NCBI RefSeq assembly: GCF_014840935.1
Contig: NZ_CP062005.1
Location: 2,356,001 to 2,420,000, forward strand
Reading direction: 5' to 3'
Length of the DNA: 64,000 nt
Origin: Halomonas sp. YLGW01
Lineage (GTDB): Bacteria > Pseudomonadota > Gammaproteobacteria > Pseudomonadales > Halomonadaceae
Shown here: positions 1 to 64,000 of the stretch, in pieces
Numbering within the stretch: the stretch's first letter is position 1
How the letters are laid out: each line of letters starts with the position of its first letter
Notes under the pieces: generated by a model
The model's database searches: none
The model's input: only the letters and a program-made list of their open reading frames with translations
Told to the model about the DNA's origin: nothing
Program-made: the position numbers and the translations under genes

Positions 1-1
1 C

Positions 2-1273
<1,272 letters not shown>

Positions 1274-1300
1274 GGCGGATGCCATATTCGCGGTGACCCG

Positions 1301-1330
1301 ACGGGCGGTGGCGACACCGCCCGTTTCTTA
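1301..1330 (+). terminator. Rho-independent terminator after ettA
   Basis: Perfect 10-bp stem ACGGGCGGTG / CACCGCCCGT (1301-1310 and 1315-1324) with a GCGA tetraloop, followed by TTCTTAT. It lies 28 bases after the ettA stop, on its strand. Confidence 0.85.
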
Positions 1331-1507
1331 TGGCCGCTATAGCGTTTCCCTGCTCACCCACGTTTCCCTGAACCTCTCTCTGCACTTCTCCCTGAACGCC
1401 TCCCTGCCCTCTCCGTCATCTCTCCCGCACCGCTCTTCGTATCGCCCGCCTTGCAAGACGCGCCCACACGAGTGATAAAGCCAGCATGATCATCACAGGA
1501 TGTGCCC

Positions 1508-2899
1508 ATGAAACGCCCCCTTCGTTGGCTACTACACCATGTCCTGCGCTTTCGCCAGAGCATTGCCTTCCTCCCGAGCCTGCTGGCGCTGCTCTACCTG
1601 ATGCTTGGGCTATTGGCGGTGCTGCCGCTGGGTGAACGGGTGCCGCTGACGGAGTTCCTGGCGGGTGTCCGTTTCACCGAGGCACAGACGCCGCGGACCC
1701 TGCTGTCGACGCTGATCGCCGGAATGATCTCGCTTGCCGTGTTCAGCTTCTCGATCGTGATGTCGGTACTGACCCAGGCCGGCGGCAACTTTTCTCACAA
1801 GCTGGTCTTCGGCCTGATCAGCGAACGTCACCATCAGTGGGTACTGGGCCACTACCTGGGCACCATCCTTTACATCCTGATGCTGCTGATGGTCCCGGTG
1901 AGCGGCGAGGTGCCGAGCATCTGGCGCTCGCTGAGCACCTACCTGGGCGTGGCCATGGTCATTCACTGCCTGGCGCTGTTCGTCTACTTCATTCATAACG
2001 CCTCCCAGTCGGTGCAGATCAATGCCGTGAACCGTGGCCTGCATCAGGCGACCTGCAAGTCGCTTGCGAGGCTCGAGACGCGACAACAACGACCGGGCTG
2101 GTGCCGTCGGCCTCCCCCCTCATTTGCCGCACATTGGCCACGGATCCGGGCGCGTCGCAGCGGCTATATCCAGAACGCCGACATCGAGGCACTGGGGCGA
2201 TTGGCCATCGAGGCCGATGTGATCATTCACCTGAACTTCACCTTCGGCGACTACACGGTGGAAGGCTTCCCGTTGTTCATCATCGAGGCCTCAGAGGCGC
2301 CGACCGAGAGCGTCTGTGCCGAGGCGCTGGGGCTGCTGGTCTATGTGGAGGGGGAAGTCGCGGAGGATCTCTATCTCAACGGCATGACGCAGCTGATGGA
2401 GGTCGCCGTCAAGGCGCTGTCGCCGGGCATCAACGACCCGGGCACCGCACGCCTGTGTCTGCACCAGTTGACCGAGTTGCTGTGCCGACGCCTCCAGTTT
2501 CACCCCTGCAACACCTTCGCCGACGGCGAGGGGCAAGGGCGCGTAACCTGGCAGACCGAACCCTTCGACAGCCTACTGTACCGGCTGGTCAATCCCATCC
2601 TGCACTACGGCAAGGAGGATGTAAGCATCGGGCTCGCGCTGCTCAAGGCGCTGAAGACCCTGTCGCTGTTCGCCGAGCCTAAGGATCTCGCCTCGATCCA
2701 GCGCCACGCCGAGCGGGTCATCGAGACCCTCGCCCGGCGAGACACGCATCCGCTGGATCGAGAGTTCATCGGCGCGCGGCTGGCCGGCGGCTCGCATCGC
2801 CTGACGCTGCCCGCCGAGCTGCCCTCTTCTCTTTCCTCAACCCCGCCGTCGGCGGGTCGCCAGGCGGGCCCGTCTCACGGAGACGGCAACGCTCAGTAG
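1508..2899 (+). CDS. DUF2254 family integral membrane protein
   Basis: Predicted inner-membrane protein of the DUF2254 family; biochemical role unknown. The 463-residue product has four hydrophobic segments in the first 170 residues (about 20-42, 68-92, 112-132 and 142-165), then a long soluble part. The soluble part has acidic and conserved-looking blocks such as GRLAIEADVIIHLNFTFGDY and VAVKALSPGINDPGTA, the latter typical of this family. Start chosen at ATG 1508 because AGGA lies 7 bases upstream; an in-frame GTG at 1502 has no room for a Shine-Dalgarno. It is monocistronic and converges with the lipid A acyltransferase, the two stop regions overlapping by 7 bases. The low-complexity S/P/A-rich tail is probably disordered. 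Confidence 0.85.
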   Translation: MKRPLRWLLHHVLRFRQSIAFLPSLLALLYLMLGLLAVLPLGERVPLTEFLAGVRFTEAQTPRTLLSTLIAGMISLAVFSFSIVMSVLTQAGGNFSHKLVFGLISERHHQWVLGHYLGTILYILMLLMVPVSGEVPSIWRSLSTYLGVAMVIHCLALFVYFIHNASQSVQINAVNRGLHQATCKSLARLETRQQRPGWCRRPPPSFAAHWPRIRARRSGYIQNADIEALGRLAIEADVIIHLNFTFGDYTVEGFPLFIIEASEAPTESVCAEALGLLVYVEGEVAEDLYLNGMTQLMEVAVKALSPGINDPGTARLCLHQLTELLCRRLQFHPCNTFADGEGQGRVTWQTEPFDSLLYRLVNPILHYGKEDVSIGLALLKALKTLSLFAEPKDLASIQRHAERVIETLARRDTHPLDREFIGARLAGGSHRLTLPAELPSSLSSTPPSAGRQAGPSHGDGNAQ

Positions 2900-3807
2900 A
2901 AGCCCGGCTCGCCCTTGGGGCGGGTCTTGAATCGGCGATGCAGCCACAGGTACTGCTCGGGATGGCGACGGATCGCCTCCTCGATGACCGCATTGATACG
3001 GGTGGCATCCGCGACCTCGTCGCCGCTGGGAAAGGCCTCGAGCGCCGGCAGGTACTCGAGGGTATAGGTGCGATCGTCCGGGTTGCGATGGAAGATCAGT
3101 GGCATGACGGGGGCGCCGGTCAGGCGGGCGATCTTGGCGGTCAGCTTGACGGTCGCCGCATTGATGCCGAAGAAGGGGGCGAAGACGCTGGCATCACGAC
3201 CGAAGTCCTGATCCGGGGAGTACCAGACGTTATGCCCGGCCTTGAGCTGCCGCACCACGCCACGCAGGTCGTAGCGGTCGATGGTGGTGCCGAAGCTGCG
3301 CGCCCGGGCCCGCCCCATGAAACGGTCGAACAGCGGATTGTCATGGGGCCGATAGACGGCATCGGCGGGGAAGAACAGCGAATGCAGCGCGCCGCCCAGG
3401 TCGAGGGTCGAGAAGTGCACGCCAATGATCAGCACGCCCTTGCCCTCGGCCTGGGCACGCGCCATGTGCTCCCGGCCCTTGAAGGTCACGCGATGGCGAA
3501 GGTGCTCCGGGTCCCGGCACCAGCCGGTGGCGGTCTCGACCAGCCCGAGCCCGTTGGCGATGAAGGCGTCGCGCACCAGGCGCGCCTGCGCCCTTTCATC
3601 CAGCTCGGGGAAGCACAGCCGGATGTTGGTCTCGGTGATGTGCCGGCGGCGCTTGGCGAAGCGCCAGGCCAAGAGGCCAATCAGGCGACCGATGCCGAGC
3701 TTGAGGCGCCAGGGCAGCCAGGCGATCAGGCGCATCAGGCCGATCGCCAGCCAGGTCGGCCAGTAGCGGGGATGGGCGAAGGAGGTCTTGGCGTCGTCCT
3801 GTGACAT
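2893..3807 (-). CDS. lpxL: Lipid A biosynthesis acyltransferase (LpxL/LpxM family)
   Basis: Transfers a secondary acyl chain from acyl-ACP to Kdo-lipid IVA during lipid A maturation, at the inner face of the inner membrane. The 304-residue product has the usual length and a hydrophobic N-terminal helix (about 18-50). The catalytic HX4D motif is H131-F-S-T-L-D136, and the family block WYSPDQDFG is present. Whether it adds laurate, myristate or another chain cannot be read from sequence. It lies just downstream of alr on the same strand (24-base gap), so the two are probably co-transcribed. Start is ATG 3807 with a weak AGAGAAA upstream. Confidence 0.92.
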   Translation of the reverse strand: MSQDDAKTSFAHPRYWPTWLAIGLMRLIAWLPWRLKLGIGRLIGLLAWRFAKRRRHITETNIRLCFPELDERAQARLVRDAFIANGLGLVETATGWCRDPEHLRHRVTFKGREHMARAQAEGKGVLIIGVHFSTLDLGGALHSLFFPADAVYRPHDNPLFDRFMGRARARSFGTTIDRYDLRGVVRQLKAGHNVWYSPDQDFGRDASVFAPFFGINAATVKLTAKIARLTGAPVMPLIFHRNPDDRTYTLEYLPALEAFPSGDEVADATRINAVIEEAIRRHPEQYLWLHRRFKTRPKGEPGFY

Positions 3808-3831
3808 GCGTTTCTCTAGTTCAGGGTCGGA

Positions 3832-4932
3832 TCAGCCGCCATGATACCGCCTCGGCGCCCGCGGCAGCACCCCGGTCAACAGGGTATAGCTGATGGTGTC
3901 GCAGTAACGGGCCACCTCGTCCACCGACAGCACCTCGCCATTGGCGGCCTGGCCCCACAGCACCACCTCGCTGCCGATATCGGCAGACGGCAGGTCGGTG
4001 ATGTCCACCGTCAGCATATCCATCGAGACCTTGCCGGCCAGCCCCGCCCGCTGACCATCCACCAGCAGCGGCGTGCCATCCACTGCATGACGGTCGTAAC
4101 CATCGCCATAGCCGCAGGCCACGACACCGATGCGACTCGGTCGCGGCGCCCTGAAGCGACCGCCGTAGCCCACCGGCTCGCCCGCGGCGATCTCGCGCAC
4201 GGCGATGATCTCGGAGCGCAGCGTCATCACCGGTGCCAGGGTGCGGCTCGCGTCATTGGCGCCTTCCAGGGGATCGCTGCCATAGAGCATCACCCCGGGG
4301 CGGTTCCAAGCCCCATGCGCCTCGGGCCAGGCCAGGGTGGCCGGCGAGTTGGCGAGGCAGGTCGGCGCCTCGAGGGTCTCGGCCAGCTGCTGGACCACGT
4401 CAAGCTGACGACGAAAGTAGTCGGCGTCCAGGGCATCGGCAGTGGCGAAGTGGCTCATCAAGTGCAGGTCGGTGACGCGCTCGGGGGCCGCCTGGAGGCG
4501 CGCCCAGACGGCGGCAACCTGCGCCGGCGCAAAGCCCAGGCGGTGCATGCCGGAATCGACCTTAAGCCAGGCGGTAATCGGCTGGCGGGGCGAGAAGGCC
4601 AGCAGCGCCTCGACCTGCCACTCGCTGTGCACCGCGACCCACAGGCCCAGTGCCTCCACTCGCTCCAGCTCGGCGGCCTCGAAGACCCCCTCCAGCAGCA
4701 CGATCGGCACCTCAATGCCCGCCGCCCGCAGCGCCTCTGCTTCCTCGAGACAGGCCACCGCGAAGGCCGGCGCCAGATCGGCCAGCGCCTTGGCACAGGC
4801 CACGGCGCCATGCCCGTAAGCATCGGCCTTGAGCACAGCCACGGATTGGCTGTGGGGGGCCAGGTCCCGTGCCAGGCGGTAGTTGTGACGCAGGGCGTTG
4901 AGGTCGATGTCGGCGATCAGGGGGCGAGCCAT
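3832..4932 (-). CDS. alr: Alanine racemase
   Basis: PLP-dependent interconversion of L- and D-alanine, supplying D-Ala for peptidoglycan; cytosolic. The 366-residue product has the normal length. The PLP lysine is K35 in AVLKADAYGHG; the second catalytic base is Y256 in the GYGGRF segment. The C-terminal beta domain carries the expected VSMDMLTVDITD block. GGAG sits six bases upstream of ATG 4932. Its promoter must lie in the very A+T-rich segment immediately upstream. Confidence 0.96.
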   Translation of the reverse strand: MARPLIADIDLNALRHNYRLARDLAPHSQSVAVLKADAYGHGAVACAKALADLAPAFAVACLEEAEALRAAGIEVPIVLLEGVFEAAELERVEALGLWVAVHSEWQVEALLAFSPRQPITAWLKVDSGMHRLGFAPAQVAAVWARLQAAPERVTDLHLMSHFATADALDADYFRRQLDVVQQLAETLEAPTCLANSPATLAWPEAHGAWNRPGVMLYGSDPLEGANDASRTLAPVMTLRSEIIAVREIAAGEPVGYGGRFRAPRPSRIGVVACGYGDGYDRHAVDGTPLLVDGQRAGLAGKVSMDMLTVDITDLPSADIGSEVVLWGQAANGEVLSVDEVARYCDTISYTLLTGVLPRAPRRYHGG

Positions 4933-4959
4933 GGGGGTCTCCGGCCGGGTAAGAAGACA

Positions 4960-5090
4960 AAATCAAGCGTAAGATTATTTATCATCTGAACGGCTTTTTC
5001 ATGCATAAAAACACTGAATTAATAAAAATCAATAGAGATAAAAACCATAAAATTACATTAATTCAGATATTACAACCATGAAAAGCATCA
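4960..5090 (-). promoter_or_regulatory. A+T-rich leader/promoter region upstream of alr with 10-bp inverted repeat
   Basis: About 130 bases of strikingly A+T-rich DNA between alr and rpoS in otherwise G+C-rich sequence. It holds a perfect inverted repeat CTGAATTAAT (5014-5023) / ATTAATTCAG (5057-5066) separated by 33 bases. Read on the minus strand, several -35/-10-like pairs occur, for example TTGATT with TTTATG 17 bases apart, pointing at alr. No open frame of note. The rest of the 4933-5257 gap holds only the rpoS terminator hairpin. Promoter assignment is inference. Confidence 0.5.
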
Positions 5091-5189
5091 TGACCCGAAA
5101 GCGGGCCGCTACCTGCGAGGGGCGCGAGGCTGAGGGCAAGGAAAGGCGCAAGGCGAGGCGTCAAAGGGAAGGGACTGGCGAATACGAGA

Positions 5190-5215
5190 ACGCCGCGATG
5201 CAGACATCGCGGCGT
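5190..5215 (-). terminator. Hairpin terminator downstream of rpoS
   Basis: Perfect 11-bp stem ACGCCGCGATG / CATCGCGGCGT with a 4-base loop, 42 bases beyond the rpoS stop. On the minus strand it is followed by TCTCGTATTC, a weak U-tract, so termination efficiency is uncertain. Confidence 0.65.
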
Positions 5216-5257
5216 CAGGTAGGGCTTTCTCGAAGCAAGACTTTCTCGAAGAAAGGC

Positions 5258-6229
5258 TTACTCGAAGATGGCGTCCAGGGACAGGCCCTGCTTCTCGAGG
5301 ACGCGCCGCAACTTCTTTAGCGCTTCCACCTGAATCTGGCGGACTCGCTCTCGAGTCAACCCGATCTCCTCGCCGACCTCCTCGAGGGTAGCCGCCTCAT
5401 GACCCCGCAGGCCAAAGCGCCTGACCACCACCTCCATCTGCTTGTCGGTGAGTTCGGCCAGCCAGTCGTCGACATGCTGCTTGACGTCGCCATCGACCAG
5501 CGAGGACTCCGGCCCATGGTCGTTGTCATCGGCCAGGGTCTCGATCAGTGGCTTGTCGCTTTCGCCGCCCATCGGGTAATCCACCGAGGAAACCCGCTCG
5601 TTGAGTCCCATCATCTTCTTGACCGTGGCCACCGGCTTGTCCAGGAAGTCGGCGATTTCCTCGGCGGTGGCCTCATGGTCGAGCTTCTGGGTCAGCTCGC
5701 GGGCCGCGCGCAGATAGATGTTCAGTTCCTTGACCACATGAATCGGTAGACGAATGGTGCGAGTCTGGTTCATCAGCGCCCGCTCGATGGTCTGACGGAT
5801 CCACCAGGTGGCGTAGGTGGAGAAACGGAACCCGCGCTCGGGGTCGAACTTCTCCACGGCGCGAATCAGCCCGAGATTGCCCTCCTCGATCAGATCGAGC
5901 AGCGACAGGCCGCGGTTCAGATATCGCCTGGCGATCTTGACCACCAGGCGCAGGTTGGACTCGATCATCCGCGAACGCCCGGCGGGATCGCCCGCCTGAG
6001 CGAGGCGCCCGAAGTGCACTTCTTCCTCCGGGCTCAGCAGCGGCGAGAAACCGATCTCGTTGAGGTAGATCTGTGTGGCATCGAGGCTGTGATGATAGGT
6101 GTTCTCCTCCCGGCTGAGCGCCTTCTCGAAGGCCCGCTCATCCTTCTCGTGCACCTCTTCGACCTCATCGTCCGCCGTCTCGGCGTCGTCTATCTCGACA
6201 TCCTGAATGTCCCGTTCAAGCATGCTCAT
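5258..6229 (-). CDS. rpoS: RNA polymerase sigma factor RpoS (stationary phase / general stress)
   Basis: Group 2 sigma-70 protein directing RNA polymerase to general-stress and stationary-phase promoters. The 323-residue product shows region 1.2 ([16 protein letters not shown]), region 2 ([52 protein letters not shown]), region 3 and region 4 with the helix-turn-helix [20 protein letters not shown]. Start chosen at ATG 6229, where GGGGTAG lies upstream; an in-frame GTG at 6268 would add 13 residues. The nlpD-rpoS order is the classical one, and in relatives the main rpoS promoter lies inside nlpD. A stable hairpin occupies the nlpD-rpoS gap. Confidence 0.97.
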
Positions 6230-6307
6230 CTCGCTACCCCACTCTCTGCTTAGCCTTGGCCAGGTCACCCTAGCGCTTATACTGCGATAGCGAAGACCAG
6301 GCCATTA

Positions 6308-6343
6308 GGCTTCTGTCGTATACATTTGCTTACGTCAGAAGCC
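6308..6343 (-). promoter_or_regulatory. Long inverted repeat in the nlpD-rpoS intergenic leader
   Basis: Arms GGCTTCTGTCGTA (6308-6320) and TACGTCAGAAGCC (6331-6343) pair over 13 positions with one mismatch, loop 10 bases. It starts 7 bases after the nlpD stop and lies 79 bases before rpoS. No U-run follows on the minus strand, so it looks less like a terminator than an rpoS leader structure or an RNA-processing site. Confidence 0.5.
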
Positions 6344-6350
6344 GGAGGGG

Positions 6351-7484
6351 TCAACGCTTGGGCAGAAACGTCAGGGGATCCTGGGGTTGCCCTTCCTTGC
6401 GCACCTCGAAGTGCAGTTTGACGGCCTCGGCATCGGTGTCGCCCATGGTGGCAATCACCTCACCGGCCTCGACCACATCGTTTTCCTTGACCTGCAGGCT
6501 GTCGTTATGGGCATAGGCACTCAGGAACTGGTTGTTGTGCTTGAGCAGGATCAGGTTACCGTATCCTCGTACACCATCTCCCGCATAGACCACGATTCCC
6601 GGGCCAGCCGCCTTGACAGATTGACCCTTTTGACCTCCGATATCAATGCCCGCGGTGATGCTCGAACCCTCGCCGAAGCCGTTGATCACCTCGCCTTCGG
6701 CGGGCCATTGCCAGGGCACCTCGTCGACCGGCTGGTAGGTGCGCCGCTCGGCTGGCGCCGAGGCGCTATCCCCCGCCACCGCCGCCCCGGCATCGGCCGC
6801 CGGTGCGGCGGACGCATCACCCGAGCCTGACGCCGTCTCCCGAGACGCGGTCTCGCCCTCTTGTGAGGCCTCCGCCTGCTGCTGCCTGGCCTCGGCCTGT
6901 TCGAGGGCCTCCCGCTCGGCACGATCGGTGGCGCTAAGCTGGCCATCGGCACCAGGACTATCGTAGTTGTAGACCGGCCCCGGGCCCTGACTGTCATTGC
7001 CAGCGGCCAGCGCGGCGGCGCCCTGTCCCTCGGCGCCCTGTTCCTCGGCAGACGGGGAAAGCGGTGCGGAGGTCAGGCGACGGTTGCGCTCGATGGCCTC
7101 CGTATCGGGAGTCAGCCAGTCCGGGCTCTCCCCGCTGCTCGTGTTCTCGGCGCCGGCCACGCTCGCCTGAGCAGAAGACGCACCCGCGCCGCCCCCCTCA
7201 GCCGCCCCCTGGCGGCTGCCTACCAGGCGCAGCTGCTGGCCCGGCTGGATGCGATAGGGCGGCGTGATGCCATTTAGCTGCGCCAGATCACGAAAATCCA
7301 TCTCGTAACGCCAGGCGATGCCGTAGAGCGTATCGCCTCGTTCGACGGTGTAGGTGCCGGTGGTGGCGCGTTCCCGGGTCAGCGAGAGATCCTGAACCTG
7401 GATGCCGCTCGCCCCTTCCGGGGGCTGAGCCGCACAGGCGGCCAGGGACAACGTCACGGCAGAGGCCAACAGAGCCTTGCGCAT
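6351..7484 (-). CDS. nlpD: Lipoprotein NlpD, LysM + degenerate M23/LytM domain (amidase activator)
   Basis: Outer-membrane lipoprotein that activates the septal amidase AmiC in relatives. The 377-residue product has signal peptide and lipobox LSLAAC (C17), a LysM domain at about 44-90 (TVERGDTLYGIAWRYE), a long low-complexity A/E/Q/G/S linker (about 100-250), and a C-terminal LytM domain. The HxxxD zinc motif of active M23 peptidases is replaced (TAGIDIGG), as in E. coli NlpD, so it should be an activator rather than an enzyme. Strong AAGGAGGAAG upstream; ATG 7484 preferred, with the preceding in-frame GTG (7487) also possible. The linker is longer and more acidic than in E. coli, fitting a halophile. 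Confidence 0.94.
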   Translation of the reverse strand: MRKALLASAVTLSLAACAAQPPEGASGIQVQDLSLTRERATTGTYTVERGDTLYGIAWRYEMDFRDLAQLNGITPPYRIQPGQQLRLVGSRQGAAEGGGAGASSAQASVAGAENTSSGESPDWLTPDTEAIERNRRLTSAPLSPSAEEQGAEGQGAAALAAGNDSQGPGPVYNYDSPGADGQLSATDRAEREALEQAEARQQQAEASQEGETASRETASGSGDASAAPAADAGAAVAGDSASAPAERRTYQPVDEVPWQWPAEGEVINGFGEGSSITAGIDIGGQKGQSVKAAGPGIVVYAGDGVRGYGNLILLKHNNQFLSAYAHNDSLQVKENDVVEAGEVIATMGDTDAEAVKLHFEVRKEGQPQDPLTFLPKR

Positions 7485-7525
7485 CACAAACTTCCTCCTT
7501 GTCGGTGGCTATCGGCCGGCGAGGC

Positions 7526-8434
7526 TTAACGCCCCGCCGCCAGCACCAGCATCAGGCCGACCAGCATCAGGGCCAGGGCCGGCAGCAGGGCCGACGGGTC
7601 GCCGGTCAACTGAGCATAATCATGGGGGAGCAGATACCGATACTCCAGCGGGATCATCTGCTCATCGGGTCCCAGCCGGTAGCTGACCAGCTCGCGCCAG
7701 GGCCACAGCAATGGTAGAGAGCCGAGAATGAAGCCGATCAGCAGCTGCAGGGTGCCGGTATGGAAACGCGCCAGCAGCCAGGATAGCAGCCGCGAGAAGG
7801 TCATCAGCCCGACCAGGCAGCCGAGGCCAAACTGCGACATCAACACCAGATCGAAGGCCTTTATGCCCTCCATCACGCTGCCGTAGAGCCCCATGGTCAG
7901 CAACAGGAAGCTGCCCGAGATACCCGGCAGCAGCATGGCACTGATGGCAATCGCCCCGGCCACGCCGAGCATCAACCCCTCGCTACCCAGACCACTGACC
8001 AGCGGCATCAGCGCCGGCAGGCCATCTGCCAGCAGCAGGCCACCGGCCAGCGGCAACACATGCCAGAGGCGCCAGTCCCCCAGCCGACGGCTGACCAGCC
8101 AGGCCGAGGCGGCGACCAGGCCGAAGAAGAAGGCATCGAGCAGCACCCGCTGACTCTCGAGCAAGTAGGTGACCAGATGCGCCACGCTCACCAGGCTGAC
8201 GCCGACCCCCAGAACCAGCGGGATCACGAAGGCGAGGTTGAGGTGCACCGCCAGGCCCTTGAGGCCGCCGCGTCGCCAGGCGCCCCAGGCGCTGGGGCCG
8301 AAGCGCTTGATGGAATTGATCAGTTCCTCGTAGATGCCGGTGATGAAGGCGATGGTGCCACCGGAGACGCCGGGCACCGCATCCGCGGCGCCCATGCCGG
8401 CCCCCTTGAGAAACACTGAATATGACCGCTTCAA
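7526..8434 (-). CDS. DUF368 (PopT-type) undecaprenyl-phosphate transporter family protein
   Basis: Polytopic membrane protein of the DUF368 family; characterised members (PopT) recycle undecaprenyl phosphate across the membrane. The 302-residue product is almost entirely hydrophobic with about 8-9 membrane spans. It starts with the family block FLKGAGMGAADAVPGVSGGTIA and carries the matching internal block LLPGISGSFLLLTMGLYG; these two PG[VI]SG segments are the family hallmark and suggest an inverted repeat. The start is TTG 8434, with GGGAG 8 bases upstream, in a TTGA overlap with the pcm stop, so translation is probably coupled. No ATG start fits the conserved N-terminus. Confidence 0.9.
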   Translation of the reverse strand: MKRSYSVFLKGAGMGAADAVPGVSGGTIAFITGIYEELINSIKRFGPSAWGAWRRGGLKGLAVHLNLAFVIPLVLGVGVSLVSVAHLVTYLLESQRVLLDAFFFGLVAASAWLVSRRLGDWRLWHVLPLAGGLLLADGLPALMPLVSGLGSEGLMLGVAGAIAISAMLLPGISGSFLLLTMGLYGSVMEGIKAFDLVLMSQFGLGCLVGLMTFSRLLSWLLARFHTGTLQLLIGFILGSLPLLWPWRELVSYRLGPDEQMIPLEYRYLLPHDYAQLTGDPSALLPALALMLVGLMLVLAAGR

Positions 8435-9111
8435 CGGATGACTCCCTGTAGGAGCGGCACGAAGCGCACGGGCTCCAGCCGCTGATAATCGAAATGCCGT
8501 CCCTGTCGGCGCACCCGCGTCAGCCACTGCTGGCCGACATCATCTTCGAGGGGAGTGATCAGTACGCCCCCATCCGCCAGCTGGTCGAGCAGCGCCGCCG
8601 GCAGTTCACTGGCACAGGCCGTGAGCAGAATCACGTCGAAGGGCGCAGCCTCGCGCCAGCCGTGACCGCCATCCGCCAGGTGCAGGGTGACGTTCTCTGC
8701 CGCCAGACGACGCAGCCGCCGGGCAGCGCGGGCCTGAAGCGCGGCGATCCGCTCGAGGGAAAAGACCCGCGGCACCAGCCGCGACAGGATCAGGGTCTGG
8801 TAACCGGAACCGGTGCCGATCTCGAGTACCCGCTCGGGCGCCTCGGCCAGGACCAGTTCGGTCATTCGCGCCACCATCCAGGGTTGAGACAGCGTCTGGC
8901 CATGGCCGATCGGCAGGGCACTATCCTCGTAGGCGCGGTGCGAGAGCGCCTCGTCGAGAAACAGGTGGCGGGGTTCCCGGCGCAGGGTCTCGAGGACCCG
9001 CGCATCGTTGATGCCGGCGTCCGTCAGGCGTCCGACCAGACGGTCCCGGGTACGCTGGGAGGTCATGCCGACACCGATCAGCGCCGGGTCCTTCATCTCA
9101 TGCAAAGGCAT
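8431..9111 (-). CDS. pcm: Protein-L-isoaspartate O-methyltransferase
   Basis: SAM-dependent repair methyltransferase that methylates L-isoaspartyl residues in aged proteins. The 226-residue product has the SAM motif [12 protein letters not shown] at about 95-106 and the family segments [14 protein letters not shown] and VLITPL. Start taken as ATG 9111, preceded by GAGGG and overlapping the surE 3' end by 14 bases; an upstream ATG at 9144 lies deep in surE and lacks a site. It is the second gene of the surE-pcm pair, as in most gammaproteobacteria. Confidence 0.95.
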
Positions 9112-9844
9112 CCAGCCACCCTCGTACGTCGTCCAGGGCGTCATGGCGGGTCAGGTCGATCTGCAGCGGCGTGATCGACACGAACCCGGCTTCCACGGCG
9201 GCGAAGTCGGTGTCCGGGCCATCATCGGCGTTCTCGCCCACGGCGGCGATCCAGTAGCGTTCGCGACCGCGCGGGTCGCGCACCTTCATCGGGCTGGCGG
9301 CCGGCCCACGATAGCCAAGCCTCGTGACTCGGAAGCCGCGAATCTCGTCCCAGGGCAGATCGGGCACGTTGACATTGAGCAGGCTGCGCGGCGGCAGCGA
9401 CAGGGACGCGGCGGCGCCGACGAGGCTCGCCGCCACCCGGCCGGCGGTCTCGAAGTGATGCTTGCCCACCAGCGACATGGCAATCGCGGACATGCCCAGA
9501 TTGCGCCCTTCCATGGCCGCCGCCACGGTGCCGGAATAGAGCACGTCATCGCCCAGGTTGGCGCCATGATTGATGCCCGAGATGACCAGATCCGGGCGCT
9601 CCTCCCAGACCCCGTTCACCCCCAGATAGACGCAGTCCGCCGGCGTGCCGTCGACGCTGTAGAAGCCGTTATCCAGCGCCGAGAGCATCAACGGCCGGCT
9701 CAGGGTCAGGGAGTTGCTGGCCCCACTCTTGTCACGGTCGGGCGCCACCACCCGCAGGCGGGCATGATCGCTCAGGGCATCATGCAGGGCCCTCAGGCCT
9801 GGGGCATGTACGCCATCATCATTGGACAGCAGCAAACGGTGCAT
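9098..9844 (-). CDS. surE: 5'/3'-nucleotidase SurE
   Basis: Metal-dependent survival phosphatase acting on nucleoside monophosphates and short polyphosphate. The 248-residue product opens with [13 protein letters not shown] (metal-binding D9/D10) and has the conserved [22 protein letters not shown] segment with its metal-binding Asn. AAGGAG lies 6 bases before ATG 9844. It forms an overlapping unit with pcm, and truD ends 86 bases upstream. Confidence 0.96.
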
Positions 9845-9930
9845 CCGATCTCCTTGCCTTTCCATCGTCCGAACGGCGAACGCCGACGAGAGGACAGCCT
9901 TCCGGGCCGCTGCCCTCCTCCTGTTCCGCC

Positions 9931-10998
9931 CTAGAGGGTCGGGTTTGTCATCAACTCGCGCAACACCGCGGTGGCGAACGCCCCCCGCGGCAAGCCGAAG
10001 GCCAGGTGAAGCGCTCCCGCCTCGCGCCTCAGGCGTGGTGCGTCGAGACACAGACGCAGCGGGCGGCGCGCCATGCGCACCTCGGCCGCCTCGAGTCCGG
10101 CGGCGAGCTCGGGCTCGGTGGCGATCACCGTCCGCTCCCGCTCGGCCGCCTGGCCCTGACTGGCCAGGCGGCCGCTGCCCCAGAGCACACCGCTGGGATG
10201 CACATCCAGGCGCGCCGCACGCTCCCGCAGGACATCATCCATGTCGTCGGCCAGGAACTGGCTGGCGCTGCCCTCGAGCATGACCAGCTCACCCGGCAAG
10301 GGGGTGGCCCAGCTGCCGTCGGCGATGCGCGCGGCCAGAAGCTGATTAAACAGATAGCTACGCGCCGCCGACAGCAACATGCCCTGGCGGTCGTCCCGCT
10401 TGCGCCAGCCCCTGACCAGCAGGGCACGCGCCCGAGCCAGGTTGCGCCCCTCGGGGCCGAAGCGCTGCGGGCCGAAGTAGTTGGGCACGCCCTGCTCGAC
10501 GAGACGCCGCCAGCGAGCCTCGAGGGACGGGTCCTCGACGACGTCACCGGTCAGGCGCAGCAGGAAGCGATTGCCGCGATGCACGCCCCGCTTGAGCTTG
10601 CGTGGGTGACGCGCCTGATCGAGCAGGCACACGACACGCGCTTCATCCGTGCCGAGCCGGGCCTCGAGGGCGGCCTGGAGGTTCTCCGGCGCCTCGCGGC
10701 CGGGCAGATGCACCGAGAGCCACTGGCGGGTCACCGCTTGGCGATCCTTCATGCCCGCATAGCCGATGTCGCGCTCGCGCACACCGCACGCTTGAGCCAG
10801 CATCCGGGCAAGCTCGTGAGTCGTCAGCGTCCGCTTCTCGACCCACAGCCAGAGGTGCTCGCCCTCGCCTTCGGGGCTGAAGCCCAGACACTCCTCGACT
10901 ACGAAGTCCTCGGGCACGGCCCGGTAGTCACCGGCCGGCAGCGACTCATCGTGGCTGCGCGGCCATGCCGGGGGCCAGCGTGTCGCCTCAGTCGTCAT
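9931..10998 (-). CDS. truD: tRNA pseudouridine(13) synthase TruD
   Basis: Isomerises U13 of tRNA-Glu. The 355-residue product has the catalytic aspartate D85 in [12 protein letters not shown], the family motifs [10 protein letters not shown] and [14 protein letters not shown], and the inserted TRUD domain typical of the enzyme. Start is ATG 10998 with GGAG 8 bases upstream; it overlaps the end of ispF by 11 bases, so the two are translationally linked. Confidence 0.95.
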
Positions 10999-11494
10999 GC
11001 CGGGCTCCAGCCTGAGGGCACGCCTCGAGCAGCACCACCGCCTCGGCGGCGATGCCCTCGCCGCGGCCGGTGAAGCCAAGCTTTTCGGTGGTGGTAGCCT
11101 TGACGTTGACGGCGCCGGGCGCCACCGCGAGATCGGAGGCCAGGTGGTCGATCATGCCCGGCAGATGAGGGGCCATCTTCGGCGCCTGGGCGATGACGGT
11201 GACATCCAGGTTGCCGACCCGAAAGCCCGCGCCCTGCACCAGGCTCATCACGTGGCGCAGCAGATTACGGCTGTCGGCTCCGGCCCAGGCGGCGTCGGTG
11301 TCGGGGAAGTGGCGGCCGATGTCGCCCAGGGCACAGGCCCCGAGCAGGGCATCGCAGACGGCATGCAGCAGCACGTCGCCGTCGGAGTGGGCGACGAAGC
11401 CCCGAGCGAAGGGGATGCGCACCCCGCCGAGCATCAGGTGGTCGCCCTCGCCGAAGCGATGGACGTCGAAGCCATGGCCGATTCGCAGCGTCAT
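10988..11494 (-). CDS. ispF: 2-C-methyl-D-erythritol 2,4-cyclodiphosphate synthase
   Basis: MEP-pathway enzyme forming MEcPP with release of CMP; trimeric zinc enzyme. The 168-residue product has normal length. Zinc ligands D10 and H12 (GHGFDVHRF) and H44 ([14 protein letters not shown]) are visible, as is the C-terminal [19 protein letters not shown] block. It follows ispD by 6 bases on the minus strand. Confidence 0.97.
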
Positions 11495-11500
11495 CGGGTG

Positions 11501-12214
11501 CTATTCCTTGCCAGCTTGAGAAGACGCGGCCTGAGCGGCCAGCACATGGGCCGCCAGCGCCAGGTCTTCGGGATGAGTGATCTTGAGGTTGTCGCGGCGC
11601 CCCGCCACCAGGCGCGGCGCGAGCCCGAGCGCCTCGACGGCGGAGGCCTCGTCGGTGACGGTCACGCCCCGGGCCTTGGCCGCCTTGAGGGCCTCGCGCA
11701 GGAGGCCGACACGGAACCCCTGAGGGGTCTGTGCGTGCCATAGGCCGCTGCGCGGTTCGGTGGCGGCGACCCGGTCGGCACCATCGGCGCGCTTCATGGT
11801 GTCGGCCACCGGCGTCGCCAGCAAGGCGCCCACCGGGTCCGTGTCGAGAGCCGCGCGCAGCCGTGCCAGGTCGTCAAGGGCGACACAGGGACGCGCCACG
11901 TCGTGTACCAGTACCAGGTCGTCGTCGCCGGCCTCATCGCCGAGCGCCGCCAAGGCGCGGATCACGGTATCGACCCGCTCCGCGCCGCCGGGACTGCGCC
12001 GCCAGTCGGCGAAGGGCACCCAGGCCGGGTCGAACCAGCGATCACCCTCGTCCAGGCACAGGCAGAGGCCGGCCTCGGGAAAGGCCTGATGCAGGCGCGA
12101 CAGGGTATGCTCGAGCACCGGTCGGCCGCCGAGCTCCAGGTACTGCTTGGGACGGTCGGCCCCCATGCGGCGCCCCTGGCCGGCCGCCGGCACGATCAGC
12201 CACAGTCGGCTCAT
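11501..12214 (-). CDS. ispD: 2-C-methyl-D-erythritol 4-phosphate cytidylyltransferase
   Basis: MEP-pathway enzyme joining CTP and MEP to CDP-ME. The 237-residue product has the nucleotide-binding PAAGQGRRMGADRPKQYLEL at the N-terminus, VHDVARPCV in the middle, and TDEASAVEALG with the conserved KITHPEDLALA end. ATG 12214 overlaps the ftsB stop by 4 bases. The ispD-ispF pair is separate here, not the fused form seen in some proteobacteria. Confidence 0.96.
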   Translation of the reverse strand: MSRLWLIVPAAGQGRRMGADRPKQYLELGGRPVLEHTLSRLHQAFPEAGLCLCLDEGDRWFDPAWVPFADWRRSPGGAERVDTVIRALAALGDEAGDDDLVLVHDVARPCVALDDLARLRAALDTDPVGALLATPVADTMKRADGADRVAATEPRSGLWHAQTPQGFRVGLLREALKAAKARGVTVTDEASAVEALGLAPRLVAGRRDNLKITHPEDLALAAHVLAAQAASSQAGKE

Positions 12215-12507
12215 GAGCCCTCCCCCGCGACATCGACGTCCGGCACCCAGTAGAACTGCTCGTCGCGACGCACCATGCCGATGTCGCTACGCGCCCGTTC
12301 CTCGATGGCATCCAGGCCGTTCTTCAGATCCACCACCTCGGCGGCGAGCCGCTCGTTGCGCGCGCGCATGGGCTGATTCTCGGCTTCCACGGCATCGGCA
12401 CGGGCGCGAATCTGCGTATATTCCCTGAGACCGCCCTCGCCGAACCAAAGCCGATACTGCAGCAGCGCGATCAGGGCGAGCAGCACGATGGCCAACCACT
12501 TGAGCAT
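12211..12507 (-). CDS. ftsB: Cell division protein FtsB
   Basis: Bitopic divisome protein that pairs with FtsL and FtsQ. The 98-residue product has a single N-terminal membrane helix (about 3-20), a coiled coil (about 28-70; RARADAVEAENQPMRARNE) and the family-typical C-terminal ARSDIGMVRRDEQFY. It is the first gene of the ftsB-ispD-ispF-truD run. Enolase, its usual upstream neighbour in many gammaproteobacteria, is not here. Confidence 0.93.
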   Translation of the reverse strand: MLKWLAIVLLALIALLQYRLWFGEGGLREYTQIRARADAVEAENQPMRARNERLAAEVVDLKNGLDAIEERARSDIGMVRRDEQFYWVPDVDVAGEGS

Positions 12508-12592
12508 GAAGGGTCCTGTCAGGCGAATTCGATGGCCGCATTATGCCATCATCTCGCGACCAGCGGCGAGCGGTGGCGGCGGCCCGAAAGGC

Positions 12593-13750
12593 TCAGCGCT
12601 TGAACGGCAGGGAGGCTTCGGCCCGACGGCAGTAGGCATCGACCTGGCCCCCCTCCTCACGACAGAAGCGGGTCACGGCGTCATGCAGGCGCGGGTCGGC
12701 GATATGGTGCAGCGAGCGCAGCCGCCGAGGCGCGAAGCCCCGGCTGAGCTTGTGCTCGCCCTGGGTGCCGGGATCGAAACGCCTAAGGCCTCTCTCCAGG
12801 CAATGCTCGATGCCCTGGTAATAGCAGGCCTCGAAGTGCAGGCAGTCGGCCATCACCTCGCTGCCCCAGTAGCGCCCATAGAGGGTATGACGCCCCTGCA
12901 GGCACAGCGCCGCCGCCACCGGCTTGCCTTGCACTCGGGCCTGGATCAGCACCAGGGCCTCGGGCAGGGTCTCCCGCAGGCGCCTGAAGAAGTCGAAGTT
13001 GAGATAGCCCTGGCGGCCACGCTCCAGGTAGGTGATCTGATAGCAGCGATAGAAGTGCTCGAGAGCCTCTGCATCGATGGCCTCCCCCTCGAGGCGGTGA
13101 AGGCTCAGGCCCTGATCGGCGACGATGCGCCGCTCGCGGCGAATCTCCTTGCGCCGGCGAGCGGTCATCGCCGCCAGGAAGCCCTCGAAATCCCCATAGC
13201 CCGCATCCTGCCACTGAAACTGCACGCCTTGCCGCGCGATCAGCGCCGGACGGACCGCGCACCAGTCATCGACCTCGGCCTCCTCGGCGAACAGTAGGTG
13301 CCAGCTGAGAAGGTCGCGTCCTTCCCAACTGCCCGCGAGCAGATGCATCGCCGCCCGCCGATCCTCCCCCGGCGCCAGCGCCAGCCGCGGGCCGGGCGCC
13401 GGCGTGAAGGGAATCGCCGACAGCGCCTTGGGGTAATAGGCGCCGCCGGCGCGCTCCCAGGCATCCGCCCAGGCCCAGTCGAAGACATACTCTCCGTAGG
13501 AGTGCACCTTGTCGTAACAGGGCAGCACCCCGGCCAGCGCCCCCCCTCGCCAGAGCGTCAGGTGCCGGGGCGTCCAGCCGGCGTCCGGCGACACCGCACC
13601 GCTGGCTTCCAGCGCATGCAGAAACTCGTGACGCAGGAAGGGATGATCCTCCCCCACCAGGGCATTCCAGGCTGCGCGAGGGATAGCGGCGACGGCATCG
13701 ACACAGGAAAGCGACAGACCCGTCTCGTCGGGCCGGACAGGAGCCGTCAT
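12593..13750 (-). CDS. FemAB-like / GNAT-superfamily acyltransferase (DUF482, COG3146 type)
   Basis: Predicted N-acyltransferase of the family sometimes called peptidoglycan biosynthesis protein; substrate unknown. The 385-residue product is cytosolic with no signal peptide. Family segments seen: EDHPFLRHEFLHALEASGAV at the N-terminus, LPCYDKVHSYGEYVFDWAWA, the basic RRRKEIRRERR block, and a GNAT-like C-terminal half with LYGRYWGSEVMADCLHFEAC and FDPGTQGEHKLSRGF. It stands alone between ftsB and a hypothetical gene. The family is common in marine and halophilic gammaproteobacteria. Confidence 0.85.
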   Translation of the reverse strand: MTAPVRPDETGLSLSCVDAVAAIPRAAWNALVGEDHPFLRHEFLHALEASGAVSPDAGWTPRHLTLWRGGALAGVLPCYDKVHSYGEYVFDWAWADAWERAGGAYYPKALSAIPFTPAPGPRLALAPGEDRRAAMHLLAGSWEGRDLLSWHLLFAEEAEVDDWCAVRPALIARQGVQFQWQDAGYGDFEGFLAAMTARRRKEIRRERRIVADQGLSLHRLEGEAIDAEALEHFYRCYQITYLERGRQGYLNFDFFRRLRETLPEALVLIQARVQGKPVAAALCLQGRHTLYGRYWGSEVMADCLHFEACYYQGIEHCLERGLRRFDPGTQGEHKLSRGFAPRRLRSLHHIADPRLHDAVTRFCREEGGQVDAYCRRAEASLPFKR

Positions 13751-13825
13751 CGTGACCTCAGGCAGCAGACGCTATGACAGAAGGATGTCATGGAAGGCTC
13801 TGGGCTCACACTCGGCAGGACGGGC

Positions 13826-14275
13826 TCAGCGCCGGCCATCGCTGCCCGTGGCCAGGGGACGGTAGTCATCGACGTCACCGGACCGACCGGGAGCGGTCGC
13901 GACATCGTCGACCGGACGACCCGTGGACCGAGCGGGGGCGCGAGCATGGGCAGGCTGCTCGCTGCGACGTGCGGCGCTCGAGCGGGCCCGAGAGGACGCG
14001 TCATCGGAAGAGCGGGAGTCTGGGTGGGCGGGCGAGGCGACGGCATTGTCGCCGCGGGCGCGGCGATCATGGGCGAGGCTCGCCTCCACCAGCCCGGACA
14101 GGTCCGCGGCCGTCAGCGGTACCCGCTCGACGCCCGACTCGCTCCAGTTTACCAGCAGCGCCGGGGTCTCGCGGCTCTGATCGATGCCCACGATACACCC
14201 CTGACGGCCGCTGTCCGGGTCACGCAGTCGCGAGCCCAGAAGGCAATGAGTGTCTGTAACCGCCTTATCCATCAT
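13826..14275 (-). CDS. Hypothetical protein with small N-terminal domain and basic disordered tail
   Basis: Not recognised. The 149-residue product has an ordered-looking N-terminal part (about 10-65, LLGSRLRDPDSGRQGCIVGI then PALLVNWSESGVERVPLTAADLSGLVEA) resembling a small beta-barrel/Tudor-like fold, followed by a tail rich in Arg, Ala, Ser and Asp that is likely disordered. GGAAG lies 8 bases before ATG 14275, and third-position G+C is high on this strand. A longer frame on the opposite strand exists (13790-14308) but has no comparable ribosome-binding site. A coding call is likely but unproven. Confidence 0.6.
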   Translation of the reverse strand: MMDKAVTDTHCLLGSRLRDPDSGRQGCIVGIDQSRETPALLVNWSESGVERVPLTAADLSGLVEASLAHDRRARGDNAVASPAHPDSRSSDDASSRARSSAARRSEQPAHARAPARSTGRPVDDVATAPGRSGDVDDYRPLATGSDGRR

Positions 14276-14384
14276 GGCTGGCTTCCGAAATCCGAGGAAG
14301 ATGACTGACCGGTATCAAGTGAAAGCTTAGCAGCTAAGCCCTCCGGGTGAGAGCCCATCGGCGAGAACTTATTCAGAAAAGCAA

Positions 14385-14411
14385 CAAAAAAAGGGTGCCT
14401 GTCGGCACCCT
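14385..14411 (-). terminator. Rho-independent terminator of gap
   Basis: Stem AGGGTGCC / GGCACCCT (14392-14399, 14404-14411), with an A-run at 14386-14392 that becomes seven U residues after the stem on the minus strand. It lies about 100 bases after the gap stop. Confidence 0.88.
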
Positions 14412-14509
14412 CTACTGCAAGTAGGACATCCCGTCGGCCTGCGAGCACGAGCGGAGCCGTGAGATCGCCGGAACCGCAGGACGACGCGATGTCCGTACCT
14501 AGTGCCGCC

Positions 14510-15511
14510 TCAGGAGGCGGCGTGCATGGCAAGCGCAGTGTCCAGCATGCGGTTGGAGAAGCCCCACTCGTTGTCGTACCAGGCCATCACCTTGACCAGG
14601 CGACCGTTGACCCGGGTGTGGTTGGCATCGAAGGTGGAGGAATTCGCGTCATGATTGAAGTCGATCGACACCAGCGGCTGGGCGTTGACCGCCAGCACCT
14701 TGGAGCCCTCCGCCGCCTTGGCGACGATCTCGTTGATCTCTTCCTTGCTGGTATCGCGGCCGGCCGTGAACACCAGGTCCACCAGCGAGACGTTGATCAC
14801 CGGCACCCGCACCGCCAGGCCATCGAACTTGCCCGCAAGCTCCGGCAGCACCAGGCCCACCGCCGCGGCGGCACCGGTCTTGGTCGGGATCATCGAATGG
14901 GTCGCGCTACGCGCCCGGTACGGGTCCTTGTGGTAGACGTCGGACAGGTTCTGGTCGTTGGTGTAGGCGTGCACGGTGGTCATCAGGCCATTCTCGATAC
15001 CCACGGCATCGTTCAGGGCCTTGGCCACCGGCGCCAGGCAGTTGGTGGTGCAGGAGGCGTTGGACACGATCTTGTGCTCGGCGGTCAGCACGTCGTCGTT
15101 GACGCCGTAGACCACGGTGGCGTCGGCATCCGGGCTCGGCGCGGAGATCAGCACGCGTCCGGCGCCGGCGTCGAGGTGCTTGCCGGCATCGGCCTTCTTG
15201 ACGAACAGGCCGGTGCATTCCATCACCAGATCGATGTTCAGGGATTTCCACGGCAGCTGGGCCGGATCCCGCTGAGCATAGATGCTGATGCGCTGGCCGT
15301 CGATGCTGATGCTTTCATCGTCGTGCTCGACCCGATGCGGGAAGTGCCCATGCACGGTATCGTGCTTGAGCAGGTGGGCGTTGAGCGACGGATCACCCAG
15401 ATCGTTGATGGCCACGACCTCGATGCGGTCGCTGTAACCGTTTTCGTAGAGTGCACGCAGCACATTGCGGCCGATTCGGCCGAACCCATTGATGGCAACT
15501 CGTAACGTCAT
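14510..15511 (-). CDS. gap: Glyceraldehyde-3-phosphate dehydrogenase, type I
   Basis: Oxidises glyceraldehyde-3-P to 1,3-bisphosphoglycerate; here it consumes one of the two Entner-Doudoroff products. The 333-residue product has the Rossmann motif [10 protein letters not shown], catalytic C154 in [12 protein letters not shown], general base H181 (TTVHAYTND) and the C-terminal [12 protein letters not shown]. Start ATG 15511 has GAGG 8 bases upstream; a longer frame continues 5' without a good site. It is divergent from edd, sharing a 224-base control region with a candidate HexR site. Confidence 0.96.
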
Positions 15512-15684
15512 GACGGCATCCTCACACTGAATCTGCTGGCGTCTGCTTGAATCGGGAGCCTTGAGCAAGGACATTGCCGTCTCGACACTCGGTCGGGCAC
15601 ACGACATCGCCCCGGCTCCCGGTGGAACTATCTTACATTTGCGGCCCAATTTGGCCCAAAGCATGACGACATTCAAGGCAATTT

Positions 15685-15701
15685 TTTGCTAAATTTACAA
15701 A
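15685..15701. promoter_or_regulatory. Candidate HexR-type operator between gap and edd
   Basis: Imperfect palindrome TTTGCTAAATTTACAAA, resembling the TGTAATTAAATTACA-like sites known for HexR in gammaproteobacteria. It lies 35 bases before the edd start, in the divergent gap/edd region. Assignment rests on the motif and on hexR being present in the same cluster. Confidence 0.4.
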
Positions 15702-15735
15702 CATCGCCACTCACCACCCCTTAACGAGGTTGCCC

Positions 15736-17622
15736 ATGGCCACTCAAGACACCCCCCTCAATGACGTCATCCGCCAGGTCACCGACCGCATTCGTGAACG
15801 CTCTCAGGAGCGTCGGGCGCTCTATGAACGCCGCATGGCCGACCAGCACGGGCGCGGCGTGCACCGGGGTGAGCTGTCCTGCGGCAACCTGGCTCACGGC
15901 TTCGCCGCCTGCGGCGAGACCGACAAGGGCCGGCTCAAGCTGATGAACAGCGCCAACCTCGGCATCATTTCGTCATATAACGACATGCTGTCCGCCCACC
16001 AGCCGCTGGAGACCTTCCCGGAAACCATCAAGGACGCGGCCCGTGCGATGGGGTCCACCGCCCAGTTTGCCGGCGGCGTGCCGGCCATGTGCGACGGTGT
16101 CACCCAGGGCCAGCCGGGCATGGAGCTGTCGCTCTACTCCCGCGAGGTGATCGCCATGGCCGCCGCCGTGGGGCTCTCGCACAACATGTTCGACGGCACC
16201 ATCTTCCTCGGGGTATGTGACAAGATCGTCCCGGGTCTGTTCATCAGCGCCGCCCGCTTCGGCCACCTGCCGGCCACCTTCGTCCCGGCCGGCCCGATGA
16301 CCAGCGGCCTGCCCAACAAGGAAAAGGCGCGCATCCGTCAGCTGTACGCCGAGGGCAAGGTCGGCCGCGACGAACTCCTCCAGGCCGAGTCCGACTCCTA
16401 CCATGGCCCGGGTACCTGCACCTTCTACGGCACCGCCAACTCCAACCAGCTGATGATGGAGATCATGGGCCTGCACCTGCCCGGCGCCTCCTTCGTCAAC
16501 CCGGGCACCCCGCTGCGCGAGGCGCTTACCCGCTACGCGGCCGAACAGACGATCCGCAACACCGAGGCCGGTGGCGACTACCGTCCCTTCTACAAGCAAG
16601 TCGACGAGAAGGCGATTGTCAACGCCATGGTGGGCCTGCTGGCCTCCGGCGGCTCCACCAACCACACCCTGCACCTGGTGGCCATGGCCGCCGCGGCGGG
16701 CCTGACCATCACCTGGGACGACTTCACCGCCCTCTCCGCGGTGGTGCCGAGCATGACCCGCATCTACCCCAACGGTCAGGCCGACGTGAACCACTTCCAG
16801 GCCGCCGGCGGCATGAGCCTGCTGATTCGCGAACTGCTCGGTGCCGGCCTGATCCACCAGGACGTCGCCACCGTCTTCGGCACCGACATGAGCGCCTACA
16901 CCCAGGAGCCCTTCCTCGAGGACGGCAAGCTGGTGTGGCGCGAAGGCCCCACCGAGAGCCTCGACCGTGACGTGCTGCGCCCGGTGGCCGAGGCCTTCGC
17001 CCCGACCGGCGGCCTGACCGTGCTCGACGGCAACCTCGGTCGCGGCGTGATCAAGGTCTCCGCCGTGGAGGCCGCGCATCGAGTGGTGGAAGCGCCGGTG
17101 CGCATCTTCGACGACCAGAACCAGCTCAAGGCCGCCTTCGAGGCCGGCGAGCTGGACCGTGACGTGGTGGTCGTGGTGCGCTTCCAGGGCCCCAAGGCCA
17201 ACGGCATGCCGGAACTGCACAAGCTCACCCCTTTCCTCGGGGTGCTGCAGGATCGCGGCTTCAAGGTGGCACTCGTCACCGACGGCCGCATGTCCGGCGC
17301 CTCAGGCAAGGTGCCTGCGGCCATCCACATGACCCCGGAAGCCATCGACGGCGGCCCGCTGGCCAAGCTCAAGGAAGGCGACGTGGTGCGTCTGGACGCC
17401 AACAGTGGCGAACTCAGGGTGCTGGTCGAGGCCGATGAGTGGGCCCATCGCTCCCTGGCCGATGCCAACCTGGAGCACTACCACTCCGGCCTCGGCCGCG
17501 AACTCTTCGCCGGCTTCCGCCACCTGGCGATGGGCGCCGAAGAGGGGGCCGGCGTGTTCGGCGGCTTCGAGGCCGACGACCTGGCGCGCCAGCAACAGCA
17601 GATCCAGGAAGAGGACGCCTAG
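15736..17622 (+). CDS. edd: Phosphogluconate dehydratase (6-phosphogluconate dehydratase)
   Basis: Entner-Doudoroff enzyme: 6-phosphogluconate to KDPG, [4Fe-4S]-dependent, of the IlvD/Edd family. The 628-residue product has normal length. Conserved cysteine segments are [28 protein letters not shown] and [31 protein letters not shown] is also present. Start ATG 15736 with GAGG upstream; an in-frame TTG at 15730 is less likely. The stop codon TAG overlaps a GTG that begins the 74-bp repeat array leading into glk. Confidence 0.97.
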
Positions 17623-17699
17623 TGACACGCCCTGCGCTGATTGGTGCCGCCCTTGCGAGCGGCGGCACCCGCTCCCGGACACCGGAGGCCCACCCATGA
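17622..17699 (+). CDS. Leader mini-ORF 1 upstream of glk (25 codons, GTG start)
   Basis: Begins with GTG overlapping the edd stop and ends with TGA overlapping the ATG of the next mini-ORF. The peptide begins (V)TRPALIGA, the same residues as the glucokinase N-terminus, but diverges before the rest of the kinase fold, so it cannot be an enzyme. Most differences from unit 3 in the first nine codons are synonymous. Expression is not demonstrated; it may be a translational-coupling leader or a by-product of tandem duplication. Confidence 0.4.
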   Translation: MTRPALIGAALASGGTRSRTPEAHP

Positions 17700-17773
17700 C
17701 CAGACCCGCGCTGATAGGGGCCGTTATCGAGAGTGGCGGCACCCTATGCCGCATACCGGAGGCCCGCTCATGA
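17696..17773 (+). CDS. Leader mini-ORF 2 upstream of glk (25 codons)
   Basis: ATG start preceded by CCGGAGGCCCACCC, a good ribosome-binding site. The peptide begins MTRPALIGA and ends PEARS; its TGA overlaps the ATG of mini-ORF 3 in ATGA. The middle (LCRI) departs from the other units (RSRT), while the 5' block is changed only synonymously relative to unit 3. Confidence 0.4.
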   Translation: MTRPALIGAVIESGGTLCRIPEARS

Positions 17774-17847
17774 CCAGACCTGCTCTGATCGGGGCCGTCA
17801 TCGAGAGCGGCGGCACCCGCTCCCGGACACCGGAGGCCCGCTCATGA
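17770..17847 (+). CDS. Leader mini-ORF 3 upstream of glk (25 codons)
   Basis: ATG start with an ACCGGAGGCCCGCTC-type site directly upstream; TGA overlaps the glk ATG in ATGA, so ribosomes finishing this peptide are positioned to restart on glk. The peptide begins MTRPALIGA and ends PEARS. The first 23 bases match glk itself except at one synonymous position. Confidence 0.42.
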   Translation: MTRPALIGAVIESGGTRSRTPEARS

Positions 17848-18812
17848 CCAGACCCGCTCTGATCGGGGATATCGGCGGCACCAACGCCCGCTTCGCGCTG
17901 GTATCGCCGGGTAGCTTCGAGCCCCACGATATCCTGAGCTTACCCTGCGCCGACTACCCGAACCTGGTGGAGGCGATCGAGGATTACCTCGCAAGGGTCG
18001 GCCACGAGGGCGAACGCGCCCCTCGAGAGGCCTGCCTGGCCTTCGCCTGCCCGGTGCATGATGACTGGGTCAAGATGACCAACAACGCCTGGGCCTTCTC
18101 GAAGGCCGAGGTGAAACAGGCGCTCGGCCTCGAGCTGTTCAAGGTCATCAACGACTTCACCGCTCAGGCCCTGGGCGTGCCCCACGTCGCCGCTGAGGAT
18201 CTCGTCTCGGTCGGCGGAGGCTCAGCCCAGCCGCACAGCATTCGCCTGGTGATCGGCCCCGGCACGGGACTCGGCGTGGCCGGCGTCTTCCCGGGTCAGC
18301 ACGCCTGGATCCCGCTGCCCACCGAGGGCGGCCACGTGACCTTCGCGCCCACCGACGAGCGCGAGCAGAACCTGCTGCGCTATTTCCATACCCGCTATGG
18401 ACGCGTCTCGGTGGAACGCATCCTCTGCGGCCAGGGGCTCCTGGATCTCTATTGCGCCCATGCCTCGCTGAAGGGCGCCAACCCGCGCTACCAGAGCCCC
18501 GCCGAGGTCACGGCCGCCGCGGCCGACGGCGATGCCATCGCCGTCGACACCCTCAAGCGCTTCCTCAAGATCCTCGGCGACGTCTGCGGCGATGCGGCCC
18601 TGACCATCGGTGCCCGCGGCGGTGTCTATCTGTGCGGCGGCATCCTGCCGCGGCTGCTCGACTGGCTGCCCGAAAGCCGCTTGCGCGAGGCCTTTGCCGA
18701 CAAGGGGCGGATGAGCGCCTACAATGCCGACATTCCGATCTGGGTGGTGACCGCGCCCTGGACAGGGCTGCTAGGTGCCGCCGAGGCATTGCACAACGAG
18801 GAGGTCGAATGA
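17844..18812 (+). CDS. glk: Glucokinase (Glk family)
   Basis: ATP-dependent phosphorylation of glucose to glucose-6-P, feeding Zwf and the Entner-Doudoroff route. The 322-residue product has the phosphate-binding loop LIGDIGGTNARF (7-17), the substrate motif NDFTAQALGVP, VIGPGTGLG, PTEGGHVTFAP, and the ARGGVYLCGGI block of bacterial Glk. ATG 17844 was chosen as the copy that reads into the full kinase; the site GGAGG is repeated in each upstream unit. The stop overlaps the mutarotase ATG. Confidence 0.95.
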   Translation: MTRPALIGDIGGTNARFALVSPGSFEPHDILSLPCADYPNLVEAIEDYLARVGHEGERAPREACLAFACPVHDDWVKMTNNAWAFSKAEVKQALGLELFKVINDFTAQALGVPHVAAEDLVSVGGGSAQPHSIRLVIGPGTGLGVAGVFPGQHAWIPLPTEGGHVTFAPTDEREQNLLRYFHTRYGRVSVERILCGQGLLDLYCAHASLKGANPRYQSPAEVTAAAADGDAIAVDTLKRFLKILGDVCGDAALTIGARGGVYLCGGILPRLLDWLPESRLREAFADKGRMSAYNADIPIWVVTAPWTGLLGAAEALHNEEVE

Positions 18813-19798
18813 TTCCAAGGTCGCTGCGCGAACTGCTGGACGCCACCGATGGACAGCGCCAGGTCGAGTGGGCCGGTCGCACCCTGTGGCTGGCCCGCGA
18901 GGCCTGGGGGGAGCTTGTGGTATCGCTGCAGGGCGCCCAGGTGCTGCACTATTTACCTTTCGCCCCCGAAACCGGGCGAGCCGCTGGCGCTCAACCCGCG
19001 CCGCTCTCTAACGCGTCCGACGCCACGCGCAAAGAAGCTGAATCCGCGCCCGACGGCGAGGAATCCCTGGTCCCCGGCGGCTGGCTGTGGGTGACGCCGA
19101 CGCCCCAGGCCCTGCCGGGCGCGATCCGCGGCGGCATCCCGCTGTGCTGGCCCTGGTTCGCCGACGAGCACACCGCCGACGAGTCGCCGGACCGTTCGGG
19201 GCCGCTGCACGGCCCGGCACGTCGCGCCGACTGGCGCCTGGACGCCGTCGACGAGCACGAGGAAGGCGTCGAGCTGCACCTGTCGCCGATCGAGCGCCTG
19301 CACTCCCAGCTGGTGCCCCGGGCGGTGATCCAGGCCAACGCTCGACGCCTGCATGTGGAACTTATCACCGAGCATGTCGGCGAGACTCCGGTCAAGCTCA
19401 CCGGCGCCCTGCACAGCTACCTGGCCGTCGCCGATGCCCATGGCTGCCGGGTCGAGGGACTGGCCGGCGCGCGCTATCTCGACAAGCTGGCCGGCTTCGC
19501 CGAGCGTGAACAGCAGGGCGAGCTGGGCATCCGCGGCGGACTCGATCGCATCTACCATTCCAATCGCGAGGTCATCCTCGACGATGGAGCACGGCGCCTG
19601 CGCATCGCCAAGCAGGGCAGCGACTCCACCGTGGTCTGGCACCCGGACCAGACGCCGCCTGCCGACACCTCGGTGTCGGCGGGTCGGCACTTCCTGTGCA
19701 TCGAGGCCGCCTTCACGCGCCTGGATCCGGTCTGGCTGGTGCCCGGCGCCCAGCACCTGCTGGGCACCACCCTGTCACGGGGAGAGAGCGACGGATGA
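18809..19798 (+). CDS. D-hexose-6-phosphate mutarotase (YeaD-like aldose 1-epimerase family)
   Basis: Likely speeds alpha/beta interconversion of glucose-6-phosphate, matching its place behind glk. The 329-residue product has the family segments GGIPLCWPWF, GPLHGPARRADW, LTGALHSYLAV and the C-terminal FLCIEAAF. Residues about 65-90 form an extra acidic/alanine-rich insertion (SNASDATRKEAESAPDGEE) of the kind often seen in halophile proteins. ATGA overlap with glk and with the following aldo/keto reductase indicates tight translational coupling. Confidence 0.88.
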   Translation: MIPRSLRELLDATDGQRQVEWAGRTLWLAREAWGELVVSLQGAQVLHYLPFAPETGRAAGAQPAPLSNASDATRKEAESAPDGEESLVPGGWLWVTPTPQALPGAIRGGIPLCWPWFADEHTADESPDRSGPLHGPARRADWRLDAVDEHEEGVELHLSPIERLHSQLVPRAVIQANARRLHVELITEHVGETPVKLTGALHSYLAVADAHGCRVEGLAGARYLDKLAGFAEREQQGELGIRGGLDRIYHSNREVILDDGARRLRIAKQGSDSTVVWHPDQTPPADTSVSAGRHFLCIEAAFTRLDPVWLVPGAQHLLGTTLSRGESDG

Positions 19799-20670
19799 GC
19801 ACCGAGCTGTTTCGCGACGCGCCCTTCCTGCTCGGCATGATGCGACTGCATGAGCACGAGCCGCTGCACCGGCCCGATGCCCTGGCCGACTGGATCGAGG
19901 CGCGCCTCGACCAGGGCCTTTGCTGGTTCGACCATGCCGACATCTACGGCGATCGGCAGGGTGAGACCCTGTTCGGGCAGGCGCTGCGCGCCCGCCCGGG
20001 GCTCGCGTCCCGGGTCCGGATCGTCACCAAGGCGAGCATCGTCACCCCCGGGCGCGATACCTCGCCGATGGGCGTCAAGCACTACGACAGCTCCCCCGTC
20101 TATCTTACACAGGCCATCGATGATGCCCTTTCGAGGCTCGGCGTGGAGCGCCTCGAACACTTCCTGCTTCACCGCCCCGACCCGCTGATGGACGCCGAGG
20201 CCACCGGCCGCGCCCTGGACGCGGCCATCGATGCCGGCAAGATCGGCGCCGCCGGCGTCTCGAACTTCCTGCCCGAGCAGTGGCGCCGCCTGCAACAGGC
20301 GATGCGACACAAGCTGGTCGGCCATCAGCTGAAGCTGTCGCTGGCCCACCCGGAGCCACTGTTCGATGGCCGCTACGATGCCCTGGTGGCCGATGATCTG
20401 CATCCCATGGCCTGGTCGCCACTGGGCGGCGGCATCGTCTTCGAGGACGTGCTCGGCGAATCCCTGACACGCATCGCCGAGGAGCTCGCGACCAGCTCCG
20501 CCGGCCTGGCCCTGGCCTGGCTCAGGGCCCTGCCCCAGCATCCGGTGCCGGTGATCGGCACCCTGCGCCCCGAGCGCATCGACCAGCTGCTCACCGGCGC
20601 CAACCTCGAGCTTGCGCGCCCCACCTGGTTCGCCCTGCTCGAGGAGGCACGCAGCCATCGCGTCGCCTGA
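19795..20670 (+). CDS. Aldo/keto reductase, YdhF-like
   Basis: NAD(P)H-dependent oxidoreductase of the aldo/keto reductase superfamily; physiological substrate unknown. The 291-residue product shows the tetrad: Asp and Tyr in WFDHADIYGDRQGE, Lys in VTKASI, and His in FLLHRPDPLMDA, the last motif shared with E. coli YdhF. GVSNF and PMAWSPLGGG are also typical. GGGGAGAG precedes ATG 19795, which overlaps the mutarotase stop. Its position in a sugar operon suggests a sugar-derived carbonyl substrate, but that is inference. Confidence 0.88.
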   Translation: MSTELFRDAPFLLGMMRLHEHEPLHRPDALADWIEARLDQGLCWFDHADIYGDRQGETLFGQALRARPGLASRVRIVTKASIVTPGRDTSPMGVKHYDSSPVYLTQAIDDALSRLGVERLEHFLLHRPDPLMDAEATGRALDAAIDAGKIGAAGVSNFLPEQWRRLQQAMRHKLVGHQLKLSLAHPEPLFDGRYDALVADDLHPMAWSPLGGGIVFEDVLGESLTRIAEELATSSAGLALAWLRALPQHPVPVIGTLRPERIDQLLTGANLELARPTWFALLEEARSHRVA

Positions 20671-20779
20671 GCGCCCCTGGACCTTGCTCACCTGCGGGTG
20701 ACTCGATTCATCCGCTCGGCGACCATGACAAGAAGCGATCATGACAACAATCACGCACCCCGACACCTTGGAGGACGGC

Positions 20780-22467
<1,688 letters not shown>

Positions 22468-22471
<4 letters not shown>

Positions 22472-23436
22472 CCCCGATCATTGCCTTCGGCGAAGCCCTC
22501 GTCGACATGCTCTCCAGCCGCCTGGGCGACGACGCCCAGGGACCCGAGACCTTTACCCCCTATGCCGGCGGCGCGCCGGCCAATGTGGCGGTGGCCTGCG
22601 CCCGCCTGGGGGTGCCCAGCCGCTTCCTCGGTATGCTCGGCGATGATTACTTCGGCGACTTCCTCGCCGACGAGCTCACCGCCCATGGGGTCGACACCTC
22701 GGGCGTGGTCCGCACCGACGAGGCCCGCACGGCTCTGGCCTTCGTCTCCCGCGACGCCGCGGGCGAGCGCACCTTCGACTTCTACCGGCCGCCGGCGGCG
22801 GACCTGTTGTACCGCCTCGAGCACCTGCCCGCCGGCGTCTTCGAGTCCCCGGCGATCCTGCATCTGTGCAGCAACAGCCTGACCGAAGAGGCCATCGCCG
22901 AGACCACCCTGAGCCTCGCCGACATGGCCGCCAAGAGCGGCAGCCTGGTCAGCGTCGATGCCAACCTGCGTCACAACCTGTGGGCGAGCGGCCAGGCCGA
23001 GATCGGCCCGGTGACGCAGCTGATCGACCGGGCCGCCCTGGTCAAGCTGGCCCGCGAGGAGCTCGACTACCTGCGCGGCGACCACCCAGCCGATGACTGG
23101 CTGGCAGAGCGGCTGCGGGCCGGCGTGCGCCTGCTGCTGATCACCGACGGTCCCGATGCGGTCGAAGTGCGCACCGTGAACGGCAGCTTCCAGGTGACGC
23201 CGCCGCGGGTCCAGGCGGTGGATACCACCGCCGGTGGCGATGCCTTCATCGGCGGCCTGCTCGCGACCCTGGCCGACCAAGACCTCTCTCCCCAGGGCGC
23301 AGGCAACGACTGGTGGCACGACGAGGCCCTGCTGCGTCGCGCCGTGGATGTCGCCTGCCGCTGCGGTGCCCATGCGGTCACCCGCCCCGGCGCCTATGCG
23401 GCCCTGCCCACCGCCCAGGATCTGGCGGCCTTCTAG
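22468..23436 (+). CDS. PfkB-family sugar kinase, probable fructokinase
   Basis: ATP-dependent kinase of the ribokinase/PfkB family. The 322-residue product has the N-terminal signature YAGGAPANVAVACARLG, the segment SVDANLRHNLW, and the C-terminal anion-hole motif DTTAGGDAF with catalytic base D258. Sequence pattern and position directly after pgi (ATGA overlap) favour fructokinase, giving fructose-6-P for Pgi. 2-keto-3-deoxygluconate kinase is the main alternative given the Entner-Doudoroff setting. Confidence 0.88.
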
Positions 23437-23488
23437 CAGGAGCAACGTTAAGACAGCCGACCATCGGCCGATAGCTGTGATAGCTTGA

Positions 23489-23519
23489 TGCCCTGCCCGG
23501 GAGCCATCTGGGCAGGGCA
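23489..23519. terminator. Hairpin between fructokinase and sensor kinase
   Basis: Perfect 10-bp stem TGCCCTGCCC / GGGCAGGGCA with an 11-base loop. It has no U-run after it, so it may be a weak or factor-assisted terminator for the edd-frk operon or a leader structure of the kinase gene, whose start lies 17 bases downstream. Confidence 0.45.
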
Positions 23520-23536
23520 ACGATCACGGAGAGGCC

Positions 23537-26020
23537 ATGACGCAGAATGACACCCCAGCCATCGATGCACGGCGCCTGGCCGAGCTCGAGGAGACCGCCC
23601 GCCGCTACGAGGCCCTGGTCGATGAGGCGCCGACCGGCATCGTGCGCATCGACAGCCGGGGCATCATTCAGGCGATCAATCCCTTCGCACTAGCGTTGCT
23701 GGGCTACACATCCGAGGCCGTGGTCGGCCGCAACGTGGCCTGCCTGATGGCGCCAGAGCTCGGTCAGCAGCACGACGACTTCCTTGGTCGCTATCTCGCC
23801 GGCGAGGCACCACGCATCGTCGGCATCGGTCGCGAGGTCGAGGCGCGGCACCGGGATGGTCATGCCATTCCAGTGCATCTGGCGGTCAATGTTCTGCACG
23901 ACGCGCGCGGCGAGGTCAGCGAATTCCTCGGTATCCTCACCGACCTCTCCGAGGTGCATGCGGTCCGCCAGGAGATCGTTCGCGAGCGCGCCCTGCTGCG
24001 TGCCATCCTCGACGGCAGCAAGGATCCCATCTACGCCCGCAGCACCAATGGCCGCTACCTGACCGCCAACCGGGCCTGCCTCGACCACCTGGGCCTGACG
24101 ACACCGCCGCAGACGCCCGAAGAGATCGCCTCGCGCCTGCCCGACGCCATCGCCGAACGACTGGCCGAGGCGGAAGGAGCCGTCGTGCGGGATGGAGAGC
24201 CCGAGCGCTTCATCCTGCCTCCGCTCAACGACACCCTGTTCGATGTCACCGTCTCGCCGCTGCGCGACGCCGAGGGGCGCATACGCGGCACCGTGGGCGT
24301 CGCCCACGACATCACCGCCGCCCAACGTCAGGCGGCCCTGCTGCGGGTGCTACATCAGGGAATCACCGATTATCAGGCGCTGATGTCCGGGGAGCAGCTG
24401 TGGGACTTCCTGATGGAGGGCCTGCGCGAGCTCACCGGCAGCGACTATGCGCTGATCGGCGAGGTCATCAGGGTCGAGCAGCACTCCGCGCTGAAGATAC
24501 ATGCCATCACCGACCTGAGCTGGAGCGAGGAATCCCGCGCCTTGATGGAGCGGCTGCGCAGCGGCGACATGACGCTGGACAACCCGAACACCCTGCTCGG
24601 CCGGGTGTTCGCTCACGGCGAGACCGTGATGACCGACGACCTGGCCAGCCATCCTAAGCGCGGCGGCTTTCCGCCCGGCCACCCCACCCTGCACAACTAC
24701 CTGGGCGTGCCGATTCTCGACGGCGAGCAGGTGATCGGCATGTATGCCATCGCCAACAGCCCCCAACGCTTCGATGAGACGCTCCTCGCCTGGATCGAAC
24801 CCTTCACGGCCACCTGTGCGCTCCTGATCAACTTCTATCGGCAGCGCGCCCAGCGCGAGAACATCATCGCGGAACTGGGTCGCGCCCGGGATCAGGCGGA
24901 ACAGGCGAGCCTCGCCAAGAGCGACTTCCTGTCCTCGATGAGTCACGAGTTACGCACCCCGCTCAATGCCATCCTCGGCTTCGCCCAGCTGCTCGCCAGC
25001 AGCCGCAGGTCCCCCCTCAACGAGCGCCAGCAACGCCAGGTCAGCCAGATCGAGAAGAGCGGCCATCATCTGCTCGGACTGATCAACGAGGTACTGGACC
25101 TGGCCAAGATCGAGGCTGGCCATCTGCATCTGTCCCTGGAGCCTCTGTCGCTTAAGACCCTCGTCGAGGATGCCACGGACACCATGGCCGGCATCGCCGA
25201 AACCGCCGGCATCACGCTGAGCGCCTCTTGTCCCGATACGGACTTCATCGTGGTCGCCGACTACACCCGCGCCAAGCAGGTCCTGCTGAACCTGATCTCC
25301 AACGCCATCAAGTACAACCGTGTGGCGGGACGTGTGAGGGTTCACGTCGCCCGGGCAGCAGCGCGGGCACGCATCACCGTCAGCGACACCGGACACGGCA
25401 TTGCCGCCGAGCGCCAGGCGGAGCTGTTCGAGCCCTTCCAGCGGCTGGCCGCCGAGCATGGCGCCATCGAGGGCACCGGCATCGGCCTGGCGATCACCCG
25501 CCAGCTGGTGGAGCGCATGCAGGGGACGATCGAGGTCGACAGCCGTCTCGGGGAGGGCAGCGACTTCTGGGTCGAGCTGCCACTGGCGAATGAACAGGCA
25601 AGCGCAGCGCCCAAGCCCCATGCGGTGACGAGGGCCGCGACGTCCCACACGCCGGAGCGTCGGCTGCTCTACATCGAGGATAACCCGGCCAACCAGCGAT
25701 TGATGGAGGACATCATCGCGGAGCTGGAGGGCTTTGGCCTGCAGATTGCGCCTAGCGCCGAGATCGGCCTGGAGCTGATACGCTATAGCGCGCCGGATCT
25801 GGTGCTGATGGACCTGCACCTGCCGGGCATGGACGGCTACCAGGCCCTGGCCGCACTCAAGCGAGACCCAGTCCATTCGACCCTGCCGGTCGTCGCCCTG
25901 TCCGCCAACGCCATGGCCCGAGACCTGAAGCGCGGCCAGCAGGCCGGCTTCGATGCCTACCTGACCAAACCCCTGGCTCTCGACCACCTGCGAGAGACCC
26001 TGGAGCGCCTGCTGCCCTGA
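23537..26020 (+). CDS. Hybrid sensor histidine kinase (PAS-PAS-GAF-HisKA-HATPase-REC)
   Basis: Cytosolic hybrid kinase; no membrane segments, so it senses an internal signal. The 827-residue product has PAS domains at about 22-135 and 150-265, a GAF domain at about 285-445, HisKA with phospho-acceptor H470 in SSMSHELRTPLNAILGF, an HATPase domain (NLISNAIKYN, VSDTGHGI, GTGIGLAITR) and a C-terminal receiver with D759 in LVLMDLHLPGMDG. GGAGAGG precedes ATG 23537. The EAL response regulator starts 34 bases after its stop, so the pair is probably one pathway ending in c-di-GMP breakdown. Signal unknown. Confidence 0.93.
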   Translation: MTQNDTPAIDARRLAELEETARRYEALVDEAPTGIVRIDSRGIIQAINPFALALLGYTSEAVVGRNVACLMAPELGQQHDDFLGRYLAGEAPRIVGIGREVEARHRDGHAIPVHLAVNVLHDARGEVSEFLGILTDLSEVHAVRQEIVRERALLRAILDGSKDPIYARSTNGRYLTANRACLDHLGLTTPPQTPEEIASRLPDAIAERLAEAEGAVVRDGEPERFILPPLNDTLFDVTVSPLRDAEGRIRGTVGVAHDITAAQRQAALLRVLHQGITDYQALMSGEQLWDFLMEGLRELTGSDYALIGEVIRVEQHSALKIHAITDLSWSEESRALMERLRSGDMTLDNPNTLLGRVFAHGETVMTDDLASHPKRGGFPPGHPTLHNYLGVPILDGEQVIGMYAIANSPQRFDETLLAWIEPFTATCALLINFYRQRAQRENIIAELGRARDQAEQASLAKSDFLSSMSHELRTPLNAILGFAQLLASSRRSPLNERQQRQVSQIEKSGHHLLGLINEVLDLAKIEAGHLHLSLEPLSLKTLVEDATDTMAGIAETAGITLSASCPDTDFIVVADYTRAKQVLLNLISNAIKYNRVAGRVRVHVARAAARARITVSDTGHGIAAERQAELFEPFQRLAAEHGAIEGTGIGLAITRQLVERMQGTIEVDSRLGEGSDFWVELPLANEQASAAPKPHAVTRAATSHTPERRLLYIEDNPANQRLMEDIIAELEGFGLQIAPSAEIGLELIRYSAPDLVLMDLHLPGMDGYQALAALKRDPVHSTLPVVALSANAMARDLKRGQQAGFDAYLTKPLALDHLRETLERLLP

Positions 26021-26054
26021 GCGCGGCGCCGCCTGACCCGAGAGGATATCCGCG

Positions 26055-27803
26055 TTGATCGCCGACACGCCCCTGACCCACAAGCGCCTGCTGGTGGTGG
26101 ACGATAACCCGGCCAATGTCGAGCTGCTGCTCGACCTGCTCGATGACCATGGCTTCGAGAACGTGACGAGTACGCTCGAGGGCACCCGAGTGGTGGCGAT
26201 GTGCGAGGCCGACCGCCCGGACCTGATCCTGCTGGACATTCGCATGCCGGTCCTGGATGGCTACGGAGTCATGGAGACCCTCAAGGAGCGCTTCGGTGCT
26301 CAATCGCCGCCGGTCATCGTGCTCACCGCCCAGCACGATGACGAGACCCGTCACCAGGCGCTCTCGCTTGGCGTTCGCGACTTCCTGACCAAGCCTTTTC
26401 GTCATGACGAGGTCCTGCAGCGCATTCGCAATGTGTTGGAGGTACAGCACCGCTTCGATGTACGCGACCAGCAGGCCGATGCGCTCGAGCACCTGGTGGC
26501 CCAGCGCACCCAGGCACTCGAGCACCAGGCTCACACCAATGCCACCACCGGCCTGCCGAACCGCCAGGGGCTGACCCGGCTGCTGGAGGATCTCTCTTCC
26601 CGTGAAGAGCCCACCGGCATCCTCTTCATCGCCCTCGACGGGCTAGATGACATCATGCGTCTGCATGGCTACGGCACCATCGAGGCCTTGCTCAACCGGC
26701 TCGGCCGGCTGCTCTCGGCGACGCTGCCCTCCTCCCATGCGGTAGGCCCCTGGGGCAGCAATGAATGGCTGGTGATCTGCCCGAATTCCGAGGAAGCCGC
26801 CTCGCTCACGGCCCTCGCCGAGCGCCTCTGCCAGCTGATCCACCAGGATCACCCGGTGGGCGAGCTGCTGCTGCCGCTGAGGGCGCGCATCGGCATCTGC
26901 CAGGCCAGCGCCTTCGAGCCCGAGCGGCTGATCCACCAGGCCGCCCTGACCCTGCCTCATGGTCACCTGCCGCCGGTGCAGTACTACTCCGAGGCCCTGG
27001 AGCAGGCACAGCGCCATCGCCTGAAATTGCAACAGGCGTTGCGCGGTGCCGCGGCGCGGGGCGAGCTCACCCTGGTCTTCCAGCCCAAGATAGCCCTGGC
27101 CAGTGGCCAAATGATCGGCGCCGAGGCGCTGCTGCGCTGGCACCACCCCGAGTTCGGGCCTGTCTCGCCATCGGACTTCATCCCCCTGGCCGAGGCCAGC
27201 GGCGACATCCTGGCGATCGGCGACTGGGTCATCGACGCCGCCCTCGCCAAGCTCCAGACATGGCGCCAGGAACCCTGGTTCAGGGCAGACTTTCATCTCG
27301 CCATCAATGTGTCGGCGCGCCAGCTGTCACGCCAGGACTTCGCCACGCATCTGCTCGAACGACTGGCACGCTGGGACCTGCCTGGTGACCGCCTGGGCCT
27401 CGAGGTCACCGAATCGGGGCTCATGGTCGATGTCGCCCTGGCGCGAAAACAGCTGGCGGTCCTCGCCCGTGCCGGCCTACCCATTGCCATCGACGACTTC
27501 GGCACCGGCTACTCGTCGCTGGCCTACTTAAAGACCCTGCCGGTACGCACCCTGAAGATCGACCGCGCCTTCATCAGCCCGCTGCCGGACAGCGAGGAAG
27601 ACAGCAACCTGGCCGCCACGGTCATCGCCATGGCGCACAGCTTCGGCTGCGACGTGGTCGCCGAGGGCATCGAGTGGCCCACCCAGGCCGCGTTACTGCA
27701 TCGGCTGGGCTGCGAGGTCGCCCAGGGCTACCATTACGCCCGCCCCCTGACCGCCGAGGCCTTCCTCGACTGGTGTCGCCAGCGAGACGCCGCGCTCAGC
27801 TAG
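26055..27803 (+). CDS. Response regulator with degenerate GGDEF and intact EAL domain (c-di-GMP phosphodiesterase)
   Basis: The 582-residue product has an N-terminal receiver (about 10-125, acceptor D61 in LILLDIRMPVLDG, Lys in LTKPF), a coiled linker, a GGDEF-like domain (about 165-300) whose active-site motif is replaced by SNEWL, and a C-terminal EAL domain. EAL residues look complete: E357 in GAEALLRW, INVSARQL, EVTESG, DDFGTGYSSLAYL, KIDRAF, EGIEWPTQ and QGYHYARPL. So it should hydrolyse c-di-GMP but not make it. The start is TTG 26055 with GAGAGGA upstream; no ATG fits the conserved REC start. Likely partner of the preceding hybrid kinase. Confidence 0.93.
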   Translation: MIADTPLTHKRLLVVDDNPANVELLLDLLDDHGFENVTSTLEGTRVVAMCEADRPDLILLDIRMPVLDGYGVMETLKERFGAQSPPVIVLTAQHDDETRHQALSLGVRDFLTKPFRHDEVLQRIRNVLEVQHRFDVRDQQADALEHLVAQRTQALEHQAHTNATTGLPNRQGLTRLLEDLSSREEPTGILFIALDGLDDIMRLHGYGTIEALLNRLGRLLSATLPSSHAVGPWGSNEWLVICPNSEEAASLTALAERLCQLIHQDHPVGELLLPLRARIGICQASAFEPERLIHQAALTLPHGHLPPVQYYSEALEQAQRHRLKLQQALRGAAARGELTLVFQPKIALASGQMIGAEALLRWHHPEFGPVSPSDFIPLAEASGDILAIGDWVIDAALAKLQTWRQEPWFRADFHLAINVSARQLSRQDFATHLLERLARWDLPGDRLGLEVTESGLMVDVALARKQLAVLARAGLPIAIDDFGTGYSSLAYLKTLPVRTLKIDRAFISPLPDSEEDSNLAATVIAMAHSFGCDVVAEGIEWPTQAALLHRLGCEVAQGYHYARPLTAEAFLDWCRQRDAALS

Positions 27804-27824
27804 GACTACGGGAAAGCGACACGC

Positions 27825-27850
27825 AAAAAAAGACCCGCCAGTGGCGGGTC
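27825..27850 (-). terminator. Rho-independent terminator of zwf-pgl-eda
   Basis: Stem GACCCGCC / GGCGGGTC (27832-27839, 27843-27850), loop 3, followed on the minus strand by seven U residues from the A-run at 27825-27831. It separates the EAL gene from the convergent eda gene. Confidence 0.9.
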
Positions 27851-27949
27851 GAACAACAGCAGAGCTGTCGAGAGAGAAGCTTGGGTGCGAGCACGGGTCG
27901 CGATGGCAGGCCCCCGGCATCGCCGGCGGTGACGCCGCCGGCGCGAATC

Positions 27950-28612
27950 TCAGTGGTGGAAGCGCTCAGCGGCCTGGCGCGCCAGTTCGCGGATACCGTC
28001 CCAGTCCTCGGCGTCGACCAGGGCCTTGGGCGTCAGCCAGGAACCGCCCACGCACATAACATTGGGCAGCTTGAGGTAGTCCTCGGCATTGTCGACGGTG
28101 ATGCCGCCGGTCGGGCAGAAGTGGGCATCGGGGATCGGGCCACCGAAGGACTTGATGGCCTTGGCACCGCCGCTGGACTCCGCCGGGAAGAACTTGAAAC
28201 GACGATAGCCGTACTGCCAGCCGGTCATCAGCTCGGAGATGGTCGAGACGCCGGGCAGCATCGGCACCGGGCTCTCCACGCCGTAGCGATACAGTGCCTC
28301 GGTGGCCCCCGGGGTCACCACAAAGTCGGCGCCGACCTCTTCGGCCTGACGGTACTGAGCCGGCGTCAGCACGGTGCCGACCCCGATGCTGGCGCTCGGC
28401 AGCGCCTCGCGCATGCGCCGGATGGCTTCCAGGGCACAGTCGGTGCGCAGGGTGATCTCCAGTACCGGCAGCCCCCCTTCGACCAGGGCGCGGGCCAGGG
28501 GCACGGCGTCCTCGATACGCTCGATGGTGATCACCGGGATCACCTCGGCCTTGAGGCAGATGCTGTCGAGTTCGGTCGTGCGGGTAGAGGGCAGCTGCTT
28601 GTCGATGCTCAT
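27950..28612 (-). CDS. eda: 2-dehydro-3-deoxy-phosphogluconate (KDPG) aldolase
   Basis: Class I aldolase splitting KDPG to pyruvate and glyceraldehyde-3-P. The 220-residue product has the Schiff-base K140 in RRFKFFPAE, E52 in LEITLRT, and the phosphate-binding CPTGGIT and CVGGSWL blocks. GGAG lies 7 bases upstream of ATG 28612. It is the last gene of zwf-pgl-eda, 18 bases after pgl. edd is about 10 kb away on the other strand instead of adjacent. Confidence 0.97.
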   Translation of the reverse strand: MSIDKQLPSTRTTELDSICLKAEVIPVITIERIEDAVPLARALVEGGLPVLEITLRTDCALEAIRRMREALPSASIGVGTVLTPAQYRQAEEVGADFVVTPGATEALYRYGVESPVPMLPGVSTISELMTGWQYGYRRFKFFPAESSGGAKAIKSFGGPIPDAHFCPTGGITVDNAEDYLKLPNVMCVGGSWLTPKALVDAEDWDGIRELARQAAERFHH

Positions 28613-28630
28613 GATGGTCTCCAGATGGGG

Positions 28631-29296
28631 TCAGGGCGCCCAGTAGATCGCCAGGGGGCAGGCCAGGAAGGCGCGGACCGGCAGCTCGCGCACGTCATCG
28701 CCCCCCAGAGCCGCGGCCAGCCTGGAACGCTTGTCCTCGCCAGTGAGGTGCAGCACATGGCGCTTCGCCTGATGCAGCCGGTCGGCACTCAGGGTGATGC
28801 GCGCCTGAGGCTGGCTCGGGGTGCGCACCGCCACCACCGTGTCCTCGGTACTCAGGGCAAGCGGCAGTTCCTGGCTGTCCGGGAAAAGCGAGGCCGTATG
28901 GCCATCGCCGCCCATGCCGAGGATCACCATGCTGGCCGGCCAGGTCAGCGCCGCCAGGCGCTCGCCAACGGCCGCCGCGCCCTGCTCCGGAGTCTCGTCG
29001 TCGGTGGTCAGGGGCACGAAGGTGGCCGCCGCGGCCTCGCCGGTGAGCAGGTGTTCGCGCACCAGCCGGGCATTGCTGTCATCGGCATTCTCGGCGACCC
29101 AGCGCTCGTCGGCGAGGGTCACGTCGATGCGCGACCAGGGCAGCGGCTTGGCCGCCAGCGCCTTGAAGAAGGGCACCGGGGTGGAACCACCGGAGACCAC
29201 CAGCAGGGCCCTTTCCTGATGCGCGAGATCGGCGCGGAGCGCTTCGGCCACGGCCTCTGCCAGCTGGTGAGCCAGATGTTCGCGACTGGGGTTCAT
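28631..29296 (-). CDS. pgl: 6-phosphogluconolactonase
   Basis: Hydrolyses 6-phosphogluconolactone made by Zwf. The 221-residue product of the NagB/DevB-like family has VVSGGSTPVPFF, LADERWV and the signature GMGGDGHTASLFP. Start ATG 29296 has AGGA 7 bases upstream; an in-frame ATG at 29320 lacks one. Middle gene of zwf-pgl-eda. Confidence 0.95.
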   Translation of the reverse strand: MNPSREHLAHQLAEAVAEALRADLAHQERALLVVSGGSTPVPFFKALAAKPLPWSRIDVTLADERWVAENADDSNARLVREHLLTGEAAAATFVPLTTDDETPEQGAAAVGERLAALTWPASMVILGMGGDGHTASLFPDSQELPLALSTEDTVVAVRTPSQPQARITLSADRLHQAKRHVLHLTGEDKRSRLAAALGGDDVRELPVRAFLACPLAIYWAP

Positions 29297-29344
29297 CTTG
29301 CGTCCTCGTACAGTGAACATGGCGCCGCCCGCGGCGGCGCCGGA

Positions 29345-30838
29345 TCAATAGTCTTCGTACCAGCTGCGGCCGTCCTGGGTGATCATGGCGATCGAAGCCA
29401 CGGGGCCCCAGGAACCGGCCGGGTAGCGCCGCGGCGGCGTGTCACGATCTTCCCAGCCGGCGATCAGCTGATCACACCAGCGCCAGGCGTGCTCGATCTC
29501 GTCGCGCCGCACGAACAGGTACTGCTGGCCCTTCATCACCTCGAGCAGCAGCCGCTCGTAGGCGTCGGGAATCCGTGCCTTGGGGAAGGCGCTGTTGAAA
29601 TCCAGGTGCAAGGGCCCGGTACGCAGGCGCATGCCCTTGTCGAGGCCGGAGTCCTTGGTCAGCACCTGCAGGGCGATGCCCTCCTCGGGCTGCAGACGGA
29701 TCACCAGCTTGTTGGCCGCCAGGCTGCGCTGATCGGGATCGAAGATATAGTGCGGCTGCTGACGGAAGTGAATGACGATCTGCGACAGCTTGTCCGGCAT
29801 CCGCTTGCCGGTGCGCAGGTAGAAGGGCACGCCCGCCCAGCGCCAGTTCGCGACCTCCGTCTTCATGGCCACGAAGGTCTCGGTATGGCTATCGGTATTG
29901 GCGCCCTCTTCCTCGAGGTAGCCCGGCACGGCCTGGCCGCCACTGGTGCCGGCGGTGTACTGGCCGCGTACCACGTCGCGATCCAGCGACTCGTGGGTGA
30001 AGGGCTTCAGGGCCTTGAGCACCTTGACCTTCTCGTCCCGGATGGCGTCGGCGTCGAGATTCGAGGGCGGGTCCATGGCCGTCAGGCATAGCAGCTGCAG
30101 CAGGTGGTTCTGTACCATGTCCCGCAGCTGGCCGGCCTGGTCGAAATAGCCCCAGCGCCCCTCGATGCCGACCTGCTCGGCCACGGTGATCTCCACATGG
30201 GAGATATGGTTCTGGTTCCACTGGGTGCCGAACAGGGGATTAGCGAAGCGCAGCGCGATCAGGTTCTGGACGGTTTCCTTGCCCAGGTAATGATCGATGC
30301 GATAGATCCGCGATTCCGGGAACACCTCGCCGATGACATCATTGATCTCCTCGGAGGAGGCCAGGTCGTAGCCGATCGGCTTCTCGACCACCACTCGCGT
30401 CTCGTCATCCAGGCTGTCGCTGGCCTGGAGGTTACGGCAGATGTCGCCATAGATCTTGGCCGGCACCGACAGGTAGACCACCATCGGCCGGTTCGCTCCC
30501 TCGCGCCAGGCGCGCACGGCCTGGTAGTCGTCGGGCTTGGCGAAATCGACCTTGGCGTAGTCGATACGCTCGAGGAAGCGAGCCAGACTCTCTGGGTCCT
30601 GCTCCTTGGGCTTGACCCGTTTCTTCAGAGCCGCGGCCACCTTGTCGCGGAAGTCGCCTTGATCCAGCTCATGACGAGCAAGGCCCAGCACGCGGGTATC
30701 GGCGGGCATCAGCCCTTCGCGATCGAGCTGATAGAGCGCCGGAAACAACTTGCGCAGGGCCAGATCGCCCAGAGCGCCGAACAGGGCCAGGTCGACATCC
30801 AGGCGGCCGGTGTCCTGAGAACGGGTATCGCGGGTCAT
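29345..30838 (-). CDS. zwf: Glucose-6-phosphate 1-dehydrogenase
   Basis: Oxidises glucose-6-P to the lactone with NAD(P)+, the entry to the Entner-Doudoroff and pentose-phosphate routes. The 497-residue product has the nucleotide motif [15 protein letters not shown] (21-35), the active-site signature RIDHYLGKE (180-188, with D182, H183, K187) and [15 protein letters not shown] lies 7 bases before ATG 30838. It is divergent from hexR across a 263-base region with palindromes resembling HexR sites. Confidence 0.97.
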
Positions 30839-30868
30839 GCCTCGCTCCCTGAAATATGGTTAACTTAC

Positions 30869-31009
30869 GCACAAAATACGTTATTTGTGCGGCATAAAGC
30901 AAGATTTATATGTAACTTTACAACTTAAGGCACAGGGCGATGGCCACAATTTGGCGCATGCCTGCCGCCCACGCTAGCATATCCTGCATAATGTAGTTAA
31001 ATCACTACA
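30869..31009. promoter_or_regulatory. zwf-hexR control region with candidate HexR operators
   Basis: Three dyads occur in this A+T-rich stretch. TGTAGTTAAATCACTACA (30992-31009) closely fits the HexR consensus TGTAATTAAATTACA with extended arms. TGTAACTTTACA lies at 30911-30922. GCACAAA / TTTGTGC arms lie at 30869-30875 and 30884-30890. The first is about 90 bases before the hexR start, the other two nearer zwf. Autoregulation and zwf control by HexR are known in Pseudomonas and Shewanella; the sites here are inferred from sequence only. Confidence 0.55.
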
Positions 31010-31101
31010 TGACGAGCGCCATCCCGCGGATCGCGCCGCCAGAACGGCCCTACATCCATGCCGCCTCGTCATGTTCGTCGCCACGGAGACACCCCCTCAG
31101 C

Positions 31102-31986
31102 ATGGCCAGTCACGACCTGATCGCCCGCATCCGCGCTCGCCTGGACGAACTCAACCGTTCAGAGCGCAAGGTGGCCGACGTCATCCTTCAGGATCCCGCC
31201 GCCGCTACCGGCATGAGCATCGCCACCCTGGCCCAGGCGGCCTCGGTCAGCGAGCCCACCGTCAACCGCTTCTGCCGCAACTTCGAAGCCAAGGGCTACC
31301 CGGACTTCAAGATCAAACTGGCACAGAGCCTGGCCGGTGGCACCCCCTACGTCAGTCGCAACGTCGAGCGAGACGACGATGCCGCTCACTATGGCGACAA
31401 GATCTTCGGCGCCACCATCGCTGCCCTCGACGAAGCGCGCCGCGAACTGGATGCCAAGCGCGTCGAGCGAGCGGTGGATTATCTGATCCAGGCCAAGCAG
31501 ATCCACTTCTTCGGCCTCGGTGCCTCCGGACCGGTGGCGCAGGATGCCCAGCACAAGTTCTTCCGCTTCAACCTGCCGGTGATGGCCTACGAGGACGTGC
31601 TGATGCAACGCATGGTCGCCGCCTCCTGTCACACCGGTGACGTGGTGGTGATCATTTCCTACACCGGGCGAACGCGAGAGCTGGTCGAGATCGCTCGCCT
31701 GGCCCGGGACAATGGGGCCGTGGTGCTGGGCATCACTGCCCCCGACTCGCCGCTGGCGATGGAATGCACCGAAACCCTGGAGGTCACCACCCCCGAGGAT
31801 ACCGATGTCTACATGCCGATGACCTCGCGGATGATTCATCTGGCCCTGATCGACGTGCTGGCCACCGGCGTCACCCTGCGCCGCGGCGAGGACTTCCTCG
31901 GCCATCTGAAGAAGATCAAGGAAAGCCTCCAGGCGACCCGCTTCCCAAGCGAACCGGAGGCCGCAGGCGGCCCCGCCGGCGGCTGA
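31102..31986 (+). CDS. hexR: Transcriptional regulator HexR (RpiR family)
   Basis: KDPG-responsive repressor of zwf, edd, gap and related genes in relatives. The 294-residue product has an N-terminal RpiR helix-turn-helix (about 5-80; [21 protein letters not shown]) and a C-terminal SIS sugar-phosphate domain ([47 protein letters not shown]). Start ATG 31102 chosen because RpiR homology begins there; the GGAG is 13 bases upstream, longer than ideal, and an in-frame ATG at 31009 is possible. Confidence 0.95.
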
Positions 31987-32083
31987 GCACGGCGATCGCC
32001 CCCGCCTCGGGTTACACTAGGCAAACCGCCCCGACTTCAGCAAGAGAGCCCCCGATGAACCACGCCGCGCCCCGGAAGAGATC

Positions 32084-32851
32084 ATGATCGCCAGATTGCG
32101 CCCCGTGCTGCTTGCCACCCTGCTGCTGCCGACACTGGCGTTTGCCCCGGCGGCTCAGGCCTTCGATCTCGATGCATTGGAAGCACAGCTAGCTACCCCC
32201 GAGCGACTGCAGGGCCACTTCCGCCAGTTCCACTGGCTGGCGGATCAGGAAGTTCGGCTGCACAGCCAAGGCCGCTTCCTCTTCCAGCGAGACCAACAGC
32301 TGATCTGGCTCTTCGAGTCCCCGACGCGCCAGGTATTGAGCTTCACCCCCGAGCGGCTGAGCTATGTCCCAGAGAGCGATGCCACGGAGAGCGAGGCCGA
32401 GCAGGACCAGGCCCGCTCTCTCCAAGGCGATATCGAGGCACTGCTGCCCGCCCGCCGTACCTTCCAGCGCCAGCTGGTCGCACTCATGGGCGGAGACCTC
32501 TCGGCGCTCGGTGAGGAATACCACCTCACGCTCTCCGGCGACCGCGAAGCCTGGCAGGTGGCACTGCGGCCACGAGCCTCGACCCTGGAGCTGCCACTGG
32601 CGACCCTGACCCTGTCGGGCGGCGAGCATCCCGAACGGCTGGACATGGCCATCGCCAACGGCGACAGCCTCTCCATCCGCTTGAGTGACACCGAGGAAGT
32701 GCTCAACGAGAGCCTGGTGCCCTGGCTGGTTCACTGGCTGATTGGCGATCCCACCGCAGCGGAGGACGCGGCGCCCCTGGAAGATGTGGAGGGCGAGAAG
32801 GAAGAGCGCGGCGCGACCGCCCGCGACGCCGCCGTGGAGACGCAAGACTAG
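32084..32851 (+). CDS. LolA-like outer membrane lipoprotein carrier family protein
   Basis: Periplasmic protein with the LolA-like fold. The 255-residue product has a clear signal peptide (cleavage near AAQAF at about residue 26), an early LolA-like block ERLQGHFRQFHWLADQEVRLHSQGRFLFQRDQQLIWLF in shortened quotation QGHFRQFHWL...GRFLF, and an acidic, probably disordered tail. It resembles the LolA_3-type branch found with aryl-polyene or acyltransferase clusters more than classical LolA, which is normally next to ftsK. GGAAGAG precedes ATG 32084. Stands alone, convergent with ridA. Confidence 0.8.
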   Translation: MIARLRPVLLATLLLPTLAFAPAAQAFDLDALEAQLATPERLQGHFRQFHWLADQEVRLHSQGRFLFQRDQQLIWLFESPTRQVLSFTPERLSYVPESDATESEAEQDQARSLQGDIEALLPARRTFQRQLVALMGGDLSALGEEYHLTLSGDREAWQVALRPRASTLELPLATLTLSGGEHPERLDMAIANGDSLSIRLSDTEEVLNESLVPWLVHWLIGDPTAAEDAAPLEDVEGEKEERGATARDAAVETQD

Positions 32852-32923
32852 AGCAGGAGGGCTGGAGCGGGAAAACGCTAGCAGAACTAGCAGAAAGGGG
32901 CCGGCGAGAAGCCGAATACGCAT

Positions 32924-32946
32924 GGGGAGCGACGCGGTCGCTCCCC
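32924..32946. terminator. Hairpin between convergent lolA-like and ridA genes
   Basis: Perfect 10-bp stem GGGGAGCGAC / GTCGCTCCCC, 3-base loop, without a U-run on either side. Position between convergent stops suggests a bidirectional terminator of modest strength. Confidence 0.5.
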
Positions 32947-32962
32947 GACAGGCAGCAAAGGC

Positions 32963-33322
32963 TCAGCCCTTGATGGCGCAGGTCACGGTGATCTCGACCT
33001 TGAGCTCATCGGCCGGCATCGGCGCGGTGATGCAGGTGCGCGCGGGGGCGTGACCCTCGGGCACCCAGGCATCCCAGACCTCGTTCATGGCGGCGAAGTC
33101 GTGGCCTTCCTTCAGGTAGATGGTTGCCGAGAGCAGGTGCTCGCGGTCGGAACCGATCTCCTCAAGCAGCGCCTCGACCCGTGCGAGCATGCTCTGGGTC
33201 TGTTCGGCGATATCGCTGTGACGGGCCTCGGGGCCAGCCACCTGGCCACACAGATAGGCCACCCCATTGTGAATCACGGCGCGGCTCATGCGCGCTTTGG
33301 TGTCGTGTCGAACGATGGTCAC
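32963..33322 (-). CDS. RidA/YjgF family protein (YoaB-like)
   Basis: Small trimeric enamine/imine deaminase family. The 119-residue product resembles E. coli YoaB (start [18 protein letters not shown], later [20 protein letters not shown]). The residue pattern near the C-terminus is not the RidA-type catalytic Arg context with certainty, so activity is open. Start is GTG 33322 with AAGGAG 9 bases upstream; no suitable ATG. Confidence 0.88.
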
Positions 33323-33422
33323 GTCCTGGTTCTCCTTGAGTTTCCCTGGGGAAGGTGGCGGCCGGCCCTGTCGCCCGACCGCCACGCATCATGTGCTCTG
33401 CGCCGATCTCGGCGCCCGAGCC

Positions 33423-33474
33423 TATCTCAGCAATCTATTTCAACACTCTATTTCAAGAACTTATCTCAGCAACA
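33423..33474. repeat. Four tandem 13-base repeats at the 3' end of the usp gene
   Basis: Units TATCTCAGCAATC, TATTTCAACACTC, TATTTCAAGAACT and TATCTCAGCAACA lie end to end. The last unit (33462-33474) covers the stop and final codons of the Usp protein on the minus strand, so the array looks like tandem duplication of the gene's 3' tip. Confidence 0.8.
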
Positions 33475-34315
33475 GCACCGGCAGGCTGGCCCGGCGCAGC
33501 ATGGTGGTAGTGGTGCTGCCGACCAGCAGATGACGCACCCGCGAGTGGCCATAGGCACCCATCACCAGCATGTCGATGTCGTGTTCCTCGGCGTAGCCGC
33601 GAAGGCTCGCCTCCACCTCACCGGCGCGGATCTCGCCGTGGGCCTCGAAGCCGGCCTCGGAGAGCGTCTTGAGCGCCCAGTCGAGCTGCGAGCGCAGATC
33701 GGCCACCTCGGCCCCGACCATCACCACATGACAGTCGATGCCCGTGAACAGCGGGCTCTGGGCGATCATCTCGACGCCCTTGCGGGTGGTCTTGCTGCCA
33801 TCGAAGGCGATCATCACCCGGCGCGGGGGGCGAAACTCCTCGGGCACCATCAGGATCGGCCGATGCAGGCTGCGAACCACCCGCTCGAGGTTGGATCCCA
33901 GATGTTCGGGCGCTTGGTGGGCGGACTCGCCGCGCTTGCCGATCACCAGCAGGCGAATCTCGCTCTCGAGTTCGGCCAGCGTCTCGACCAGCTCGCCGTT
34001 GCGCTGGCGAGAAGCGGGTTCGGCCACACCATCCTCGACGGCCCGAGTCTTGGCGGCCTCGAGCATCACCCGGCCACGCTCCTGGGCCAGGCGCGCGCGT
34101 TGCTCGTCCAGCGACGAGAGCTCCTCGAGCAGGTGCTCCCGGGAGCCCAGGCCGATGTTGCCGGAGAGATCCGCCTCGGCGGTCTGGGGATGGTTATCGA
34201 CCACATGCAGGAAGGTCAGGGGCGCAGCCAGCGCCTGGCTCGCCCAGGCGGCGTAATCGCATACGCCGGTGGAGAAGTGAGAGCCGTCGATGGCTGCCAT
34301 CACTTGATCGGTCAT
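33461..34315 (-). CDS. Universal stress protein with two Usp domains
   Basis: Cytosolic tandem-Usp protein, 284 residues. Domain 1 (about 1-155) begins MAAIDGSHFSTGVCDYAAW and ends LLVIGKRGESAHQAPEHLGSN; domain 2 (about 160-284) begins VMIAFDGSKTTRKGVEM and ends with the nucleotide-binding pattern VMGAYGHSRVRHLLVGSTT, then PVLLLR. The G-2x-G-9x-G(S/T) motif is present in the second domain, so ATP binding is plausible there. AAGGA lies 8 bases before ATG 34315. It sits directly upstream of nothing obvious; the SulP gene ends 89 bases before it on the same strand and may be co-transcribed. Confidence 0.93.
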   Translation of the reverse strand: MTDQVMAAIDGSHFSTGVCDYAAWASQALAAPLTFLHVVDNHPQTAEADLSGNIGLGSREHLLEELSSLDEQRARLAQERGRVMLEAAKTRAVEDGVAEPASRQRNGELVETLAELESEIRLLVIGKRGESAHQAPEHLGSNLERVVRSLHRPILMVPEEFRPPRRVMIAFDGSKTTRKGVEMIAQSPLFTGIDCHVVMVGAEVADLRSQLDWALKTLSEAGFEAHGEIRAGEVEASLRGYAEEHDIDMLVMGAYGHSRVRHLLVGSTTTTMLRRASLPVLLLR

Positions 34316-34404
34316 GGTGCAGGTCCTTGGCAGGTGAATGGCGTCTCTTACCGCCTTTCTACCGCAATGCGCCGGCGCTGGATAGCACCGGCGCGATTCG
34401 CGTA

Positions 34405-35895
34405 TCAGTGACCGCCCATCAGCTTGTCCACGGCATCCGGCTTGTCGTGGATCGCGAAGCGGTCGACGATGGTCGCGCTGGCCTCGTTGAGGCCGATCAC
34501 CTCAACCTCGGTGCCCTCGCGGCGGAACTTGAGCACCGCCTTGTCCAGCGCCTCAACGGCCGTGATGTCCCAGAAGTGTGCCCGGGACAGATCGATCACC
34601 ACCCGCTCGACGCTTTCCTTGAAGTCGAAGGCGGCCATGAAGCGCTCGCCGGAGGCGAAGAACACCTGGCCCACCACCTGATAGCGACGGCCGCGACCGT
34701 CTTCGGAGGCCTCGGAGCCGATGTAGAGAATGTTGCCGACCTTGTTGGCGAAGAACAGCGCGGCCAGCAGCACGCCGACGAAGACGCCGATCGCCAGGTT
34801 ATGGGTGCTCACGGTGACCACCACGGTCGCCAGCATCACGATATTGGTGGAAAGCGGATGCTTCTTCAGGTCACGGATCGAGGCCCAGCTGAAGGTACCG
34901 ATCGAGACCATGATCATCACCGCCACCAGCGCGGCCATGGGAATCTGCGACACCCAATCGGAGAGGAAGACCACCATCAGCAGCAGCACCACGCCGGCCA
35001 CCAGGGTCGACAGGCGACCGCGGCCGCCGGATTTGATGTTGATCACCGACTGGCCGATCATCGCGCAGCCCGCCATGCCGCCGAGCAGGCCGGCGCCGAT
35101 GTTGGCGATCCCCTGCCCCTTGCACTCACGGTTCTTGTTCGAGGAGGTGTCGGTCAGGTCATCGACGATGGTGGCGGTCATCATCGACTCGAGCAGGCCG
35201 ACCACGGTGAGCATCACCGCATAGGGCAGGATGATCCACAGGGTCTCGAGGGTCAGCGGCACCTCGGGCCACAGGAACACCGGCAGGGTGTCCGGCAGCT
35301 CGCCCATGTCGCCGACGGTGCGAATGTCCATGCCCGAGAGGATATACACCGCGGTCAGCACCAGGATGCACACCAGCGGGGAGGGCAGAGTCTTGCCGAT
35401 CACCGGGATCAGCGGGAACAGATAGATGATGCCAAGTCCCGCCGCCGTCATGGCATAGACATGCCAGGTGACGTCGGTGAGCTCAGGCAGCTGCGCCATG
35501 AAGATCAGGATCGCCAGGGCGTTGACGAAACCGGTGACCACCGAGCGCGACACGAAGCGCATCAGGTCGGCGAGGCGCAGATAGCCCGCCACGATCTGCA
35601 GCACCCCGGTCAGGAGGGTGGCCGCCAGCAGGTATTCGAGGCCATGTTCCTTGACCAGCGTCACCATCAGCAGCGCCATGGCACCGGTCGCCGCCGAGAT
35701 CATGCCCGGCCGGCCGCCGGTGAAGGCGATGATCACGGCAATACAGAAGGAGGCGTAGAGGCCCACCTTGGGGTCGACGCCGGCGATGATCGAGAAGGCG
35801 ATGGCCTCCGGAATCAGCGCCAGCGCCACCACGATCCCCGATAGCGAATCGCCCTTGATGTTGGAAAACCAGTCTTGCTTGATTGATCGGATCAT
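34405..35895 (-). CDS. SulP family anion transporter with STAS domain
   Basis: Inner-membrane anion carrier or channel-like protein (sulfate, bicarbonate or related anions; substrate not deducible). The 496-residue product has about 11-12 hydrophobic spans, the SulP blocks [20 protein letters not shown] and [16 protein letters not shown], then a C-terminal STAS domain (about 385-490, [21 protein letters not shown]). Start chosen at ATG 35895; ATG 35919 would add eight residues but has no better site. The absence of an adjacent carbonic anhydrase leaves a bicarbonate role unsupported. Confidence 0.93.
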
Positions 35896-36423
35896 TCTGC
35901 GGTCCAGTCGTGGGTCCATGTCATGCCCGAAGGCGCGAAGCGCGTGGCGCGCGGTGACGTCGAGATACGGGGGCCGCCTGAAGCGCGACGCTGGCCGCGG
36001 CCTGCCGGCGAAGGCAGCCCATAGGCGAGGCGGAGCGTGTCGCTAATCAGCACGGTTGACGTCAGGATGACGCCAAGCGGTGACGCTGCCATGAAGACAG
36101 CGACAGGATGGGAAAGGGAGCGCTAGGGCGGGGTACTGCCACCGGCGGGCAGGGTCTGCCGAGTATCAACTGTCGTATCGACTATCACAGTGAATCATCC
36201 CGTCACTCGCAGGTAAGGACCGTCACGGCGATCCTTTACCCTGGTGGTATCTACGTCACTTTTGACAAGCGGCGGATTCTATCAGTTGAGCGCGCGACCT
36301 GCACCCTCCTGGCGACGGGGACCGCCGCCCGGCCAGGCTCGGACCGTCGGGCGGGGCACAAGGAAGGTTCGAGCCTCACTCGGCCCTTTTCTCGCTTCTT
36401 ACTCGCGCCTTAATCTCGCGCAT
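35896..36423. other. 528-base intergenic region upstream of SulP
   Basis: No convincing gene on either strand; short frames have no ribosome-binding site. Lies between the slipin gene and the SulP gene, both on the minus strand, so it should contain the SulP promoter and the end of the nfeD-slipin transcript. Base composition is uneven, with a less G+C-rich stretch near 36160-36290. No tRNA, repeat or strong terminator was recognised. Confidence 0.6.
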
Positions 36424-37203
36424 TTAGTCAGTCGGGGGCGGCGGCGTGGCCTTTCGGTACTCGCCCATGTCCCGGAAGGCCTGCATGACATCCATGGGCA
36501 GCGGGAAGAAGATGGTCGAGGCATTCTTGTTGCTCATGTCGCTCATGGTCTGCAGGTAACGAAGCTGCAATGCCGCCGAATTCTCGGACATCACATTGGC
36601 CGCCTCGACCAGCTTCTTCGAGGCCTGCAGCTCGCCCTCGGCATGGATGACCTTGGCGCGCCGCTCCCGCTCGGCCTCGGCCTGACGGGCGATGGCGCGG
36701 ATCATGCTCTCGTCGAGATCGACGTGCTTGATCTCGACGTTGGCCACCTTGATGCCCCAGCCTTCGGCGGAGGTGTCGATGATCTCCTGGATGTCGTCAT
36801 TGAGCTTGTCGCGCTCGGAAAGCATCTCGTCGAGCTCGTGCTTGCCGAGCACCGAACGCAGCGTGGTCTGGGCCAGCTGACTGGTGGCATTGACGTAGTG
36901 CTCGACCTGGATGATCGCCTTCTCCGGGTCGACCACCCGGAAGTACAGCACCGCATTGACCTTGACGGTGACGTTGTCCTGGGAGATCACGTCCTGCTCC
37001 GGCACATCCATGGTGATCACCCGCAGGTCGACCACCTGCATCCGCTGAATGCCGGGAATGATGATGACGAGCCCCGGCCCCATGACGCGCTGGAAGCGCC
37101 CCAGGAAGAACACCACGCCGCGCTTGTATTCCGGCAGGATACGAATCGATGCCGCCAGCAGCATGATCAGCAGCACCACCGGTACCAGATAGGAAATCAA
37201 CAT
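36424..37203 (-). CDS. Slipin/stomatin family SPFH protein
   Basis: Membrane-anchored SPFH (band 7) scaffold protein. The 259-residue product has an N-terminal hydrophobic helix (about 3-20), the core [15 protein letters not shown] and [14 protein letters not shown], and the coiled [17 protein letters not shown] region before a Pro-rich end. AAGGAGG lies 8 bases before ATG 37203. It directly follows the NfeD/ClpP-type protease gene (36-base gap); this slipin-NfeD pairing is conserved in bacteria and archaea, where the protease can cleave the slipin C-terminus. Confidence 0.95.
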
Positions 37204-37239
37204 GACGCACACCTCCTTGGCAGTCCCCGGCCGCACTGG

Positions 37240-38844
37240 CTAGGACTCGCGTGATGATGCCTTGAGCGGTTCGACCTCCACGGTCAGGCCGTGAAGCCCC
37301 ACCACCTTGAGCGGCTGCCCCTCGAGCACCGGCTCCCGGGCGCGAGCGCGCCAGCGTTCGTTGTGCAGCCAGACGTGGCCATCGGTATCGAAGTCCTCCA
37401 GTGCCCTGGCCTCGGCACCGAGCAGCTCCTCCTGACCGGTACGCACCGGACGCCGGCGCAGGCGGATGAAGTGGACCATCATCCACAGCAGCAGGGCCGC
37501 CGCGAGTCCCGCCACGCCGCCGATCAGCGGCAACGAGACGCGCAGATTCTCGGCATCCATCAGGATCACCGAGCCGATCACGAAGGCGACGATGCCGCCG
37601 ATACCGAGAATGCCGAAGCTCGGCATCAACGCCTCCCCGGCGATCAGCCCCAGGCCGACCAGAATCAATGCCAGGCCGGCGAAATTGACCGGCAGCACCT
37701 GGAAGGCAAACAGCGCCAACAGCAGCGAGATCACTCCGATGGTGCCGGGCACCAGGCTGCCGGGATTGGAGAGCTCGAAGATCAGCCCGTAGATGCCGAT
37801 GATCATCAGGAAGTAGGCGACATTGGGGTCGGTGATCACCGACAACAGCTCGGTGCGCCAATCCGGATCGAAGCGCTCGAGGGTCAGGTCCGCGGTCGCC
37901 AGCACCCGCTCTCCGTTCTCCATGATCACACGGCGACCATCGAGCTGGGCCAGCAGGTCATCGAGATCGCGGGCCAGCACATCGATGACCCCTTGCTCGA
38001 GGGCCTCGCTGGAGGTCAGGGTCCGGGCCTCGCGCACGGCGAGCTCGGCCCAGTCGGCGTTGCGACCGTGACGCTCGGCGAGGCCGCGGATATAGGCCAC
38101 CGCATCCTCGAGCACCTTGCGCTCCATGGCGGTGGCGCCACGCCGCTTCGGGGCGTCGGCGTCTGGTTTCTCTGCCGCCTGAGCATCTGGAGCCCGACCA
38201 TCTGGAGCCCGATCATCTGGAACCTGAGCATCAGCCGCCTGAGGAGCCGGTGTACCGGCCGTTGCGCCCCTTTCGCCGGAGGCGCCTTCACCCTTGCTCA
38301 CCTCCCTGCCCTTGGCCTTGCCGGACGTAGCCTTCCCTTCGGTTTCATCACCGGCCGGGGGCTCCTCGTCGCCGAAGCCTGGCAGGCCGCCCCCACCCAG
38401 GCTCACCGGAGTGGCCGAGCCCAGATGCGTCGACGGCGCCATCGCCGCCACATGACTGGCATACAACAGGTAGGTGCCGGCGCTGGCCGCTCGAGCTCCG
38501 CCAGGCGCAACATAGATCGCTACCGGCACCGGCGAGGAGAGCATCTCGCTGATCATGTCGCGCATCGAGGCATCCAGCCCACCCGGCGTATCGAGCACCA
38601 GGATGGCGAGTTCGGCATCGAGGTCCCGGGCACGATGCAGGCCGCGGATGAAATAGTCCGCGGTGGCCGGGCCAACAACACCGCCCAGGGTCATCACCAG
38701 CACCTGGCGCTCCCGACTCTCCTGCTGGGCGAGGGCCGGCCCCAGCCAGGCGAGCATCGCGCCGAGCAACAGCACCGCGAGGCTCGGCCACAGTCGCCCT
38801 CGGCTCCTGCGACAGAATGTGCGATGGGATCTGCTGGCCTTCAT
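37240..38844 (-). CDS. NfeD-family membrane protein with ClpP-like serine protease domain
   Basis: Long-form NfeD (STOPP-type partner of slipin). The 534-residue product has an N-terminal signal/anchor (about 18-40), a ClpP-like domain with catalytic S121 (GGARAASAGTYLL) and K243 (AMERKVLEDAVAY), four to five membrane helices (about 325-450) and a C-terminal NfeD OB-fold (GAEARALEDFDTDGHVWL). Between Ser and Lys there is an unusually long low-complexity insert (about 147-236, rich in G, A, D, P, with APDGRAPDAQ-like repeats) that is absent from compact homologues. Start ATG 38844 with a G-rich site upstream. Confidence 0.92.
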   Translation of the reverse strand: MKASRSHRTFCRRSRGRLWPSLAVLLLGAMLAWLGPALAQQESRERQVLVMTLGGVVGPATADYFIRGLHRARDLDAELAILVLDTPGGLDASMRDMISEMLSSPVPVAIYVAPGGARAASAGTYLLYASHVAAMAPSTHLGSATPVSLGGGGLPGFGDEEPPAGDETEGKATSGKAKGREVSKGEGASGERGATAGTPAPQAADAQVPDDRAPDGRAPDAQAAEKPDADAPKRRGATAMERKVLEDAVAYIRGLAERHGRNADWAELAVREARTLTSSEALEQGVIDVLARDLDDLLAQLDGRRVIMENGERVLATADLTLERFDPDWRTELLSVITDPNVAYFLMIIGIYGLIFELSNPGSLVPGTIGVISLLLALFAFQVLPVNFAGLALILVGLGLIAGEALMPSFGILGIGGIVAFVIGSVILMDAENLRVSLPLIGGVAGLAAALLLWMMVHFIRLRRRPVRTGQEELLGAEARALEDFDTDGHVWLHNERWRARAREPVLEGQPLKVVGLHGLTVEVEPLKASSRES

Positions 38845-39015
38845 GATCTCTGCCCCCTTCCCTGCCGCTGGGCCTTGCGAGCCCGGCCAGGGAGAGCGCC
38901 TGCTCCCCCCACCCATGTGCCGCGCTTGCGGTGTACTCACCCTTACAACATAGCCAACATCGACATCATCAGGCCCGATTTCGCCATGAACACCCAGACT
39001 CGACGGCTTGCGCCC

Positions 39016-39816
39016 TCATACGCCGGCCAGCAGCCGCCCGAAGCCGGCCTGACAGGTGGGGCGGCCGGCGATCCAGCGGGCGTGCCAGTAGAGCGCCTGA
39101 TTGCTCGAGATGCAGGGCACGCCGAAGCGCTGCTCGAGCTCCTCGAGCACATCCAGCGCACGCAGGTTGGTGCAGGGCAGGACCACCGCCTCCACAGGCT
39201 CCACGCCTTCCAGAAGCGACGCCAGGGCATCGCCCAGGCAAGCGGGGTCCACCGCCGGAATGTCCGGGTCGTGGTCGAGGCGGAAGCCGCCGATGGCCGC
39301 GACCTCGATACCTTGCGCCGTGAAGGCGGCGAGAAAGGCATCATCCACTGCACGCACATAGGGAGTTAGCACGGCGATGCGGCGCGCCTCCAGCGCCTCC
39401 AGGGCGGCACGGATGGCAAGCCAGGGGTGAGTGACGGCAACCTCGGGGCGCACCGCATGCAGGCGCTCGGCGATCGGCACGTCGCCGATCAGGAGCCCCG
39501 CCGAGGTACAGCCGAACACCAGGGTATGCAACGGCAGTCCCGGCACCAGGGTCGCCGCGGCCGGGGTGATACCGGCTTCCAGGGCCTTGAGGGCCTCCGG
39601 GGTGACCTCGGCGTGAGTGGGCATGCGGGTGCAGAAGAGCTCCATGTCGTCACCGACCAGCCGATGCCAGTCCCGCTCCAGGGTGTAGTCGGTATCGAGC
39701 AATACCAGACCAATGCGCAATAGCTCCGGTCGGGCATAGCGATGAAACGCCAGTGCCCGGTCGTCCGCCGCGGCAGTGAGCGGGAAGGAGGAAACTGAGG
39801 AAGAGACTGGCGGCAT
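39016..39816 (-). CDS. eutA: Asp/Glu racemase superfamily protein, probable EutA of hydroxyectoine catabolism
   Basis: Relative of maleate isomerase and arylmalonate decarboxylase; EutA is genetically linked to ectoine/hydroxyectoine use but its reaction is not settled. The 266-residue product has the two catalytic-type cysteines C103 (VFGCTSAG) and C215 (VVLPCTNLRA), one in each half, plus RIGLVLLDTDYTLERDW and ISSNQALYWHA, patterns typical of EutA. Here it lies 11 kb from eutC-eutB, on the same strand, with the cysteine-repeat island between. Generic maleate isomerase is the alternative. The site upstream of ATG 39816 is weak. Confidence 0.75.
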   Translation of the reverse strand: MPPVSSSVSSFPLTAAADDRALAFHRYARPELLRIGLVLLDTDYTLERDWHRLVGDDMELFCTRMPTHAEVTPEALKALEAGITPAAATLVPGLPLHTLVFGCTSAGLLIGDVPIAERLHAVRPEVAVTHPWLAIRAALEALEARRIAVLTPYVRAVDDAFLAAFTAQGIEVAAIGGFRLDHDPDIPAVDPACLGDALASLLEGVEPVEAVVLPCTNLRALDVLEELEQRFGVPCISSNQALYWHARWIAGRPTCQAGFGRLLAGV

Positions 39817-39930
39817 GGCGGCATCCGTGAATAGAGGCGTGATGCTATTACCCTAGTCGCTCTATGGGTCTCAAGCCTGTGTCTTCGTGCGCACATGTCG
39901 CTGATTGTCATGCGGCGCGTCAACGCAGCC

Positions 39931-40653
39931 TCACTCCCCGACGATCCCCTGCTGGTCGCGACGCGCCCGAAGCGCGCCTTCCAGGACCGCCGCCCAGGCC
40001 GGCAGGTCGATAGGCAGCTGGCCGATCACCTCGATCTCTCGATTCTCGAAGACCTCGGGATCCGCGCCGGCCAGCCGCCTGATCTCCCGGTCGCGGTGCT
40101 CGAGCAGTACGTCGAGATAGGGGTGATAGCAGGCCAGCAAGGCGGTGATCCAGCGGTTGACCGGCCAGGAAGGCCAGGCATGATCGAGGGCGAAGGCCTC
40201 GGCAAGCGACAGGGTCGTGGTCGCATCGCGCCAGTGCTCGCCGGTCACCCAGCGGTTGGTGGTGAAGAGGCCCAGCGGCTCGCCCCAGGCGTCCATGGAG
40301 ATGGCGATCAGATGAGTGGGCGTGCCGACCTCGCCGTCCCCATGGTCGGCGACCGGGCGGTTGAAGACATGGAAGTGACCATGCTCGCCGCCGCGATGGG
40401 CATGATAGTAGTACTGGCCACCGGTCTCGCTGTCATAGACATCGCCATCGGGATAGTGATTGAACTCGAGGAAGTCCCCCTGCCCCTTGAGCAGTTCACC
40501 AACGAGATTCAAGCCGACCTTCTTCAACACCCGCTGGCAGTCCAGCGCCTCTCTGGCAGCGGCCGCCATGACCGCGATCTCAGCGGTGGAATAGCCCTCG
40601 AGGCGTGGCACCGAGATGGGCTCGAAGAGGGAGAATGCGGCCATTGATGTCAT
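39931..40653 (-). CDS. Uncharacterised His-rich protein
   Basis: Function not recognised (possibly the family labelled DUF6969; from memory, unverified). The 240-residue product is soluble without a signal peptide. Its notable feature is YYYHAHRGGEHGHFHVF at 81-97, with H84, H86, H91, H93 and H95, which looks like a metal-binding cluster; FLEFNHYPDGDVYD precedes it. AAGGAG lies 6 bases before ATG 40653, so the start is secure. It lies 74 bases downstream of the cysteine-repeat cytochrome gene on the same strand and may be co-transcribed with it. Confidence 0.8.
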   Translation of the reverse strand: MTSMAAFSLFEPISVPRLEGYSTAEIAVMAAAAREALDCQRVLKKVGLNLVGELLKGQGDFLEFNHYPDGDVYDSETGGQYYYHAHRGGEHGHFHVFNRPVADHGDGEVGTPTHLIAISMDAWGEPLGLFTTNRWVTGEHWRDATTTLSLAEAFALDHAWPSWPVNRWITALLACYHPYLDVLLEHRDREIRRLAGADPEVFENREIEVIGQLPIDLPAWAAVLEGALRARRDQQGIVGE

Positions 40654-40727
40654 CGATGACTCCTTGCTTGGCTCTGGACGGCGGTCCGGCGCCCTCCAAC
40701 GGCGGCTCGCCGGACCTGTTGCCCTTC

Positions 40728-41489
40728 CTAGAGGCGGTGGGGTTCGCCCGCATAGCGCTTCTGTACCTCGACCACATAGGCCGATAGCGCGGAGAGCTCC
40801 TCGCTGTCCCAGCCCAGCGTCGAGGCGGCCATGGGGTTGAGCATGCAGACCTGGACCATCTCGTCGGCATGCAGCATCGACATGCCATAGAGGCTCTCGC
40901 CCATCGCCACCCGATGCGGGAAAGGCGAGGCGAAGGTGGCCTGATAGGCGCTGTCCTGATCGACCCCATGGCAGCTCGCACAGGCCAGGCCATTGGTGCT
41001 GAGGCTCGCGTCCTGGAAGAGTGCCTTGCCTCGAGCGATCAGGGTGTCAACGTTGTCGCCGTCTTCCCGATAGCCCGGCGTGTAATTGTCCGGCCGCTTC
41101 ACTGCGCAGGGGTTTCTGGCACTGGCCGCGGCACAGGGGTTCTTGGCCGCGCAGGGATTCGCCGCACAAGGATTCTTGGCCGCGCAGGGATTCGCCGCAC
41201 AGGGATTCTTGGTGGCGCAGGGATTGGCGGCGCAGGGATTGGCGGCGCAGGGATTGGCGGTACAGGAATTCTTGGCCGCACACGGATTGTCCGCGGCACA
41301 GGGGTTCTTGGCGGCACAGGGGTTGGGGGCACAGGCCTGCTGGACGGCGCAGGGGTTCTTCGCCGCACAGGGGTTGGCGCCACACTGGGCCAGGGCCTGC
41401 CCCATGACACCGGCCAGGGAAACGCCGAGCAGGGCCCCGCCTGTCATCAGGGGGCGGCGACAGCGCCAGAGATGATCGATCGTAGTCAT
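40728..41489 (-). CDS. Periplasmic cytochrome c with N-terminal NPCAA cysteine-repeat domain
   Basis: Exported protein, 253 residues: signal peptide to about A34 (GQALA), then a repeat domain (36-129) of units such as NPCAAK and NPCAA with 17 cysteines, then a single class I cytochrome c domain with heme motif C170-A-S-C173-H174 and several candidate axial methionines (M205, M211, M216, M220). The repeat cysteines are spaced 5 or 6 residues apart. AGGAG precedes ATG 41489. Metal binding, thiol redox buffering or extra heme-independent electron handling are possible; no homologue of known function is recalled. Next gene upstream encodes a shorter protein sharing the same start of the repeat. 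Confidence 0.85.
   Translation of the reverse strand: MTTIDHLWRCRRPLMTGGALLGVSLAGVMGQALAQCGANPCAAKNPCAVQQACAPNPCAAKNPCAADNPCAAKNSCTANPCAANPCAANPCATKNPCAANPCAAKNPCAANPCAAKNPCAAASARNPCAVKRPDNYTPGYREDGDNVDTLIARGKALFQDASLSTNGLACASCHGVDQDSAYQATFASPFPHRVAMGESLYGMSMLHADEMVQVCMLNPMAASTLGWDSEELSALSAYVVEVQKRYAGEPHRL
41093..41390. repeat. Short tandem repeats encoding the NPCAA/NPCAAK units
   Basis: On the plus strand the unit reads GCGCAGGGATT plus variable bases, repeated in 15- and 18-base steps (and 33-base pairs). It is a coding minisatellite inside the cytochrome gene; a shorter array of the same kind lies in 41550-41710 in the neighbouring gene. Confidence 0.85.
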
Positions 41490-41537
41490 GGACTCGCTCC
41501 TGAGACTCTTCCATTAGCAGGATAGACGGAGAGGCCC

Positions 41538-41813
41538 CTACTGGCCGCCGGCCTCGCAGGGATTGCAGGGAGGCTTGACCGCACAGGGATTGGCCGCCGC
41601 GCAGGGATTGGCCGCGGCACAGGGGTTCTTGGCCGCACAGGGATTCGGCGCGCAGCTCTGCTGGGCGGCACAGGGTGTCTTGACCGCGCAGGGGTTGGCC
41701 CCGCACTGCGCCAGGGCGCTCCCGGCGGCACCTGCCAGGCCGAGCCCCAGCAGCGACGCGGCCAGCGAGTGAGTCATGGCACGACGGTTGGGCAGCAGAC
41801 GAAAGCTAGGCAT
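41538..41813 (-). CDS. Small periplasmic NPCAA cysteine-repeat protein
   Basis: Exported 91-residue protein: N-terminal Arg-containing signal (to about A35, GSALA) followed by a mature part of about 55 residues with 10 cysteines in NPCAA, NPCAVK and PPCNPC units. The start of the mature region (QCGANPCA, then QQSCAPNPCAAKNPCA) mirrors the cytochrome's repeat domain, so the two genes are related by duplication or fusion. No heme motif. GGAG lies 7 bases before ATG 41813. A metal- or thiol-binding role is inference. Confidence 0.82.
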   Translation of the reverse strand: MPSFRLLPNRRAMTHSLAASLLGLGLAGAAGSALAQCGANPCAVKTPCAAQQSCAPNPCAAKNPCAAANPCAAANPCAVKPPCNPCEAGGQ

Positions 41814-42084
41814 GATCGTTCTCCAGATTGTTGTCGGTGGCTGGCCCTGAGGGCCCTGGATACGTGCCGCAGCGTGCGAAACGTGGAACTTGGTCGCGCA
41901 TCCTGAGCCAGACTTACACCCCGGTGGCGATTTTCGCCGATGCGCCCGAGGCTCCTGCCTCGTCCAGCACCGGCCGAATCGAGCGGATAACCCGGGTAAG
42001 GTTCTGTGCTCAAAGGCTGTAAGGTATTGCGACGACGGTAGACCAAGTTCCCGTATTCTCTCTTTTTTCTGACCCGAGACCGCC
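41814..42084. promoter_or_regulatory. Divergent control region between cysteine-repeat genes and the kinase/ABC operon
   Basis: 271 bases between divergent units. Contains ATCCTGAGCCAGA at 41900-41912, which recurs almost exactly (ATCCTCAGTCAGA, 50032-50044) upstream of the DUF302 gene in the same orientation. This could be a target of the ECF sigma factor of the island. No gene is seen in the region. Confidence 0.35.
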
Positions 42085-43185
42085 ATGCTCGATACGGACA
42101 CCGCTGCCTCGCTCCCCCCCGCCACACCCCTGCAGGCCCCCCTGGCTCAAGCCCTCGAGGTAGCGGGGCTCGCCGGAAACCTGCTGGCCATCAAGCCGAT
42201 GCCCGATACCGGCCTGGCCCATGCCCACCTGTGGCTCGAGCGCGACAGCGGCGAGGACTGGGTGGCGCGGCTGCCCAAGCAGAGCCAGATGGGGCTCGCG
42301 GTCGACGACAACCTCGCCTACCAAGCGGCCTGCTTCACCCGAGCGAGCCGAAGCGGTCATACCCCGGCACTCAAGGCCGTGCTGCCCCCGAGCGCCGCCT
42401 TGCCGCGAGGTGGCCTGCTGGTCTCGGCGATCCGCGGCCGCCCATCCCGGTTGCCCGAGGACCTGCCGGCGATTGCCGAGGCCCTGGCCAGCCTGCATGC
42501 ACAGCCACTGCCACCGGCCGAAAAACGCGCCCCTTTGCTGGCGCCGATCGATCCCTGGGCGGCCATGCTCGCGGAGCTTCATGAGCAGGCGGCGTATCTT
42601 GATCAGGCGAAGATCGCGCCCGAGGTGCGCCAGGCGTTGCACGACGATTTGCTGGCGCTCGTGCAATGGGCCAGTGAGGCACCGCCCCCCCGGCCTACGC
42701 TGATCAGCTTCGATGCCCATCCCGGCAACTTTCTTGTTCAAGACGGCGGTCGGGCGATGCTCGTCGACCTGGAGAAGTGCCGCTATAGCCTGCCCGGCTT
42801 CGACCTGGCCCATGCGACCCTCTACACCTCGACGACCTGGGACCCTCGGAGCCATGCCGCGCTGAGTCTCGCCGAGGTCCGCGCCTTTCATCGCGCCTGG
42901 GCCGCGTCCATGGCCGAGCGCGACGCCCGGTTCGACGCCGATGACCTGCTGCAGTGTCGTCGCGCCATGTGGCTGTGGTCGGTGACCTGGTGTGCCAAGT
43001 GGCAGGTCGAGCGATGCCGGGCGCGTGATGCCGCCGCCGCGGGCGCAGACTGGTCGTCGGAACTCAGTGACCCAGCGCTGATCCGTCATGTCGCCGACCG
43101 GGTCCACCACTATCTGTCTGCGCCCGTCATCGCCCGCGTCCGTGACGAGTGGCGGGCGCTTGCCGACGACAGCGGCCTGGCCTGA
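42085..43185 (+). CDS. APH/choline-kinase-like phosphotransferase
   Basis: Small-molecule kinase of the APH superfamily; substrate unknown. The 366-residue product has the Brenner-type catalytic loop LISFDAHPGNFLV and the metal-binding LVDLEKCRY (DFG-equivalent DLE), and a preceding N-lobe with VARLPKQSQMGLAVDDNLAYQAACF. It opens a rightward operon: the solute-binding protein gene follows 65 bases later. Link to an importer and glycosyltransferases suggests phosphorylation of an imported sugar or amino alcohol, not antibiotic resistance; this is inference from context. Confidence 0.83.
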   Translation: MLDTDTAASLPPATPLQAPLAQALEVAGLAGNLLAIKPMPDTGLAHAHLWLERDSGEDWVARLPKQSQMGLAVDDNLAYQAACFTRASRSGHTPALKAVLPPSAALPRGGLLVSAIRGRPSRLPEDLPAIAEALASLHAQPLPPAEKRAPLLAPIDPWAAMLAELHEQAAYLDQAKIAPEVRQALHDDLLALVQWASEAPPPRPTLISFDAHPGNFLVQDGGRAMLVDLEKCRYSLPGFDLAHATLYTSTTWDPRSHAALSLAEVRAFHRAWAASMAERDARFDADDLLQCRRAMWLWSVTWCAKWQVERCRARDAAAAGADWSSELSDPALIRHVADRVHHYLSAPVIARVRDEWRALADDSGLA

Positions 43186-43250
43186 CGGCCCGCGCCTCTA
43201 GGGCCTCTCTTACCCTGACGATTGACACCATCACCACAAGGATCGCCTTC

Positions 43251-44543
43251 ATGACCCGGATAGCCCTCCTCGCCCACCGTCACAGGCCCGCTGCCTCATC
43301 TCGCTCGCTCGGTCGTTGGCGAGGCCGCTCCCTCACCGGCTTGCTGAGCGCCATCGCCCTCACCATCACCGCTCTGCCGACCCTGGCTCAAGATGACGCC
43401 CTGCGCCTGGATGACTGGGCCGCCATCGAGCGGGCTGCGAAGGGCCAGACGGTCTACTGGAATGCCTGGGGCGGCGACAGCCGTACCAACGCCTACCTGG
43501 CCTGGGCCGCCGATACCCTCGAGGCGCGCCACGACATCGAGCTGGTCCACGTCAAGCTCGACGATACCGGTACCGCCGTCTCACGGGTGATCGCGGAGAA
43601 GGCCGCCGGCAACCTCGATGAGGGCGCCATCGACCTGATCTGGATCAACGGCGAGAACTTCGCCGCCATGAAGGACAACGACCTGCTGTTCGGTCCCTTC
43701 GCCGAGGCCTTGCCGAACCATGACCTGACCCGGCCCGAGACCAACCCCGAGGTGCGCCTCGACTTCACGGTGCCTACCGAGGGCTTCGAGGCCCCCTGGG
43801 GCAAGGCGCAGCTGACCTTTTACTACGACAGCGCTCGCCTCGAGACGCCGCCGGGCTCCATCCCGGCTCTGCTCGACTGGGCTCGCGCCCATCCGGGCCG
43901 TTTCACCTATCCGCTGGTGCCAGACTTCACCGGCAGCACCTTCTTGAAGCAGGCCCTGATCGAACTGGCGACGGACACCGCACCCCTCTATGAACCGGCC
44001 GCACAGAGCGACTTCGCCGCCGTCACCGCCCCACTGTGGGACTACCTGGACGCCCTGCACCCGCACCTGTGGCGCGACGGGCGTCACTTCCCGGCCAGCG
44101 GGCCGGAGATGCGGCGCCTGATGGGCGACGGCGAGCTGAGCCTCGCCTTCACCTTCATACCCTCCGAGCCGGCCGCGGCGGTGGCCGACTTCCAGCTGCC
44201 GCCGACCACCCGCAGCTACGTGCTGGACGGCGGGACGCTGGGCAACGTGCACTTCGTCGCCATTCCCTTCAATTCAAGCCACAAGGCCGGGGCCCTGGTC
44301 ACCGCCAACTTCCTGCTCTCGCCCGAGGCCCAGGCGAAGAAGCTGGATCCGGCCGTCTGGGGTGATCGCACCGTGCTCGACATGGCCGCCCTCGACGAGG
44401 CGGCACGCGCCACCTTCATCGACGACCGCGACAACCCCGCCGCCCTGCCCGCCGATGCCTTGTCGAAGACGCGTCCCGAACCCCACCCGAGCTGGATGGC
44501 GCGTCTCGAGGCGACCTGGCTCGAGCGTTACGGCAGCCAGTGA
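43251..44543 (+). CDS. ABC transporter solute-binding protein, YnjB-like
   Basis: Periplasmic binding protein of the family represented by E. coli YnjB (ligand unknown). The 430-residue product has an N-terminal export signal (about 1-46, with a long basic n-region, cleavage near LAQDD), TVYWNAWGGDSRTNAYLAWA typical of this group, and DLIWINGENFAAMKDNDLLFGPF. AAGGA lies about 10 bases before ATG 43251. First of three overlapping transporter genes; the stop overlaps the permease start in GTGA. Confidence 0.9.
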   Translation: MTRIALLAHRHRPAASSRSLGRWRGRSLTGLLSAIALTITALPTLAQDDALRLDDWAAIERAAKGQTVYWNAWGGDSRTNAYLAWAADTLEARHDIELVHVKLDDTGTAVSRVIAEKAAGNLDEGAIDLIWINGENFAAMKDNDLLFGPFAEALPNHDLTRPETNPEVRLDFTVPTEGFEAPWGKAQLTFYYDSARLETPPGSIPALLDWARAHPGRFTYPLVPDFTGSTFLKQALIELATDTAPLYEPAAQSDFAAVTAPLWDYLDALHPHLWRDGRHFPASGPEMRRLMGDGELSLAFTFIPSEPAAAVADFQLPPTTRSYVLDGGTLGNVHFVAIPFNSSHKAGALVTANFLLSPEAQAKKLDPAVWGDRTVLDMAALDEAARATFIDDRDNPAALPADALSKTRPEPHPSWMARLEATWLERYGSQ

Positions 44544-46246
44544 TCCCGATGCGCCTCTTCTCACCGACCATTCGTGCCATCCCCTGGCTCGCCATCGCCC
44601 TTCTCAGCCTGCCGGTTGTCGGCGGGCTGGCCGGGGTCCTGGCCCCGGCACTCGGTTGGCTGCCGGCCCTCGGCGGCGATGAGCTGACCCTCGCGCACTG
44701 GCGGAGTCTGGCCGCAACCCCGGGCCTTGGCGACATGGTACGCCTGAGCCTGACCACCGGGCTTGTCAGCACCCTGGTCTCGCTCGCCATCGTCATGCTG
44801 TTCATCGGCGCCTTCGCCGAGACCCGCGCCCTGGCGCTGGTGCGTCGCCTGCTGTCGCCCCTGCTGGCGGTGCCCCATGCCGCCGCCGCCATCGGCATCG
44901 CCTTCCTGCTCACACCCTCGGGGCTGGCCAGCCGGCTGATCTCGCCCTGGCCCAGCGGCTGGGAGACGCCGCCGGACTATCTCTTCCCCGGCGACCCCTG
45001 GGGCCTTGGTCTCATCATCGGACTGGTCATCAAGGAGGTGCCCTTCCTGTTACTGATGAGCCTCGCCGCCCTGCCCCAGTGCCAGGCCCAGGCTCGCCTG
45101 CGACTGGCCCGCTCGCTGGGCTATGCGCCCCTCACCGCCTTCGCCAAGGCGGTGCTGCCCGGGCTCTATCCGCTGATTCGTCTGCCGGTTTACGCGGTGA
45201 TCGCCTTCGCCTCGGCCAATGTCGAGGTGGCGATGATCCTCGGGCCCAGCACCCCGCCGCCGCTGGCGGTCTCGGTCGTGCGCTGGATCAATGACCCGGA
45301 CCTGGCGATGCGCTTCGTCGCCTCGGCGGCGGCCCTTTTGCAACTCGGCGTCACCCTGACGGCGCTCGGGGCCTGGTGGTTGGGCGAGCGGCTGATCGCC
45401 CGTCTCTTCCACGCGTCCCTGACCAACGGGCGGCGCCACGCAGGCGATGGTCTCTGGGCCGGCGCCGGCGGGCTCACTACCCTGCTCGCCGTGGCGCTAC
45501 TGGGTGGCAGCCTGATGGGGCTGGTGCTGTGGTCGCTGGCCGGCTGGTGGCCCTTCCCCGCGCTGCTGCCAAGCCCCCTGAGCCTGCATGCCTGGCAAGG
45601 CGCCCTGCCGGGACTGCTGGATCCGCTTGCCCAGACCGCGCTGATCGGCGTGTGTGCCACCGGCCTGTCGCTGGCGCTGGCCATCGGCGCCCTGGAGGCC
45701 GAGCAGCTGCGCGGCCAAGGCATGGCGGCCTGGGCGGAGCTGGTGCTCTACCTGCCGCTAGTCGTGCCGCCGGTGGCCTTCCTGTTCGGGCTGGTGCAGC
45801 TGCAGGGCCAGGCCGGCCTGGCGCCGGGCACGCTGGCCGTGATGCTCGCCCACAGCCTCTTCGTGCTGCCCTATGTGTTCCTGTCACTGGCCGAGAGCTA
45901 TCGCCGCCTCGATCCCCGCTGGGCGCAGGTCGCGGCGAGCCTGGGCCATTCGCCGGCCAGCCTCTTCCTGCGGGTACGCCTGCCGCTGCTCACGGTGCCG
46001 ATCCTGACCGCCGCGGCGGTCGGCTTCGCGGTGAGCGTCGGCCAGTACCTGCCGACCCTGCTGATGAGCGCCGGCCGCCTGACCACCCTGACCACCGAGG
46101 CGGTGAGCCTGGCCAGCGGTGGTGATCGTCGCCTGGCCGCCGTCTATGCACTGATGCAGCTGCTGCTGCCCGCCCTGGGCTTCGCCCTCGCCCTGACCCT
46201 GCCCCGACTGCTGATGCGTCACCGAAGTGGAGTGCTCGACCCGTGA
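44540..46246 (+). CDS. ABC transporter permease, double-domain (YnjC-like)
   Basis: Inner-membrane permease with two fused binding-protein-dependent transport domains, 568 residues and about 12 hydrophobic spans; each half has an EAA-type loop (first near ARSLGYAPLTAFAKAVLP, second near AASLGHSPASLFLRVRLP). GTG 44540 overlaps the upstream stop; ATG 44549 is an alternative. The single-polypeptide double permease is the hallmark of the YnjBCD and related ferric/thiamine importers. Confidence 0.92.
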   Translation: MIPMRLFSPTIRAIPWLAIALLSLPVVGGLAGVLAPALGWLPALGGDELTLAHWRSLAATPGLGDMVRLSLTTGLVSTLVSLAIVMLFIGAFAETRALALVRRLLSPLLAVPHAAAAIGIAFLLTPSGLASRLISPWPSGWETPPDYLFPGDPWGLGLIIGLVIKEVPFLLLMSLAALPQCQAQARLRLARSLGYAPLTAFAKAVLPGLYPLIRLPVYAVIAFASANVEVAMILGPSTPPPLAVSVVRWINDPDLAMRFVASAAALLQLGVTLTALGAWWLGERLIARLFHASLTNGRRHAGDGLWAGAGGLTTLLAVALLGGSLMGLVLWSLAGWWPFPALLPSPLSLHAWQGALPGLLDPLAQTALIGVCATGLSLALAIGALEAEQLRGQGMAAWAELVLYLPLVVPPVAFLFGLVQLQGQAGLAPGTLAVMLAHSLFVLPYVFLSLAESYRRLDPRWAQVAASLGHSPASLFLRVRLPLLTVPILTAAAVGFAVSVGQYLPTLLMSAGRLTTLTTEAVSLASGGDRRLAAVYALMQLLLPALGFALALTLPRLLMRHRSGVLDP

Positions 46247-46989
46247 TTTCTCTCGATTCTCTCGCCCCGGGCACCGCCCCCATGACTGCAAGAAGTGCCA
46301 CCACCGACCGTTCTCTCCCCGCCGATGCGGGAAGCAAAAGCCGCCCCGTCGAGGGAGCCCTGACCCTGGAAGGGGTTCGCATCAACCAGCGCGGCCAGCC
46401 GCTGGTGGCACTGGATACCCGCATCGCTCCCGGCGAGATCCTGACCCTGATGGGCCCCTCCGGGGTCGGCAAGTCGACCCTGCTGTCCTACCTGGCGGGC
46501 TTTTTGGCCCCGGCCTTCTCGGCGCGGGGGCGGGTGCTGCTCGACGACACCGACCTCACCCGCCTGGCCCCCGAGGCGCGCCAGTTGGGCCTGCTGTTCC
46601 AGGACCCGATGCTCTTCCCCCACCTGAGCGTCGGCGGCAACCTGGCCTTCGGCATGCCCCGCGGCGGCGGCCGCCGCGCGCGGCGCACGCGCATCGAGGC
46701 GGCACTCGAGGAGATCGGCCTGTCAGGCTACACCGACCGGGACCCGACCACCCTGTCCGGCGGCCAACGCTCCCGGGTGGCCCTGATGCGGGTACTGCTC
46801 TCGCGCCCCCGTGCCATGCTGCTGGACGAGCCCTTCTCGAAGCTCGATGCGTCCCTGCGCCACGAGATGCGATGCCTGGTGTTCTCCCGGGTGCGCCGCC
46901 TGGGCCTGCCGGCGCTGATGGTCACCCACGACGCCGCCGATGCCGAGGCGGCCGGCGGGCCCGTCATCGAGCTGGGAGCTCAATCTTGA
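46243..46989 (+). CDS. ABC transporter ATP-binding protein (YnjD-like)
   Basis: Cytosolic ATPase of the importer, 248 residues. Walker A is GPSGVGKST, signature LSGGQRSRVALMR, Walker B AMLLDEPFSKLD, H-loop VTHDAADAEAAG. The first 38 residues are a low-complexity extension before the domain; GTG 46243 overlaps the permease stop, and ATG 46282 is an alternative start giving a shorter extension. The regulatory C-terminal domain of CUT/MOI transporters is absent. Confidence 0.92.
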   Translation: MISLDSLAPGTAPMTARSATTDRSLPADAGSKSRPVEGALTLEGVRINQRGQPLVALDTRIAPGEILTLMGPSGVGKSTLLSYLAGFLAPAFSARGRVLLDDTDLTRLAPEARQLGLLFQDPMLFPHLSVGGNLAFGMPRGGGRRARRTRIEAALEEIGLSGYTDRDPTTLSGGQRSRVALMRVLLSRPRAMLLDEPFSKLDASLRHEMRCLVFSRVRRLGLPALMVTHDAADAEAAGGPVIELGAQS

Positions 46990-47696
46990 CCCCATCGATG
47001 CCCGTGCCTAAAACCCCGCGCCTGAGTATCATCATCCCGACCCTCGACGAGGCGGCCACCCTCGAGCCTCAGCTGGCCACCTTGCTCGGTCTATGGGTGT
47101 GCGGGGTCGAGATCCTGGTCGTCGATGGCGGTAGCCGGGACGCCACCGTCACGATCGCCCGGCGCTATGCCGATCGCGTTCTTTCCTGCGAACCGGGCCG
47201 GGCCCGGCAGATGAACCTCGGCGCCCAGGCCAGCCGCGGTGAGCACCTGCTGTTCCTGCATGCCGATACCCGGCTGCCGCGCCGGGCCGACCGCCGGGTC
47301 GCCCGAGCCCTCGATGGGGCGAGTTGCTGGGGTCGCTTCGATATCCGTCTCACCGGGCAACGGCGCATGCTAAGAGTCGTCGCCTGCTGCATGAACCTGC
47401 GCTCACGCCTCACCGGCATCGCCACCGGCGACCAGGCACTGTTCATGACCCGCGCCGCCTTCGACGCCGTCGGCGGCTATCCGGAGCAGCCGCTGATGGA
47501 AGATATCGAGATCAGCCGGCGCCTGAAGGCACTGTCGAGGCCGGCCTGCCTACGCACGCGGGTGGTGAGCTCGGGGCGGCGCTGGGAACGCCACGGCCCC
47601 TGGGCCACGATCCTTCTGATGTGGCGACTGCGCTTTCGCTACTGGCGGGGCGAGGACAGTCACCGCCTGGCCGAGGAGTATCGCCATGCCCGCTGA
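46986..47696 (+). CDS. Family 2 glycosyltransferase (TIGR04283-type)
   Basis: GT-A glycosyltransferase, about 236 residues. N-terminal LSIIIPTLDEAATLEPQL, then VDGGSRDATVTIARRYADRV, the DXD-like LLFLHADTRLP and GDQALFMTRAAFDAVGGYPEQPLMEDIEISRR, all typical of the group annotated as TIGR04283 (rSAM/selenodomain or arsenosugar-associated). Start taken as TTG 46986, with GGGAG 8 bases upstream and a TTGA overlap with the ATPase stop; ATG 46998 is an alternative without a site. No radical-SAM partner is in the window. Confidence 0.85.
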   Translation: MTPSMPVPKTPRLSIIIPTLDEAATLEPQLATLLGLWVCGVEILVVDGGSRDATVTIARRYADRVLSCEPGRARQMNLGAQASRGEHLLFLHADTRLPRRADRRVARALDGASCWGRFDIRLTGQRRMLRVVACCMNLRSRLTGIATGDQALFMTRAAFDAVGGYPEQPLMEDIEISRRLKALSRPACLRTRVVSSGRRWERHGPWATILLMWRLRFRYWRGEDSHRLAEEYRHAR

Positions 47697-48309
47697 TCGG
47701 CTTAACGACGGTTTGCCCCTGGCCATTCTGGCCAAGGCGCCCCTGCCGGGGCGGGTCAAGACTCGGCTGATTCCCGCGCTCGGTGCCGAGGCCGCGGCGC
47801 GGCTCCATGAGCGGCTGCTGCGCCGAACCCTCGAGGTGGCCCTGGCCACCACCCCGGCGCACCGCATCGTGCTGTGGACCGGCCTCGAGCATGACCACCC
47901 GCTGTTCGTGGAGCTCGCCACCCGGCATGGCATCGCGCGACGCCCGCAGCCGGAGGGCGATCTGGGCGAGCGCATGCTCTCAGCGCTCGACGCCATGGCG
48001 ACGCCGGGGCTACTGGTAGGCAGCGACTGCCCGGTGCTGACGCCTGCGCTGCTCGCCGACTGCCAGGCCGCCCTGGCCCTCAACGACGGTGTGCTGCTGC
48101 CCGCCGAAGACGGCGGCTATGCCCTGGTCGGACTAAACACCCCGCGGCGGGCCTTCTTCGCCGACATCGCCTGGGGCGGCGAGCGGGTGCTCGCCCAGAC
48201 CCTCGCCCGGGCGGAGGCGCTCGGTTGGTCGATCGCCCGCCCCGCCGAGGTCTGGGACATCGACCGCCCCGAGGACTTGGCCCGCTGGCAGGCCATGATG
48301 TCACCCTGA
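47686..48309 (+). CDS. TIGR04282/DUF2064-type nucleotidyl/glycosyl-transferase-like protein
   Basis: The 207-residue product has the family opening LAILAKAPLPGRVKTRLIPALG, then LVGSDCPVLTPALLADCQAALA, LLPAEDGGYALVGL, and WDIDRPEDL at the end. The fold is that of sugar-nucleotide transferases. It overlaps the preceding gene by 11 bases; the TIGR04283-TIGR04282 pair is a known combination (annotated as arsenosugar biosynthesis transferases). Function in this setting is open. Confidence 0.87.
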   Translation: MPADRLNDGLPLAILAKAPLPGRVKTRLIPALGAEAAARLHERLLRRTLEVALATTPAHRIVLWTGLEHDHPLFVELATRHGIARRPQPEGDLGERMLSALDAMATPGLLVGSDCPVLTPALLADCQAALALNDGVLLPAEDGGYALVGLNTPRRAFFADIAWGGERVLAQTLARAEALGWSIARPAEVWDIDRPEDLARWQAMMSP

Positions 48310-48509
48310 GGCGGCGCTCGGACACCCGCGCATCGGTGATGAAGGGCATGATCGGCGCCCGCGCAGGTTCGTGCGCAAGTGCGTGCTCAAGTTCATGCGT
48401 AAGGTAGGCGTCTCTCGCGGCACCAAGTCCCATGCTCGCGTTCGGGTATCGCCTTGACCTTTCGTATCGGCGGTTCATGATATGAGCATCGGTTTGCCAG
48501 GGGGATGCC

Positions 48510-49118
48510 ATGAGCGGCACGAGTACAGAAGAGACCAACGCGAGGATGCAGCGCCTGGCGGCCGTCAGGCCCCGCCTGGTGTCCTTCGCCCGCCTGCAAC
48601 TGAGAGAACCGGCCATGGCCGAGGACGCGGTGCAGGAGGCGCTGGCCACCGCCATCGAGAAGGATGCGGACTTCGCCGGCCGTTCCGGCTACGAGACCTG
48701 GGTCTTCGGCATCCTCAAGTACAAGATCCTCGATGCCCTGCGGACCCAGCGACGTCAGGGCAAATGGCAATCCTTCGAGGGCGAGAGCGACGAAGATGCC
48801 ATCGACCGGCAGTTTCAGCAGAACGGTCAGTGGCAGGCGGCGGCGCGGCCCTCGGCCTGGGGCGACCCGGAAGCCAGCTTCGCCAACGAGCACTTCTGGC
48901 GGGTCTTCGATACCTGCATGATCGCGCTCCCCGAGAACATCGCCCGCGTCTTCTCGCTGCGCGAACTGATGGGCCTGTCGACGGCGGATATCTGCAAGGA
49001 GACCGGCCTGAAAGAAAACAATTGCTGGGTGATCCTGCATCGAGCCCGCCTGCGGCTGCGGGCCTGCATCGAACGCGGTTATCTTTCCCAGCATGCCCCG
49101 ACGGAGCACGGCCAATGA
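48510..49118 (+). CDS. ECF-type RNA polymerase sigma factor
   Basis: Group 4 sigma factor, 202 residues. Region 2 at about 15-85 (FARLQLREPAMAEDAVQEALATAIE, ETWVFGILKYKILDALR), an acidic linker, and region 4 at about 125-190 (FDTCMIALPENIARVFSLRELMGLSTADICKETGLKENNCWVILHRARLRLRACIE, quoted here only by its ends). GGGG lies upstream of ATG 48510. The next gene, overlapping in ATGA, encodes a short zinc-motif protein that should be its anti-sigma. Presumably controls genes of this island; see the shared motif upstream of the cysteine-repeat and DUF302 genes. Confidence 0.9.
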   Translation: MSGTSTEETNARMQRLAAVRPRLVSFARLQLREPAMAEDAVQEALATAIEKDADFAGRSGYETWVFGILKYKILDALRTQRRQGKWQSFEGESDEDAIDRQFQQNGQWQAAARPSAWGDPEASFANEHFWRVFDTCMIALPENIARVFSLRELMGLSTADICKETGLKENNCWVILHRARLRLRACIERGYLSQHAPTEHGQ

Positions 49119-49321
49119 TCCAGATGATGATGTGCAAGCAGGCGACCCGCCTGATGTCCAAGCGCCTCGACGCCCCCCTGAGCCTGCGGGAGCGCTTTTC
49201 CCTGCGCTTTCACCTCGGCATGTGTGGGGCCTGCCGCCATTGCGACCGGCAGTTCGAGTTGCTCCATCTGGCCGGGCAACGCTACCGGGACCGTCTGGCA
49301 CCCGATGACGACGCCCGATAG
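49115..49321 (+). CDS. Zinc-finger-type anti-sigma factor (ZAS/zf-HC2-like)
   Basis: The 68-residue product has the HX3CX2C motif of zinc anti-sigma factors in FHLGMCGACRHC, preceded by CKQATRLMSKRLDAPLSLRER, the usual anti-sigma helix. It ends shortly after, with no membrane segment or sensor domain, so it is a minimal cytosolic anti-sigma. Cys/His zinc release is the common redox switch of the class; that it works so here is inference. ATGA overlap with the sigma gene. Confidence 0.87.
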   Translation: MIQMMMCKQATRLMSKRLDAPLSLRERFSLRFHLGMCGACRHCDRQFELLHLAGQRYRDRLAPDDDAR

Positions 49322-49411
49322 CCATACCAGCCTGCTACTACCGCCCGCGAGCGATGCCACTTCCCCCTGAGCGCTCACCCGCGGCGCCTCGCCGTCACCC
49401 TGCCGACACGT

Positions 49412-49441
49412 CGACGCCCGACCATCAATGGCCGGGCGTCG
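49412..49441. terminator. Hairpin between convergent anti-sigma and DUF302 genes
   Basis: Arms CGACGCCCGACCA (49412-49424) and TGGCCGGGCGTCG (49429-49441), one imperfect pair (G-U on the minus-strand transcript), TCAA loop. No U-run either side; probably a bidirectional terminator. Confidence 0.5.
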
Positions 49442-49460
49442 CGTCAACGGTGCTCACCCG

Positions 49461-49925
49461 TCAGGGCGTGGCTGCTTCCTGAGCCACGGCCTCGAGAATG
49501 CCCGCCACCTTGTCCAGCGGCAGCTCACAGTCGGTCAGCCGGTGCCGCTCGGCCAGGTAGTGGGGAGAATTCCATTCGAGCCGAGTGCCTTCGTCCAGCT
49601 GGCGGAGCACCATCTTCTGCGGCAGGTCCAGCGCCATGCTGCCCTGACACACCATCATCGGGGTACCGACCTTGGGGTTGCCGAACACGAAGGTACGGGT
49701 GGGGGGCAGGGATAGCCCGGCCTTCTGGGCATTGTCGGCGTGGTCGATGACCGTAAACAGCGTCAGGCCCTTGCTGTCCAGGGCATCGCGCAGGCCCTGA
49801 TCGACCGCCTGTATGTCTTGTTCGCTATCCAGGTGCTCGATACCGTCGGCGCGGTCACCGGCCGCGGCGATGCCGGACAGGCTGAAGAGGGTCACGGCGA
49901 CGAGGGCCAGTCTTGCCTTGATCAT
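49461..49925 (-). CDS. Periplasmic DUF302 protein
   Basis: Exported 154-residue protein: signal peptide to about AAAG (residue 22), then a DUF302 domain (VIDHADNAQKAGLSLPPTRTFVFGNPKVGTPMM, quoted by its core FVFGNPKVGTPMM). Family role is unsettled; members occur near redox, sulfur and oxidative-stress genes. AAAGGAG lies 7 bases before ATG 49925. Upstream there is the motif ATCCTCAGTCAGA shared with the cysteine-repeat genes, and a palindrome GATCGG-TT-CCGATC. Confidence 0.9.
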   Translation of the reverse strand: MIKARLALVAVTLFSLSGIAAAGDRADGIEHLDSEQDIQAVDQGLRDALDSKGLTLFTVIDHADNAQKAGLSLPPTRTFVFGNPKVGTPMMVCQGSMALDLPQKMVLRQLDEGTRLEWNSPHYLAERHRLTDCELPLDKVAGILEAVAQEAATP

Positions 49926-50021
49926 GATCGTACTCCTTTCCGTTGGAACCTTGGGAGGACCACAGTGACGCCGTGGCCATGAGATGTCTGCATGACAGGC
50001 ATGCCGACCGGATGCCCGGGC

Positions 50022-50044
50022 GATCGGTTCCGATCCTCAGTCAG
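50022..50044 (-). promoter_or_regulatory. Palindrome and shared motif upstream of the DUF302 gene
   Basis: GATCGGTTCCGATC (50022-50035, 6-base arms) overlaps ATCCTCAGTCAGA (50032-50044), the near copy of the 41900 motif. About 100 bases upstream of the DUF302 start. Candidate ECF promoter or operator; not verified. Confidence 0.35.
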
Positions 50045-50075
50045 AATGCCCAACCCGAAGGCTCAGCCCGTGTAC

Positions 50076-50747
50076 TCAACCTAGCCGCTCGCTTAACGCG
50101 AGCAGGTCGGTCACGGTCACATCCGGCTCGCCACCCCAGGCATCGAAGGGCGCCTCGGCGCTGCGCCGCACCCAGGCGGCATGCAGGCCGGCATGGCGAG
50201 CCCCGATCACGTCAAAGGGATTGCTGGAGATCAGCCAGGTGTCCTGAGCCTCGCTTTCCATGCGGTCACGCAGGTGCGAATAGACCGCCGGGTCGGGCTT
50301 GAAGCGCTTGATCTCATCGACGCTTATGATGTCGTCGAAGTAATCCCGAAGCCCGGCCTGACTCAGCAGGCCATCGACCGCCTCGCGGGTGCCGTTGGAA
50401 AAGGCCACGCAGGTCACCCCGGCGCCCGAGAAGCGCTGTAGCGCCTCGGCGACATCGGGAAAGGCCGGCAGCCGGCCGTAGGTCGCCATCAGGCGATCCT
50501 TCTGACCTTCGCTCAGGCCGGTTCCCAGCGCGCGGTCGGTGAACTCCAACGCTTCCCGGGTGCAGGCCGAGAAGGGGGTGTAGGCGCCCATCAGGCCGCG
50601 CCGAAAGCTGTATTCCAGCTGCTTGTCCCGCCAGCGCTGGGAGAAGGCCGCGGCTCTCTCGCCCAGCGCCGTTTCCAGTTCGGCGATCACGCCATGCGTA
50701 TCGATCAGGGTGCCATAGACGTCGAAGGCCAGTACACGTTTGCTCAT
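50076..50747 (-). CDS. HAD-superfamily (S)-2-haloacid dehalogenase, type II
   Basis: HAD hydrolase, 223 residues. Nucleophile D9 in LAFDVYGTLID, substrate-binding FSRR-region (SFRRGLMGAY), SNG motif VAFSNGT, Lys in IKRFKPDPAVY and the C-terminal SSNPFDVIGARHAGL typical of L-2-haloacid dehalogenases. It lies 132 bases downstream of eutC on the same strand. Whether it acts on halogenated acids or is a general phosphatase-like housekeeper in ectoine catabolism is unknown. Confidence 0.9.
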   Translation of the reverse strand: MSKRVLAFDVYGTLIDTHGVIAELETALGERAAAFSQRWRDKQLEYSFRRGLMGAYTPFSACTREALEFTDRALGTGLSEGQKDRLMATYGRLPAFPDVAEALQRFSGAGVTCVAFSNGTREAVDGLLSQAGLRDYFDDIISVDEIKRFKPDPAVYSHLRDRMESEAQDTWLISSNPFDVIGARHAGLHAAWVRRSAEAPFDAWGGEPDVTVTDLLALSERLG

Positions 50748-50879
50748 CTTGCATCCTTCTGATTATGCGCTATAAACGGCGACGCCGGGCGTCGCCCGCA
50801 GGACCGTATCTCCATCGCCCCGCAACAGACACCTGAGCGCCAAAGGGGTTCAACGCCATGGGGGCCACGCCATAGCGGG

Positions 50880-51836
50880 TCAACTCAGACGGCCGAGAGC
50901 AAAGTCGGCGATGGCGGTATCCTGCACCCCGGTGCCGGTCAGGTCGCAGACGGTGATGGTCGCATCGGACAGCCGCAGCCGCTGCCCTTCGGCGATCACC
51001 CGGCCAAGCTCGAAGACCTTGAAGGGCAGAGCGCCACCGACGTCGGCGGCCCCGGCGAAGGCCTTGAGCTCGCCATGGCACGCGCTCTGGGCCCGGCTGT
51101 CGCAGACGAAGGCATCGGCGCGAGTCAGCACGCCGGCGTCGAGCTCGCGCTTCTCGGGGCTGTCGGAGCCCATGGCGGTGACGTGCACGCCCTCGGGTAG
51201 ATCCGCCGCGGTAAGGAGTGGCTCATGGGAGGGCGTGGTGGTGACGATGATGTCGGCCACGGCGCAGGCGGCCCGGACGCTTGCGTGCACCCTGACCTCA
51301 AGGCCCCGGGCACGCAGCCGCTCGGCATAGTGCTCCGCCGCCTGCGGCCTCCGCGCCCAGACATCGACGCTGTCGATATCGCGGACCAGGCGCAGCGCCT
51401 CGACCTGTCGCTCGGCCTGCTCGCCGGCCCCCAGCACCGTGACCCGGCGGCTGTCTTCCCGTGACAGGTGCTTGGCGGCGATGGCACCGGCCAGGGCGGT
51501 GCGCACCATGGTCAGGTAGCCCTCATCGAAGAGCATCGCCTCGACCAGGCCGGTGCGCGCCGAGCACACCATCATCAGGCCGCTGAGGCTAGGAAGGCCC
51601 AGCCTGGGATTGTCGAAGAAGCCGGAGCTGACCTTGATCGCGAACCGCGAATAGCCGCGAAGGTGGGCGGTCTTGACGTCGACCTCGCCGTTGGCCTCCT
51701 CGATGGCCATGGACAGGATCGGCGGCTGCACCGCCTCGCCCCGCCCCAGGGCGGCAAAACCCGCTTCCACGGCGGTCAGGGCGTCCCGATCCAGCGTCAC
51801 GGCCTCGCCGATCGCCTCCCGGTCGAATAGTTGCAT
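50880..51836 (-). CDS. eutC: EutC, ornithine cyclodeaminase/mu-crystallin family (hydroxyectoine utilisation)
   Basis: NAD(P)-dependent enzyme of the OCD family, 318 residues, normal length. Seen: KTAHLRGYSRFAIKVSSGFFDN, Rossmann motif VTVLGAGEQAERQVEA, and TAMGSDSPEKRELD. Family members paired with a threonine-dehydratase-like protein include iminosuccinate reductases, so a role in handling a hydroxyaspartate-type intermediate from hydroxyectoine is plausible but inferred. AAGGAG precedes ATG 51836; it follows eutB by 43 bases. Confidence 0.88.
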   Translation of the reverse strand: MQLFDREAIGEAVTLDRDALTAVEAGFAALGRGEAVQPPILSMAIEEANGEVDVKTAHLRGYSRFAIKVSSGFFDNPRLGLPSLSGLMMVCSARTGLVEAMLFDEGYLTMVRTALAGAIAAKHLSREDSRRVTVLGAGEQAERQVEALRLVRDIDSVDVWARRPQAAEHYAERLRARGLEVRVHASVRAACAVADIIVTTTPSHEPLLTAADLPEGVHVTAMGSDSPEKRELDAGVLTRADAFVCDSRAQSACHGELKAFAGAADVGGALPFKVFELGRVIAEGQRLRLSDATITVCDLTGTGVQDTAIADFALGRLS

Positions 51837-51879
51837 GGGACTCTCCTTAACTGGGGGGTCGGTGATCCCGTCAGAGCCT

Positions 51880-52878
51880 CTAGCGTCCTATGAGCCCCCG
51901 GGCTCGATCAAGGGTCTCAAGCGATACCCCGTTGCCGGAAACGATCAAGGCGATCGTCTGGCCTCCGATATCGATGCCGTGCTCGGCGATCGCCGCCAGC
52001 CCGACCGCCGCCGCCCCCTCGACCAGCAGCTTCTCGTGCTCGAGCATGTCGACCATGGCATGGGCGATGGCGGCCTCCGAGACCTGGTAGTGATCGTCCA
52101 TCACCTCATCGACCAGGGCCAGGCTGCAGCGGTTGTCCAGGCCGATCCCGCCACCCAGGGAGTCACCGAGGCTCTCGACCTCCTCCACCGCCACCGGATG
52201 CCCGGCCTCGAGGCTCTTCCACATCGCCGCTCCGCGAGAGAGGCTCACCCCGGTCAGCTGAACCTCCGGGCGGATCGCCTTCAGGGCCGCGCCGATGCCG
52301 CCGAGCAGGCCACCGCCGGAGAGCCCGACGAAGACCCGGTCGAGCTCCGGGGCGTCCTCGAGCAGCTCCAGGCCGATGGTGCCCTGGCCGGCGGCGATCA
52401 GCGGGTCATCGAAGGGCGGGATCAGGGTCATGCCCTCCTTATCGACCAGTCGCGCCACCTCCTCGAAGGCCTCGTCCTGGCTGGCGCCGATGCGCGTGAC
52501 AGTGGCGCCCAGGGCCTCGATGGCGGCAACCTTGTTGGCCGGCACCAGGGTCGACAGACAGATGGTCGCCGGCACCCCGAGGCGCGCCGCGGCGAAGGCC
52601 ACCGCCCGGCCGTGGTTGCCGGTGGAGGCGGTGGTGACGCCTTTGGCCAGGGCCTCGCGGCCATGGCGCTCGATCAGCGCAGCGATCATGTTGGTGGCCC
52701 CCCGCAGCTTGAAGGCGCCGGTGGGCTGGCAGGTCTCGAGCTTGAGCAGCACCTTCGCGTCGAAGCGGCGCGATAGCGCCGCCGAGCACACCAACGGCGC
52801 GCGCACCACCTGGCCTTCGAGCCGCTTGCGTGCTCGGTAGAGTTCGGCCAGGGTCACACCGTGAACGGGAGGGGGCAT
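51880..52878 (-). CDS. eutB: EutB, threonine/serine dehydratase-like PLP enzyme (hydroxyectoine utilisation)
   Basis: Fold-type II PLP enzyme, 332 residues. PLP lysine K57 in QPTGAFKLRGA, phosphate loop SGGGLLGGIG, STGNHGRAVAFAA. Homologues in eut clusters are assigned to hydroxyectoine catabolism; the hydroxyaspartate dehydratases of this fold suggest a dehydration step on a beta-hydroxy amino acid. AAGGAT precedes ATG 52878. Upstream doeD is separated by 162 bases that contain a bulged hairpin. Confidence 0.9.
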   Translation of the reverse strand: MPPPVHGVTLAELYRARKRLEGQVVRAPLVCSAALSRRFDAKVLLKLETCQPTGAFKLRGATNMIAALIERHGREALAKGVTTASTGNHGRAVAFAAARLGVPATICLSTLVPANKVAAIEALGATVTRIGASQDEAFEEVARLVDKEGMTLIPPFDDPLIAAGQGTIGLELLEDAPELDRVFVGLSGGGLLGGIGAALKAIRPEVQLTGVSLSRGAAMWKSLEAGHPVAVEEVESLGDSLGGGIGLDNRCSLALVDEVMDDHYQVSEAAIAHAMVDMLEHEKLLVEGAAAVGLAAIAEHGIDIGGQTIALIVSGNGVSLETLDRARGLIGR

Positions 52879-52954
52879 GGGCGCATCCTTATTCGATGAC
52901 CATCACTAGCGTCATGATGATGAGTCTAACGATGGCCGTGTGCGCGGCCACGAT

Positions 52955-52983
52955 CAAGCGCGCCGCCCGGTGGGCGGCGCTTG
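52955..52983 (-). terminator. G+C-rich hairpin between doeD and eutB
   Basis: CGCCGCCC / GGGCGGCG stem (52961-52968, 52972-52979) extended by CAAG/CTTG beyond a two-base bulge; no U-run follows. May attenuate or separate the doe and eut transcripts. Confidence 0.45.
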
Positions 52984-53040
52984 GATGACGATCCTCACCT
53001 GCTGTTCATGCCGGGCGAGTCAGGACTGGGCGGGCCTCGT

Positions 53041-54444
53041 TCAGCGCAGCGCGCCATCGCGGGTCAGTTCATCGGTCACCTTGTCCACGGCCCGTTTGAC
53101 GCGGGCAATGATCTCGTCGACCTGATCCCGGGTGGTGATCAGCGGCGGCGCGAAGCCGAGGATATCGCCCTGAGGCATGGCGCGGGCGATCAGGTTCTCC
53201 TCGAGGGCGGCCGCGGCGATCCGCGGGCCAACCTTGAGGCTCGGGTCGAAGTGGGCGCGCTTGGCCGGATTGGCGGAGAACTCAAGCGACGCCAGCATGC
53301 CCACGCCGCGGGCCTGACCGACGATCGGGTGATCACCGAAGGTGGCCTGCATCTGCTGCTGCAGGTAGGCGCCGGTCTCGGCGGCGTTGGCGGTGAGGCC
53401 TTCGCGCTCGATGATCTCCAGGTTGGCAAGCCCCGCCGCGCAGCCCAGCGCATGGCCGGAGTAGGTCCAGCCGTGGCCGATCGGGCCGTATTCGCCGGTG
53501 CCCTGCTCGAGCACCTGCCACACCCGGTCGCCGACGATCACCCCGGACAGCGGCTGATAGGCGCTGGTCAGGCCCTTGGCCACGGTGATCAGGTCCGGCT
53601 TGATGCCGTAGTGATGGCTGCCGAAGTTGCTGCCGATGCGCCCGAAACCACACACCACCTCGTCGGCTATCAGCAGCACGTCGTACTTGTCGAGCACCGC
53701 CTGGATCGCCGCCCAGTAACCCTCCGGTGGCGGCACGATGCCGCCGGTGCCCAGCACCGGCTCGCCGATGAAGGCGGCCACGGTGTCGGGGCCTTCGGCG
53801 AGAATCATCTCCTCGAGCCGGGTCGCGCAGTAGGCCGAGAATTCCTGCTCGCTCATGCCTTCCTGCTCGGCGGCGCGGTGGTAATAGTACGGCGCCTCGG
53901 TGTGGCGAATGGTATCGATCGGCAGGTCGAAATGATCGTGAAACGCCTTCAGGCCGGTCAATGAGCCCGACGCGATGCCGGAGCCGTGATAGCCGCGCAT
54001 CCGCGAAATGACCTTCTTCTTCTGCGGGCGCCCGAGCACGTTGTTGTAATAGCGCACCAGCTTGAGCTGGGTCTCGTTGGCATCTGAGCCTGACATGCCG
54101 TAGTAGACCTTGGACATGCCGGGGCCGGCCAGCTCGAGAATCTTTTCGGAGAGCCTGATCTGCGCTTCGTTGGAGTGCCCCACATAGGTGTGGTAGTAGG
54201 ACATCTCAAGGGCCTGCTTGTAGATGGCCTCGGCCACCTCGGTACGGCCGTAGCCGATGTTGACGCAGTACAGGCCGGCAAAGCCGTCGATGAACTCACG
54301 TCCGTCCATGTCGACGATATTGATGCCCTGACCGCCGGTGATGATCCGGCCCGGCGCATCGCCATGGGCGAAGTCACGCAGGTGGGTAGAGGCGTGGAAG
54401 GTGACCTTGCGATCGCGATCGATCAGCTCCTGATGGGTGCTCAT
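53041..54444 (-). CDS. doeD: DoeD, class III aminotransferase of ectoine degradation (diaminobutyrate transaminase)
   Basis: PLP-dependent transaminase converting L-2,4-diaminobutyrate to aspartate-4-semialdehyde in ectoine catabolism (assignment by family and neighbours). The 467-residue product has PLP lysine K290 in ITVAKGLTSAYQPL, the aspartate LLIADEVVCGFGR and GYHGSGIASGSLTG. Start ATG 54444 with AGGGAG upstream. Next to doeC, which would oxidise its product. Related beta-alanine/taurine-type transaminases share these motifs, so the context carries the specific call. Confidence 0.9.
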   Translation of the reverse strand: MSTHQELIDRDRKVTFHASTHLRDFAHGDAPGRIITGGQGINIVDMDGREFIDGFAGLYCVNIGYGRTEVAEAIYKQALEMSYYHTYVGHSNEAQIRLSEKILELAGPGMSKVYYGMSGSDANETQLKLVRYYNNVLGRPQKKKVISRMRGYHGSGIASGSLTGLKAFHDHFDLPIDTIRHTEAPYYYHRAAEQEGMSEQEFSAYCATRLEEMILAEGPDTVAAFIGEPVLGTGGIVPPPEGYWAAIQAVLDKYDVLLIADEVVCGFGRIGSNFGSHHYGIKPDLITVAKGLTSAYQPLSGVIVGDRVWQVLEQGTGEYGPIGHGWTYSGHALGCAAGLANLEIIEREGLTANAAETGAYLQQQMQATFGDHPIVGQARGVGMLASLEFSANPAKRAHFDPSLKVGPRIAAAALEENLIARAMPQGDILGFAPPLITTRDQVDEIIARVKRAVDKVTDELTRDGALR

Positions 54445-54562
54445 GTTTTTCTCCCTAAAACTCCCCGACCACATCGGGGAGTATGTGCATGGCTTGGCAT
54501 CACATCAGCCAAGACCGTTATCCAATAAGTGCTAGAACCCTGCGAGCGATGGCCAGGCTAGC

Positions 54563-56056
54563 TTAACTACCTGAAACCGAGCCCAGCGCGCCCAGGCAGT
54601 AGTACTTGGTCTCCAGGTATTCATCGATGCCGCCGACGCCACCTTCACGCCCGAGGCCGGACTGCTTGACGCCGCCGAAGGGAATCGGCGGACCGGTCAT
54701 CTTGACCGAGTTGACCGAGACCATGCCGAACTCGAGTGCCCGCAACAGCTTCCAGATGCGCCGGATGTCGTGGGTGTAGACATAGGCGGCGAGGCCGTAT
54801 TCGGTATCGTTGGCCATGGCGATGACTTCATCGTCGTCGCCATAGGCAGTAATGCCGGCCACCGGGGCAAAGTTCTCTTCCCGCCAGACCTTCATCTCGG
54901 GGGTCACCCCGGTCAGCAGCACCGGCATGAAGAAGTTGGGCCCGGGCGCCGCCGACTGATCGCCGGCCACCAGGGTCGCGCCCCGGGAGATGGCGTCATC
55001 GACGATGCTCGCCGCCTTCTCGACCGCCTGGCCATGGATCAGCGGGCCCAGATCGACCTCGCTCTGCAGGCCGTTGCCGACGGTCAGCGCCGCCATCCGC
55101 TCGGCGAAATGCTCGACGAAGGCGTCATGGATCGATTCGTGCACCAGGATACGGTTGGCCGCCAGGCAGTCCTGGCCGGCGGTCTGGAACTTGGCGGCGA
55201 CCGCCGCCAGGGCGGCCTCCCGCGGGTCCATGTCCGGCCCCACGATGAAGGGCGCATTGCCACCCAGTTCCAGCGACACCCGCTTGACGGTGCCGGCGCA
55301 CTGCTCGAGCAGCAGCCGCCCGACCCGGGTGGAGCCGGTGAAGGACAGCGCCTTGACGCGCTCCTCACCGCACAGGATCGAGGACACCTCCGCGGGCTCG
55401 CCCAGCACCACGTTGTAGATGCCCGCCGGGATGCCGGCCCGCTCGGCGAGCTCGGCCAGTGCCAGCGCCGAGAACGGAGTCTCGCCGGCCGGTTTGACGA
55501 TCACCGGGCAGCCCGCGGCCATGGCAGCCGCCGCCTTGCGGGTGATCATCGCCAGCGGGAAGTTCCAGGGCGTGATCAGGGCGGCGATACCGACCGGTTC
55601 CTTGATCGTGCCCAGGGCCGCATTGGGAATGTGGCTGGGAATGGTCTCGCCGAAGGTGCGCTTGCCCTGCTCGGCGAACCACTTGATGAAGCTGGCGCCG
55701 TATTCCACCTCGCCCCGGGCATCCGGCAGCGGCTTGCCCTGCTCCATGGACATCAGGATGGCGAGATCCTCGCGGTGTGCCTGCAAGAGGTCATACCAGG
55801 CCAGCAAACGCTCGGCACGCTCGTCGGCGCGCAGCGCCCGCCACTGGACGAAGGCTCGCTCGGCCGCATCGACGGCACCGCGAATCTGGTCGGCCTCCAG
55901 CCAGGGAATATGCCCAAGGACCTCACCGGTGGCCGGGTCGGTCACGGCCTCCTCGCGGCCACCATCGCCATGGGTCCACTTGCCGTCGACATAGGCGTAC
56001 TGGCGGAACAGGCGGGGATCGTCGAGTCGCTGAGTCACCGTCGTGGACACTTTCAT
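54563..56056 (-). CDS. doeC: DoeC, aldehyde dehydrogenase of ectoine degradation (aspartate-semialdehyde dehydrogenase)
   Basis: NAD(P)-dependent ALDH oxidising aspartate-4-semialdehyde to aspartate in the doe pathway; resembles succinate-semialdehyde dehydrogenase. The 497-residue product has catalytic C297 (TAGQDCLAANR), Glu in VSLELGGNAPF, and the cofactor loop FTGSTRVGR. GGGAGG lies 6 bases before ATG 56056; a longer upstream frame has no site. It leads doeC-doeD, transcribed away from the decarboxylase gene whose terminator lies just upstream. Confidence 0.9.
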   Translation of the reverse strand: MKVSTTVTQRLDDPRLFRQYAYVDGKWTHGDGGREEAVTDPATGEVLGHIPWLEADQIRGAVDAAERAFVQWRALRADERAERLLAWYDLLQAHREDLAILMSMEQGKPLPDARGEVEYGASFIKWFAEQGKRTFGETIPSHIPNAALGTIKEPVGIAALITPWNFPLAMITRKAAAAMAAGCPVIVKPAGETPFSALALAELAERAGIPAGIYNVVLGEPAEVSSILCGEERVKALSFTGSTRVGRLLLEQCAGTVKRVSLELGGNAPFIVGPDMDPREAALAAVAAKFQTAGQDCLAANRILVHESIHDAFVEHFAERMAALTVGNGLQSEVDLGPLIHGQAVEKAASIVDDAISRGATLVAGDQSAAPGPNFFMPVLLTGVTPEMKVWREENFAPVAGITAYGDDDEVIAMANDTEYGLAAYVYTHDIRRIWKLLRALEFGMVSVNSVKMTGPPIPFGGVKQSGLGREGGVGGIDEYLETKYYCLGALGSVSGS

Positions 56057-56291
56057 GAAACACCTCCCTGGGAGAACAGCGTCAATGGCGCTGGCACCGA
56101 AAATTGGCTCGGGCGGCAGTCGCCGCCTGATGCCTACAGGGTAAGGCGTCCTGGCTAACGAGACTTTTTGTTGGACTGCCCTTGGCGCGAGGTTTTTTCC
56201 GCGTTCTGACCGAAAGCGACAGAATTTTCTGCTCGATTCACACAACCATCTGACCGGGAAACACAGGGGAGAAAACATGAGGGCCAGAAAC
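56057..56291 (-). promoter_or_regulatory. Probable promoter region of doeC-doeD
   Basis: Region between the decarboxylase terminator and doeC. It is less G+C-rich than its surroundings, with a T-run at 56192-56197 and the dyad CAGAATTTTCTG (56220-56231, 5-base arms), a candidate site for an Lrp/AsnC-type regulator such as DoeX. No clear -10/-35 pair could be fixed. Confidence 0.35.
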
Positions 56292-56325
56292 GCCATCGCC
56301 CCGGCCGAAGGGCCGGGGCGATGGC
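56292..56325 (-). terminator. Strong hairpin terminator after the Orn/Lys/Arg decarboxylase gene
   Basis: Perfect 15-bp stem GCCATCGCCCCGGCC / GGCCGGGGCGATGGC with a 4-base loop, followed on the minus strand by GTTTCTGG. It lies about 70 bases after the decarboxylase stop and separates it from doeC. Confidence 0.75.
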
Positions 56326-56393
56326 AATGCTTAGCGCTACTGCGGTACTAAATGGTGGAGCTAAGGTGGTGGGGCTAAAGCGACCCGAGCGCG

Positions 56394-59183
56394 TCAGTCG
56401 GCACCCTCGGAGGTCGCCAGCAGCGCCTCTTCGGTGAACACGATCAGACCAAGCTCCGGGCGATAGCCGTGGATCTCGGTAACATCCAGCGCCTGAAGGA
56501 AATACAGAATCTCCTCGCTGATCACCTGACCCGGCACCAGCACCGGGAAGCCGGGCGGATAGGGAATCACAAAGCTTGCCGAGACGACATCACGTCCTGC
56601 CGCCATGGCGCGCTGCAGTTCCCCGTTGTCGAAGCGCAGGTACTCGGTGTTCTCCTCGTCATAGCTCAAGAAGTAGGCGCGGCGAATGTCACCATCCGGC
56701 GTACCGTCCGCCACATGCGGCCGGAAGGCATCATGGAAGCGACTGAAGTCCGGCAGCGGCGGCAGATCATGGGTCAGCGACTGAATCTGATGTTCGATGA
56801 TCTTGCGCTCAGGGCGACTGCTTTCCTCCCAGCGCCGATCGAAGGACTTGGCCAGCTTGATCAGCACGTCCAGCAGGTAGGCGATCGCCCCGCGGGTGGT
56901 GCCGATGTTGGTCATGAACAGTACGGTATTGCGCGAGGTCTTGTTGATCTGGATGCCGTACTGGTTCATCAGGTAGTCGTTCTTGAAGGCATCGCCGTCG
57001 ATACCGGTCTTGCCAATCGACAGGGTGATGCGGGTCGGGTCGACCACGAACTCGTCCTGGGCCCAGGCCTCCTCCATCTTGTTCCAGCCGGCATTGGGGT
57101 CATAGTAGGTCTCGACCCCTGACTGACGGAACTCGGCAGGCACCAAGTCACTGTTCTTGAGCACCTCGAAATACTTTTTCAACAGCGGGTTGGTATAGAG
57201 CTGTTCACGCAGCGACAGCGCCGCCTCGACCTGGGAGTGCACCAGCTCGAAGCCCTCCATTTCGGCCTGCATCCGCCCCACGTCCAGGGAAGCCAGAATC
57301 TGGTAGTTCGGCGAGGTCGAGGTATGCGTCATGTAGGCTTCGTGGAACGGCGCCTCGACCTTCTGGCGGAAGTCCTGGTCGTAGACATGGATCATCGAGC
57401 CCTGGCGCAGGGAGGTCAGGGTCTTGTGGGTCGAGTGGGTGGCATAGGTGCGCACTCGCACGGCCTCGGGATCCGGCATCAGCGGTCGATCGAGCCAGGT
57501 AGCATCGTCGTCGGGATCGAGCTGATCGAACTCCGCCTTCCAGGCCGCGTATTCCTTGGCATACTCCTCGCTACGGTAGCGGTCGCGCAGATGGCGCGCG
57601 GCATGCATCGCGGTGCGCGGCCGATAGGTCGGGTTGAAGGTGGCGAAGGCGAACCAGGCCTCGTCCCACAGGAACACCAGATCAGGCTTGATGGCCAGGC
57701 ACTCTTCCATGACCCGGCGCACGTTATAGACCACGCCATCGAAGGTACAGTTGGTCAACAGCAGCATCTTGACCTTGTGGAGCTGCCCCGAGCGCTTGTA
57801 TTCCAGCAGCGTCTTCTTGATCTCGCGCAGCGGCACGGCGCCATACATCGAATAATCGTTGAGCGGGTACGAATCCAGATAAGCCACGTGGGCGCCGCTC
57901 AGCACCATGCCGTAATGGTGCGACTTGTGGCAGTCGCGATCGACCAGCACGATGTCGTGGGGCTTGATCAGCGCCTGAACGACGATCTTGTTGGCCGTCG
58001 AGGTGCCGTTGGTGACGAAGAAGCTCTGCCGCGAGCCAAAGGCACGGGCCGCATACTCCTGCGCCTTCTTGATCGGCCCATAGGGCTGCAGCAGGGAATC
58101 CAGGCCACCGGAAGTCGCCGAGGTCTCGGCGAGGAAGATATTGATGCCGTAGAAGTCGATCATCTGCCCGGCCCAGTGCGAGCGGGTGATCGACTTGCCC
58201 CGGGAAATCGGCATGGCATGGAAGACGCCGGTGGGCTTGCGGCTGTACTCGCGCAGCGCATCGAAGAAGGGCGTGCGGAAACGGTTATCGATCGCCCGCA
58301 GGATCGTATGGTGCTGCTCGATGTAATCCGTTTCGCGATAGAAGATCCGGTTGAAGTGACGGATGTCCTTGCTGGCGGTGACTTCCACATCGCCGCTGGT
58401 GACCAGGAACTGGTCGATTTCCGGACGAATCTCGCGAATCATCGAGCTCAGCAGGATGCTGCGCTCGGCCTCGGACTTGCTCTCCAGCTCGACCTCGGAG
58501 ATGCCTTCCAGATAGTTGCGCAGCGCGCTTAAGTTGTACTTCGACTTGTAGGGGAATTCGTAGCGGATCAGGCACGCCTGGATATTCGGGTTGACCAGGA
58601 TCGCGATCAGCGCATCCTCGAAGCTGCGCACCGTCACCACGTCATAGACAAACTTGTCTTCGGGACGGCGCAGGTTGTGGAACGCCTCGCGCACCACTTC
58701 CTCTTCCTGCAGCGACATGGCATCGACGATCAGCACCTCGAAGTAGGGCTGCGAGGAACTGTTCGAGGTCGGGTGACCACGGCGCAGCTGCGCCAGGGCA
58801 TCCAGGGTCTCGAGATCCTCGGCATCGGCGTCGGTCTCGCTGAGGTCGACGTGACGCCGGCGGTAGGACTCGCTGATCATCGCCCGGACCAGGCGCTTGA
58901 CCACCTTCTCCAGCAGCGAATATTCCTGGCGGTTGAACAGGTGCCAGAGATGCCGAAAGTCTTCCTTGGACGGGAAGGCGTGATAGTCCTCGATGATCTC
59001 CAGCCGGGTCAGCTTGATATCAACGGCCTTGACCAGGTTTCGCGCCTGGGCATCGTCCTTCAGCTGTACCAGCTTGCCAAGATCCCGCTTGAGGGCATTC
59101 CATGTATCTGCGCGTAGCTGGGAGATCTTGTGGTAGAACCCCAGAGCCGTATATGGCGTGTCTGTTCCAATCGTCTCACTCAT
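56394..59183 (-). CDS. Orn/Lys/Arg decarboxylase (fold-type I PLP) with long N-terminal extension
   Basis: Basic amino acid decarboxylase, substrate not assignable from sequence. The 929-residue product is much longer than the roughly 710-755 residues of E. coli LdcC/CadA/AdiA. Order: an N-terminal helical extension (about 1-145) of unknown role, the wing/receiver-like Orn_DC_N domain (about 147-290), the PLP core with VDRDCHKSHHYGM, FLWDEAWFAFA and PLP lysine K587 in STHKTLTSLRQGSM, then the C-terminal domain. Start ATG 59183 has GGGGAAG upstream; a 29-residue longer frame is unlikely. It ends the CN-hydrolase / ATP-grasp / C45 / decarboxylase set, 77 bases after the C45 gene. Confidence 0.92.
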   Translation of the reverse strand: MSETIGTDTPYTALGFYHKISQLRADTWNALKRDLGKLVQLKDDAQARNLVKAVDIKLTRLEIIEDYHAFPSKEDFRHLWHLFNRQEYSLLEKVVKRLVRAMISESYRRRHVDLSETDADAEDLETLDALAQLRRGHPTSNSSSQPYFEVLIVDAMSLQEEEVVREAFHNLRRPEDKFVYDVVTVRSFEDALIAILVNPNIQACLIRYEFPYKSKYNLSALRNYLEGISEVELESKSEAERSILLSSMIREIRPEIDQFLVTSGDVEVTASKDIRHFNRIFYRETDYIEQHHTILRAIDNRFRTPFFDALREYSRKPTGVFHAMPISRGKSITRSHWAGQMIDFYGINIFLAETSATSGGLDSLLQPYGPIKKAQEYAARAFGSRQSFFVTNGTSTANKIVVQALIKPHDIVLVDRDCHKSHHYGMVLSGAHVAYLDSYPLNDYSMYGAVPLREIKKTLLEYKRSGQLHKVKMLLLTNCTFDGVVYNVRRVMEECLAIKPDLVFLWDEAWFAFATFNPTYRPRTAMHAARHLRDRYRSEEYAKEYAAWKAEFDQLDPDDDATWLDRPLMPDPEAVRVRTYATHSTHKTLTSLRQGSMIHVYDQDFRQKVEAPFHEAYMTHTSTSPNYQILASLDVGRMQAEMEGFELVHSQVEAALSLREQLYTNPLLKKYFEVLKNSDLVPAEFRQSGVETYYDPNAGWNKMEEAWAQDEFVVDPTRITLSIGKTGIDGDAFKNDYLMNQYGIQINKTSRNTVLFMTNIGTTRGAIAYLLDVLIKLAKSFDRRWEESSRPERKIIEHQIQSLTHDLPPLPDFSRFHDAFRPHVADGTPDGDIRRAYFLSYDEENTEYLRFDNGELQRAMAAGRDVVSASFVIPYPPGFPVLVPGQVISEEILYFLQALDVTEIHGYRPELGLIVFTEEALLATSEGAD

Positions 59184-59259
59184 GGCGCTTCCCCAGCAGT
59201 GCTGCTTGTCATTATTGCGGCTGCTGCGAGCATCCTGCCCGCGCAGCGAAACCGAGAGG

Positions 59260-60303
59260 CTAGCCGGCACCGTGGTGCCGGGGCCCGTAGTGAATGGTGA
59301 AGTTAGTCTCGGGAAAATGCGTGAAGCTCAGATCGACCTCATGCTCAGGCCAGTGGAATTGCACACGACCCTGCAGAGGGCGATAAACCGAGGTGTAAAC
59401 GGTGCCCAGTCCGCGCCGGTGGTCTGTGCGATACAAAGGCGGTGCAAAGAACGCCGAGACCAGACGTTCTTCGGTTGTGGCATCGTCGTCGACCAGAATC
59501 GAGAGTTGCCGCTCGCGAATCAGAGTCTCGGAGGCCAGCGCATGGGCGTACCACTCGATCTTCTTCTGATGATTGGTGGCCACCGGCACGCGTTTGATGG
59601 TGGCCTTGCGATCCGGCGCGATCATCGCCGTGACGTAGCGCCCCTGGGCGTCATTGACGGTGATGTTGTAGGCCATGTGGGTGGGCACCCGCGCCAAGAC
59701 CTCGGCCGCCTCGGGGGTGGTGTCACAGAACTCGAGGATATAGCGCAGGATGATCGGCGCCCCGAAGCCATCGCCGACCACGGTCCGGCCACCGAAGGCC
59801 AGGGAGACCGCCAGACCACTGTCGTTCATGCCATCGAGCACGCCCCACAGGCAATCGGTCATGGCGATCACCTGGCGACCGTTCCAGCACGATGACAGGA
59901 TGGTACCCTCGCACAGTTCGGGCGGGTAATCGTAGTTGCGCACCAGGACATTGCTGTTGCCATTGGCCAGCACCGCCTGGGAACAGCCGGTGATATAGGC
60001 CGGCGGCCGATACAGGCTCAGCATGCGCGAGGAAAGATCGCCGCCGCCGGCAAGCGCACACAGCCGCTCGTAAGTCGGCAGCAGCTCGGGCATGTGGCGT
60101 CGCAGGGCATTGAAGCCGGCCAGATAGCCTGGCCGCTCCCGCTCGCCTTCGGACAGGAACCAGCGCTCGTAGGCCGACCAGTGCAGCTCGAACAGCGACT
60201 GCCACTTCGCACCGGCCTGCGGCTCGTGGACGGTGCGAAAGGCCAGTTGCTTGGCCATGTCTGCCTGCCAGTGGCGTCCGGACCGTCCTGTTGCGGTATC
60301 CAT
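59260..60303 (-). CDS. C45-family autoproteolytic acyltransferase/hydrolase
   Basis: N-terminal-nucleophile protein of the acyl-CoA:6-aminopenicillanate acyltransferase (C45) family, 347 residues. The expected nucleophile is C107 in ITGCSQAVLANGN, to be freed by self-cleavage at Gly-Cys; downstream VLVRNYDYPP, GMNDSGLAVSLAFGG and AYNITVNDAQG are typical. Relatives make or break amides (penicillin acyl transfer; beta-alanyl-dopamine hydrolysis by Tan). The start ATG 60303 lies 2 bases after the ATP-grasp stop, indicating coupling; ATG 60258 is an alternative. No signal peptide. Confidence 0.88.
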   Translation of the reverse strand: MDTATGRSGRHWQADMAKQLAFRTVHEPQAGAKWQSLFELHWSAYERWFLSEGERERPGYLAGFNALRRHMPELLPTYERLCALAGGGDLSSRMLSLYRPPAYITGCSQAVLANGNSNVLVRNYDYPPELCEGTILSSCWNGRQVIAMTDCLWGVLDGMNDSGLAVSLAFGGRTVVGDGFGAPIILRYILEFCDTTPEAAEVLARVPTHMAYNITVNDAQGRYVTAMIAPDRKATIKRVPVATNHQKKIEWYAHALASETLIRERQLSILVDDDATTEERLVSAFFAPPLYRTDHRRGLGTVYTSVYRPLQGRVQFHWPEHEVDLSFTHFPETNFTIHYGPRHHGAG

Positions 60304-60305
60304 GA

Positions 60306-61775
60306 TCAAAGGATCTTGAAGTTGCCGCCGCCCACCGCATGGTTCACGGCGACCTGCTCGACGACCGGGTCCTGCACCGACTGACCGGCAAACTGCCCGC
60401 GAATGCCGTCGATCCAGGCCTTGGCGCGCTCGTTGAGCTGGAAGTCGTCATCCATCAGGCGACCGCGGGTGATCAGGATGCCGAGATCCGCGCCCTCGTA
60501 GCGGAAGTCACCGACGCCGCTGATGCGCATGAAGAAGGCCTCCTGCTCGCTCTCGGCGGCGTGGGGATGCGAATCATAGTGGTCGTAGGCGATGCTGCCA
60601 TCCGCCGCCATGCGCCAGACCCCGGACTCCGGCGCCTGAGTGAGCAGGTCCACCGACTCATCGGTGTGCTTGATCACCAGCTGGCTCCAGCTGTCGATGC
60701 TGTCCGGGTGCGCCCAGCGATCGTTGACGGCCTGGATATCGATGTCGAAGTCCTGGCCCGAGAATTCGAGCAGGTGGAACAGGAACAGCGGCACGTCGGA
60801 GTGGGCAAAGGCCGCGACGTTGGTCAGCGAGCTGGCGCCAGTCACCCGCGGGTTGAGTTCGCCGAGATAGACCTCGTTGGTATCCATGTCGATCAGGAAG
60901 TCGAGCTCGAAGTAGCCACGATAGCCCTCCTCGCGCAGCGCCTCACCGAACTTGTTGGTGTACTCCTGGGCCTTGTCGCGCACCTCCTGGGTGAAGGCAC
61001 CGGCAAACATCTCGTTGCCGCACCAGCCCCCCTTATAAGGCGTCAGCGTCTTGAAGCCGACCAGCTCGGTCATCAGCGGGCCCACCACGGTGCCACAGCG
61101 CGTGGCGCAGGCCTCGATGGCCGAGCCGCGGCAGTTGATGCGCTTCATGATCTTGACCTCTTCCTCGGCCTCGATCTCTTCGGCGTAGCGGTAATACTCA
61201 TCCTCGTTGGAGACGAAGAAGGTGGTGTGGCCGGAGTCGCCAAAGGCCGACTGGATGACCAGATCGTGGGTCCCCAGCTCCTTGCTGATCTCCAGCAGAT
61301 GCTGATAGCTGTCGACCTTGGCCAGCACGTTGGGCACGCTGGGCACGCCCACCTTGTTGCCGATGCGCACCGTCTCGATCTTGTTGTCCATCCGCGAACG
61401 CAGCTTGGCCGGCGGGAAGGCCACCCGCAGCCCGAGCTGTTCGCAGATTTCCTCGGTGTGCTCATCGAACATCAAAAAGGCCGCCACGCCCTGCTCGCCG
61501 CGGGAGCGGATGTAGTCGATGACCTCCTTGTGCTCGAGCAGATAGTTGTTGATGTCCTCGATGCTCTCGAAGTCGCGCGGAAACTTCTCCTTGGGCACGA
61601 AGACATTCTTCTGCTTGTCATCGAAGCAGTTGATGTAGTTGATGTGGCGGAAGTTACCCACCCAGTCACCGATCCCCAGCAGGTTGAAATTGGTCGCCGA
61701 GATGAAATAGACCGGTTCCTTGTTGTTATGGAAGAAACGGCGCACGTCGGAGATGCTAGTCAGTTTTGTTGTCAT
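60306..61775 (-). CDS. ATP-grasp carboxylate-amine ligase family protein
   Basis: ATP-dependent ligase of the ATP-grasp superfamily; often labelled biotin carboxylase-like, but no biotin-carboxylase partners are nearby. The 489-residue product has the N-terminal VYFISATNFNLLGIGDW, the ATP-binding region FGDSGHTTFFV, and metal-binding E306 and N308 in LGELNPRVTGASS. AAAAGGAG lies 8 bases before ATG 61775. The frame is open upstream to an ATG at 61913 that has its own AAAAGGAG, so a 46-residue N-terminal extension is possible. Overlap with the C45 gene suggests ligation and amide transfer/hydrolysis in one pathway. Confidence 0.88.
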   Translation of the reverse strand: MTTKLTSISDVRRFFHNNKEPVYFISATNFNLLGIGDWVGNFRHINYINCFDDKQKNVFVPKEKFPRDFESIEDINNYLLEHKEVIDYIRSRGEQGVAAFLMFDEHTEEICEQLGLRVAFPPAKLRSRMDNKIETVRIGNKVGVPSVPNVLAKVDSYQHLLEISKELGTHDLVIQSAFGDSGHTTFFVSNEDEYYRYAEEIEAEEEVKIMKRINCRGSAIEACATRCGTVVGPLMTELVGFKTLTPYKGGWCGNEMFAGAFTQEVRDKAQEYTNKFGEALREEGYRGYFELDFLIDMDTNEVYLGELNPRVTGASSLTNVAAFAHSDVPLFLFHLLEFSGQDFDIDIQAVNDRWAHPDSIDSWSQLVIKHTDESVDLLTQAPESGVWRMAADGSIAYDHYDSHPHAAESEQEAFFMRISGVGDFRYEGADLGILITRGRLMDDDFQLNERAKAWIDGIRGQFAGQSVQDPVVEQVAVNHAVGGGNFKIL

Positions 61776-61800
61776 GGCGCTGACTCCTTTTGAATGACGA

Positions 61801-61855
61801 TCCTGAGTGGCTTGGGCAGGATGGGGAACGCCACCGTTTCGGGTGGCGCTCAGGA
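61801..61855 (-). promoter_or_regulatory. Nested inverted repeats in the leader of the ATP-grasp gene
   Basis: Inner stem CGCCACC / GGTGGCG (61829-61835, 61842-61848) lies inside outer arms TCCTGAG / CTCAGGA (61801-61807, 61849-61855). On the minus-strand RNA this gives a compact structured element 26 bases before the ATP-grasp start, within the possible in-frame extension. Confidence 0.45.
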
Positions 61856-61956
61856 GACTCCTCAGGCGAGAGAGCAGACGTTGTAATCCTTGGGGGATGG
61901 GGGGTGCCACCATGAACTCCTTTTCAATGCGGGCCGCCCGTCGTCAGGCAGCCGAC

Positions 61957-62826
61957 TCAATAGGGCTCGATATCCCGACGCGCCGGCTTCGCCAGCGGGC
62001 CCAGGGTATCGAGGAAGGGAGTGGAGCCGGTCTCGCTCCGGTACAGCGAAAAGTCCACCTGACGGTCGCGGAAGCTCTTCAGCGGCTGACCGAGCCCGCG
62101 CAGCCCCGCCTCGCGTTCGCGTCGCACCCGGGTCACGTCGATCTCGATCGGCATGATCTCCTCGCCGATACCGGCCTGATGAATCACGTCACCGGACGGC
62201 CCGACCACGATCGAGCGGCCGTTGCCCAGCGCACCGGCGCCGTTGATATCGAAGAAATAGCACTGGTTGACCGCGGCATTGGTGCGGGCGATCGACAGCT
62301 CGATATCCCGGTCGATGGTATCGGTCATGGTCGGATGCAGGATCACCTCGGCGCCCATGGCGGCCAGGGTGCGCGTGGTTTCCGGGAACCACATGTCGTA
62401 GCAGATCGAGACACCGAAGCGACCGATGTTGGGCACGTCGAAGACCACGAACTCGGTGCCGCCCTCGACGCCCGCCTCGTAGGGGCGGAACGGGAACAGC
62501 TTGCGGAAACGGTTGACCACCTGCCCCTGGGGATTGATCACGCTCAGGGTGTTGTAGACGCGCTCACCTACCCGCTCGAACATCGAGCCGGGAATCAGCC
62601 ACAGACGATGCTTCTCGGCCAGTTCACAGAACATGGCCTCGGTGCCACTGGGCATGGGCTGTGCGTTCAGCGGCGAGGCCCCATGGGCGATCAGCTCACT
62701 GAAGACGACCATCTGCACATGGGGAAAACGCGACACCAGCATCTCGATGCGAGCGCGCATGGCATCGGTGTTATCACCGTGGTGAGGTGCCTGAAGCTGC
62801 ACCCCGGCAATCGTGAAATAAGACAT
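61957..62826 (-). CDS. Carbon-nitrogen hydrolase (nitrilase superfamily)
   Basis: Amidase-type hydrolase, 289 residues. Catalytic triad E44 (VVFSELIAHG), K109 (VNRFRKLFPFRPYE) and C142 (GVSICYDMWFPET), so a thiol amidase/N-carbamoyl-type enzyme; actual substrate unknown. GAGG lies 6 bases before ATG 62826. First gene of the four-gene set between doeX and doeC; the N-carbamoylputrescine and omega-amidase branches are possible comparisons given the nearby basic amino acid decarboxylase. Confidence 0.92.
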   Translation of the reverse strand: MSYFTIAGVQLQAPHHGDNTDAMRARIEMLVSRFPHVQMVVFSELIAHGASPLNAQPMPSGTEAMFCELAEKHRLWLIPGSMFERVGERVYNTLSVINPQGQVVNRFRKLFPFRPYEAGVEGGTEFVVFDVPNIGRFGVSICYDMWFPETTRTLAAMGAEVILHPTMTDTIDRDIELSIARTNAAVNQCYFFDINGAGALGNGRSIVVGPSGDVIHQAGIGEEIMPIEIDVTRVRREREAGLRGLGQPLKSFRDRQVDFSLYRSETGSTPFLDTLGPLAKPARRDIEPY

Positions 62827-62851
62827 GCGAACCTCTGTTATGCGATAGCCT

Positions 62852-62878
62852 AAAAAACAACCGGCGCCGTCCAGCGCC
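62852..62878 (-). terminator. Terminator or attenuator just before the carbon-nitrogen hydrolase gene
   Basis: On the minus strand GGCGC / GCGCC (62874-62878 and 62863-62867, 6-base loop; two G-U pairs extend it) then GG and TTGTTTTTT from the A-run at 62852-62857. It lies 26 bases before the hydrolase start: either the doeB-doeX terminator or an attenuator in the hydrolase leader. Confidence 0.55.
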
Positions 62879-62948
62879 AATCACCCTCGTAGTAGGCGTT
62901 ATCGCCAATCTGCTCGCTACGATCCCAGCTTATGTCAGTTTTGCGTGA

Positions 62949-62961
62949 AGTGGAATCCACT
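62949..62961. promoter_or_regulatory. 13-base palindrome between doeX and the carbon-nitrogen hydrolase gene
   Basis: AGTGGAATCCACT, perfect 6-base arms around one central base, about 20 bases beyond the doeX stop and about 120 bases before the hydrolase start. Candidate operator for DoeX or a MocR-type regulator; inference only. Confidence 0.35.
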
Positions 62962-62980
62962 AGATTTACACGGGCCCCAT

Positions 62981-63451
62981 TTAATCGAGTCCCAGCTCGA
63001 TCGATGGGGCAGCATGTTTGACGGTCTTGGTGACGATGTAGGTGAAATAGCGCTGGATACCGATCTCCGACATCAGCCAGCCATCGATCAGGCGCTGATA
63101 GGCATCGATGGTTTCGGCCTCGACCTTGATCAGATAATCGACGCCGCCCCCCACGGCCACACACTCGGTGACTTCGGGGGTCGCCATGACCTCGGCCTCG
63201 AAGCGCTGGAAATCGGCGGCATGATGGGACTTGAGCTCGATCTGCACCCAGACCGGCGTGCGTCGCACCATCACCCGGGAATTGATGCGCGCCCCGTAGC
63301 CCTCGATGATGCCGGCCTTCTCGAGCCGCCTGACCCGCTCCCAGCAGGGGCTGACGGACAGGCTGATGGCCTCGGCCAGGCGCGACTTGGTGATGCGCCC
63401 GTCCTTGGACAGGATCTCGAGAATCTTCAGGTCATAGCGGTCGAGCTTCAT
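62981..63451 (-). CDS. doeX: DoeX, Lrp/AsnC family regulator of ectoine degradation
   Basis: Feast/famine regulator, 156 residues. N-terminal winged HTH (about 5-55; LKILEILSKDGRITKSRLAEAISLSVSPCWERVRRLE, quoted by ends) and C-terminal RAM ligand domain (VWVQIELKSHHAADF, CVAVGGGVDYLIKVEAE). It follows doeB by 7 bases, as in the doeABX operon of Halomonas elongata. GAGG lies 6 bases before ATG 63451. Confidence 0.92.
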   Translation of the reverse strand: MKLDRYDLKILEILSKDGRITKSRLAEAISLSVSPCWERVRRLEKAGIIEGYGARINSRVMVRRTPVWVQIELKSHHAADFQRFEAEVMATPEVTECVAVGGGVDYLIKVEAETIDAYQRLIDGWLMSEIGIQRYFTYIVTKTVKHAAPSIELGLD

Positions 63452-63458
63452 CGTGGCC

Positions 63459-64000
63459 TCATCCGTCCAGGGCGTCGACGATATCGGCGATGACCGCGAT
63501 GGTATCGCCCATGCCCACCTGGGCCGGGAAGCGCCGCGCCACCAGCAGGCCGCTGCGCTCGGCACGGTATTCGATCGGCGCGGTGCCGGTGCGGCTCATG
63601 TCGTAGACCCGAGCGATCACCTGACCGGCCTCGACCGCATCGCCCAGCGCCAGCGTGAGCTCCAGCAGGCCCTGATGCTCACTCTGCACGTAGCAGGAGG
63701 CATCCGGCATGTCGACGTAGACCTGTGGCTCGGGCGGCGCCTCGAGTTCGCCATCGATCAGCCCGTAGTGAATCAGGAAGTTGTTGACCCCGCGCTCGGC
63801 GATCCTCAGACGCTCAGGGGTAGTGGTGCCACCACCGCCCAGCTCGGTGGCAACGAAGACCTTGCCCTGGCGCTCGACGGCGGTGTCGAAGAGCTTCTCG
63901 GCATCGAGTTCGAACATCATCATCGCGGTGGGCGCACCGAAGGCCTTGGCGCCTTCCAGGGCACGACGCTGCAGGTTCTTGTCCTCGAGCTGATGCGAGG
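63459..64000 (-). CDS. doeB: DoeB, N-acetyl-diaminobutyrate deacetylase (5' part outside the window)
   Basis: Succinylglutamate desuccinylase/aspartoacylase (M14-like) family zinc hydrolase that removes the acetyl group from N-alpha-acetyl-L-2,4-diaminobutyrate after ectoine ring opening. Only the C-terminal 179 residues are present: TELGGGGTTTPERLRIAERGVNNFLIHYG and the beta-barrel end (ARRFPAQVGMGDTIAVIADIVDALDG). The zinc-binding N-terminal half, and doeA, are expected beyond base 64000. The call rests on the doeB-doeX arrangement. Confidence 0.88.
   Translation of the reverse strand, partial: SHQLEDKNLQRRALEGAKAFGAPTAMMMFELDAEKLFDTAVERQGKVFVATELGGGGTTTPERLRIAERGVNNFLIHYGLIDGELEAPPEPQVYVDMPDASCYVQSEHQGLLELTLALGDAVEAGQVIARVYDMSRTGTAPIEYRAERSGLLVARRFPAQVGMGDTIAVIADIVDALDG

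Follow-up and report, generated by a model that had tools for sequence, protein, structure and literature searches.

The window, a 64,000-nucleotide stretch of the Halomonas sp. YLGW01 genome, carries four genes on the minus strand at 56394–62826, just where the initial annotation had placed them. They are flanked by genes of the ectoine-degradation (doe) locus:

doeX, 62981–63451, minus strand: Lrp/AsnC regulator upstream of the module (context; PF01037/PF13412)
NIT, 61957–62826, minus strand: nitrilase-superfamily (carbon-nitrogen hydrolase) amidase, 289 aa counted from ATG (PF00795, 1.4e-28)
ATPg, 60306–61913, minus strand: ATP-grasp ligase, NF005096/PRK06524 ('biotin carboxylase'); inner ATG and core start at 61775, N-terminal extension 61776–61913
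C45, 59260–60303 or 60309, minus strand: autoproteolytic Ntn acyltransferase/hydrolase, nucleophile Cys109 (NF040521)
ODC, 56394–59183, minus strand: long fold-I PLP decarboxylase of the Orn/Lys/Arg type; the ORF opens at 59270 (PF01276, 4.1e-77)
doeC, 54563–56056, minus strand: SSADH-like aldehyde dehydrogenase, downstream (context)
doeD, 53041–54474, minus strand: class III aminotransferase (context; NF005684, 812 bits against a cut-off of 687)

A four-gene unit inside and outside the doe locus

In the direction of transcription the order is doeX, NIT, ATPg, C45, ODC, doeC and doeD. Gaps of 154 nt (doeX–NIT), 43 nt (NIT–ATPg), 76 nt (C45–ODC) and 337 nt (ODC–doeC) separate the genes, while ATPg and C45 abut. 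A promoter/terminator scan was discarded as proof of operon boundaries, its counts being near those of shuffles. The top NCBIfam matches of doeC were succinate-semialdehyde dehydrogenases (SSADH), with scores under their cut-offs.

In H. elongata (PMC3187862), doeX, doeC and doeD are the three ORFs that lie between doeAB and eutBC, so that, compared with that locus, the four genes represent an insertion. The two loci share their genomic address in the Halomonadaceae along with doeX, doeC and doeD, whereas H. elongata lacks the four genes at that place, and elsewhere the module stands without doe genes.

All four genes were found in 78 of 80 close-relative loci—the exceptions being L060, cut by a contig end, and L081, which is without NIT—and the exact order doeX-NIT-ATPg-C45-ODC-doeC recurred in 70. 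Among 45 further, mostly distant loci (L120–L127 and L190–L226, fetched with flanks; a few genomes are counted twice), 31 held the complete set inside the fetched stretch. Modules without nearby doe genes occurred in Marinobacter, Rhodobacterales, Cupriavidus and others, sometimes reordered or minus one member, and on rhizobial plasmids, where one copy adjoins nif genes; unannotated plasmid records were read mainly by BLAST. Of 244 genomes sampled from one order, 52 carried the ligase gene. The initial annotation had named scattering in most relatives as the finding that would speak against a unit; instead, the completeness of close and distant loci led us to reject a scattered set or chance assembly. 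The four-gene set is self-contained and is shared by numerous bacteria from the sea, from soil and from root nodules. Literature searches on the gene set or on its enzymes in combination listed no paper on it, and the initial annotation likewise knew of no described pathway with this exact set.

Active sites of the four enzymes

ATPg scored 755 bits against NF005096/PRK06524 (cut-off 684), and its best Foldseek matches were biotin carboxylases. In a low-identity alignment with AccC, however, K238, Q294, E296 and R338—which we take to form the bicarbonate/biotin site—were each retained in 0 of 23 ATPg copies. In the same alignment, K116, E288, N290 and R292 were kept in 23/23, and K159 and E276, presumably ATP/Mg residues, were replaced by Q and D, respectively, in 23/23. 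Retention of R292, which we assume to be a bicarbonate residue, together with the changes at K159 and E276 gives a mixed picture. A true biotin carboxylase was rejected, as the fold is similar but several site residues differ; the missing carboxylase residues suggest that ATPg may be an ATP-grasp amide ligase.

C45 exceeded the NF040521 cut-off of 85 with 172.8 bits, and its nucleophile Cys109 was invariant (26/26). The predicted model (pLDDT 91.1) matched best the isopenicillin N acyltransferase precursor 2x1c, an AAT fold; a search against PDB sequences gave no match of value. For NIT, the triad Cys was invariant (CYDxWFPE) and the Glu and Lys were conserved at 90% or more in a 22-row alignment with one truncated row; its scores lay well under every specific NCBIfam cut-off listed. 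Judged by these residues, C45 and NIT both look catalytically intact, and the families of the four enzymes do point to the making and breaking of amide bonds that the initial annotation had proposed.

Among solved structures, the closest to ODC, matching most of its length, is the M. tuberculosis 'probable amino acid decarboxylase' Rv2531c (9n0n, 9n0o, 9n0p; E about 5e-252 for 9n0n/9n0o), to which PMC12910592 assigns no activity; a literature search on 9N0N yielded nothing decisive. The PLP lysine K367 and catalytic D330 and H245 (CadA numbering throughout) were kept in 53 of 53 family members, as in the E. coli enzymes CadA, LdcC, AdiA and SpeF of the same family. Unlike these, ODC proteins carry PGQ for PGE, Asn at position 526 in 53/53 (45/45 module-type and 8/8 sister proteins) and Arg at position 530 in 51/53 (43/45 and 8/8). 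The E. coli residue at 526 is Glu in CadA, LdcC and SpeF and Thr in AdiA; in CadA we take it to be a substrate-contacting, acidic pocket residue, on which a literature search (E526) found nothing. N526 and R530 also marked every doe-linked copy whose ORF was intact (69/69); the 70th, L065, yielded no such ORF.

The sister clade adds a second clue. In each of the eight loci examined from it (8/8), a pair of AspT-type antiporter genes lies no more than 3.5 kb from the decarboxylase gene, named through annotation and homology alone (29–79% identity); the AspT-type query had no match in the other 65 loci examined, and a literature search on AspT gave nothing decisive. These decarboxylase–antiporter pairs belong to the same decarboxylase family as the module but differ from it in that ATPg, C45, NIT and GabT had no match in the eight loci. 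Together, the pocket Asn and the sister-clade antiporters make an acidic amino acid (glutamate to GABA) a likelier substrate of ODC than a basic one; the basic amino acid first proposed for it has lost ground.

Ectoine and GABA genes around the module

For the initial annotation, diaminobutyrate from ectoine was the obvious local substrate, which would make the module a branch of ectoine degradation. The position between doeX and doeC in those 70 of 80 close loci speaks for this, as does the presence, on a single Sinorhizobium plasmid, of an ectB-annotated gene close to an ODC. Outside the close relatives, however, the module does not lie beside doe genes: no doeB was labelled near it in the distant loci, and in the seven non-halomonad module genomes where DoeA (ectoine hydrolase) shares a contig with the module, no pair was closer than ~128 kb. 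An M24 peptidase adjoining the module in L018, L020 and L078 was rejected as DoeA (only 25–26% identity). At E 1e-100, DoeA was found in 32/39 genomes with the module and 16/20 without it, the latter all of family f73 (19/22 versus 16/20 within f73); over the curated cut-off the counts were 20/39 versus 6/20 (9/22 versus 6/20 within f73). DoeA is thus about equally frequent with and without the module and not clearly enriched. Moreover, the ODC pocket fingerprint is identical in doe-linked and doe-free copies, and H. elongata degrades ectoine with doeC directly after doeX (PMC3187862). Ectoine or diaminobutyrate as the substrate is therefore not supported and a role as an ectoine branch very improbable; the occurrence of the module without doe genes in other lineages argues that the ectoine link is local.

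The strongest outside link of the module is to GABA use. Among 39 module genomes searched, 31 encoded GabT (TIGR00700 over cut-off), and in 17 of these gabT lay within 12 kb of the ATPg gene, where random placement expects 0.2. The near cases span seven families with differing gene orders, 10 of the 17 coming from one family. In the remaining 14 of 31, gabT lay beyond 12 kb, many times on another contig; ten Halomonadaceae/Marinobacter genomes had none near the module (on the module contig in four, at least 71 kb off, and on other contigs in the rest). In L240 and L241, SSADH stands together with gabT and the module; the L223/L240 gene scored over the TIGR01780 cut-off. A TAXI-type TRAP transporter, a type that may carry glutamate, stands beside the module in 13 of 67 loci, and a dicarboxylate symporter does so in Cupriavidus. 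Other neighbours include a glutamate dehydrogenase ACT domain upstream of the module (L220). Three rhizobial copies have a Glu/Leu/Phe/Val dehydrogenase in their vicinity, and several Rhodobacterales-like loci contain an FMN glutamate synthase. A number of the flanking proteins matched no Pfam family. In Shinella-type genomes, arginine-to-GABA operons were accompanied by ATPg and C45 in 6/6 loci and by NIT in 5/6, which suggests that the core acts around GABA of any origin. As the set often lies beside GABA-use genes and not ectoine genes, it probably makes and breaks amides around glutamate and GABA.

A GABA-centred reading and its competitors

Our preferred, if still tentative, reading is an autonomous GABA-centred metabolic module—GABA-forming, amide-making and amide-breaking—that the ectoine-degradation locus of the Halomonadaceae has taken up. 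From the observed gene set, its conservation, the catalytic residues, the gabT linkage, the missing carboxylase residues and the pocket change we infer substrates, step order and direction as follows. ODC, a PLP decarboxylase, would have exchanged basic for acidic (or amide side-chain) substrates and would convert glutamate or a gamma-glutamyl compound to GABA or a GABA amide. ATPg would act as a carboxylate-amine ligase forming an amide on glutamate or GABA, and the C45 Ntn hydrolase and NIT amidase would reopen such amides; the GABA set free would then be passed to succinate by GabT and succinate-semialdehyde dehydrogenase. The decarboxylation of glutamate as such requires no ligase, which leaves the part played by ATPg unaccounted for in this scheme.

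The linkage to gabT also speaks for a pathway like that of Puu polyamine use, in which ODC would form a diamine, ATPg add a protecting acyl group (e.g., gamma-glutamyl), other enzymes oxidise the product and C45/NIT free GABA. Like the Puu pathway, the module has an ATP-dependent ligase and an amide hydrolase, with GabT and a cupin-type regulator in the same neighbourhood: an XRE-cupin regulator, presumably of the PuuR kind, is present in 8 of 67 loci, often adjoining gabT, and C45 could fill the amide-opening role of PuuD. The Puu pathway, however, comprises a glutamine-synthetase-type ligase, the oxidase PuuB, the dehydrogenase PuuC and PuuD, whereas the module has an ATP-grasp ligase, C45 instead of PuuD and an extra decarboxylase. 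Neither an amine oxidase nor a dehydrogenase of the PuuC type was recognised among the module genes, and the labelled genes of L240 and L241 included no recognised PuuB or PuuC, SSADH being the sole redox gene among them; the ODC pocket and the antiporters of the sister clade do not agree with a diamine precursor either. We consider this route quite unlikely.

Oxidative decarboxylation is a distinctly improbable alternative: ODC with O2 would turn ornithine, arginine or lysine into a shortened amide for NIT to hydrolyse and GabT-type enzymes to finish, analogous to DavB-DavA-DavT-DavD. NIT does belong to an amidase superfamily, gabT and SSADH are neighbours, and one Shinella-like ODC lies among arginine/ornithine genes (arginase, ornithine cyclodeaminase), fitting a basic substrate. 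Amidase-signature genes also occur near NIT-less modules in some lineages (L081, L223/L240, rhizobial L130/L132/L136). Yet we know of no oxygenase-type PLP enzyme in the ODC family, the sister clade pairs with AspT-type antiporters, no role is left for ATPg and C45, and the fetched stretches of L125, L126, L129, L211, L220, L224 and L225 (L220 and L225 end at contig ends) held neither NIT nor amidase. The amidase as a general NIT substitute was rejected, being true in some lineages only. The amidase-signature genes are not all close kin of one another.

Were the module biosynthetic, ATPg would make a GABA- or glutamate-containing amide for stress or as a compatible solute, which C45/NIT would recycle. 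Universal stress protein genes beside the module (cluster c19, five loci; also annotated in further genomes), a set of sigma factor, NepR, response regulator and histidine kinase in some genomes and the halophily of Halomonas and Marinobacter favour this; yet the stress genes may be chance neighbours, and the nearby importers, GabT and SSADH indicate breakdown, making it unlikely.

Extending the GABA-centred reading, we more speculatively envisage a not yet described GABA-amide cycle—doubtful as a whole—in which an OKR-fold enzyme re-tooled for glutamate/gamma-glutamyl amides, a ligase mis-named 'biotin carboxylase' and amide-opening C45 and NIT would provide a new route into or away from GABA. 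Such a cycle would have moved from lineage to lineage and been taken up by ectoine, arginine and nodule-plasmid loci.

Across many Pseudomonadota, four enzymes with wrong or vague names occur together, and an ectoine function is not to be read from gene position alone. If the new GABA route is true, the labels 'biotin carboxylase' and 'ornithine decarboxylase' would be wrong for these proteins. The analysis also offers a testable substrate class for Rv2531c-type decarboxylases.

Gene content and spread of the module

As the initial annotation had claimed, four genes lie between doeX, encoding an Lrp/AsnC regulator, and doeC, encoding an aldehyde dehydrogenase:

56394-59183, minus strand, ODC, long Orn/Lys/Arg-type decarboxylase
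59260-60309, minus strand, C45 (Ntn acyltransferase/hydrolase)
60306-61913, minus strand, ATPg (ATP-grasp protein)
61957-62826, minus strand, NIT (nitrilase-superfamily amidase)

In H. elongata, doeAB and eutBC are described as separated by just three ORFs, doeX, doeC and doeD (PMC3187862), and relative to that locus the four-gene set is therefore an insertion. Literature searches found no description of this set, and the earlier annotation likewise knew of no pathway of exactly this composition.

Co-occurrence of the four families across genomes, proposed at that stage as a check, was evident near and far. A scan queried with ATPg confirmed 110 loci, of which we kept the best 80, a sample thereby biased toward near relatives; 78 of 80 carried the complete set. 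The exact order doeX–NIT–ATPg–C45–ODC–doeC recurred in 70 of the 80, all from Halomonas and its kin, and the fetched stretches of the other ten, mostly Marinobacter, held no doeX–doeC pair (L009, L014, L016, L017, L018, L020, L026, L060, L078, and L081). A wider survey with profile NF005096 (E 1e-40) detected ATPg in 11/398 genomes of a phylum sample, 8/274 of a class sample, and 12/249 and 52/244 of two orders. Within 45 loci fetched around these matches, a few of them cut short by contig ends, ATPg was accompanied by C45 in 43, NIT in 37, and ODC in 36, with all four present in 31; the firmest pair is ATPg and C45. Gene order varies by lineage (Rhodobacterales-like genomes often show NIT–ODC–ATPg–C45), arguing that the association has been maintained through rearrangement.

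Relation to ectoine degradation

The initial annotation had favored ectoine as the source of the module's substrate. We searched for the ectoine hydrolase DoeA with TIGR02993 in 39 module genomes and 20 module-free genomes, the latter all from a single family (f73). At E 1e-100, DoeA was found in 32/39 versus 16/20 genomes, and above the curated cut-off in 20/39 versus 6/20; module genomes within f73 scored 19/22 and 9/22, respectively. In Halomonas sp. YLGW01, DoeA lies ~3 kb upstream of ATPg. Outside the Halomonadaceae, DoeA and the module occupy different contigs in most genomes, the closest pair sharing a contig being ~128 kb apart (G779), and among the distant loci none had a labelled doeB close to the module. 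From this distribution and these distances we conclude that the doe position reflects local capture.

Predicted activities of the four proteins

The 50 fold matches listed for the AlphaFold model of ATPg (pLDDT 90) are all biotin carboxylases or larger enzymes with a biotin carboxylase part, and share 11–17% identity with it. Despite this shared fold, equivalents of AccC K238, Q294, E296, and R338, which we take to bind bicarbonate or biotin, were absent from 23/23 aligned copies. AccC K116, E288, N290, and R292 are conserved, and K159 is replaced by Q and E276 by D in 23/23. ATPg is therefore better read as a putative amide ligase than as a biotin carboxylase, with the caution that this mixed residue picture calls for. 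Halomonas, Marinobacter, and other gammaproteobacterial copies carry an N-terminal extension of ~45 or more residues (61776-61913 in the window), opening with a basic, amphipathic-looking stretch that could serve as a membrane tether; many other ATPg ORFs begin at the core.

C45 retains Cys109 in 26/26 copies and has isopenicillin N acyltransferase precursor as its top fold match, and the catalytic triad of NIT is conserved. The genome of Halomonas sp. YLGW01 encodes a second C45/AAT-family protein outside the module (G000:C1:3254334-3255026, L002; PF03417, 92 bits).

The closest solved relative of ODC is Rv2531c (9n0n, 9n0o), whose activity is described as unknown (PMC12910592) and whose gene is reported as not crucial for growth of M. 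tuberculosis on arginine (PMC4569260). We compared E. coli CadA, LdcC, AdiA, and SpeF with 53 family proteins, comprising 45 of module type (including two lone copies and some near-duplicates) and eight sister proteins. Catalytic His245, Asp330, and Lys367 (CadA numbering) are conserved in 53/53, and the E. coli PGE motif reads PGQ in 53/53. The pocket is changed: position 526, presumably a substrate contact (a literature search on this point yielded nothing), is Asn in 53/53 but Glu in CadA, LdcC, and SpeF and Thr in AdiA, while position 530 is Arg in 51/53. Among doe-linked copies, a motif script recovered an intact ORF from 69/70, with Asn526 and Arg530 in 69/69.

The sister proteins, 44–46% identical to the window ODC, form one clade nested within the family (FastTree support 1.0); the module core, which leaves out the deep module copies L125, L126, and L224, has support 0.889. 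All eight sister loci (L263–L268, L138, L139) encode two AspT-type antiporters within 3.5 kb of the decarboxylase gene, a combination that may be an acid-resistance or proton-motive system. These loci gave no match to ATPg, C45, NIT, or GabT, nor did an AspT query match the other 65 loci. Decarboxylase–antiporter pairs normally have substrate and product in common. Given that AspT is described as exchanging aspartate and alanine (PMC9508256), we infer an acidic substrate for ODC. Of the earlier proposal of amide chemistry on a basic amino acid, we retain the amide and favor an acidic over a basic substrate.

Genomic neighbors and a candidate role in GABA metabolism

Three of four neighboring aminotransferases examined exceeded the TIGR00700 cut-off for GABA transaminase (GabT), whereas the one in L203 belongs to a different class III type. 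A succinate-semialdehyde dehydrogenase (SSADH) beside the module in L223 exceeds the TIGR01780 cut-off, an XRE-cupin regulator occurs among the neighbors, and L240 and L241 unite gabT, SSADH, ODC, C45, and ATPg. We searched for GabT in 39 module genomes (22/52 and 9/12 from the two orders, 6/8 from the class, and two from the phylum sample). It was found above cut-off in 31, as a single copy in 30, and lay within 12 kb of ATPg in 17/31, where random placement expects 0.2. Ten of these 17 genomes belong to f73; the remaining seven spread over six families, and f27, f293, and f294 among these share the class of the window genome. GabT was not near the module in ten Halomonadaceae/Marinobacter genomes, lying at least 71 kb away on the module contig in four and on other contigs in the rest.

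A small glyoxalase/VOC-family protein recurs beside module and gabT (L216, L217, L218, L222, L223). In Rhodobacterales-like L128, L230, L231, and L239, the module–gabT cluster adjoins sigma factor, NepR, response regulator, and histidine kinase genes, read from annotation and shared unlabelled ORFs, in what looks like a general stress response locus.

Other neighbors include transporters—TRAP systems of a type we take to be TAXI (13/67 loci), peptide-type ABC transporters, and a dicarboxylate symporter in Cupriavidus—and glutamate enzymes, namely an ACT domain of glutamate dehydrogenase type encoded upstream of ODC in L220, a Glu/Leu/Phe/Val dehydrogenase close to three rhizobial copies, and FMN glutamate synthase. 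Six Shinella-type loci (L131, L135, L137, L210, L212, L214) place ATPg and C45 inside an arginine operon, with 5-guanidino-2-oxopentanoate decarboxylase in 6/6, an agmatinase-type gene in 5/6, and NIT within the fetched stretch in 5/6. One Shinella-like plasmid, whose record bears the name Roseateles sp. XES5, has its ODC at another site, close to genes for arginase and ornithine cyclodeaminase, which counts against an acidic, GABA-related substrate.

On Rhizobium leguminosarum/Sinorhizobium plasmids (L129, L130, L132, L136), ODC–ATPg–C45 occurs with peptide ABC transporters, joined by an amidase in all except L129, and in L132 directly adjoins nifHDKEN. Several copies from Sinorhizobium medicae appear broken or split, as does L129. 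In deep-branching L224, L225, and L126, C45 or ODC is flanked by TPR proteins and by uncharacterized proteins that look secreted or located in the outer membrane; most of these neighbors match no Pfam family.

We tentatively propose, at somewhat less than an even chance, that the four genes form a GABA-centered amide module. The substrates, step order, and direction that we infer would have ODC convert glutamate (or a glutamyl amide) to GABA (or its amide), ATPg form an amide at the glutamate/GABA node, C45 and NIT open it, and GabT and SSADH drain GABA. It builds on what was observed, namely the gene set, its linkage, the conserved residues, and the altered pocket. This scheme is weakest at its need for a ligase. 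It resembles the Puu pathway in pairing ligase, hydrolase, and GabT and would work somewhat alike, yet the features marking Puu membership were, as far as tested, not found. At the doe locus, the captured module may nonetheless be put to functional use, for instance on glutamate formed by the class III aminotransferase DoeD.
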